From Acidimicrobiia bacterium (GTDB taxonomy: Bacteria; Actinomycetota; Acidimicrobiia; Spongiisociales; Spongiisociaceae), in assembly GCA_009841105.1 (NCBI GenBank), contig VXMM01000060.1:1-35842 (forward strand): a DNA stretch of 35,842 nt. The letters are read 5' to 3'. The notes beneath the pieces are model-generated. The model did not search any database. It was not told the origin of the DNA and worked only from the letters and a program-made list of their open reading frames with translations. Position 1 is the first letter of the stretch; each line of letters opens with the position of its first letter. Positions 1 to 35,842 of this stretch are shown piece after piece. A program made the position numbers and the translations under genes.

Positions 1-129
1 GGGTGTGTTTTCGCGTTTTTCGCGTTCTTGTCGGCTGGGGGGTGTCGATGGCGAACTACCGGATCAGGGCACTGGTAAGGCTTGCTCGTCACCCGGCGTC
101 CCGACCTGATGTCACTCTCCGACCCTATA

Positions 130-160
130 TTGGACGAGCGAACATATGTTCGGGTATAGT
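130..160 (+). promoter_or_regulatory. SOS promoter with LexA box upstream of imuA
   Basis: A perfect palindrome CGAACATATGTTCG lies at 139-152. It sits between a -35-like TTGGAC (130-135) and a -10-like TATAGT (155-160), so LexA bound here would block RNA polymerase. The 19-bp spacer is slightly long. The same CGAAC-N4-GTTCG core recurs at the lexA / LysM locus near 29.7-29.8 kb, which supports a shared regulon. Confidence 0.9.
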
Positions 161-217
161 CATACGCCCTTTCCCGGACGGAGAGCGAAGGAACGAACGA
201 GCTCGAAAGCGGGGAGC

Positions 218-862
218 ATGACCGCAAGCATCTTGAGAGCAGCGCCGGACGGACCGCCGGCGCCTGCGGATGCCGCCGACCTTCCGGTGTATCCAGGACG
301 GGTGATCGGTTTGGAAGGCCCTACCGGATTGGGACTGACCAGGATCGGCCTTTCCATGCTGTCGGCGACCCCGGCTTCCTGCCGGGTGGTGGTGGACGTT
401 CGGGGATGGCTATGCCCGCTGGCGGCGTGGGAGGTCGGCATCGATCCCGACCATCTGACGGTGGTGCGGTGCGATGACGCCCATCGATGGTCCAGGGCGC
501 TGGCCGTCCTGCTTGACGGGGTGAAAGCGATCTATGCCGAGGTTCCCCGAGGTGTCAAGGAAGCACGGCTGCGGCGGCTCGGCGCCAAGGCCCGGGCCCG
601 TAAAGCCACCGTGATCCTGCGTCCTCTGGCAGGAAGTATCCCCTCCGGTATGGCTTTCATGCGGATGCGGGCGGTCCGGGTCGAGTGGGTCGGCGCCCGG
701 GAGGGGCACGGCAGTCTGGATAGCCGCACCCTGGGGGTCGAACTGTCCGGTAAGGGGGCTGCGGGTCAGTATCAGATGGTGGAGGTGGAGGACGATGGCA
801 CGCGTCCTGTGCGTGTGGTTTCCCGATTGGTTACTCCGCAGATCGGACGCTCCGTCGGATAG
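218..862 (+). CDS. imuA: ImuA-like mutasome accessory protein (RecA-fold)
   Basis: This is the first gene of an imuA-imuB-dnaE2 cassette, the damage-inducible translesion mutasome. The 214-aa protein has a RecA-like look with a degenerate Walker A segment GPTGLGLT (residues 34-41), where the usual Lys is Leu. This suggests a structural or bridging role rather than strong ATPase activity, as proposed for actinobacterial ImuA'. An upstream in-frame ATG at 146 lies inside the LexA box and the promoter, so the ATG at 218 is preferred; a GGGGAG sits unusually close to it. The 3' end overlaps imuB by 68 bases, which implies tight translational coupling. The identity rests mainly on context and the weak RecA-like motif, since ImuA proteins diverge strongly. 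Confidence 0.82.
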   Translation: MTASILRAAPDGPPAPADAADLPVYPGRVIGLEGPTGLGLTRIGLSMLSATPASCRVVVDVRGWLCPLAAWEVGIDPDHLTVVRCDDAHRWSRALAVLLDGVKAIYAEVPRGVKEARLRRLGAKARARKATVILRPLAGSIPSGMAFMRMRAVRVEWVGAREGHGSLDSRTLGVELSGKGAAGQYQMVEVEDDGTRPVRVVSRLVTPQIGRSVG

Positions 863-2261
863 GGCGGCCTTCGTCGTGGGGAGCCGGGACGGCCGTCCCC
901 TGGTGGCGGCCGCCAACGATCGGGCACTAGAAGCGGGAATCGAGGTCGGTATGACCCGCCGATCGGCCGAAGCCCTTTGCCCTTCGGCCCTGGTCCTGGC
1001 GCGCGACCCCGCCGCCGAAGCCACCCGTTTCGAGCCGGTCCTCAACGCCATCGAGGATCTGATACCCCGGGTGGAGGTGATCGAGCCGGGCTGGGTGTTC
1101 GTTCCTACCGATGGGGCGGTCCGCTATTACGGCGGGGAGCGCGCCCTGGTGGGCCGGATAGCCGCAACGTTGGAGCGTCTGGCTCCCGGAGGGCATTTCG
1201 GAGTGGCGAATGGTCCGTTCGCTGCCTACTGGGCAGCCCGATCGGGTCGCCCGACGCTGATCGTGAAGGACGAAAAGGCGTTCCTGTCCGGCCTGGACAT
1301 CTCAGTTCTGGAGATCGACGAGTTGGTGGCAACGTTTCGCTGGCTGGGGGTGACCACCCTGGGTGAACTGGCGGCCCTGCCGCGCCATGCGGTGGCCTCC
1401 CGGTTCGGTCCCCGAGGCTTGGAGGCCCATCGTCTGGCCGGCGGCGAGGATCGGAGGGTCATGCCCCGCCGGATTCCTGACGACCTGACCGTGGAGGCCG
1501 TCTTCGAAGAACCTCTGATGCTGGTGGAGCAGGCGGGTTTCATGACCCGCCGCCTGGCCGGGAACCTCATGGCCCTGCTGGATCGGCATCGGGTCGCCCC
1601 CCACCAAGTGGAGGTGGAAGCCGAGGCCGCCGACGGGGTAATCAGGTCACGGGTGTGGCGCAGTGCCGAACCGTTCGATACCCGGGCACTGGCTGAACGG
1701 GTGTGGTGGCAACTCCGGGCCTGGATCGAGACCGGAGGGATCACAGACGGGCTGACCCGTCTGAAGCTGTCACCCACCGCCCTGTCCGACGAGGGCTACC
1801 AGCCGGACCTGTTCGAGCAAAGGGAAGTCCGGATCGAAACTGAACGGGCACTGGAGCGGACCCGGGCCATCCTGGGTCCCGACTCGGTTCTCCAGGCCCG
1901 TCCCCAGGGTGGAAGGGACCCGGCGGAGCGGGTGCAGTGGGCCCGATGGGGTGAGGATTTTGCCGAGCCGACCCGTTCTCTCGCCTCACCATGGCCCGGA
2001 AAGGTTCCGGCACCTTCCCCCAGCCTGGTTCCATCCCGTCCCCGGCGCCTGGAGGTGGAATGGGACGCCGAGGTCCCCACTCGGGTACGCCTCTCCACCC
2101 GATGGGAGCCGGTGCTGGCATGGGCAGGTCCGTGGCGGAGACTGGGCAAGTGGTGGGCCGAGGAGGAACCGAGTGCCCTGTACCAGATCGTTACCTCGGC
2201 GGGCGCGATGCTATGCCGGGCGACCGGCGGCCTGACTTTCGTGGTGGGTGTCTATGACTGA
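795..2261 (+). CDS. imuB: ImuB, catalytically inactive Y-family polymerase homologue
   Basis: This is a 488-aa Y-family polymerase-like protein. The N-terminus reads LCVWFPDW (residues 5-12), where active Y-family enzymes carry the first metal-binding Asp. ImuB proteins typically lose these carboxylates and act as a scaffold linking DnaE2 to the sliding clamp. A QPDLF segment at residues 336-340 fits a clamp-binding pentapeptide. The C-terminal part ends with the family-typical tail around the final VGVYD. The start has a good GGAGG upstream and lies inside the end of imuA. The stop overlaps the dnaE2 start (ATGACTGA). Induction by DNA damage is expected from the LexA-box promoter before imuA. 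Confidence 0.93.
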   Translation: MARVLCVWFPDWLLRRSDAPSDRAAFVVGSRDGRPLVAAANDRALEAGIEVGMTRRSAEALCPSALVLARDPAAEATRFEPVLNAIEDLIPRVEVIEPGWVFVPTDGAVRYYGGERALVGRIAATLERLAPGGHFGVANGPFAAYWAARSGRPTLIVKDEKAFLSGLDISVLEIDELVATFRWLGVTTLGELAALPRHAVASRFGPRGLEAHRLAGGEDRRVMPRRIPDDLTVEAVFEEPLMLVEQAGFMTRRLAGNLMALLDRHRVAPHQVEVEAEAADGVIRSRVWRSAEPFDTRALAERVWWQLRAWIETGGITDGLTRLKLSPTALSDEGYQPDLFEQREVRIETERALERTRAILGPDSVLQARPQGGRDPAERVQWARWGEDFAEPTRSLASPWPGKVPAPSPSLVPSRPRRLEVEWDAEVPTRVRLSTRWEPVLAWAGPWRRLGKWWAEEEPSALYQIVTSAGAMLCRATGGLTFVVGVYD

Positions 2262-5200
2262 GCACCGCTACGCCGAGTTGCATGCCCATTCCAACTTCTC
2301 GTTCCTGGACGGGGCTTCACACCCCGAGGCCTTGGTGAAGCGAGCCGCCGAACTCGGATACGAGGCGCTGGCCCTCACCGATCACGACGGTTTCTACGGA
2401 TTGGTGCGGTTCTGGCAGGCGGCCCGGCAAGCCGGCTTGCTGGCCGTATACGGAGTGGAGCTCTCGCTATGTCCCCCGGACTACGCGCCCGACGGCGATG
2501 AGGAGCCGGTCTCGCCCTTTGATAGGGCCGGCCGCCACGATGCCCTCCGCTGGGAGGCCGATCGGCAGGGAAGGAAGCGGGCCGGGCGGAGGAACCACAC
2601 CCGGACGGGCGTCTGGTTCGAGCCTGAGCACCTGGTGGTGCTGGCATCGTCTCCCGAGGGATACGCCCGGCTTGCCAACCTGATCTCCAGAGCGCAGTTG
2701 CGGGGCGCCAAGGGCCGTCCTCTGTACAGGTGGAAGGACCTGGCCGAAGCAGCCGGTCGAGGTGACCTGGTGGCGCTGAGCGGATGCTGGCAGGGAGCGG
2801 TTCCCCGCGCGGCGCAGCGAGGGGATCGGGAGGAGGCTCTGAGAGAAGCCTCCCGTCTGCGGGAAGCCTTCGGGCAACGTTTCCACATCGAGATCTGGAA
2901 CCACCGGATGCCGCAGGACGACCGGCGCAACGATCTGCTGTGGGAGGTGGCCGCCAAGTTGAACCTGCCGGTGGTGGCCACCAACAACGTCCATTATGCC
3001 GACCGGCGGGACGCCGACCTATCCGACATCCTCGCAGCGATCGGAGGGCGACGGCGGCTCACTGAACACAACGGCTTCCGGCCCGACACCGATGAGCGCT
3101 ACCTGAAGTCTCCGGCGGAGATGGCCGCCCGCTTCCGGACCTATCCGGGAGCGGTGGAACGGGCCGCCCACCTGGGACGGGAACTCGCTTTCGACCTGCA
3201 GCTGGTGGCCCCCCGGTTACCCGACTTCCCGCTTCCGGATGGCTTCGCCACCGAGATGGACTACCTCCGCCGTCTCACTTTTCGAGGGGCTCGCAAGGCC
3301 TATCCCGCCTCCGGGCGGCGGACCGGAGCGATCGACCGGAAAGCGATCGATCGGCTGGAACACGAACTGGGCGTCATCAAGCGGTTGGGCTTCCCGGGCT
3401 ACTTCCTGGTGGTGTGGGACATCGTCAACTTCGCCCGATCCCAGGACATCATGTGCCAGATCCGTGGCTCCGGAGCCGATTCGGCGGTGTGTCGATGCTT
3501 GGGCCTCACCCGGGTCGACCCGCTCCGGCTGGGGCTGCCGTTCGAACGGTTCCTGTCCGAAGAACGGGGCCGGCCCCCCGACATCGACCTGGACCTCGAA
3601 GCGGAACGCCGGGAGGAGGTGATCCAGTACTGCTACCGCCGGTACGGGCGGGAGCGGGCGGCCATGGTCGCCAACGTGATCACCTACCGGGCCCGTTCGG
3701 TGCTTCGGGACGTGGCCAAGGCCTTCGGATTCACCTCGGCTCAGACCGATGGCTTGACCAGGTACGTGGACACTCACTCCCCTGCGGAACTGCCACTCGA
3801 AGAACCCCTGCCGGCCGGGCTGACCGCCGATCTGGTCTATGGCATCTGCCGGCGCCTCGACGGGTTCCCCAGGCATCTGGGTATCCATTCGGGCGGCATG
3901 GTGATAGCCGACCGGCCCCTTTGGAAGGTGGTCCCGATCGAATGGGGGCGCATGGAGGACCGCACCGTCCTGCAATGGGACAAGGACGACTGCGCCGCCA
4001 TAGGGATCGTCAAGTTCGACCTGCTGGGACTGGGCATGCTGAACGCTCTGCATATGGTGGTGGACACCGTGGAGGAGACCCATGGGCGGCGGATCGACCT
4101 GGCCGACCTTCCCCAGGAGCCGGCCATCTACGAGATGCTTACCAATGCCGATACCGTAGGGCTTTTCCAGGTGGAGTCACGGGCGCAGATGGCGACCCTG
4201 CCCAGGCTGAAACCCGCCACCTTCTACGACCTGGCTGTAGAGGTGGCTTTGATCCGTCCCGGCCCCATCCAGGGCGCTTCCGTCCATCCTTACCTGCGCC
4301 GTCGGAACGGGGAAGAGCCGGTGCGGTATCCCCATCCGCTGGCGGAGCCGATCCTGAAGCGGACTCTGGGAGTGCCGGTGTTCCAGGAGCAGCTGATGGA
4401 ACTGGCCCGTGTGTGCGCCGGTTTCGACGGAGGGCAGTCGGATCGGCTCCGATCCGCCATGACCCACAAGCGGTCGGACGAGGCGATGGAAAAGCTACGA
4501 GAGGAGGTTTTCGAGGGGATGCGGACCAGGGGCGTGACCGGCGCCGCAGCCGATGAGATCTGGGAGAAGCTGCAGGGGTTCGCCTCGTTCGGTTTCCCGG
4601 AAAGCCACTCGGTGTCGTTCGCCTACATCGTCTACATGTCGGCCTGGTTGCGCTACCACTACCCCGCCGAGTTCCTGGTCGGGTTGCTCAATGCCCAGCC
4701 GATGGGGTTCTACTCCCCCAACAGCCTGGTGCAGGACGCTATCCGCCACGGGGTGGTCGTCCTCGGTCCGGACGTGAACCTCTCGCTGGAGGAGTGCACT
4801 ATCGAGCCCTACCCGTGTGACGAGGACGATATCGTGGAGCACTACGGCATGGTCTGGCGCCGGGGAAGAGGCCCGGTGGATGACCCGATCCGGGCATCGA
4901 TAGCGGCCCGCCTAGGCCTGACCAGCGTGCGCAATCTGGGGGAGGTCGAAGCTCGGAGGATCCTGGCGGCCCGCCAGGTCGGGGGAGGATTCACCGACCT
5001 GGCCGACTTCGCCCACCGGACCGGTTTGCCGGCGGATGCCATGGAGGGACTGGCCATCGCCGGAGCCTTCGGATCGTTCGGGGTTTCCCCCCGTCAAGGT
5101 CTGTGGATGGCAGGCGCCCTAGCCGGTGCCGGACCAGGACAGTTGCCGCTGGTGTCAGATCCAGACCCGCCCCCGCTGGCGCCGATGAGCGACCGGGAGA

Positions 5201-5595
5201 CTCACCAGGCTTCGCTGTGGGCAACCGGGGTGTCGGTCCGCCATCCCATGCACTTCGCCCGCCCGGCCCTGGACCGGGCCGGATGCGTTTCGATAGCCGA
5301 GGCGCTGGACATCCGGCGGAACCGGGCCCGGATCAAAGTGGGAGGGGTGGTCACCCACCGGCAGCGTCCGTCCACCTCCAGAGGGATCATATTCTTCAAT
5401 CTGGAGGACGAGACCGGCTTGATGAACGTGGTGGTGCAACCCGAAATCTGGAGTCGGCGCCAGAAGACCGCCCGTCGCCATCCCGGCCTGATCATCGAAG
5501 GCCGCCTCGAATACCGGGACGGGGTGACCAACCTGGTGGCCCGTGACTTCGTCCCGATAGCGACCGACCCTCTCCGCAGCCGCAACTTTCGGTAA
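2254..5595 (+). CDS. dnaE2: Error-prone DNA polymerase III alpha subunit DnaE2
   Basis: This is a 1113-aa C-family polymerase and the catalytic member of the mutasome. It starts with a PHP domain (ELHAHSNFSF, residues 8-17). The palm carries PDIDLDLE with metal-binding D443 and D445, and a conserved VKFDLLGLG segment follows. Helix-hairpin-helix and OB-fold regions (about 900-1090) close the protein; the C-terminal tau-binding part of replicative DnaE1 is absent, as usual for DnaE2. The ATG at 2254 overlaps the imuB stop by eight bases and has GGTGGG upstream; a GTG two codons earlier is an alternative. It copies damaged DNA with low fidelity together with ImuA and ImuB. Confidence 0.95.
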   Translation: MTEHRYAELHAHSNFSFLDGASHPEALVKRAAELGYEALALTDHDGFYGLVRFWQAARQAGLLAVYGVELSLCPPDYAPDGDEEPVSPFDRAGRHDALRWEADRQGRKRAGRRNHTRTGVWFEPEHLVVLASSPEGYARLANLISRAQLRGAKGRPLYRWKDLAEAAGRGDLVALSGCWQGAVPRAAQRGDREEALREASRLREAFGQRFHIEIWNHRMPQDDRRNDLLWEVAAKLNLPVVATNNVHYADRRDADLSDILAAIGGRRRLTEHNGFRPDTDERYLKSPAEMAARFRTYPGAVERAAHLGRELAFDLQLVAPRLPDFPLPDGFATEMDYLRRLTFRGARKAYPASGRRTGAIDRKAIDRLEHELGVIKRLGFPGYFLVVWDIVNFARSQDIMCQIRGSGADSAVCRCLGLTRVDPLRLGLPFERFLSEERGRPPDIDLDLEAERREEVIQYCYRRYGRERAAMVANVITYRARSVLRDVAKAFGFTSAQTDGLTRYVDTHSPAELPLEEPLPAGLTADLVYGICRRLDGFPRHLGIHSGGMVIADRPLWKVVPIEWGRMEDRTVLQWDKDDCAAIGIVKFDLLGLGMLNALHMVVDTVEETHGRRIDLADLPQEPAIYEMLTNADTVGLFQVESRAQMATLPRLKPATFYDLAVEVALIRPGPIQGASVHPYLRRRNGEEPVRYPHPLAEPILKRTLGVPVFQEQLMELARVCAGFDGGQSDRLRSAMTHKRSDEAMEKLREEVFEGMRTRGVTGAAADEIWEKLQGFASFGFPESHSVSFAYIVYMSAWLRYHYPAEFLVGLLNAQPMGFYSPNSLVQDAIRHGVVVLGPDVNLSLEECTIEPYPCDEDDIVEHYGMVWRRGRGPVDDPIRASIAARLGLTSVRNLGEVEARRILAARQVGGGFTDLADFAHRTGLPADAMEGLAIAGAFGSFGVSPRQGLWMAGALAGAGPGQLPLVSDPDPPPLAPMSDRETHQASLWATGVSVRHPMHFARPALDRAGCVSIAEALDIRRNRARIKVGGVVTHRQRPSTSRGIIFFNLEDETGLMNVVVQPEIWSRRQKTARRHPGLIIEGRLEYRDGVTNLVARDFVPIATDPLRSRNFR

Positions 5596-5685
5596 GGCCC
5601 GCCAGGGCAGTTCGGAGCTACGAGGACCTCTAAGTAACAACTATCCTCGTCTGTTCAGCGATTACCGTATGTCCCTCAATACACA

Positions 5686-5707
5686 GTGTGTGGAGGATTC
5701 CACATAC
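5686..5707. promoter_or_regulatory. Candidate operator palindrome upstream of the FAD/GcvT gene
   Basis: Two 9-base arms, GTGTGTGGA and TCCACATAC, are inverted around GGAT with one mismatch; the inner GTGGA / TCCAC is perfect. The site is 25 bases before the start codon at 5732, where a repressor would sit. The cognate regulator is not obvious in the window. Confidence 0.4.
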
Positions 5708-5731
5708 ACGCCGATTCGCCGGAGGGCGAGC

Positions 5732-8149
5732 ATGCGAGATGAGGCCCGAGTAGCGATCATCGGCGGTGGCGCCATGGGCGTCGGCCTTCTCTACTTCCTC
5801 GCCCACGAAGGCTGGACCGACACGATCCTGATCGAGAAGGACGAGCTCACCTCCGGGTCCACCTGGCACGCGGCCGGGCTGATCCCACACTTCATCGGTG
5901 ACCTCAACATGGCCAAGGTCCACCGGGACACCGCCGACCTCTACAAGGTGATCGAAGAGGAGACCGGGATGCACTCCGGCTGGCACGGTTGTGGAGCGGT
6001 GCGCCTGGCCCGGTACGACAACGAGGTCGACTGGTTCTACTACGTCAAGGGCATCCTGGACTACATCGGAGTGGAATGCCACCTCCTCGGGCCGTCGGAG
6101 ATCACGGAGGTGGCGCCCCTTCTCGATGTCGAGCCGGACATCAAGCTGGGCATATGGACCCCAGGAGACGGCTGGACCGATCCCTCCGCCGCCACCAACA
6201 CCATGGCGATCGGCGCCCGCCGGCTGGGCGCCGAGATCAGCCGCAAGAACCGCGTGACCGACATGAACCTGCTACCTGACGGGAGGTGGGAGGTAATCAC
6301 CGAGAAGGGCCGGATCGTGGCCGAGCATGTGGTCAACGCGGCCGGCTCCTACACCCCGCAACTCGGCGCGATGGTGGGTCTCGACGTGCCCATCGAGTCG
6401 GTGATCCACCAGTACCTGGTGACCGAGCGGATCGAAGAGGTGGCCGCCCTGGAGACCGAGCACCCGGTGGTGCGCGATCCCCGGGCTTCCTGCTACTACC
6501 GCCAGGAGCACGACGGGCTCATCATCGGGCCCTACGAGCGGGCCGACGCGAAGGAGTACGGGGTAGGGGGGATCGACTGGGACCTGACCTTCCATCTAAC
6601 CCCTGTGGAGTTGGACCGGTTGCTTCCCTGGCTGGACTTCGCCGCCCAACGACTCCCCTGCTTCGCCGGCGCGGGCATCAAGCAGGTCGTGTCGGGACCG
6701 ATCACCCACACTCCCGACGCCGGCTACCTGATGGGACCGGCGCCGGGGCTACGCAACTACTGGTACTGCGCCGGCGCCTCGATCGGCATCACCCAAGGTC
6801 CCGGGGCCGGCAAGTACCTGGCCCAGTGGATGGTCCACGGCCAGACCGAGATCAACGTGGCCAACATGGATCCCCGCCGGTTCGGCCCGTACGCCCCCGG
6901 CCGCTACACGCACGAGCGGTCGATCGACGAGTTCCACGAGATGTACCAGGTACGGATGCCCAACGAGTACCGGGACGCGGGACGCCCGATGAAGAAGACG
7001 CCCCTCTACGACATCCTGGACGCCAAGGGTGCGATATGGCAGGAGGTGTGGGGCTGGGAACGGGCCATGTACTTCTCCCCCGACGCGGAGGTCTACTCGT
7101 TCCGCCGCTCCTCCGCCCATGACGAGGTGGGCGCCGAGGTGAGGGCCATCCGGGAAGGGGTCGGGGTCGCCGACCTCACCGCCTTCGCCAAGTTCGAGGT
7201 GACCGGACCCGACGCCGCCGCCCTGCTGGACCGCCTGTCGGCCAACCGGATGCCCGCCCGGGACGGCGGGATCAGGCTGGTCCACATGCTCACCACCCTG
7301 GGAGGCATCGAGTCGGAGATGACGATCACCCGGCTGGGACCGGAGCGCTTCTACCTCAACTCGGCGATCACGGCCCAATGGCACGACTTCGACTGGCTCT
7401 CCTCCCACATCCGGGACGGTGAGAGGGTGACGGTGACCGACGTCACCGACCGGACCGGCATCCTGGCCGTCACCGGACCCCGTTCCCGGGAGGTCCTGGC
7501 CGGCCTGACCGGCGCCGACCTCTCCAACCGGAACTTCCGCTGGCTCACCGGGCAGGAGATCGAGGTGGCCGGCGCCCCCTGCATCGCCCTGCGGGTGTCC
7601 TACGTAGGGGAACTGGGCTGGGAGCTGCACATGCCCCTCGAGCACATGGTGGAGGCGTACGAGGCCATCCACAAGGCCGGCGCCCCGTACGGGATCGTCG
7701 ACTTCGGCAGCCGGGCGATGAACGTGATGCGGATCGAGAAGGCCTACAAGGCGCACGGCTCGGAGCTCACCACCGAGATCACTCCGGTGGAGGCCCGGCT
7801 CGGACGCTTCGTCGACTACGGCAAGGACTTCCAGGGCAAGGACGCCACCGTTGCCCGGCGTGAACAGGCCGAGCCGCTCAGCATGGTGCTCGTGTATGCC
7901 GAACTGGACGAAGGCGACGCCGACTGCCTGGGCAACGAGCCGACCTACGACGGCGAGCGCATCATGGGGATAACCACCAGCGGGGCCTGGGCCCATTCGG
8001 TCGGCCGCAGCATCCTGTTCGCCTACGTGGCCCCCGAGTTCGAAGCCCCCGGATCGACCTTCGAAGTGGGGGTCATGAACCGCCGCCGGACCGCCACGGT
8101 GCTGGCCGAGGCGGTCTGGGATCCCCGCAGCGAGCGGTTGCGAGCCTGA
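5732..8149 (+). CDS. FAD-dependent dimethylglycine/sarcosine dehydrogenase-like protein with GcvT domains
   Basis: This 805-aa two-module enzyme has an N-terminal FAD-binding DAO fold with IIGGGAMGVG (residues 9-18). The GSTWHAAGL segment places His46 where dimethylglycine and sarcosine dehydrogenases attach FAD covalently. The second half (about 430-800) is a GcvT / aminomethyltransferase module that binds tetrahydrofolate and captures the formaldehyde-level carbon. The size and order match DMGDH/SarDH-type proteins. GGAGG six bases before the ATG at 5732 favours this start over an upstream ATG at 5669, which lies before the putative operator. An MttB-family gene follows one base after the stop, so the pair probably works in methylamine/betaine demethylation. 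The exact substrate (dimethylglycine, sarcosine or another N-methyl amine) cannot be read from sequence. Confidence 0.85.
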   Translation: MRDEARVAIIGGGAMGVGLLYFLAHEGWTDTILIEKDELTSGSTWHAAGLIPHFIGDLNMAKVHRDTADLYKVIEEETGMHSGWHGCGAVRLARYDNEVDWFYYVKGILDYIGVECHLLGPSEITEVAPLLDVEPDIKLGIWTPGDGWTDPSAATNTMAIGARRLGAEISRKNRVTDMNLLPDGRWEVITEKGRIVAEHVVNAAGSYTPQLGAMVGLDVPIESVIHQYLVTERIEEVAALETEHPVVRDPRASCYYRQEHDGLIIGPYERADAKEYGVGGIDWDLTFHLTPVELDRLLPWLDFAAQRLPCFAGAGIKQVVSGPITHTPDAGYLMGPAPGLRNYWYCAGASIGITQGPGAGKYLAQWMVHGQTEINVANMDPRRFGPYAPGRYTHERSIDEFHEMYQVRMPNEYRDAGRPMKKTPLYDILDAKGAIWQEVWGWERAMYFSPDAEVYSFRRSSAHDEVGAEVRAIREGVGVADLTAFAKFEVTGPDAAALLDRLSANRMPARDGGIRLVHMLTTLGGIESEMTITRLGPERFYLNSAITAQWHDFDWLSSHIRDGERVTVTDVTDRTGILAVTGPRSREVLAGLTGADLSNRNFRWLTGQEIEVAGAPCIALRVSYVGELGWELHMPLEHMVEAYEAIHKAGAPYGIVDFGSRAMNVMRIEKAYKAHGSELTTEITPVEARLGRFVDYGKDFQGKDATVARREQAEPLSMVLVYAELDEGDADCLGNEPTYDGERIMGITTSGAWAHSVGRSILFAYVAPEFEAPGSTFEVGVMNRRRTATVLAEAVWDPRSERLRA

Positions 8150-8150
8150 A

Positions 8151-9716
8151 TTGGCCCGTCGCAGGCGCGCAGGAGGACGTGCTGCCCGGGTAGCGGCGCG
8201 CCGGGCCGGCCCCACCGAGGATGAGCGGGCGGTACGGCCCGGCCAGAGCGGAGGCGCCTACCGGCCCCTGACCGAGTCCGACATGGAGCGGGTGTACGAC
8301 GCCGCGCTCGAGCTGATCGAAGAGGTGGGCATGGGCGATCCGATACCCGAGTTCGTGGAAGCAGTCACCGGCGCCGGCGGCCACCTGGATGAGAACAACC
8401 GGCTGCACTACCCCCGCTCGGTGGTGAAGCGGATCGTCGAGGAAGTGGCCGCCAAGGAATGGGTGTGGCACGGAATCGACGAGGACAAGAGCATCGAGTT
8501 GTCGGGTAACAAGGTCCACTACGGGACGGCCGGCGCCGCCGTGCTCATGCTCGACTACCACGAGCGGACCTTCCGTCCCAGCACCACCGCCGACCTCTAC
8601 GATGCCGCCCGCCTCAACAACACGCTCGAGCACATCCACTTCTTCCTGCGCACCATGGTGACCCGGGACCTGGAGACCTCCCGGGAAGTCGACATCAACA
8701 CCGCCTACGCCACGATGATGGGAACCGACAAGCCGCAGGGCACCTCGTTCTTCCGCCCGGAGCACGTCTACGAGGTGGTGGAGATGTACGACTACGTGCT
8801 GGGCGGGGAGGGTGAGTTCCGGAAGCGTCCCTTCGTGTGTGTCAACAACACCTTCGTGGTACCACCGCTGCGGTTCGCCTACGAATCGACCGAAGCCATG
8901 GTCGCCCAGATCGAGACGGGAATGCCGATCAACCTGCTCTCGGCCGGCCAGGCGGGCGCCACCTCGCCCGCAGCCCTCGGCGGATCGCTCGTCCAGGCGC
9001 TGGCCGAGTGTCTGGCCGGGCTGACCAGCGTGAACCTGATCTCCCCCGGCCATCCCTGTGTGATGGGGCTGTGGCCGTTCGTATCCGACCTGCGAACCGG
9101 CGCAATGAGCGGAGGATCCGGCGAGGAGGCGGTGTTGAACGCCGCGGCGGCGCAGATGGCCAACTGGCTCGGCCTGCCGTCCGGGGTGGCGGCGGGCATG
9201 GCCGATTCCAAGCTCCCGGACAACCAGGCGGGGTACGAGAAGGGCATCACCACCGTCCTGGCCGGACAGGCCGGGGCCAACCTGGTCTACGAGTCGGCCG
9301 GGATGCTGGGTTCCCTGCTCGCCTTCTCCCTGGAGGCCCTGGTGATCGACAACGACATGCTCGGATCCGCCAACCGCACCATCCGGGGAGTCGACATCGA
9401 CGACTCCACCCTGTCCACCGATGTGATCCGCGAGACGATTTCCGGGCCGGGCCACTTCCTGGGGAGCGATCAGACCCTTCACCTCATGCAACGCGAGTAC
9501 GTGTACCCGGTGATCGGCGACCGCAACAGCCCCGACGACTGGCGGGAGCTCGGCGCCAAGAACGCGGCAGAACGGGCCCACGAGCACGTCAGGGAGGTCA
9601 TGCGCACCCACTTCCCCACCCACGTCACCCGCGCCCAGGATGAGTTGATCCGCTCCCGCCTGCCGATCGCCCTCCCTGTCGAAGAGGTAACCGGCCACGG
9701 AACCCGCTGGCTATAG
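8151..9716 (+). CDS. MttB-family (trimethylamine methyltransferase-like) protein, non-pyrrolysine
   Basis: This 521-aa member of the MttB/COG5598 superfamily shows the typical Arg-rich N-terminus (ARRRRAGGRAARVAARRAG). Conserved stretches include SAGQAGATSP, ADSKLPDNQAGYEKG and a C-terminal YVYPVIGDR-type segment. No in-frame TAG occurs, so it is not a pyrrolysine enzyme. Characterised non-Pyl members demethylate glycine betaine, proline betaine or carnitine to a corrinoid protein. The TTG start lies one base after the preceding stop, and homologues begin with the same basic stretch, so TTG is likely real. No corrinoid-binding partner, methylcobamide:THF transferase or RamA-like activase is in the window. 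Glycine betaine is a reasonable substrate guess given the carnitine genes about 3.5 kb downstream. Confidence 0.88.
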   Translation: MARRRRAGGRAARVAARRAGPTEDERAVRPGQSGGAYRPLTESDMERVYDAALELIEEVGMGDPIPEFVEAVTGAGGHLDENNRLHYPRSVVKRIVEEVAAKEWVWHGIDEDKSIELSGNKVHYGTAGAAVLMLDYHERTFRPSTTADLYDAARLNNTLEHIHFFLRTMVTRDLETSREVDINTAYATMMGTDKPQGTSFFRPEHVYEVVEMYDYVLGGEGEFRKRPFVCVNNTFVVPPLRFAYESTEAMVAQIETGMPINLLSAGQAGATSPAALGGSLVQALAECLAGLTSVNLISPGHPCVMGLWPFVSDLRTGAMSGGSGEEAVLNAAAAQMANWLGLPSGVAAGMADSKLPDNQAGYEKGITTVLAGQAGANLVYESAGMLGSLLAFSLEALVIDNDMLGSANRTIRGVDIDDSTLSTDVIRETISGPGHFLGSDQTLHLMQREYVYPVIGDRNSPDDWRELGAKNAAERAHEHVREVMRTHFPTHVTRAQDELIRSRLPIALPVEEVTGHGTRWL

Positions 9717-9737
9717 CTACCGGTTAGCGCCGATACA

Positions 9738-9818
9738 ACAGGTCACAACCTGTGAATCATATCCCTTCTAACAGGCTATGACCGGTATACAACTAAATCT
9801 GGACAGGATGTGACCTGT
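9738..9818. promoter_or_regulatory. Three phased ACAGG-N6-CCTGT operators
   Basis: Inverted repeats lie at 9738-9753 (ACAGG tcacaa CCTGT), 9771-9786 (ACAGG ctatga CCGGT, one mismatch) and 9803-9818 (ACAGG atgtga CCTGT). Start-to-start spacing is 33 and 32 bp, close to three helical turns, so all sites face the same side of the helix. They fill the region between the MttB-family stop and the HTH gene at 9837, and overlap a -10-like TATACA at 9786-9791. Cooperative autoregulation by that HTH protein is the simplest reading. Confidence 0.75.
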
Positions 9819-9836
9819 GGAACTTTGGAGATAGCC

Positions 9837-10295
9837 ATGAATCCAGACCGTCTTGCTATCCGCCGCCAACTCGACCGAAGGACCATTCCCCTGCGCGGTC
9901 TCACCGCTTCGCTCACGCCTCATCGGGGGTGGATCCGGGCTATCCGCGACGCTCTGGGGATGTCGGCATCGGAGCTCGGCGTGCGCATGGGGGTTCGCCA
10001 GCAGACCATCCACGACCTAGAAGTCAGTGAGCGGAGCCGTACGATACAACTCGACACCCCGGCGCGGGCCGCCAACGCGATGGACTGCGATCTGGTGTAC
10101 GCCTTCATACCGCGTACGTCGCTCGACGAAAGCGTCCGCTCAAGAGCCCGCCGTGAGGCGGCCGAGCACCTCCAGCCTGTAGCCCACCACGGTCGCCTGG
10201 AGAATCAGGCGGTGGGCAACACGGAGACCGAGGCATTGCTGGACGATCTCGCCGAGCGGTTCATCGACCGCCGCGGTCTCTGGGCCGACGCCTGA
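9837..10295 (+). CDS. Mobile mystery protein A-type HTH regulator
   Basis: This 152-aa protein begins with the RRQLD...PLR segment, followed by GWIRAIRDALGMS and an XRE-like helix-turn-helix (about residues 32-70). This arrangement is characteristic of the 'mobile mystery protein A' family. Family members normally precede mobile mystery protein B, a Fic-domain protein, in a toxin-antitoxin-like pair found on mobile DNA. GGAG six bases upstream supports the ATG at 9837. Three palindromic operators lie directly upstream, suggesting self-repression. The Fic partner is absent apart from a short remnant just downstream, so this looks like an orphaned antitoxin/regulator. Assignment is by recall of the family pattern, not by a search. 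Confidence 0.85.
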   Translation: MNPDRLAIRRQLDRRTIPLRGLTASLTPHRGWIRAIRDALGMSASELGVRMGVRQQTIHDLEVSERSRTIQLDTPARAANAMDCDLVYAFIPRTSLDESVRSRARREAAEHLQPVAHHGRLENQAVGNTETEALLDDLAERFIDRRGLWADA

Positions 10296-10297
10296 TC

Positions 10298-10375
10298 ATG
10301 GTCGACCTGTCGACACCGGCGGGTGATAGCCAGATTGCATTATCGCCCGAGGACATGCAAGATCCGCCTCCGTGA
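10298..10375 (+). pseudogene. Truncated start of a mobile mystery protein B-like (Fic) gene
   Basis: An ATG two bases after the regulator's stop opens a 25-codon reading frame, MVDLSTPAGDSQIALSPEDM and onward, ending in TGA. The PAGDSQ-LSPED pattern resembles the start of mobile mystery protein B (usually P-G-AT-L-P-E). No Fic motif is found in any frame of the following 250 bases. This is probably a decayed N-terminal scrap, but it is short and the match is loose. Confidence 0.4.
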
Positions 10376-10627
10376 CCCCGGTGCGAGAAGGGACAGCCCA
10401 CCGGCTGAACGTGACCGGCCGCCGCCCGTGGAATGGTTACCATCGAACCTCCTCGGTGCCGCTGCGAGCAGATTGTGGGGAAGTGGGCAGGATGAGATCC
10501 GACAACACAGTCGCACCGCTACCGCCGACAAGGCGGCCTGTCCGACCAGGTCATCAAGCCGTGACCGAGGCCCCTATCCGTTGGTCCCAGTACTGGCTCG
10601 GCCGGTAATCCCCTCCGGTCACACGCC
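10376..10627. other. Non-coding gap before the MFS gene
   Basis: Short open frames here show no recognisable motif and no start signals. It probably contains decayed remains of the partner of the upstream HTH gene plus the promoter of the MFS gene. I see no terminator or repeat. Confidence 0.5.
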
Positions 10628-11866
10628 ATGAGTTCAGACGGCAGAGTCCTCTCGCGGCCCTCGGGACCGAGCCGGAGGTTCTACCTGGTGATGGGCCTGG
10701 TGGTATCGCTGGGACCGATCTCGGTGGACATGTACCTGCCCGCTCTGCCGGAGATGGCCGCGTCCCTCGACGCGTCCGATGGAGCGACGCAGATGACCGT
10801 CACGGCCTTCATCCTCGGCCTGATGTTCGGACCGCTGCTGGCCGGGCCGGTCTCGGACGCGATAGGACGGCGCCGACCCATCATGGCCGCTCTGGTCGTC
10901 TACACGCTGGCCAGCCTGGCGCTCGCCTCCGTGGACACGATCGAAGCCATGATTGTCCTGCGGCCCATCCAGGCGCTCGGCAGCGGTTCCTCCTTCGCCG
11001 TGGCCCGCAGCATGTTCCGTGATGTCCTCTCCGGCGACGCTCTGGCGAAGGCCATGTCCGTGCTCATGATGATCGTCCTCGGGGCGCCGATCGTGGCCCC
11101 CTTCATGGGTAGCCTGCTGCTCCTCGTCGTAGGTTGGCGAGCCATCTTCCTGGTGCTGGCGCTGGTGGGCGCGCTGGCTTTCCTCACCGTTTGGCGCCGG
11201 CTTCCCGAGACCCTTCCGCCAGATCGTCGCCGCTCCTTGGATCTGGCGACCAGCCTTCGGGGATATAGGACCATCACGCGCTCCCGGGCGGCGGTCGCCT
11301 ACGCGATAGCGGGCGGCTCCTCGGCGGCCGTCCTCTTTGCATACCTCGCCGCCTCCCCCTTCATCTTCATCGACTACTACGGGCTCGACGAGCAATGGTT
11401 CAGCGCGCTGTTCGCCCTGGCGGTGGTCGGAGCTTGGCTGTCACAGGCCTTCAACATCAGGTACGTGGAAAGGATCGGATACCGGCGGATCGTGTGGATC
11501 GGAACGGTGAGCCTGACGGCGCTCGCATCGGCCTTGTGGTGGGTCACGCGAACCGATCTGTGGGGGCTCGCCGGGGTGGTCGCCGTCTCGGCCGTGGCGG
11601 TCTCCATGACTCACCTGATCGGGCCGGGCACCCTCACCGGGGTTCTGGATGAGTTTCCTCACATAGCCGGCAGCGCCTCGGGGTTTGCCACCTTCGCCCG
11701 CTTCGCCATCGGCGGAACAGGCAGCGCCGCGGTGGCCCTCTTCAACGACGGCACCCCCAAGACCTTCGGCGTGGTCGCCATGGTGTTCACTGTTATTACC
11801 CTGGCCGCTATAGTTGTCGCTCAACCGTCGAAGACCGCCCGCCCTCGTGTGACCGGTGACGCCTAA
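10628..11866 (+). CDS. Bcr/CflA-type multidrug efflux MFS transporter
   Basis: This 412-aa integral membrane protein has about twelve hydrophobic segments. The N-terminal PISVDMYLPALPEMA is the signature of the Bcr/CflA drug-resistance subfamily, and GPVSDAIGRRRPI is MFS motif A after the second membrane segment. It is expected to export a toxic compound by proton antiport in the cytoplasmic membrane. There is no convincing Shine-Dalgarno before the ATG. The end overlaps the next lipoprotein frame by 11 bases, so the two may be co-transcribed. The substrate cannot be inferred, and nothing ties it to the betaine genes besides proximity. Confidence 0.88.
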   Translation: MSSDGRVLSRPSGPSRRFYLVMGLVVSLGPISVDMYLPALPEMAASLDASDGATQMTVTAFILGLMFGPLLAGPVSDAIGRRRPIMAALVVYTLASLALASVDTIEAMIVLRPIQALGSGSSFAVARSMFRDVLSGDALAKAMSVLMMIVLGAPIVAPFMGSLLLLVVGWRAIFLVLALVGALAFLTVWRRLPETLPPDRRRSLDLATSLRGYRTITRSRAAVAYAIAGGSSAAVLFAYLAASPFIFIDYYGLDEQWFSALFALAVVGAWLSQAFNIRYVERIGYRRIVWIGTVSLTALASALWWVTRTDLWGLAGVVAVSAVAVSMTHLIGPGTLTGVLDEFPHIAGSASGFATFARFAIGGTGSAAVALFNDGTPKTFGVVAMVFTVITLAAIVVAQPSKTARPRVTGDA

Positions 11867-12455
11867 CGATTGCCTTCGGAGATTGCTTCTGGCCTTGGGC
11901 ACGACATGGCTGCTGGCTGGATGCGGACTCGGGGAAGCGCCGGCAACACAGCCAACCTCGCCCCCGCCGTCCACGCGGGCGACCGTTGTCGACCTGATCG
12001 AGGTTCCGTGCGAGGACACGATCACCGAGTTCTCCCCTCCGGGACCGGACCTGGACACCGTTGATCCCGGCTTCGACATCATCGGCGGAGTAATCGCTCT
12101 ACGCACCAGCAAGACAGCCGGGTACGTGGCTCAATTGAGCGCGCACGGCCTGTATGACGACCCGACGCTCCGCCTGGCGGCCAAGACACCGCTGCTCATC
12201 CGCCGCGGCGCCACAGTCGAGATTCGGGTCCCCGATGGGTTCCATGATCGGGTCGCTCTCGATTACGGCCATTCCCCCTCGCTTCGAACCGCATTCGGGC
12301 CTTGCGAGTCCGAGACGGAGTGGCTGCTCTTCACCGGATACGTGTGGGTGCCGGACCCGGAGTGCATCAGCCTGGAGGTCGTCTTGCCGGACTCCACAGT
12401 CGAGGCCCGCCCACTAGGTCTTGGCGCGCCCTGCCCGGACGACATCAGCCACTAG
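11856..12455 (+). CDS. Putative lipoprotein of unknown function
   Basis: This 199-aa protein has a signal peptide and lipobox LLAGC, with the lipid-modified Cys at residue 23, followed by a Pro/Thr/Ser-rich linker. The rest is a probable beta-rich extracytoplasmic domain with three further cysteines (near 'VPCED', 'GPCES' and 'DPECI') and a final 'APCPDD', which could form disulfides. The GTG start lies inside the end of the MFS gene, suggesting translational coupling. I do not recognise a family. It may be a surface-exposed accessory of the pump or an unrelated lipoprotein. Confidence 0.72.
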   Translation: MTPNDCLRRLLLALGTTWLLAGCGLGEAPATQPTSPPPSTRATVVDLIEVPCEDTITEFSPPGPDLDTVDPGFDIIGGVIALRTSKTAGYVAQLSAHGLYDDPTLRLAAKTPLLIRRGATVEIRVPDGFHDRVALDYGHSPSLRTAFGPCESETEWLLFTGYVWVPDPECISLEVVLPDSTVEARPLGLGAPCPDDISH

Positions 12456-12485
12456 GCAAAATCGAACATCTGACCGTAGGCCGTG

Positions 12486-12566
12486 AGGCCTGGCCGGTTC
12501 CGAGCAGCCATTGACGACTTCGTGGCCCTCTACAACCCCGACAACCGCCGCCGCCACAGCGAGACT
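12486..12566 (+). pseudogene. Remnant of an IS transposase C-terminus
   Basis: One frame reads FRAAIDDFVALYNPDNRRRHS, which resembles the end of the integrase catalytic domain of IS3/IS481-type transposases (the YN...RRHS segment). No start, no DDE motif and no terminal inverted repeats are visible nearby. It is a short scrap of an old insertion between the lipoprotein and the peroxiredoxin. Confidence 0.45.
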
Positions 12567-12587
12567 TCGTCGGGTTGCCGGCTCCGG

Positions 12588-13043
12588 TTAGGGGTTGATC
12601 GCCTGCTGGAGCACCTCTAGGGCGCGGTCGGAGTGGAGGCGCATGTTCAACTCGGAGCGCACGGTCCGCAGCACCGTGCCGTCACGGTCGATCACGAACG
12701 TGCGCCGCTTGTCCGGAAGGAAACGCCCTCGCGACACACCGAAGCTGCGGGCGATGGCACGGCTCGGGTCGGCGAGCAGCGCGAAGCCCAGGGAATTGGC
12801 GTCATCGAACTCGAGTTGCCGATCAACCTGATCGGCGCTGATTCCCACGATGCTGGCTCCGAGTTGGGCGAACTCTGCTGACAGGTCGCGGAAATAACAG
12901 CTCTGGCGCGTTCAACCCCGGGTCATCGCCTTCGCGTAGAAGTACACCACAACGGGCCCCGTTTCGAGCAGGTCGCGCAAGGCCACCGTGGTGCCGTGCT
13001 GGTCCGGCGCCTCGAAGTCAGGCGCCCGGTCTCCCACCTTCAC
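12588..13043 (-). CDS. PrxQ/BCP-type peroxiredoxin with in-frame TGA at the catalytic cysteine (candidate selenoprotein)
   Basis: Read through a single TGA, this is a 151-residue thioredoxin-fold peroxidase of the bacterioferritin-comigratory type: KVGDRAPDFEAPDQHG, VVVYFYAKAMT, then TGA, TRQSCYFRDL, GASIVGISAD, and a C-terminal NMRLHSDRALEVLQ. The family has AMTPGCTxxxC here; the TGA replaces exactly the peroxidatic Cys (position 44), and the resolving Cys is kept five residues on (Cys49). Both halves are in one frame with no other stop. The GTG start has a perfect AAGGAGG nine bases upstream. Selenocysteine insertion would give a complete enzyme that reduces peroxides in the cytoplasm; a nonsense mutation or sequencing error is the alternative. 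It is divergent from the BKACE operon. Confidence 0.78.
12912..12914 (-). other. UGA codon at the peroxidatic position (possible Sec codon)
   Basis: The TGA lies between GGT (Gly43) and ACG (Thr45) and replaces the Cys codon of the PGCT active-site motif. Downstream, an imperfect hairpin can be drawn at 12889-12868 (GCGA, bulge, CUG, loop UCAG, CAG, bulge, UCGC), with its loop about 31 nt after the UGA. This is within the range of bacterial SECIS elements but weak, so recoding remains unproven. Confidence 0.55.
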
Positions 13044-13209
13044 GTCTGTTCTCCTCCTTCCGCCAGCCGGGGGACCATTATGCCGTTCCGGCTGTGCGCG
13101 CGGCCAAGCCGACGTCATAGCTCGGGCCGGGCCGTATCATCCGCGACGGCAGGCGGTGAAACGGCCTACCCTCCTGGTTCCGGTTCCGGCGAGACGGAAG
13201 GAGTGCCCC

Positions 13210-14139
13210 GTGGCTGGTGTGATCGTCACGTGTGCGGTGACGGGTTCCTCCCATACCCCCACCATGAACAGCGACATCCCGGTGACGGTGGAGGACCACA
13301 TCCGCCAGTCGGTCGATGCCGCCCAGGAGGGCGCGGCTGTCATCCACCTCCATGCCCGAGATCCGAACGATGGGCGGCCCATCTCCGACCCGGGGGTGTT
13401 CCGGGAGTACTGCTCCGGGATAAAGGCGGAGAGCGACGCGGTGATCTCGATCACCACCGGGGGCGCGACCGGCCAGACCATCGAGGAACGTCTCCGGGTC
13501 ATCGAGGTGCTGAAGCCCGAGCTCGCCACCTGCAACCTGGGCACCATGAACTACGGGCTGTTCCAGATGATCCCCCGCTACGAGGGGCGGTGGAAGCACG
13601 ACTGGGAGGAGCCCTTCCTCGAGAGCACCAAGTGGGAACCGTTCGTGAACACGTTCGGCGACATCGAGTACATGCTCACGGTGCTCGCCGAGAAGACCGG
13701 CTGCCGCTTCGAGTTCGAGGCCTACGACATCGGCCACCTCTACACGCTGGCCTACTTCGCGGACCGGGGCCTGATTGAGCCTCCGATCTTCATGCAGTTC
13801 GTCATGGGAACCTTCGGCGGGATCGGCCCGGATATCGAGAACGTGGTGGCGATGAAGACGGTTGCCAACCGGCTATTCGGACACGACCTCGAGTGGTCGA
13901 TCCTGGGCGGTGGCCGGTTCCAGTTCGACATCGTCACCGCCGGCGCCACGCTGGGCGGGAACGTGCGGGTGGGCCTCGAGGACGGCATCTACCTCCGCAA
14001 GGGCAAGCTGGCCGAGTCCAACGCCGAGCAGGTCGCCAAGATCGTGCGGATCCTGCGCGAGCTGTCCCGCGAACCCGCCGATCCGACCGAGACCCGCCGG
14101 CGCCTGGCCCTCAAGGGGCTCGGTCAGGTGGCCTTCTAA
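13210..14139 (+). CDS. BKACE-family beta-keto acid cleavage enzyme (probable 3-dehydrocarnitine cleavage)
   Basis: This 309-aa member of the DUF849/BKACE family condenses a beta-keto acid with acetyl-CoA to give acetoacetate and a new acyl-CoA. The motif HLHARD places zinc ligands at His46 and His48, as in the 3-keto-5-aminohexanoate cleavage enzyme. The GTG start has GGAAGGAG six bases upstream. The gene is followed six bases later by a carnitine dehydrogenase-thioesterase fusion. In bacterial carnitine degradation a BKACE (CdhC type) turns 3-dehydrocarnitine plus acetyl-CoA into betainyl-CoA plus acetoacetate, so that substrate is likely here. The family assignment is firm; the substrate is inferred from the neighbour. 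Confidence 0.9.
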   Translation: MAGVIVTCAVTGSSHTPTMNSDIPVTVEDHIRQSVDAAQEGAAVIHLHARDPNDGRPISDPGVFREYCSGIKAESDAVISITTGGATGQTIEERLRVIEVLKPELATCNLGTMNYGLFQMIPRYEGRWKHDWEEPFLESTKWEPFVNTFGDIEYMLTVLAEKTGCRFEFEAYDIGHLYTLAYFADRGLIEPPIFMQFVMGTFGGIGPDIENVVAMKTVANRLFGHDLEWSILGGGRFQFDIVTAGATLGGNVRVGLEDGIYLRKGKLAESNAEQVAKIVRILRELSREPADPTETRRRLALKGLGQVAF

Positions 14140-14145
14140 CGGCCC

Positions 14146-15648
14146 ATGACGCCGGTCGAGCGGGCCACCCAGCCACAGACCTTCGGTGTTGTCGGAACCG
14201 GCGTGATCGGCTCCGGCTGGGCCGTCAGGGCCCTGAGCCGGGGAATCGACGTGGTGGCCTGGGATCCCGCGCCGGGTGCCGAGGACCGGCTGCGGCAGGC
14301 GATCGCCCGGGCTTGGCCCTCGGTACGGAGGCTGGGCCTGTACCCGGGCGCCGAGCCCGACCGGATCCGGTTCGCCGGCACCCCGGAGGAGGTGTGCCAC
14401 GCAGCCGACTTCATCCAGGAGTCTGCGCCCGAGGACGAGGATCTCAAACGCACGCTCCTCGCCCGCCTCGACGCCGCCGCCCGGCCCGATGCGATCATCG
14501 CCTCCAGTTCCTCCGGCCTGCTCCCCACCCGGATCGCCTCGGATTGCGCCCGCCCCGACCGGGTGCTGATCGGCCATCCCTTCAACCCCGTCTACCTGCT
14601 CCCGCTCTGCGAGGTGGTGGGCGGCCGCGAGACCTCCGCCGATGCCGTGGAACGGGCCGCCGCGGTCTACGACTTCTTGGACATGTACCCCCTCGTCGTC
14701 CGCCACGAGGTCCCCGGCTACCTGTCGGACCGCCTCCAGGAGGCCCTCTGGCGGGAGACGCTCCACCTCGTCAACGAAGGCATCGCCACCACCGCCGAAC
14801 TGGATGACGCCATCATCTACGGTCCCGGCCTGCGTTGGGCCGGCATGGGCACCAACCTCACCTTCCACCTCGCCGGAGGGAGGGCGGGCATGCGGCACAT
14901 GCTCGAACAGTTCGGTCCCGCCCTCGCGCTCCCCTGGAGCAAGATGGAAGCGCCTGAGCTCACCGGTTCCCTCGTCGACGCCATGGTGGAGGGAACCCGC
15001 CGGCAGGCCGACGGGCGGAGCGTCGAGGAGCTGGAACAGCTACGGGACGACTACCTGATCGCCACCATGCGAGCGCTGCGTTCGGTGGGTCTGGGGGCGG
15101 GTGAGATCCTGGCCAGGCGGGAGGCTCGTCGCTATGGCGAGACCTCGCTGATCTGGTCGGAAGGCACCGCGGTCCCGGCGCCGTTGGAGCTGTACCGTTG
15201 CGACGTGGAACCCGACTGGGTGGATTACAACCGGCACATGACCGAGGCCGCCTACCTAACAGCCTTCGGCTGGGCAACCGATGCGCTGTTCCGGTACATC
15301 GGCGACGACGAGGAATACCGGGCCGCGGGCCACTCTTTCTACACCGTGGAGACCCATATCAACTACCTGCGGGAGGTGGCGGGCGACGACTCGTTGCGGT
15401 TCGCAACCGTGGTCGTCGGCCTCGACGACAAGCGGCTCCACATCTATCACGAGATGTTCGACGATGCAACCGGAGACCTGGTGGCCACGACGGAGCAGAT
15501 GCTGTTGCATATGGACACCGTGGCCGGCCGTCCCGCCCCGGTGGGCGGGCGACCCGCGCGCGCGCTGCAAGCTATCCGCCAAGCCCACGCCGCCCTGGAC
15601 AAACCCAGGTACTTGGGCCGGGTGATGAAGACCAGGGAAATGAGCTGA
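14146..15648 (+). CDS. lcdH: L-carnitine dehydrogenase fused to betainyl-CoA thioesterase
   Basis: This 500-aa fusion protein has a 3-hydroxyacyl-CoA dehydrogenase-type half (about 1-320) with the NAD-binding GTGVIG (17-22) and the catalytic His144 in GHPFNP with Glu156, 12 residues apart as in the family. The C-terminal half (about 345-490) is a 4HBT hot-dog thioesterase (VDYNRHMTEAAY...). This order is typical of carnitine dehydrogenases in which a betainyl-CoA thioesterase is fused on. The first half oxidises carnitine to 3-dehydrocarnitine; the second would hydrolyse the betainyl-CoA released by the BKACE encoded just upstream. The stop overlaps the next start (TGATG). A generic hydroxyacyl-CoA dehydrogenase fusion is less likely given the context. 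Confidence 0.87.
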   Translation: MTPVERATQPQTFGVVGTGVIGSGWAVRALSRGIDVVAWDPAPGAEDRLRQAIARAWPSVRRLGLYPGAEPDRIRFAGTPEEVCHAADFIQESAPEDEDLKRTLLARLDAAARPDAIIASSSSGLLPTRIASDCARPDRVLIGHPFNPVYLLPLCEVVGGRETSADAVERAAAVYDFLDMYPLVVRHEVPGYLSDRLQEALWRETLHLVNEGIATTAELDDAIIYGPGLRWAGMGTNLTFHLAGGRAGMRHMLEQFGPALALPWSKMEAPELTGSLVDAMVEGTRRQADGRSVEELEQLRDDYLIATMRALRSVGLGAGEILARREARRYGETSLIWSEGTAVPAPLELYRCDVEPDWVDYNRHMTEAAYLTAFGWATDALFRYIGDDEEYRAAGHSFYTVETHINYLREVAGDDSLRFATVVVGLDDKRLHIYHEMFDDATGDLVATTEQMLLHMDTVAGRPAPVGGRPARALQAIRQAHAALDKPRYLGRVMKTREMS

Positions 15649-16808
15649 TGGACTTCGAACTCACCGGCGAGCAACGCCTCATAGTCGATGTCGCCCGCGA
15701 CTTCACCGAGAAGGAACTGTTCCCCTACGAGGAGGAGGTGGAACGCTCCGGCCGGGTGAGCCCAGAACTGGTCGACCAGATCCGGTCGCGTTCTATCGCC
15801 GCCGGCATCTACGCCGCCAACATGCCCGAGGAGTTCGGCGGGGCCGGGCTGGACCCGCTCACGCTGGCGCTGGTCGAGAGGGAGTTGGGCGCCGCCTCCT
15901 ATGCCCTCCAGTACATCGTGGCCCGACCCTCCAACATCCTGCAGGCCTGCCGGGGCGAGCAGATCGACCGGTACCTCCTTCCCACGGTTCGAGGAGACCG
16001 GGTGGAGTGCCTGGCGATGAGCGAGCCGGACGCCGGCTCAGATCTGAGGGGCATGCGCTGCGCGGCGGTCCGGGACGGCGACAGCTACCTCATCAACGGC
16101 ACCAAGCACTTCATCAGCCATGCCGATCTCGCCGACTACGTCATCCTGTTCGCCGCCACCGGGGAAGAACCCGGTCCCCGCGGCCCCAGGAAACTGATCA
16201 CGGCCTTCCTGGTCGACATGGGCACTCCCGGATTCCAGGTGCGGCCCGGATACCGGGCGGTCTCCAACCGCGGCTACCACAACTTCGTCCTCCAGTTCGA
16301 CGATTGCCGCGTGCCCGCGTCCGCCACGCTCGGAGAGGAGCATCAGGGCTTCCGGGTGGCCAACGAGTGGCTGGGATCGACCCGCCTCCAGGTCGCGGCG
16401 GTCTGCCTTGGAAGGGCGCGGCGCGCCATCGACCTGGCCACCCGCTGGGCCGCCGAGCGCACCCAGTTCGGCCAGCAGATCGGCAAGTTCCAGGGGGTGT
16501 CCTTCAAGCTAGCGGACATGCAGACCCGCTACGAGGCCGCCGAACTGCTCACTCTCCGGGCGGCCTGGAAGGATGGGGAGGGCACGATGACCGACTCGGA
16601 TGCCGCCATGGCCAAGCTGCATGCCAGCGAGATGTGCCAGTTCGTGACCGATGAGGCCATCCAGATCTTCGGAGGCATGGGCCTGATGGACGAGTTACCG
16701 CTCGAACGATTGTGGCGCGACACCCGCGTGGACCGCATCTGGGACGGAACCTCCGAGATCCAGCGCCACATCATCTCCCGAGCCATGCTCCGACCCCTCG
16801 GCGGGTAA
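15648..16808 (+). CDS. Acyl-CoA dehydrogenase (possible gamma-butyrobetainyl-CoA dehydrogenase)
   Basis: This 386-aa flavoprotein has the acyl-CoA dehydrogenase signatures CLAMSEPDAGSD and NGTKHFISHADLADY, and a C-terminal IQIFGGMGLMDELPLERLWRD. Near the end, IWDGTSEIQR has Asp366 where many family members carry the catalytic Glu (YEGT). This could be a conservative change of base or shift the active-site position. The start overlaps the previous stop by one base, in an operon of four genes. The likely role in context is oxidation of gamma-butyrobetainyl-CoA to crotonobetainyl-CoA, or a CaiA-like reaction; the substrate is not shown by sequence. Electrons would go to an electron-transfer flavoprotein, which is not encoded here. 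Confidence 0.9.
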   Translation: MDFELTGEQRLIVDVARDFTEKELFPYEEEVERSGRVSPELVDQIRSRSIAAGIYAANMPEEFGGAGLDPLTLALVERELGAASYALQYIVARPSNILQACRGEQIDRYLLPTVRGDRVECLAMSEPDAGSDLRGMRCAAVRDGDSYLINGTKHFISHADLADYVILFAATGEEPGPRGPRKLITAFLVDMGTPGFQVRPGYRAVSNRGYHNFVLQFDDCRVPASATLGEEHQGFRVANEWLGSTRLQVAAVCLGRARRAIDLATRWAAERTQFGQQIGKFQGVSFKLADMQTRYEAAELLTLRAAWKDGEGTMTDSDAAMAKLHASEMCQFVTDEAIQIFGGMGLMDELPLERLWRDTRVDRIWDGTSEIQRHIISRAMLRPLGG

Positions 16809-16814
16809 CCCGTC

Positions 16815-18869
16815 GTGCCGGTTCGGGACCTGGGCCGCCTCCTGCGTCCCCGGACGGTGGCCGTAGTCGGGGGCGACCCCGCCGAGCGAGCCATCCGCCA
16901 GTCGGATCGGCTCGGCTTCGAGGGAGAGATCTGGCCGGTCCACCCCGCCCGCTCGCGCATGGCCGGACGCCGCGTCTACCCGTCGCTCGACGAACTGCCG
17001 GGAGCACCGGACGCCGCCTTCGTGGCGGTGAACCGCCAGCTCACGATCGAGGTGGTCCGGCAGCTGGCAGAGATAGGGTGCGGCGGGGCCGTGCTCTACG
17101 CCTCGGGATTCGCCGAGGCCGGCGAGGAGGGCGCCGAGCTCCAAGACCGGCTGCTGAGCGGGCACCGGATGCCGCTCATCGGACCCAACTGCTACGGGAC
17201 CATCAACGCGGTGGTCGGGGCAGCCCTATGGCCCGATGTCCAGGGCTGCCGGAGGGTACGGAGCGGTCCGGCCCTGATCAGTCAGTCGGGGAACATCTCC
17301 CTCAACCTCACCATGAACCGGCGGGGGATCGACTTCAGCTACGTGATCTCGCTGGGCAACCAGTCGTCGGTGACCACGGAGGACTGCCTGGAGCATTTCG
17401 CGACCCGCCCCGAGGTGACCGCGGTCGGTATCCACGCCGAGTCGATCGTCGATCCGATCGCGTTCGGTCGGGCGGCGCTCGCCTGCCGCGACACCCGTAC
17501 ACCGGTGGTGGTGCTCAAGACCGGACGGTCGAAGGAAGCCGAGCGCATCACCTCGTCGCACACCGCGGCGCTGGCCGCCCCGGCCGGCGCCTACGACGCC
17601 CTGTTCGAGCGCTACGGAGTGGCGACGGCGGAGTCCATACCGGGCTTCATGACCACATTGGGACTGCTGGACACGATCGGACCGATCCCCGGGAACCGGC
17701 TGGTCTCCCTCTCATGCTCCGGAGGGGAGGCGGCCCTGGTGGCCGACCGGTCGGTCCGTTACCCGGTGGCGTTCCCTGCCTTCGGCCCCGAGCACCGGGA
17801 CCGGATCGCGGCCACCTTGCCGCAACTCGTGGCCATCACCAACCCGCTCGACTACCACACCTTCATCTGGGGTGATGAGCCGGCCCTGGAGCGATGCTTC
17901 ACCGAGGTCCTGGCGGGACCGTTCGACGCGGCCATGCTGGTCATCGATTGGCCATCGGAGGGCAATGACGACACGGATTGGTGGCCCACCCTGCGGGCCT
18001 TCGCCACCGCCGCCGACCGAGCGGGCCGGGCCGGCGTGGTGGTGAGCGGGTTACCGGAGAGCCTGCCCGGGAGGGTCCGGGCGTTTATAGCCGAGCGAGG
18101 CCTCGGCCTGGCCCATTCGATCGACGAAGCCCTCGGAGGGCTCGCGGCGGCAACCTCGTACGGGCGATGGATGGAGAGCCGGCGCCCGCGCCTCCACCTG
18201 CGAGCAAGGGCGCCCGCCGGTCCCGTCCGCAGCCTGGACGAGCCCGCCGCCAAGGCGATCCTCGCCGGCGAGGGCATCCGGATACCGAGGGGCTTGGTCG
18301 TGGACGGTCGACCGGGGAACGGGCCGACGGACTTAGCTGATCACCTCGGGTTCCCGGTGGTGGCCAAGGCGGTGGGACCGGCCCACAAGTCCCGATCCGG
18401 GGGTGTCATCACGGGGATCAGGGACGCCGGGGAACTCGGGATGGCCGTCCGGAGACTCGGCGGGGGTGGCCGTCCGGTGCTGATCGAGGAGCAGGTGACG
18501 GGAACGGTTGCGGAACTGCTGGTGTCGGTGAGCCGCCGGCCCCCGATCGGTGTGGCGGTGACGCTGGGAGCGGGAGGGATCCTGGTGGAGTGGTTGGCCG
18601 ACACCACCACCCTGCTGGCGCCCGTCACGCGCCCCGAACTGCGGCGGGCCCTCCGCCGCCTCCGGATCGGTCGCCTGGTGGAGCACCGGGCAGGCGGCTC
18701 CGGTACCGATCCCGAACCGATCTACCAGGTCATCGACCGGCTCACCACCCTGGTGTCTGGTCGTCCCGGCATCGTAGAGGTGGAGATCAACCCGCTGATC
18801 CTCACCGATGACGGAGCCTGGGCGGCCGACGCCCTGATCTCCGTCACCGAGGCCGGGCCGCACCTGTAG
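16815..18869 (+). CDS. ADP-forming acyl-CoA synthetase (acetate--CoA ligase-like, fused alpha-beta)
   Basis: This 684-aa NDP-forming acyl-CoA synthetase has a CoA-binding Rossmann domain at the N-terminus (VAVVGGDP) and succinyl-CoA synthetase-like ligase domains, the first with SHTAALAAPAGAYDALF containing the phospho-acceptor His. A C-terminal ATP-grasp half carries FPVVAKAVGPAHKSRSGGV and ends with EVEINPLILTDDG. The GTG start is six bases after the dehydrogenase stop. The enzyme interconverts acid, CoA and ATP with acyl-CoA, ADP and phosphate. In this operon it would activate gamma-butyrobetaine or crotonobetaine in place of the AMP-forming CaiC. Because the reaction is reversible it could also release carnitine from carnitinyl-CoA with ATP gain. 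Substrate is inferred. Confidence 0.88.
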   Translation: MPVRDLGRLLRPRTVAVVGGDPAERAIRQSDRLGFEGEIWPVHPARSRMAGRRVYPSLDELPGAPDAAFVAVNRQLTIEVVRQLAEIGCGGAVLYASGFAEAGEEGAELQDRLLSGHRMPLIGPNCYGTINAVVGAALWPDVQGCRRVRSGPALISQSGNISLNLTMNRRGIDFSYVISLGNQSSVTTEDCLEHFATRPEVTAVGIHAESIVDPIAFGRAALACRDTRTPVVVLKTGRSKEAERITSSHTAALAAPAGAYDALFERYGVATAESIPGFMTTLGLLDTIGPIPGNRLVSLSCSGGEAALVADRSVRYPVAFPAFGPEHRDRIAATLPQLVAITNPLDYHTFIWGDEPALERCFTEVLAGPFDAAMLVIDWPSEGNDDTDWWPTLRAFATAADRAGRAGVVVSGLPESLPGRVRAFIAERGLGLAHSIDEALGGLAAATSYGRWMESRRPRLHLRARAPAGPVRSLDEPAAKAILAGEGIRIPRGLVVDGRPGNGPTDLADHLGFPVVAKAVGPAHKSRSGGVITGIRDAGELGMAVRRLGGGGRPVLIEEQVTGTVAELLVSVSRRPPIGVAVTLGAGGILVEWLADTTTLLAPVTRPELRRALRRLRIGRLVEHRAGGSGTDPEPIYQVIDRLTTLVSGRPGIVEVEINPLILTDDGAWAADALISVTEAGPHL

Positions 18870-18889
18870 GGAAGCCGGATCGTTCCGGC

Positions 18890-19771
18890 TCAGCCTTCCT
18901 CATCCTGGGCGGCGAAGATCGAGTCGTACCCGCCCGACCAGTCCGGCGGTATCAGGCACGGCCGGGGATCGTGGTGGGCCCACCGGGCGGGCTGGCCGCG
19001 AATCACCTTGCCTGTGTTGCGGGTCGGTTGCGGATGGGCCGTGTAGGGGAAGGCATCGGCCGACGCATAGGCATTGAGCAGGAGGGGCCTACCACTCGGC
19101 TTGGAGGTGGGTGGCGAACCGTGGACCGTGCGGCAGTTGTGGACGGTGATCGAGCCGGCCGGTCCGGTGAGGTACTCGACGCCTTCTACATCGAGAGTCG
19201 CGGAGTCTTCGGCGGACAGGCATCCGACCCAGTTCGCCTCCCCGTCGTACTGGTCGAACAGGGGGCCGTCGTGGCTTCCGGGTAACACCATCAGGGGACC
19301 GTCGTCCATGCCGGTGTCGGCGAGGTACGTGCCGATCGTCAGCGGGCTGTAGTTGGTGTGCGGGTAGAACTGGATGTCCTGATGCCACTTGACGTCGTCC
19401 GAGCCGGCATCCCACTTGAAGTTGAGCTTGGAGTGATGGAACACCACGTCCGGCCCCACCAGATCGGCGGCAACATCGGCGATCAGGCCGCTGGCGAACT
19501 CCCAGTACGTGTCGTGCAGGCGGTCGGGCATCTTGAGACGCCGTATCTTGGGCGAGTCCGGGCCGTGATCATCGGCCACGTCGTAGTCTTCGCCCGACCG
19601 GGTGACCGATCGGCTCCGCTCCACGAAAGCCGCCGTGACCTCGTTGAGCCGGTCGATCAGTTCTTGGGGGATGAGCGACTCCACGCTCACGTACCCGCTC
19701 TCGAAGTACGACTCCCTCTGCTTCTGAGTCAGCACTCTCGGCGGTTCGGCCAGAACCTGTTCCGGTGTCAT
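18890..19771 (-). CDS. Phytanoyl-CoA dioxygenase (PhyH) family protein
   Basis: This 293-aa Fe(II)/2-oxoglutarate dioxygenase of the PhyH family has the HxD...H iron triad at His130 and Asp132 (WHQDIQFYPHTNYSPL) and His217 (CRTVHGSPP). GPLMVLPGSHDGPLFD is the typical segment between them, and a GRPLLLNAY stretch after the last His holds the Arg expected to bind 2-oxoglutarate. GAGGAG lies upstream of the ATG. It is transcribed towards the ligase gene and divergently from the CaiD homologue. Known PhyH relatives hydroxylate ectoine, phytanoyl-CoA and many small molecules. Here it might hydroxylate a betaine or an acyl-CoA, but the substrate is unknown. BBOX-type gamma-butyrobetaine hydroxylases belong to a different (TauD-like) family. 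Confidence 0.87.
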   Translation of the reverse strand: MTPEQVLAEPPRVLTQKQRESYFESGYVSVESLIPQELIDRLNEVTAAFVERSRSVTRSGEDYDVADDHGPDSPKIRRLKMPDRLHDTYWEFASGLIADVAADLVGPDVVFHHSKLNFKWDAGSDDVKWHQDIQFYPHTNYSPLTIGTYLADTGMDDGPLMVLPGSHDGPLFDQYDGEANWVGCLSAEDSATLDVEGVEYLTGPAGSITVHNCRTVHGSPPTSKPSGRPLLLNAYASADAFPYTAHPQPTRNTGKVIRGQPARWAHHDPRPCLIPPDWSGGYDSIFAAQDEEG

Positions 19772-19944
19772 ATAGGCACTCCTCGGGAGGACTCTCGCGG
19801 CTACCGGGGCTGGATCTTCGGAACGCGGCTACGACCGAGCACCCTGGTCCTCGTACCGGAGTGAGTATACGTCTCCGAGGGGTTTCACGGGTTGTGGACA
19901 CGCCGGCCGGCGTCGCGCAGGCATGGGGCCAATACACTTCGATC

Positions 19945-20730
19945 ATGACGAACGAGGCCATAAGGGCGGTCCGTCGGGGATCGACGCTCGAGGTGACCAT
20001 CGACCGGCCCAAAGCCAACGCCATCGACGCGGCCACCAGCCGGGCCCTCGGCGCGGTCTTCTCCGGCTTCCGGGATGATCCCGACCTCCGCGTGGCCATC
20101 TTCACGGGCGCGGGCGGACGGTTCTTCTCCGCCGGATGGGATCTGGCCGCAGGCGCCGAAGGGGAAGCCTACGAGAGCGACTTCGGCCCGGGCGGCTTCG
20201 GCGGGTTCGCGGAACTGCCGGACCTCGACAAACCCGTCATCGCCGCGGTCAACGGCATGGCTGTCGGGGGTGGATTCGAACTGGTGATGGCCGCGGATCT
20301 GGTGGTGGCCGCCGAACACGCCACTTTCTTCCTGCCCGAGGCTTCGATCGGGCTGATCCCCGATGTGGGGTCCGTCCTGCTTCCCCGGTTGCTGCCGGCG
20401 CCGCTGGCCAACGAAGTACTTCTGGCAGGCCGCCGATTGAACGCCGAGGAGCTCCGTCGATTCGGCCTGGTGAACGAGGTGGTGCCCGGGACGGATCTGC
20501 TCGACGCGGCGCACGACCTGGCCGACCGTATCGCGGCTCATGCCCCACTGGCCGTCGCCGCCATCCTGGACATCGGCCGCCGCAGCGACGGCCTGCCGGT
20601 ATCCGCCGCGCTCGACGGCCTGCGCTCCGGCACGGTCGAGACCTACCGGAAGACGCTCGAGTCAGAGGATGCTCAGGAGGGGATGCGAGCGTTCGCCGAG
20701 AAGCGCGATCCGGTCTGGAAGGGTCGGTGA
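19945..20730 (+). CDS. caiD: CaiD-like crotonobetainyl-CoA hydratase
   Basis: This 261-aa crotonase-fold enzyme has the same length as E. coli CaiD as I recall it. It shows FFSAGWDLAAGAEGEA, DFGPGGFGGF and GMAVGGGFELVMAADL, and ends AFAEKRDPVWKGR, all strongly CaiD-like. Glu112 and Glu132 sit one position from the E111/E131 pair of E. coli CaiD. It would hydrate crotonobetainyl-CoA to carnitinyl-CoA reversibly. The longer open frame upstream overlaps the divergent PhyH gene, so the ATG at 19945 is preferred although it has no clear Shine-Dalgarno. It lies after the carnitine operon and ties that block to carnitine/gamma-butyrobetaine chemistry. A generic enoyl-CoA hydratase is the fallback. 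Confidence 0.86.
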   Translation: MTNEAIRAVRRGSTLEVTIDRPKANAIDAATSRALGAVFSGFRDDPDLRVAIFTGAGGRFFSAGWDLAAGAEGEAYESDFGPGGFGGFAELPDLDKPVIAAVNGMAVGGGFELVMAADLVVAAEHATFFLPEASIGLIPDVGSVLLPRLLPAPLANEVLLAGRRLNAEELRRFGLVNEVVPGTDLLDAAHDLADRIAAHAPLAVAAILDIGRRSDGLPVSAALDGLRSGTVETYRKTLESEDAQEGMRAFAEKRDPVWKGR

Positions 20731-20986
20731 CGTACAGTCGCTCCCCACGCGAGCGATGATCAGCTCACCAGGCCGGAACGAAGGGCTTGAACTTGTCACA
20801 GGGTCCCTATATGTTGCCTATCGCCAAGCACCTACACCGGACGCAAGCGTCTCACCGATCGGAGCGGCCCGGCCCCGCAGGGAACATTCACAGGCTCAAG
20901 GGGCGAACCCGCCGTGACACCCGGCCCAGCCCGGGCATGGCCGAACATGCCCCACGCCAGGACAGGTGGTGGCGGGGGCAGGGCCC
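20731..20986 (+). other. Structured non-coding stretch, possible small RNA or long 3' UTR
   Basis: No convincing gene is present. A 7-bp hairpin (GGGCATG 20933-20939, loop GCCGAA, CATGCCC 20946-20952) precedes an intrinsic terminator at 20987-21006. This arrangement fits the end of a small RNA or a long 3' UTR of the CaiD gene. I could not match it to tmRNA, RNase P RNA, SRP RNA or a riboswitch. Confidence 0.4.
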
Positions 20987-21006
20987 GGTGCGAAGCACCT
21001 TTTTTT
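20987..21006 (+). terminator. Rho-independent terminator
   Basis: A stem GGTGC / GCACC with a GAA loop is followed directly by seven T. It ends the transcript of the CaiD gene or of a small RNA encoded just upstream. Confidence 0.85.
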
Positions 21007-21020
21007 CGCGTTCTCGAACA

Positions 21021-21058
21021 TGAGGCAGAGGGCGTCATATATGACGCCCTGAACCTCA
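21021..21058. repeat. 22-bp perfect palindrome inside a nested inverted repeat
   Basis: The half AGGGCGTCATA is followed immediately by its exact reverse complement (21029-21050). Outer arms TGAGG (21021-21025) and CCTCA (21054-21058) extend the symmetry. It is either an operator for a dimeric regulator of the MFS gene downstream or a cruciform/hairpin element. The sequence ATGAGGC recurs at 21020, 21076 and 21117. Confidence 0.7.
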
Positions 21059-21099
21059 GGAACACCGCACCGCATATGAGGCCCTGAGCCTCAGGTTCC
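21059..21099. repeat. Second nested hairpin with TGAGGC / GCCTCA arms
   Basis: The inner stem TGAGGC (21077-21082) and GCCTCA (21088-21093) encloses CCTGA. Outer arms GGAAC (21059-21063) and GTTCC (21095-21099) also pair. It directly follows the first palindrome and shares its ATGAGGC word. The remaining ~290 bases before the MFS start show no gene; a promoter probably lies there. Confidence 0.6.
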
Positions 21100-21393
21100 C
21101 GATTGCCTGCTCTCAGATGAGGCGATATCCGCGTCCTGCAGACTCACGGCGACCCGCGCCATCCGGCTGAAGGCCGGACGACGCACGCCGCATCAGGGTC
21201 GATACGCCCCTGCATATCGGCCCCGGAACATCCGTTACCTGCCTGAGTAAACGTCCCTTCTCGCTACCATGCAGGCAGATGCGGGAGATCCCTCCCGGCA
21301 CCGTCCCGGCCGACCGATGGTGGTTCTTTGATCCCCACGGTGGCCTCACTGCTCACCCGACCCGAGTCCGAGCCTTCCTGAGGTGCGTGATCT

Positions 21394-22731
21394 ATGAGTT
21401 CACCAGCCATTTCCGGTTCCGCTCCCAGACCCGATGGCACCACCCGAACCATCCTCGGCTCGCGCGGCCTGCTCCTAGCCGTCCTCTTCGTGATGCTGGG
21501 GAACGGGATGATGATTCCCCTGCTCGGCATCAGAGCTGGACTGGAGGGCTTCTCGACCACCGCCACCGGCACGATCCTGGCGTTCTACTACGTGGGCTTC
21601 CTGGCGGGTGCGTGGATAACACGGCGGCTGGTAGTGGACGTGGGCCACATCCGCGTGTACGCCGCGCTGGCGTCGCTGGCATCGACCTCGACCCTCATCT
21701 ACATCCTCAACGCCTCCCCGGCCGTCTGGTCCCTGGCGCGGCTGATCAACGGATTTGCGATGAGCGGTCTGTTCATCGTGGGAGAGAGTTGGCTCAACGA
21801 GGCCGCCACCAACCGGACCCGCGGGCGGATGCTCGCCATCTACATGGTGGTGCTGATGGGAGGGTTGGCGGCGGGCCAGATGCTGATCGTCCTGGGTGAT
21901 CCGTCCGGGATCGCCCTGTTCATCGCGGCCTCGATACTGGTGTCGGTGGCAGTGATACCGATCACGCTGTCGACCTCTCCAGCTCCCAGGCCGGTGCTTC
22001 CCGGCAAGCTCCCGATCGCTCAGGTGTGGCACGCCGCACCCCTGGGGATATTTGCCTCCTTCAGCCAGGGAGTCGGGGTAGCGGCGTTGCTGACGCTGGG
22101 AGCCGTGTACGGGGCGAGATCGGGTATGAGCGTGGACCGGATCGCCTTGTTCACCTCCGCCGCCGTGGTCGGAAGCGTGGTGCTGCAGCCTGCCATCGGC
22201 GTGTTGTCCGACCGGATGGGACGGCGGAAGTTGATACTGGGCACGGGCTTCGTGTGCGCGGGCGCCTGCCTGTCCATGGTCCACGCCGACCCGCTCAGCT
22301 GGTGGGCGCTGACGATCTCCTTCCTGGTCGGCGGGTTGGCCCTGAGCATGTATCCGCTGGCGCTCAGCCATATCAACGACCGGGTACCTCCCGGCTCGGC
22401 CGTCGGCGTCAGTACGGTCCTGTCGCTCGCCGCCGGGATCGGCTCCGTTATCGGCCCGGTCGCCGGCGCGCAGGTAATGAACGCCGTAGGACCTGCCGGC
22501 CTCTACTGGTTCGTCGGCGTCCTGTTCGTGATCACCGCCATGTTCAGCCTCTTCCGGATCTTCACCCGCGAAGGCGTGCCTGCGGACCGGCGGCGGCCTT
22601 TCGCCCTCATTCCGGCCCGGGCCGGCACGGTTATCGTCCAGATGGCCCGCCGGATGCGACAGCCGGGTGAGAGGACGAGCCGCAGCGACCGGACGGAACG
22701 CAACACCGGAACGGCCGGCAGCAAGGAGTGA
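21394..22731 (+). CDS. MFS transporter (YcaD-like)
   Basis: This 445-aa twelve-segment membrane protein has MFS features, including LINGFAMSGLFIVGESWLNE, reminiscent of the YcaD-type subfamily ('ESWLNE'). GVLSDRMGRRKLILG is a motif A copy in the second half. The C-terminal tail is long, basic and hydrophilic (about residues 390-445), probably cytoplasmic. The ATG lies downstream of two palindromic elements that could regulate it. The transported compound is unknown; no betaine-specific feature is visible, so a link with the carnitine genes is only positional. Confidence 0.85.
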   Translation: MSSPAISGSAPRPDGTTRTILGSRGLLLAVLFVMLGNGMMIPLLGIRAGLEGFSTTATGTILAFYYVGFLAGAWITRRLVVDVGHIRVYAALASLASTSTLIYILNASPAVWSLARLINGFAMSGLFIVGESWLNEAATNRTRGRMLAIYMVVLMGGLAAGQMLIVLGDPSGIALFIAASILVSVAVIPITLSTSPAPRPVLPGKLPIAQVWHAAPLGIFASFSQGVGVAALLTLGAVYGARSGMSVDRIALFTSAAVVGSVVLQPAIGVLSDRMGRRKLILGTGFVCAGACLSMVHADPLSWWALTISFLVGGLALSMYPLALSHINDRVPPGSAVGVSTVLSLAAGIGSVIGPVAGAQVMNAVGPAGLYWFVGVLFVITAMFSLFRIFTREGVPADRRRPFALIPARAGTVIVQMARRMRQPGERTSRSDRTERNTGTAGSKE

Positions 22732-22860
22732 GCACGTCCGGCGGTTTGCCGTTGCCTGCGAATGCGGTCTGCCGTCAGGTCACGGGCGCCGCGAGGCGGC
22801 ACGCGTCAGGTTGAGCGGGGTCATCCGAGCAGCGCCGCTGCCCGGGTGGGACTCGCAGTA

Positions 22861-23601
22861 CTAGCCCTGGCAGCCCAGCAGGTTGTCGACCGCCGGCCGG
22901 ATGCCGAGCCGGTAGCTCGACACCTCACCGCCATCGATGGCGAAGTAGATGCGGTAGTCGGCATCCGCCTCGTCGTTGGGAACGAACGCTAGGGCCTCGC
23001 CCTCCGACACGGCCTCGTTGGCCTGCTGGATGTTGTTGGGATAGACCTCTCGTACGCTGGCTTCCGGGGTGCCGATCCTGACACCAGACCGGGTAGCGAT
23101 GACGCTGGGGGCATTGATCTCGACGCGAACGACCGCCCCGTCGACCACCATGAACGCCACGCCCGGCAACCCGGCGCCGGCCGTCACGTAGTAGCAGTTG
23201 TCGGTCGATGCCCGGCCGAAGTCCTGGGAGAGCGCCAACCCGGAGGCAACAGCGGCTTCCTCCACGGTCATCCCCAACGTGACCGGGCCCAGGGCGCGCA
23301 GCGTCACCACATCTTCGCTGGTCAGCTCCGCAGTGCCGGTGGACGGGGCCGCGGTGGTGGCCGTAGTCGTTGCAGCCACCTCGTCGGCCACGGTCACCGC
23401 CACTTGGGTGGTGGCAGTTCCCGAGTCCTCCGGGTCCTCGGAGGGGGTGGGAGCCTGGGTCGCGGTGGTGGTGACCAGGCTGGTGGTGGCGGTAACCTCT
23501 GCGGAGGTGTCCTGGGTGGTCTCGGCGGGAGTTTCATCGCCTCCGCCGCACGCCGCCACGACCATGGCTATTGCTGCTACTAGTAATGCCCGCTTTCTCA
23601 A
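22861..23601 (-). CDS. Putative lipoprotein with Thr/Ala-rich linker
   Basis: This 246-aa exported protein starts with a basic n-region and hydrophobic core, followed by the lipobox VAAC (Cys18). A Thr/Ala/Ser-rich linker (about 20-95) leads to a globular domain beginning GPVTLGMTVEEAAVASGL and ending DNLLGCQG. Two further cysteines ('DNCYY' and 'LLGCQG') may form a disulfide. A TTG start is chosen because GAAGGAG lies seven bases upstream; an ATG eight codons earlier would place extra residues before the signal peptide and lacks a ribosome site. It is expected on the outer face of the cell membrane. No function is recognised. Confidence 0.8.
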   Translation of the reverse strand: MRKRALLVAAIAMVVAACGGGDETPAETTQDTSAEVTATTSLVTTTATQAPTPSEDPEDSGTATTQVAVTVADEVAATTTATTAAPSTGTAELTSEDVVTLRALGPVTLGMTVEEAAVASGLALSQDFGRASTDNCYYVTAGAGLPGVAFMVVDGAVVRVEINAPSVIATRSGVRIGTPEASVREVYPNNIQQANEAVSEGEALAFVPNDEADADYRIYFAIDGGEVSSYRLGIRPAVDNLLGCQG

Positions 23602-23815
23602 GACATCTCCTTCACACGTCTTCACACGACCAGCAGAGCCGATCCCTGTCGTCTGACATGCGAAAACCCGCCGCCACGCCCCGATTTTCGCGTTCTGGGC
23701 ACCAGTACGCTAACAGCATCGGCGAACAAAGCTCGCCCTTTCTTCGATTTCTCCTTCTCGAAACCTCCAGCAAGGCTTGAGTACGCCCCTCCGGCAAGCC
23801 GGGACAGGCAGCTGA

Positions 23816-24556
23816 CTACCCGCGATCCGCCGCTGTTTGCGCGCCCACCCATCCGATCGTCATACCCCGGCACTCCCCGCCGAGAAGTTCCCGTAAGAAT
23901 CCCGCCTCCCGGCTATCGACGGTCAACTCCCACCGGGCCTTGATGGCGATCCATGAGGCAATGTAGGCACACCTGTGATCGGGATTCGGCGGCATCCATT
24001 GTGCCGGGTCATCGGCGCCTTTCGCCTCGTTTATCCCGGCCGTAACCGCGGCCAGGCCGTCAAGGTCATTGGCAAACGCCCGCCTGCGACCGGGACTCCA
24101 CGCATGAGCACCCGAGTCCCATGCTTCCTGCAAAGGCACCACGTGGTCGACGTGTAAACCGGCCGGCGATCCTTCCACCCACGCACGGTCATATACCGAG
24201 TACCACACCCCCGAGACGATCCGGCATTCCGTACGGTCACCAAGACGGAGTCCGGATTGAGCGTCCCTCAGAAGTACCTCGCGGCGGGTATCACATCCGT
24301 CCGCGTCCTCGTCGGTCCAATGAACGAACAGGTCCCGGTCGTACCCGTTCCATCGTTCACGGACAACCACCAACCCTTCGAGGAGGTCCACGACTCGAAC
24401 CTGCTTCCGTGTCCCGCCCATGGAGTGAACGGAAGCTACGGTGGAGCTTGCGGGCTCATCATCGCGGCCGGATCCGCCGCATGCGGCCGCCAAGAGGCTC
24501 ACTATGACGAGAACTGAGAGAAGATGGGCACGCCGATGGCGCCGCCGGCCGGAGAA
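23816..24556 (-). CDS. Secreted HNH-endonuclease-family lipoprotein, start codon unresolved
   Basis: The signal peptide RRRHRRAHLLSVLVIVSLLAAACG ends in a lipobox. The mature domain has LHVDHVVPLQEAWDSGA, then FANDLDGLAAVTAGINEAKGADDPAQWMPP, the DH...N...N..K pattern of HNH nucleases like the C-terminal domain of GmrSD-type proteins and many actinobacterial secreted nucleases. It could cut extracellular DNA. The reading frame stays open through the tRNA-Val gene upstream, but no ATG, GTG or TTG lies between the tRNA and the signal peptide. The first in-frame GTG (24502) would destroy the signal peptide. The 5' boundary given is therefore only the first codon after the tRNA. A rare start codon or an assembly error is possible. 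Confidence 0.72.
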   Translation of the reverse strand, partial: FSGRRRHRRAHLLSVLVIVSLLAAACGGSGRDDEPASSTVASVHSMGGTRKQVRVVDLLEGLVVVRERWNGYDRDLFVHWTDEDADGCDTRREVLLRDAQSGLRLGDRTECRIVSGVWYSVYDRAWVEGSPAGLHVDHVVPLQEAWDSGAHAWSPGRRRAFANDLDGLAAVTAGINEAKGADDPAQWMPPNPDHRCAYIASWIAIKARWELTVDSREAGFLRELLGGECRGMTIGWVGAQTAADRG

Positions 24557-24558
24557 CG

Positions 24559-24630
24559 TGGGCGCTACTGGGATCGAACCAGTGACCTCTGCCGTGTGAA
24601 GGCAGCGCTCTCCCGCTGAGCTAAGCGCCC
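24559..24630 (-). tRNA. tRNA-Val (CAC)
   Basis: The 72-nt cloverleaf has acceptor arm GGGCGCT / AGCGCCC and anticodon loop TTCACAC (anticodon CAC, reads GUG). The T-arm has GGTTCGATCC. CCA is not encoded. It lies immediately upstream of the HNH lipoprotein gene on the same strand. Confidence 0.97.
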
Positions 24631-24698
24631 GGAGGCAGCAAGTGTAGCCGTGCCCGGTGGGTTCGCCACGCAGGACCCGTGATGAATTGTGATTCCCC

Positions 24699-25091
24699 AT
24701 GACCCCATCTATAACCCCTTCCTATGACACGGACGGAGAGAACGCCATCAGGATGACGCGCCAGGAATTCGAGCGGATCGTTGATCAGGCCCTTGACGAA
24801 TTACCCGGCGACATCGCCGACAAGCTCGACAACCTGGTGGTAGTGGTCGAGGACCGGCATGCCTCGGGCGAGGACCTACTCGGCCTGTACGAAGGCATTT
24901 CCCTGGCCGATCGTGGGATTGACTACGCGGGCGCGCTACCCGATCGCATCACCATCTACATGGAAAGCCACATCGAGATGGGCCTCGACCGGGTTAGCAC
25001 TATCGAGGAGATCCGTAGGACTGTCCTACACGAAATCGGTCATCATCTGGGTATCGATGACGCCCGACTTTCGGAGTTGGGATGGGTCTAG
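24699..25091 (+). CDS. Small zincin-like metallopeptidase family protein
   Basis: This 130-aa protein contains HEIGHHLGIDD (from His111), the HExxH zinc motif followed by an acidic residue, in the compact zincin-like family (DUF1025-type) common in Actinobacteria. The conserved N-terminal part includes RQEFERIVDQALDELP and LDNLVVVVED. An alternative start at 24753 (MTRQEFERIV) matches the usual family length better; neither start has a strong ribosome site, so a leaderless transcript is possible. It probably acts in the cytoplasm. Its biological substrate is not known for the family. Confidence 0.85.
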   Translation: MTPSITPSYDTDGENAIRMTRQEFERIVDQALDELPGDIADKLDNLVVVVEDRHASGEDLLGLYEGISLADRGIDYAGALPDRITIYMESHIEMGLDRVSTIEEIRRTVLHEIGHHLGIDDARLSELGWV

Positions 25092-25180
25092 AGCGTGCTC
25101 AAAGACGGAGTAGCTTCGTCCGAGTCCACTGACTTGGGAGTTGTATCACCTGTCGGGCCTGACCGGACGTCCCGGCACCT

Positions 25181-25576
25181 CTAGACGCGCCGCGTGCGCT
25201 TGATTCCCGACGCCTTCAAGACCTTGGCAGGTACTCCCACCTCACGCCAGGTGTGGTAGCTGATCTGGTTGCGCTCGGAATATGAAACCACTACCCCGAT
25301 GAAGTCGGCCTCCAAGGCGTCAAAGTCGATCGACGTGTCCACATCCTTGAGCTTGTCCTCTGTGTCGAAACGCTTTTGAATCAGCTTGACGCGCCGTAAG
25401 AGGTTGTCCTCGTTGGCGATGTCATCTCGCAACCGCTCGATCTTCTGCTCCAAGACTTTGGCGCGCGCCGCGCCACCGGGCTGACCGGCCTCTAAGGCCT
25501 TCAGATACCTCGTGACTTTCGCGGCTTCACGCTTGCCCTTCGCAAGAGCCGCCTTGTGGTCTTCACCCATCGGCAT
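25181..25576 (-). CDS. Conserved actinobacterial small protein, coiled coil plus HTH-like tail
   Basis: This 131-aa basic protein starts MPMGEDHKAALAKGKREAAKV, continues with a Lys/Glu-rich helical region likely to form a coiled coil (about 5-75), and ends with SYSERNQISYHTWREVGVPA and a short Arg-rich tail. The WREVGVPA.VLK segment is familiar from many uncharacterised actinobacterial proteins and looks like a small DNA-binding tail, though this is inference. GGGGAG six bases before the ATG at 25576 decides the start over a longer frame. A promoter-like pair TTGCCA (25651-25646) and TACTAT (25626-25621) with a 19-bp spacer lies upstream. Function unknown. Confidence 0.8.
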   Translation of the reverse strand: MPMGEDHKAALAKGKREAAKVTRYLKALEAGQPGGAARAKVLEQKIERLRDDIANEDNLLRRVKLIQKRFDTEDKLKDVDTSIDFDALEADFIGVVVSYSERNQISYHTWREVGVPAKVLKASGIKRTRRV

Positions 25577-25798
25577 GGAAAACTCCCCTTCTGGTAGGAA
25601 ACACCGTCCTGCTACATCAGATAGTAACCAAAGTCCTATCGTCCGTGGCAATGGAGACTGTGCGACATCGGGCACGAGTCAATTGTCGTCAATTGTCGCA
25701 CTGCGGCAGCTTAACCGTAATCCTGCTACATACAAGACCGAGAAAACCTTCCCCACCAAACCGCTGATAAACCGGCAGGTAATGAGGGATTCGGCTGG

Positions 25799-25870
25799 TG
25801 GGCGCTACAGGATTTGAACCTGTGACCTCTTCCGCGTCAAGGAAGCGCTCTTCCCCTGAGCTAAGCGCCC
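25799..25870 (-). tRNA. tRNA-Val (GAC)
   Basis: The 72-nt cloverleaf has acceptor arm GGGCGCT / AGCGCCC and anticodon loop TTGACGC (anticodon GAC). The T-arm has GGTTCAAATCC. CCA is not encoded. With the CAC isoacceptor 1.2 kb away it covers GUC/GUU and GUG valine codons. Confidence 0.97.
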
Positions 25871-25887
25871 CGATTCCGTTGCATGCG

Positions 25888-25958
25888 AGGCGACGACCGG
25901 AATCGAACCGGTGTAGCAGCTTTTGCAGAGCTGTGCCTAACCACTCGGCCACGTCGCC
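25888..25958 (-). tRNA. tRNA-Cys (GCA)
   Basis: The 71-nt cloverleaf has acceptor arm GGCGACG / CGTCGCC, anticodon loop CTGCAAA (anticodon GCA) and U as discriminator base, as expected for tRNA-Cys. CCA is not encoded. Confidence 0.97.
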
Positions 25959-25973
25959 GTGTCGCCGTAAAGC

Positions 25974-26001
25974 CTGGGCCGGTCGGTGCGGACCGGCCCA
26001 G
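25974..26001. repeat. 11-bp inverted repeat between tRNA-Gly and tRNA-Cys
   Basis: CTGGGCCGGTC and its exact reverse complement GACCGGCCCAG flank GGTGCG. In the tRNA transcript this makes a strong hairpin between the tRNAs. There is no T-run, so it is more likely a processing or insulating structure than a terminator. Confidence 0.65.
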
Positions 26002-26012
26002 CCCGGGCTGGG

Positions 26013-26085
26013 AGCGGAAGACGGGGCTCGAACCCGCGACCTCAACCTTGGCAAGGTTGCGCTCTACCGACTGAGCTACTTCCGC
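26013..26085 (-). tRNA. tRNA-Gly (GCC)
   Basis: The 73-nt cloverleaf has acceptor arm GCGGAAG / CTTCCGC, anticodon loop TTGCCAA (anticodon GCC) and U discriminator. CCA is not encoded. It is first in the Gly-Cys-Val(GAC) tRNA group. Confidence 0.97.
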
Positions 26086-26156
26086 GCGTCTCCCCATTGT
26101 AGCGTCTCGTGGATTCCGAGTGGTGGGCCGATCACCCCGGATTTCCCAGTGCTCCC

Positions 26157-26585
26157 CTACCGCCCCGAGGAGCCGAATCCCTGCGCTCCCCGCTCGGTCT
26201 CATCCAAGCGATCAACCGGTCGTGGCGCCGGAAGCGCGACCGGCACTATCACCAACTGGGCGACCCGGTCCCCGCGGGCGATGTTGCATCGCTCCTGACC
26301 GTGATTGATCAGTACCACCCGGATCTCCCCCCGATAGCCCGCATCGATAAGGCCCGGGGAGTTGACCAAACCCACCCCGTACCGGCGGGCCAGCCCGCTA
26401 CGGGGGAGCACCAACCCGGCATGGCCTCCCGGTATCGCCACGGCCACTCCGGTATCGACCGTGGCGTACTCTCCCGGCTCCAGCCGAACGGGGAAGCGAG
26501 CGTACAGATCAAGCCCTGCATCGGTCGGATGGGCGCGGGTCGGCAAAGGTAGTTCCGAATCGATCTTGAGAACGTTAAGATGCAC
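26157..26585 (-). CDS. dut: dUTP diphosphatase
   Basis: This 142-aa trimeric dUTPase shows all five motifs in order: DAGLDLYA, PRSGLA, GLIDAGYRGE, RVAQLV and the C-terminal GAQGFGSSG that closes over the active site. It hydrolyses dUTP to dUMP and pyrophosphate, keeping uracil out of DNA and feeding dTMP synthesis. The GTG start gives a normal-length protein; only a weak GGTGAAG lies upstream. It is divergent from the membrane-anchored protein gene at 26666, with about 80 bases between them for both promoters. Confidence 0.97.
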   Translation of the reverse strand: MHLNVLKIDSELPLPTRAHPTDAGLDLYARFPVRLEPGEYATVDTGVAVAIPGGHAGLVLPRSGLARRYGVGLVNSPGLIDAGYRGEIRVVLINHGQERCNIARGDRVAQLVIVPVALPAPRPVDRLDETERGAQGFGSSGR

Positions 26586-26665
26586 GCTTCACCAATCCCA
26601 GACAAGATGCAATCGGGGCTCTCGAAAGCCGGGCGGAGTACGGCACACAGGAGCGCACCGCCCAT

Positions 26666-28201
26666 ATGGTTACGTTAAGACCCGAGCATCCGCATCCGAT
26701 CATCTCCACCCGGCCCGCGGGCAAGCGCGGTGCCGCCACGGGCGACCGTTCGTCCTCCGACTCCCGTGCTTACCGCGGCAAACACCTTGCCAGCCGCAGT
26801 TGGAGTCCCTACCAGCCCGCCCATATGGATGCAGAGCGTAGCGGTCTGGTCCGGTTCCTTCCTTCGTGGACCCATCGCTCCGTGTGGGCCGTTCCCATGG
26901 CTGACCCCCAGGTGGCCCCGGAGGCTCCGGCCGAGTTCCGACCCTCCGCATCCAAGGACCGGTCGAGCGCCCGACCTGACCGGGAACCGCGAGCCGAATC
27001 CGGCAATCCCGCCACGCCGGTGCAATCAACAGCCGGATTGTCTCGATCCCCGGTATCCCGACGCCGGCCTGCCGGATCCACCCCGGCTTTCTCCGAGGTT
27101 CCCGAGGCACATCTCCTCCCGGTCGCCCCCACCGCGGAGGGCTCGCCCCTGGCTTCCCTGCTTGGATTCGGCGAGGTCGAGACCTCCTTCGACAACGGGC
27201 AACCCGGACGGCCGGAGTCCTACGAGCCCACCACGCCCGATGACGGGTACTGGAACCGGCTCCCCTCCCTCAGTTCCGTCGCCGCGGAGCAGAACGGTCC
27301 CCGCAATACGGGCGATGCGGTCAAGGCCATGTGGGATGCCACGTCCGAATGGGATGTGGACTCCAAGCTCCTATCGGATGACCTACCGGAGGTGGGGACC
27401 AGGGACCGTCGCGCCCGCTGGCGGATGCTGATCATCGTGGCCGGGCTCGCCATCATGGCCACGCTCATCGGCGCCTCCTACAAGACGCTGACCGATATGC
27501 CGGTTCAGGCCGCCGCCGCCCGCGAGGCCCAGTACACACTATCGGCCCAGGAGTTGTTCGATACGCTTGGACCGGTCGCCAACTCGGTGTACTACGACGG
27601 CCTGTCCAGCGACGCCGGCCTGTCGACCCTGACCGGCCACCTCAGTGATCTCGACATCGCCGCCCGACGCTCAGCTTCGCTGGCGGCGGAGCCATTGCCC
27701 AGCACGCCGATTCTCGGCAGGACGGCGGACATCAACGCCTTGGCAGGGCCGAGAGACCTGCTGGCTTCGGGCTCCGCGCAAGCCCTCAGCATCGGTAAGC
27801 AGATCGGCGATGCCATGGCCTACTCGCTCACGATGTCCCTCGCCTTCAACCTCCCCGAGCTTCCGGAACAGGCCCCGCCCGGTCAGGTAGAAGAGATCGC
27901 TCTCCAACTCAGCACCTCGATCGCCGAGACCAGCCTCTTGCTGGCCAGGCTTCCGGATGATCCCGTCTTCGAAGGTTTCCGGCAGAGGGCTTCGGAAACG
28001 GTGGCATCGGTAGAGCAGATCCAGGCCGAGTACATAGCGGCCCTCAAGAGTGGTGACGCCACCCGAGCCGCTGATGTCAGGCACCGGCTGGATGGAGCGA
28101 TATCGGGCCTCCGCGAGGAACTCCATGCCCCCATAGGCGAGGTCAAGACCTGGGCGGTGAGCCGGCTCGATCAGGTGGCGGCCATCGTCGGGCAGTTTTA
28201 G
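26666..28201 (+). CDS. Membrane-anchored protein of unknown function
   Basis: The 511-aa reading frame has three parts: a long Pro/Ser/Arg-rich disordered N-terminus, one transmembrane helix (about 254-275, LIIVAGLAIMATLIGASY) preceded by Arg residues, and an Ala/Leu-rich, largely helical C-terminal domain with coiled-coil character that would lie outside the membrane. The true start is uncertain; ATGs at 26825 and 26897 are alternatives, as the first ~75 residues have no recognisable pattern and no start has a good ribosome site. I recognise no family. The topology (positive-inside, extracytoplasmic helical domain) suggests an envelope protein. Confidence 0.7.
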   Translation: MVTLRPEHPHPIISTRPAGKRGAATGDRSSSDSRAYRGKHLASRSWSPYQPAHMDAERSGLVRFLPSWTHRSVWAVPMADPQVAPEAPAEFRPSASKDRSSARPDREPRAESGNPATPVQSTAGLSRSPVSRRRPAGSTPAFSEVPEAHLLPVAPTAEGSPLASLLGFGEVETSFDNGQPGRPESYEPTTPDDGYWNRLPSLSSVAAEQNGPRNTGDAVKAMWDATSEWDVDSKLLSDDLPEVGTRDRRARWRMLIIVAGLAIMATLIGASYKTLTDMPVQAAAAREAQYTLSAQELFDTLGPVANSVYYDGLSSDAGLSTLTGHLSDLDIAARRSASLAAEPLPSTPILGRTADINALAGPRDLLASGSAQALSIGKQIGDAMAYSLTMSLAFNLPELPEQAPPGQVEEIALQLSTSIAETSLLLARLPDDPVFEGFRQRASETVASVEQIQAEYIAALKSGDATRAADVRHRLDGAISGLREELHAPIGEVKTWAVSRLDQVAAIVGQF

Positions 28202-28264
28202 CCCCCAGGGAGCGGCCTGGTCGGGGCCCTCCGCTCACGGGTCCGACTCACCGAGATATCCAAG

Positions 28265-29224
28265 TCAGTACATCACCGTCCTGGTCAGGTGGTGCGGACG
28301 GAAAGTGGCGTGGTACTTCGACCACAGACGGTAATCGACCTGAGGGATCACGAGTTGGCGGTCTGCAGGTCTCAGAGCGTTTACAGCGTCCGTCAGCAGC
28401 GCCGTGGCGTACAGGGTATGAGCCCGGATCTCAACTTCCTCATCGCTGTCACGCTCAATCATGACACCCTCGGCGATGCGGTTTGACAGCTCGGGCGTGT
28501 ACTCGACGATCCCCATCACCTCTAAGGCCACCGGAACTATGTAGTCAGCGAAGGCGGTCATCATCGACAGATCCCGGAGACCCCACTCTCCGGAGTCGTG
28601 TAGCGCCATGTGGAGAGTCCATAGACCCAGTTGGGCGAGCTTGTGGATGTGAACGTCCGCACCGTGATAGGTGCTCGTGTCATCGAACCGGGGAAACTCG
28701 TCTATGAGTCGCTCCATGAGTCCGTCACCGCCCGCATACATCGCCGGAGCGCAGGTGCGGACGAAGCGGCGAAACCGGCTCTCGTACCGGTCGACCAGTA
28801 CCTCCCCTACTTCGTTGAGGATCTCACGGCGCTCGTCGAGCATCGGCATTTCGATGTTGCCGCGGAAAATGCCTTCAAGGTCGGATCTGGTGACCGACGC
28901 CAGGTACTCGCCGTCGAGCAGCGGGACACCGTTGGAGAGGGCGCGATGGAGGCAGGCGAACATTCCGAGGCTGTCCGACCAGGTCTGGCCCTTGTAATCG
29001 GCCTCGAACTTGCGTCCGGTGTCGAAGTCGGTGAAGGCGAAGTTCAGCGTCGCCACCAGCATGGTGACATCGATGATGTCATCAGGATTCGGGCCCACGT
29101 CGAACTCGCCCGCCGCCCCACCGCGAGGGAAGGCGAACTCCTCGTAGGCCATCCAGCCGGCAACCCGGTCCACCGCGCCTCGTGAAGTGCTGACGTGCCG
29201 CGAGCGCTCAACGACGCGCAGCAC
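28265..29224 (-). CDS. Queuosine salvage protein (Qng1/DUF2419-type nucleosidase)
   Basis: This 319-aa protein shows the pattern of the queuosine-salvage family: VERSRHVS near the start, LNFAFTDFDTG, YLASVTRSDLEGIFRG, EVEIRAHTLYATALL and the terminal PHHLTRTVMY. Family members hydrolyse queuosine or its 5'-monophosphate to free queuine, letting cells recycle the tRNA-modifying base. The GTG start gives a protein slightly short at the N-terminus. The frame continues upstream to a CTG at 29263 with AGAGGAG before it, and those extra residues fit the family, so a CTG start is possible. No other queuosine gene is in the window. Function is from family recall. Confidence 0.8.
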   Translation of the reverse strand: MLRVVERSRHVSTSRGAVDRVAGWMAYEEFAFPRGGAAGEFDVGPNPDDIIDVTMLVATLNFAFTDFDTGRKFEADYKGQTWSDSLGMFACLHRALSNGVPLLDGEYLASVTRSDLEGIFRGNIEMPMLDERREILNEVGEVLVDRYESRFRRFVRTCAPAMYAGGDGLMERLIDEFPRFDDTSTYHGADVHIHKLAQLGLWTLHMALHDSGEWGLRDLSMMTAFADYIVPVALEVMGIVEYTPELSNRIAEGVMIERDSDEEVEIRAHTLYATALLTDAVNALRPADRQLVIPQVDYRLWSKYHATFRPHHLTRTVMY

Positions 29225-29319
29225 CGATCCGAGAACCGGACCATCCCAGTACGTAGCCCTCAGGGTGCTCCTCTCGAGACGGATGGCTCAGATTCTCGCG
29301 CACTTGCCCTGAGGTAGCG

Positions 29320-29718
29320 CTAGGAGCCCGCTCTCGTACGCCAGCCGGGAATCTCGCCCACCGGAATCGCGATGGTCACGCCTGCCTTAACGGTCCCGGA
29401 CGGCATCCCGTTCGCCGAACGGATCAGCGCCACCGTCCGGCGTACATCCTCTCCGGGAGCAGTGTGAGCGCTGGCAATCGACCAAAGCGTCTCGCCCGCC
29501 TTCACCACATGAGAAACCGTCGCGACGGACTCGGACCCGGCGTCAGCCTGCGGACCGAGGAGCAGCACCACCAGGCCCACCGCGATGACCGGCAGCAGCG
29601 CCAACCGCAGCATCGCACGCCGCGGACCGACCTCTGGCATCCGGCCGGTGGTAATACCGCGCCCATTGGGTACCGGGTAGTAGGGTTGGATTGGTTCCAA
29701 ACATATGTTCGCTTCCAT
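29320..29718 (-). CDS. LysM membrane protein, probable SOS cell-division inhibitor
   Basis: This 132-aa protein has one transmembrane segment (about 36-55, MLRLALLPVIAVGLVVLLLG) and an extracytoplasmic LysM domain (about 68-116, SHVVKAGETLWSIASAH...). It is divergent from lexA and has LexA boxes at its promoter. This matches the position and architecture of the YneA (Bacillus), DivS (Corynebacterium) and Rv2719c/ChiZ (Mycobacterium) genes, which halt division during the SOS response. The promoter -10 ends seven bases before the ATG at 29718, so the mRNA may be leaderless. A second LexA box lies within codons 3-7, which could mean either tight repression or a true start further down (ATG 29640). 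Confidence 0.82.
   Translation of the reverse strand: MEANICLEPIQPYYPVPNGRGITTGRMPEVGPRRAMLRLALLPVIAVGLVVLLLGPQADAGSESVATVSHVVKAGETLWSIASAHTAPGEDVRRTVALIRSANGMPSGTVKAGVTIAIPVGEIPGWRTRAGS
29698..29711 (-). promoter_or_regulatory. Second LexA box, inside the LysM gene start
   Basis: CGAACATATGTTTG on the minus strand matches the LexA core with one mismatch. It covers the first codons of the LysM gene, just downstream of the expected transcription start, where bound LexA would act as a roadblock. Confidence 0.7.
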
Positions 29719-29724
29719 GAGGTC

Positions 29725-29754
29725 ACTCTAGCGAACACATGTTCGGATAGTCAA
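29725..29754 (-). promoter_or_regulatory. SOS promoter of the LysM gene with LexA box
   Basis: TTGACT (-35, 29754-29749), an 18-bp spacer and TAGAGT (-10, 29730-29725) form a good promoter. The LexA box CGAACACATGTTCG (29732-29745, as read on the plus strand) fills the spacer, the same geometry as before imuA. Confidence 0.88.
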
Positions 29755-29802
29755 GTGCCCGCCGCTACCTCTCCTCCGTCCGGATACCCAAGGAGGTGTG
29801 AC

Positions 29803-29816
29803 CGAACATGAGTTCG
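29803..29816 (+). promoter_or_regulatory. LexA box of lexA (autoregulation)
   Basis: CGAACATGAGTTCG lies 61 bases before the lexA start and has symmetric flanking C and G. It overlaps the likely -35 region; a weak TAAAGT at 29837-29842 may be the -10. It implies LexA autorepression, as is usual. Confidence 0.9.
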
Positions 29817-29877
29817 GTTGCGGAGAGAATCTGCGGTAAAGTGCTATGCCGACAACGATTGACAAGGAGTATCGACC

Positions 29878-30579
29878 ATGCCGACCAGCGCAGTCCTCAC
29901 CGGAGGCGAGGGACCGGGCGAGCCGACCGACCTGCCGCCTCGGCAGCAACAGATCCTCGAGTTGATCCAAAGGAAGGTGGCCGAGCAGGGGTACCCACCC
30001 TCGGTACGGGAGATCGGGGAATATCTGGGGCTCCGCTCACCCGCCAGCGTCCACCGCCACCTCAGAGGCCTGGAAGATGCAGGCCATATCAGGCGCGACT
30101 CCACCAAGCCCCGCGCCATCGTGGTGCTGACCCGGCGTGCGGACGAACCGGTCCGTCCATCTGCGACGACCCGTGATGTTCCGCTCCTAGGGCGGATCGC
30201 CGCCGGCGCGCCCATCCTGGCCGAGGAGAACATCGAGGACGTCATGCCTCTACCCCAGGCCTTGGTGGGGACCGGGGGGCCGCTCTTCATGCTCGAGGTG
30301 CGGGGTGATTCGATGATCGATGCCGGCATTCTCGACGGTGACATGGTCGTGGTGCGGAGCCAACCCCACGCCGAGAACGGTGAGATCGTGGCGTTCCTGA
30401 TCGAAGGGGAGGAAGCCACCGTCAAGCGGTTGGAGAGGCAGCTCGGGAAGGTCGTCCTTCACCCGGCAAACCCCGACTACCAACCGATGGTGTACACGTC
30501 GGGGGTCGAAGTCCTCGGCAAGGTGGTGGCCGTGCTCCGCAGCCTGGCCGCCGGTCCTTCCCGGTTCAGGCCGGGATAG
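29878..30579 (+). CDS. lexA: LexA repressor
   Basis: This 233-aa SOS repressor has an N-terminal winged helix (about 20-85, with PSVREIGEYLGLRSPASVHRHL) and a C-terminal S24 latent protease domain. The self-cleavage site is Ala109-Gly110, with catalytic Ser145 in RGDSMID and Lys183 in TVKRL. RecA-stimulated self-cleavage would derepress imuA-imuB-dnaE2 and the LysM gene, all carrying the same box. AAGGAG eight bases upstream supports the ATG. It is convergent with dapF, the two ends overlapping by 14 bases. Confidence 0.97.
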   Translation: MPTSAVLTGGEGPGEPTDLPPRQQQILELIQRKVAEQGYPPSVREIGEYLGLRSPASVHRHLRGLEDAGHIRRDSTKPRAIVVLTRRADEPVRPSATTRDVPLLGRIAAGAPILAEENIEDVMPLPQALVGTGGPLFMLEVRGDSMIDAGILDGDMVVVRSQPHAENGEIVAFLIEGEEATVKRLERQLGKVVLHPANPDYQPMVYTSGVEVLGKVVAVLRSLAAGPSRFRPG

Positions 30580-31333
30580 TCCCCGCGAACACCGATACCG
30601 CCGGACCGCTGATCCAGCCCGCTTCGCCGGCTATCTCCACACCGAGGCTGCCACCGGGATAGCGGATCTCGACAGCGGGCCCGGCTCGACCCTGGGCGTA
30701 CGCCACCGCTGCCACGGCCACCGCGCCCGTCCCGCAGGCCCGGGTCTCTCCGGCCCCTCGCTCCCAGACCCGCACCCGGAACACCTCTTGCTCCAACGGA
30801 GCGGCGAACTCCACGTTCACGCCCTCGGGGAATGCCGGATGATCCTGCATGAGGCGGCCGATCTCGGCCAGGTCGACGCCGTCAACCCCGGAGGGCTCCT
30901 CGATGAACGTGACCGCGTGAGGGTTTCCGACGCTCGCCGAGACGAACCGGTACCCGGAGGCGGTCACGGAACTGCCGATCCGGTAGTTACCGAGCCCCGC
31001 CCGGACGGATCCGTCGGCCATCACCTCGACTTCGCCAGGGCCGGCGGGGGTCTCTACGACGAACGCAGGGCCATCCGTCCAACCCCGATCGAACACGTAA
31101 CGTGCCACGCATCTGAGCCCGTTGCCGCACGACTCGGCGACCGAGCCATCCGAGTTCCAAAGGCTCATTCGAGCGGCTGCGCCGGAGTCATCCGGACCGG
31201 AGATAACCAGCACCCCGTCAGCCCCGATGCCGCGGCGGCGATCGCACCACGCCCGCACCTGGCCGGGGTCCGGAGTAGACCCCTCGATCACTACGAAGTC
31301 GTTGCCCAGCGCCTCCATCTTCACGAACTGCAA
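30566..31333 (-). CDS. dapF: Diaminopimelate epimerase
   Basis: This 255-aa enzyme converts LL- to meso-diaminopimelate for lysine and peptidoglycan synthesis. The two catalytic cysteines are Cys69 in ESCGNGLRC and Cys200 in ACGTGA. The N-terminus KMEALGNDFVVIEG is typical. The TTG start (QFVKMEALGNDF) with GGGGAG eight bases upstream fits homologues better than an ATG 24 codons earlier, which lies deep in miaA. The start overlaps the end of miaA by 13 bases, so the genes are coupled in a miaB-miaA-dapF run. Confidence 0.95.
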   Translation of the reverse strand: MQFVKMEALGNDFVVIEGSTPDPGQVRAWCDRRRGIGADGVLVISGPDDSGAAARMSLWNSDGSVAESCGNGLRCVARYVFDRGWTDGPAFVVETPAGPGEVEVMADGSVRAGLGNYRIGSSVTASGYRFVSASVGNPHAVTFIEEPSGVDGVDLAEIGRLMQDHPAFPEGVNVEFAAPLEQEVFRVRVWERGAGETRACGTGAVAVAAVAYAQGRAGPAVEIRYPGGSLGVEIAGEAGWISGPAVSVFAGTIPA

Positions 31334-32268
31334 GAGCTCATCTCCCCGATCACCCGGCTGGCCGATGCGTGGCGAACCGCCGGATCCGGATGCCAAGCCA
31401 GCCACTTTATTCTCGGGTCCCGTCCGAAGTAGGTGCGTTGTTTCCGGGCGAGAGCCATGGTGGCTCGAACGGTAGCCTCGCGGCCTTCACTAACGGTGCG
31501 GGTCCCCGCCACAACCGGAAGCAGCTGTCGATACCCCACGGCCGACGAAGCGGTACGGCCCAGCCGGTCCGCCAACCCGGCCACTTCCTCCACCAGCCCC
31601 GCCCCGAGCATCTGGTCGATTCTGAGCTCCACCCGCTCGCCGAGCGCCTCGCCCGGGTCGACTCCAATCGCGGTGAACGGCACCTCCGGCCGGTAGTTCT
31701 TCACCCGGTCGACCTGCGGATCGGCTGCCCGCTCCGTCGGGGTCCCACCCTCCAACCGTACGATTTCCAGGGCTCGTCTCACGCGGCGGGGATTGGCCAG
31801 GTCGACATGGTCGCCCGCCCCGGGATCGATCTCCAGTAGCTCGGCCAACACGTCGCTACGTGACATTCCTTCGACCGCAGCCCTTACCGCCGGGTCAGAA
31901 GGCGGGAACCGCAGCGGATCCACCAGTGACCGGAAATACAGACCCGAGCCCCCCACGATCACCACCGGCCGCTCCCGGGCCGCGATCTCAGCCATGGCCG
32001 CTCGCCCCGTCCTTTGGAACTCCGCCACGGCGTAGTCCACCCCCGGATCAACCACATCGATCATGTGATGCCGGACCTCGTCCTGCTCGGCCGGCGACGG
32101 CTTGGCGGTCCCGATGTCCATCCCCCGGTAGACCTGCATCGAATCCACCGATACGATCTCCCCGCCCGAGCGCCTGGCCAACTCCATCCCCAGGTCGCTC
32201 TTGCCCGATGCGGTAGGTCCCAGAACGGCGATGATCCGCCTCGGGTAATCGGACAAGCCCGCCGACAC
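31321..32268 (-). CDS. miaA: tRNA dimethylallyltransferase MiaA
   Basis: This 315-aa enzyme adds the dimethylallyl group to A37 of tRNAs reading UNN codons. It has the P-loop GPTASGKS (17-24), the conserved VDSMQVYRGMDIGTAKP segment and GGSGLYFRSL. The GTG start is six bases after the miaB stop. Its product is the substrate of MiaB, encoded just upstream in the same transcript. Confidence 0.97.
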   Translation of the reverse strand: MSAGLSDYPRRIIAVLGPTASGKSDLGMELARRSGGEIVSVDSMQVYRGMDIGTAKPSPAEQDEVRHHMIDVVDPGVDYAVAEFQRTGRAAMAEIAARERPVVIVGGSGLYFRSLVDPLRFPPSDPAVRAAVEGMSRSDVLAELLEIDPGAGDHVDLANPRRVRRALEIVRLEGGTPTERAADPQVDRVKNYRPEVPFTAIGVDPGEALGERVELRIDQMLGAGLVEEVAGLADRLGRTASSAVGYRQLLPVVAGTRTVSEGREATVRATMALARKQRTYFGRDPRIKWLAWHPDPAVRHASASRVIGEMSSCSS

Positions 32269-32274
32269 TAGCCC

Positions 32275-33663
<1,389 letters not shown>

Positions 33664-33677
33664 GTTCGACCAGCCGG

Positions 33678-35210
33678 TCAGCGTGCGTAGTCGGTGACCC
33701 GGAGCTCCCGGATCACGGTGACTTCGATCTGACCGGGGTAGCGGAGGTCGCGCTCAAGCCGGCGCGATATGCGACGCACCAGGTCGGACGCCTCCAGGTC
33801 GGTGACGTTGACGGGATCGACCACCACCCGGACCTCGCGGCCCGCCTGCATCGCGAACACCCGATCCACCCCGTCGAACTCGCTGATCAGGTCCTCCATC
33901 TTCTCCAGGCGCCTCACGTGGGAGGCCAACTCCACCCGCCTCGCGCCCGGACGAGCTGCGGAGACCGCGTCGGCGGCCTGCACGAGGATGGCCAGCAGCG
34001 TGCGGGCCTCCACGTCGTTGTGGTGTGCCTCGATGCCGTGCACCACGGGTGCTTCCTCGCCGAATCGCCGGGCTATCTCGGCACCGATCAACGCATGCGC
34101 CCCCTCGATCTGGTACGACACAGCCTTGCCGATGTCGTGGAGGAACGCCGCCCGCTTGATCGGGACGGGATCAACCCCGAGCTCCGCCGCCAGCATGCCG
34201 GCGATGTGGGCCGACTCGACCAGGTGATTGAGGACGTTCTGGCCGTAGGAGGTGCGGTACTTGAGGCGTCCCAGCAGCGTGACCAACTCCGGATGCATCC
34301 GCGAGATGCCGACGTCGAGCAGCGCCCACTCCCCGGCGTCTCGGGCCGACTGCTCCACCTCGGCCTGCGCCTTGGCGTACATATCCTCGATGGCGGCTGG
34401 ATGGATACGCCCGTCCGTGATCAGTTTCTCCAGCGTGATCCGGGCGATCTCCCGCCGGACGGGCTCGAAGCACGAGACGACCACCATCTCGGGCGTCTCG
34501 TCGACTACCAGGCTGACGCCGGTGACGGACTCGAAGGCCCGGATGTTGCGACCCTCCCGGCCGATGATCCTCCCCTTCATCTCCTCCCCAGGGAGCGGGA
34601 CGGCCGACACGGTGCTCTCCATGACCACTTCGGTCGACAAGCGCTCGATGGCGGTAGCCAGGATGTGCCGAGCCCGCCGGTCGGCCTCCTCGCGAGCCCG
34701 CATCTCGCTGTCCCGCACCAGCAGCATCGCCTCCCGCCGTGCCTCGTCACGAACCTGCTCGACCAACTCTTCCCGCGCGGCGCGGGCATCCAGCGCGCTG
34801 ATCCGCTCGAGGTTGGAGCGGGCGGTCTCGGCGGATTCCTCGAGGTCGGCCCGCAACTCGGACACCCCGGCCTCACGATGTAGGAGCATCTGCTCGCGCT
34901 GAGCCAGGTTGGATGCACGCTGCTCCAGGGTCCGCTCCCGCTGGATCAAGCGCTCCTCGGAAGCACCAACCTCGAGCTTCCTGTGTTCTAGCAGCGCTTC
35001 CTCACGCTCACGGTAGGCCTCCGCCCGAGCCCGCCCTTCATCTTCAGCCCTGCCCAGTATGCGCTGCGCCTCGCGGCGGGCGGTATCGACGTCAACTCCA
35101 CGCTCATCCAGCACCCGCCGACGAAGACGTCCATACATCACGAGCATCGGAATCAAGCATCCGATGGCAATGAGCCCTATCCCGCACAGCACGAATAGCG
35201 TCGTATCCAT
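33678..35210 (-). CDS. rny: Ribonuclease Y
   Basis: This 510-aa membrane-bound endoribonuclease starts mRNA decay. It has an N-terminal transmembrane helix (about 5-27), a long Glu/Arg-rich coiled coil (about 30-195), a KH domain (GRIIGREGRNIRAFE) and an HD domain with the catalytic HDIGKA (His358-Asp359). GGGAGG lies seven bases before the ATG. This Shine-Dalgarno can pair with an upstream ACCGGGAG complement about 60 bases away, so translation may be self-limited by a leader hairpin. It heads the miaB-miaA-dapF gene run. Confidence 0.96.
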   Translation of the reverse strand: MDTTLFVLCGIGLIAIGCLIPMLVMYGRLRRRVLDERGVDVDTARREAQRILGRAEDEGRARAEAYREREEALLEHRKLEVGASEERLIQRERTLEQRASNLAQREQMLLHREAGVSELRADLEESAETARSNLERISALDARAAREELVEQVRDEARREAMLLVRDSEMRAREEADRRARHILATAIERLSTEVVMESTVSAVPLPGEEMKGRIIGREGRNIRAFESVTGVSLVVDETPEMVVVSCFEPVRREIARITLEKLITDGRIHPAAIEDMYAKAQAEVEQSARDAGEWALLDVGISRMHPELVTLLGRLKYRTSYGQNVLNHLVESAHIAGMLAAELGVDPVPIKRAAFLHDIGKAVSYQIEGAHALIGAEIARRFGEEAPVVHGIEAHHNDVEARTLLAILVQAADAVSAARPGARRVELASHVRRLEKMEDLISEFDGVDRVFAMQAGREVRVVVDPVNVTDLEASDLVRRISRRLERDLRYPGQIEVTVIRELRVTDYAR

Positions 35211-35541
35211 GGAGCGGCCTCCCGGTCTCTCAGTGCCCGATGACCGCCGACCGGTTGGCCTGACCTTCGTTCCGGGCCGGTAACCGGGAGAGGACGCCCT
35301 ACGGCCAGGAACGCTCAGGACTCATGGGCAGGCTGGCAGGCCCATCCCGAGGGACCGGCCCGGTGGCGGAGTCTCCTCAGCTACGCGTCAGCGATTCGCC
35401 TGTCCCGGACAGGCGTCCGTTCAACTCCATCTGAGCGTTCCGGCAAGGTCGTCACTTCTGTCAATCGGGTATTCGTCTTGTGTGTGGGTTGGGCATTCTA
35501 GTGGCTGCAGCCTGATCGCGATCCCCTTTGCTGCAACGCGA
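35211..35541. other. Gap between 5S rRNA and rny, with hairpins
   Basis: No gene is supported. An 8-bp inverted pair, CTCCCGGT (35219-35226) and ACCGGGAG (35283-35290), covers the rny Shine-Dalgarno in the rny leader. A second hairpin CGCCTGTC / GACAGGCG with a CCG loop lies at 35397-35415. The rny promoter and the end of the rRNA transcript should lie in this region. Confidence 0.5.
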
Positions 35542-35572
35542 GAGGGCCGCCCGAACGGATCGGACGGCCCTC
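35542..35572 (-). terminator. Hairpin after the 5S rRNA, probable rRNA operon terminator
   Basis: GAGGGCCG and its reverse complement CGGCCCTC close a loop with a further CCG/CGG pair. It lies about ten bases past the 5S end on the rRNA strand. It lacks a long T-run, which is common for actinobacterial terminators. Confidence 0.6.
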
Positions 35573-35581
35573 AACGTAGTG

Positions 35582-35697
35582 CCCGGCAGTGTCCTACTCT
35601 CCCGGGGGTCTGCACCCCAAGTACCATCGGCGCTGGCGGGCTTAACTTCCGTGTTCGGAATGGAAACGGGTGGGTCCCCGCCGCTATGGCCACCGGA
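35582..35697 (-). rRNA. rrf: 5S rRNA
   Basis: On the minus strand the sequence opens with TCCGGTGGCCATAGCGGCGG and ends with GGGAGAGTAGGACACTGCCGG, with CGAACACGGAAGTTAAGCCC in between. These are diagnostic 5S rRNA segments. Ends are accurate to a few bases. Confidence 0.95.
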
Positions 35698-35788
35698 CGA
35701 CATCGATTATTCAGTTCCCCACCCCGGACGGGCGAGGGGTGCTCCTCGAGCACTCCACAGCGAGCATGAAGTCGCCTGACTCCGAATA

Positions 35789-35842
35789 TCAAGCCCTCGG
35801 ACTATTAGTACCGGTCCGCTGAACACATTGCTGTGCTTACAC
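35789..35842 (-). rRNA. rrl: 23S rRNA, 3' end only (runs off the window)
   Basis: The minus strand reads AGCGGACCGGTACTAATAG and then CCGAGGGCTTGA, the conserved 3' end of 23S rRNA. The rest lies beyond the right edge. About 90 bases of spacer separate it from the 5S gene. Confidence 0.93.

Follow-up and report, generated by a model that had tools for sequence, protein, structure and literature searches.

Selenocysteine-containing peroxiredoxins (Sec-Prx; PF00578, with a TxxU motif) are an established bacterial family, with 91 proteins from 78 organisms in a 2016 listing and 253 sequences from the GOS survey (PMC1794560, PMC2398784, PMC5029168, PMC13188914), and the Pro of their PxxxTxxU motif is called highly conserved in a 2026 review (PMC13188914). 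The bSECIS model describes a stem of 4-16 bp with a small loop beginning with G and 16-37 nt between the UGA and the apical loop; according to the same review, some bacterial selenoprotein genes depart from this model and may represent SECIS classes of their own (PMC13188914). Here, we analyzed a 35,842-nt stretch of DNA from an Acidimicrobiia bacterium (the window; contig VXMM01000060.1), which carries on its minus strand a gene for a PrxQ/Bcp-type peroxiredoxin, prx (12588-13043; 151 codons, GTG start), with an in-frame TGA codon very probably read as Sec. Like the published Sec-Prx, which occur in Sec-decoding bacteria, it has the AhpC/TSA fold, Thr at -3 and a UGA, very probably for Sec, in place of the peroxidatic Cys codon; unlike them, it belongs to a PrxQ/Bcp-type branch of Acidimicrobiia, has Ala or Ser instead of the Pro at -7, and has its hairpin at +83. 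As a protein, it adds a further member to the known Sec-Prx (TxxU) family, and its recoding signal appears, from sequence comparison, to be a displaced, stem-bridged SECIS. The Cys-containing PrxQ/Bcp orthologs of Acidimicrobiia, for which 5epf is the nearest solved structure, are of the same family, have the resolving Cys and share ~47-59% identity with prx, but they have TGC/TGT at the site, lack the hairpin and have kept the Pro at -7 in 23/23 sequences.

The frame of prx runs from 13043 to 12588, and the TGA at 12914-12912 (codon 44) is its sole in-frame stop codon, giving a read-through translation of ...YFYAKAMTRG-U-TRQSCYFRDL... around it. With the TGA read through, the product matches AhpC-TSA (PF00578, E 3e-35); the closest solved structure, PDB 5epf (E 3e-39), is that of a peroxiredoxin with its Cys opposite the TGA, and column comparison of the Sec and Cys orthologs places the codon at the same peroxidatic position. 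These results bear out a sequence-only reading of this DNA, which had described a PrxQ/BCP gene whole but for one in-frame TGA, located precisely at the peroxidatic Cys, and had named Sec at such a site as a known theme, as the published TxxU family indeed shows. That reading had also pointed to a resolving Cys five residues on, which we find at codon 49 (TGT, 12897-12899) at the distance typical of the PrxQ/Bcp subfamily, and to an AAGGAGG before the GTG start, which lies at 13059-13053 with a 9-nt spacer; a purine-rich stretch also precedes the start in relatives. Scored against the PrxQ-type equivalogs of NCBIfam, prx reaches none of the curated cut-offs (best 105 of 140 bits).

In the active site, Thr at -3, which forms the TxxU part of PxxxTxxU, is kept in every case. 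The residue at -2 is Arg in the window, as the sequence-only reading had remarked of the Pro before the active site, and we further find that the Pro at -7 of the Prx motif (PxxxTxxC) is Ala. This position is Ala or Ser in the genus of the window and Ile, Gln or Leu in other Sec orthologs; altogether it is not Pro in 7/17 Sec orthologs vs 0/23 Cys orthologs (p 0.001, a statistic that ignores kinship). The resolving Cys is present in all genus members and in 23/23 of the Cys orthologs compared, and is missing in a few distant Sec forms (L018, L019, L179, and L196). The losses of the -7 Pro and of the resolving Cys suggest a relaxed constraint once Sec is present.

Among the nine other genomes of the genus, prx was found in eight, being absent only from G009, and the TGA occupies the identical codon in 8/8, without any frameshift found in these eight orthologs. 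The suspicion that the TGA is not a chance nonsense hit is thereby upheld, and the decay that frameshifts in close relatives would indicate was not seen. The nine prx sequences of the genus differ by 75 synonymous and 27 amino-acid changes, 50 of the 75 synonymous ones lying after the TGA, and the approximate omega is 0.12, with purifying selection on both sides of it. Thus, the part of prx downstream of the TGA is translated and selected.

Across 395 genomes searched in the class, the orthologous group presented either TGC/TGT or TGA at exactly the peroxidatic column, the TGA in close relatives and the Cys codon in more distant orthologs. A tree reconstructed with this column masked grouped 28 Sec forms with two Cys forms (support 91/91) and placed the Sec pair L018 and L019 apart from this main cluster, so that it needs at least three changes between the Cys and Sec states. 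Scanning a genome collection with a sequence pattern returned 118 stretches, and the 80 loci inspected read as peroxiredoxins from many phyla with the same motif and Sec at the same site, a few of them running into a contig end or a gap. The nearest relatives are placed in Acidimicrobiia, several of them from sponge-type metagenomes.

Several of the loci met in these searches differ from prx in architecture or motif. A second Sec-peroxiredoxin subfamily occurs in the same family of organisms (G010 C31, G011 C1, and G013 C252; L049-L051), with the motif WWY(A/T)KAATEGU and also missing the usual Pro at -7, and a third Sec-Prx type, FYVFDFGNIUS, is without the TxxU motif (G036 C5; L052) and shows a hairpin UUGUCCC-AGUUC-GGGACAA downstream of its UGA. 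In Poribacteria, two tandem peroxiredoxin domains share one frame (L059, L066, L061, L090, L099, L100, L121, and L125), and L059 and L066 carry a UGA at the Cys site in each of the two domains. On G013 C131 (L020, L054), the Sec-prx of the window is matched to about codon 60 and the frame diverges beyond, which probably points to chimeric joining or recombination where the assembly is contaminated, or to a copy that has decayed. In G003, ~5.7 kb from the intact gene, a stretch of 46 codons (G003 C38:26865-27002) matches the C terminus of prx at 74% identity and is perhaps a decayed duplicate.

The genome has the complete set of selA, selB, selD, and tRNA-Sec. The tRNA-Sec scores 77 bits and has a UCA anticodon, selA scores 435 bits and is directly adjoined by selB, and selD carries an in-frame TGA of its own. 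A formate dehydrogenase alpha gene, fdhA, with an in-frame TGA (G000 C21; L216) is a further selenoprotein gene of this genome. The tRNA-Sec is found in 10/10 genomes of the genus, and selB exceeds its family cut-off in 20/21 genomes with Sec-prx vs 13/27 with the Cys form (Fisher p 5e-4). The sole Sec carrier without selB over the cut-off, G001, has tRNA-Sec, and its missing selB is therefore probably an assembly gap. Together with the TGA kept in relatives and the Cys in distant orthologs, this machinery supports the Sec reading of prx that the sequence alone had suggested.

Rfam returned only chance matches on the prx region, and the canonical range of 16-37 nt past the UGA contained nothing convincing, since the window can form no more there than a 4-bp stem closing a 14-nt loop. 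The hairpin that the sequence-only reading had singled out as weak (12889-12868) can form in the window, but it is broken in most genus members (changes in S-A to S-E), and we rejected it as a SECIS. L018/L019 show another short hairpin, GUCAY-UUYC-GUGAC, which was likewise discarded as a common element because it pairs poorly in the genus of the window. Folding energies relative to synonymous shuffles gave the same z for 81 Sec and 18 Cys genes, providing no evidence of a SECIS from energy. In Poisson tests, synonymous depletion was weak in codons 45-58 (p 0.49) and stronger in codons 59-72 (p 0.008, uncorrected for the choice of codon range), a depletion that became intelligible only once the two stems described below were known.

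These stems, H1 and H2, were obtained with RNAalifold on the Sec orthologs. H1 is a long stem-loop, GCUG..AUUUCCGC / GUGGGAAUCAGC, covering codons 48-69 (12837-12901, minus strand) and starting 10 nt after the TGA; it contains an inner hairpin of the GAGUUCGCC-GAACUC type (12875-12861, minus strand) with its loop ~41 nt past the UGA. H2, directly 3' of H1, is the 8-bp hairpin GCCGAUCA-GGU-UGAUCGGC in codons 70-76 (12818-12836, minus strand), and its GGU loop (12828-12826) lies 83 nt after the UGA. We propose H2 as the SECIS, which places this candidate outside the stretch from 12915 to 12850 in which the sequence-only reading had suggested looking for the element. Like the canonical bacterial SECIS of E. 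coli fdhF, H2 is a coding-region hairpin with a G-first loop (GGU) and an 8-bp stem; unlike it, H2 is located at 83 nt instead of 16-37, with a directly abutting 65-nt stem-loop intervening.

Pairing in H2 reaches 95.8% across 18 Sec orthologs, compared with at most 52% in slid controls and 34% in the 23 Cys orthologs, and none of 500 shuffles attained the observed value. Double changes occur in five of its eight pairs (e.g., CAG-GTT vs CCG-GTG; C-G for U-A; U-A for C-G). For H1, 91% of the cells are paired in Sec orthologs vs 71% in Cys orthologs, with few double changes; therefore, H1 is less certain and in part a by-product of the protein sequence. When single genes were shuffled synonymously, an equally long hairpin with a comparable loop arose in 0-4% of trials. 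Since H1 and H2 were picked after viewing these sequences, the genes left out offer the cleaner test: the held-out Sec genes retain H2, and with the covariance model R1 the three left out of its building score 103.8, 95.6, and 95.2 bits, compared with 57 for the highest-scoring Cys ortholog. Over the 395 genomes, all R1 matches of at least 78 bits are Sec-prx genes. The element does vary, the H2 loop being GUG instead of GGU in the distant Sec members L085, L102, and L117 and in the held-out L200, and H1 having mismatches in L085, L102, and L117.

Synonymous codon use was compared between 17 Sec and 23 Cys orthologs over 49 codons, with p values from 3e-7 to 3e-4 that are inexact, the sequences being related. 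The four strongest differences concern codons 71, 67, 43, and 66. GAT at codon 71 is used in 16/17 Sec vs 3/23 Cys orthologs, GGA at codon 67 in 12/17 vs 1/23, and GTG at codon 66 in 16/16 vs 7/17, and these three codons fall in H1/H2, 66-83 nt from the UGA. At codon 43, just before the UGA (12915-12917), GGT is found in 15/17 Sec vs 4/23 Cys orthologs, for which we found no explanation.

H2 is called a SECIS because two other genes of the same genome, fdhA and selD, also have GGU-loop hairpins after their UGA, at +18 (GUCGCC-GGUCU-GGCGGC) and +32 (GGCGCA-GGUUC-UGCGCC), respectively. The selD hairpin is retained in related genomes with a compensatory pair, and loops of a similar kind lie at +21 to +28 in some Sec-Prx genes from other phyla. 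The presumed SECIS of selD in this lineage resembles that of prx in its order, the UGA being followed by a hairpin and then by a directly abutting GGU-loop hairpin, whereas it differs in that the first hairpin is short and the GGU loop, at +32, is inside the published range.

Our preferred reading is that the TGA of prx very probably encodes selenocysteine, the product being a UGA-encoded Sec peroxiredoxin with H2 as its SECIS, bridged by H1. More specifically, we consider it probable that this is a two-stem bacterial SECIS, in which a GGU hairpin 83 nt away is bridged by the abutting stem-loop and the spacing is measured in three dimensions and not in nucleotides. From the sequence comparisons we infer Sec insertion at the UGA, the bridging by H1 and the catalytic cycle, with H2 as the putative SECIS that SelB binds and that H1 brings close to the ribosome. 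SelA would make Sec-tRNA(Sec) with selenophosphate from SelD, and SelB would deliver it while recognizing the GGU-loop hairpin H2, with its loop 83 nt after the UGA. Once folded, H1 would remove ~65 nt of the path and abut H2 with no spacer, leaving an effective distance of ~18 nt between the UGA and the H2 loop (10 nt plus the 8 nt of the H2 stem), a normal reach for SelB. Thus, prx would use the two-stem order of selD, with a longer first stem folding out the extra distance. In the enzyme, the selenolate would reduce peroxide, and the resolving Cys49 together with a donor of the thioredoxin type would regenerate it.

Two explanations would dispense with Sec altogether. The TGA could be a nonsense mutation of the Cys codon in a pseudogene, or a sequencing error, and the loss of motif prolines (-7 Ala, -2 Arg) could resemble decay; nevertheless, the TGA is kept in assemblies of nine species with strong purifying selection downstream, recurs at the corresponding codon in less closely related Acidimicrobiia as well as in other phyla, and coexists with a Sec machinery in the genome, which leaves this explanation with almost no credibility. 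The conservation of the UGA by itself leaves the amino acid unnamed, so it might be recoded otherwise, through an altered genetic code that reads it as Trp or Cys, or through simple readthrough that inserts no Sec. However, the UGA is confined to the Cys site of a redox enzyme whose orthologs have TGC/TGT there, the genome has tRNA-Sec and selABD, which occur together with the UGA form, and UGA appears to be the stop of several prx orthologs of the genus (L010-L012), making such recoding highly improbable.

The position of the SECIS leaves somewhat more room for discussion, as the 83-nt spacing, over twice what is usual, breaks the published 16-37 nt rule (PMC13188914) and thus counts against the preferred reading; our search of the open-access part of the literature found no bacterial SECIS with long spacing. 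Sec could be inserted with the inner hairpin of H1 (12875-12861) as the SelB-binding element and H2 as an accessory. Its loop, ~41 nt after the UGA, is just beyond the published range and nearer to it than that of H2, it is G-first in several orthologs, and the hairpin is 86% paired in Sec orthologs. Against this, the hairpin is unpaired in L179 and L196, its loop is not G-first in L177 and L092 and is CGCCC in the window, only one of its six pairs shows a double change, Cys orthologs keep 71% of the pairing, and the GGU loop common to fdhA and selD sits in H2; we therefore regard this arrangement as unlikely. It is quite improbable, too, that H1/H2 form some other RNA element, e.g., for translational pausing or mRNA stability, with the true SECIS elsewhere: the spacing is indeed unusual and the link between H2 and SelB is drawn from sequence, but H2 occurs only in Sec forms, its spacing from the UGA is constant, and its GGU loop matches those after the UGA of fdhA and selD in the same genome.

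The prx gene belongs to a peroxiredoxin branch that shows Cys and Sec forms interchanging, and in which an otherwise constant active-site Pro has been lost several times, in Sec forms only. If the preferred reading, with H2 as a SECIS bridged by H1, is true, a displaced, stem-bridged hairpin would explain one of the SECIS classes that do not fit the current model and would widen the rules used to search for them, and the question of how SelB measures distance would become directly testable.
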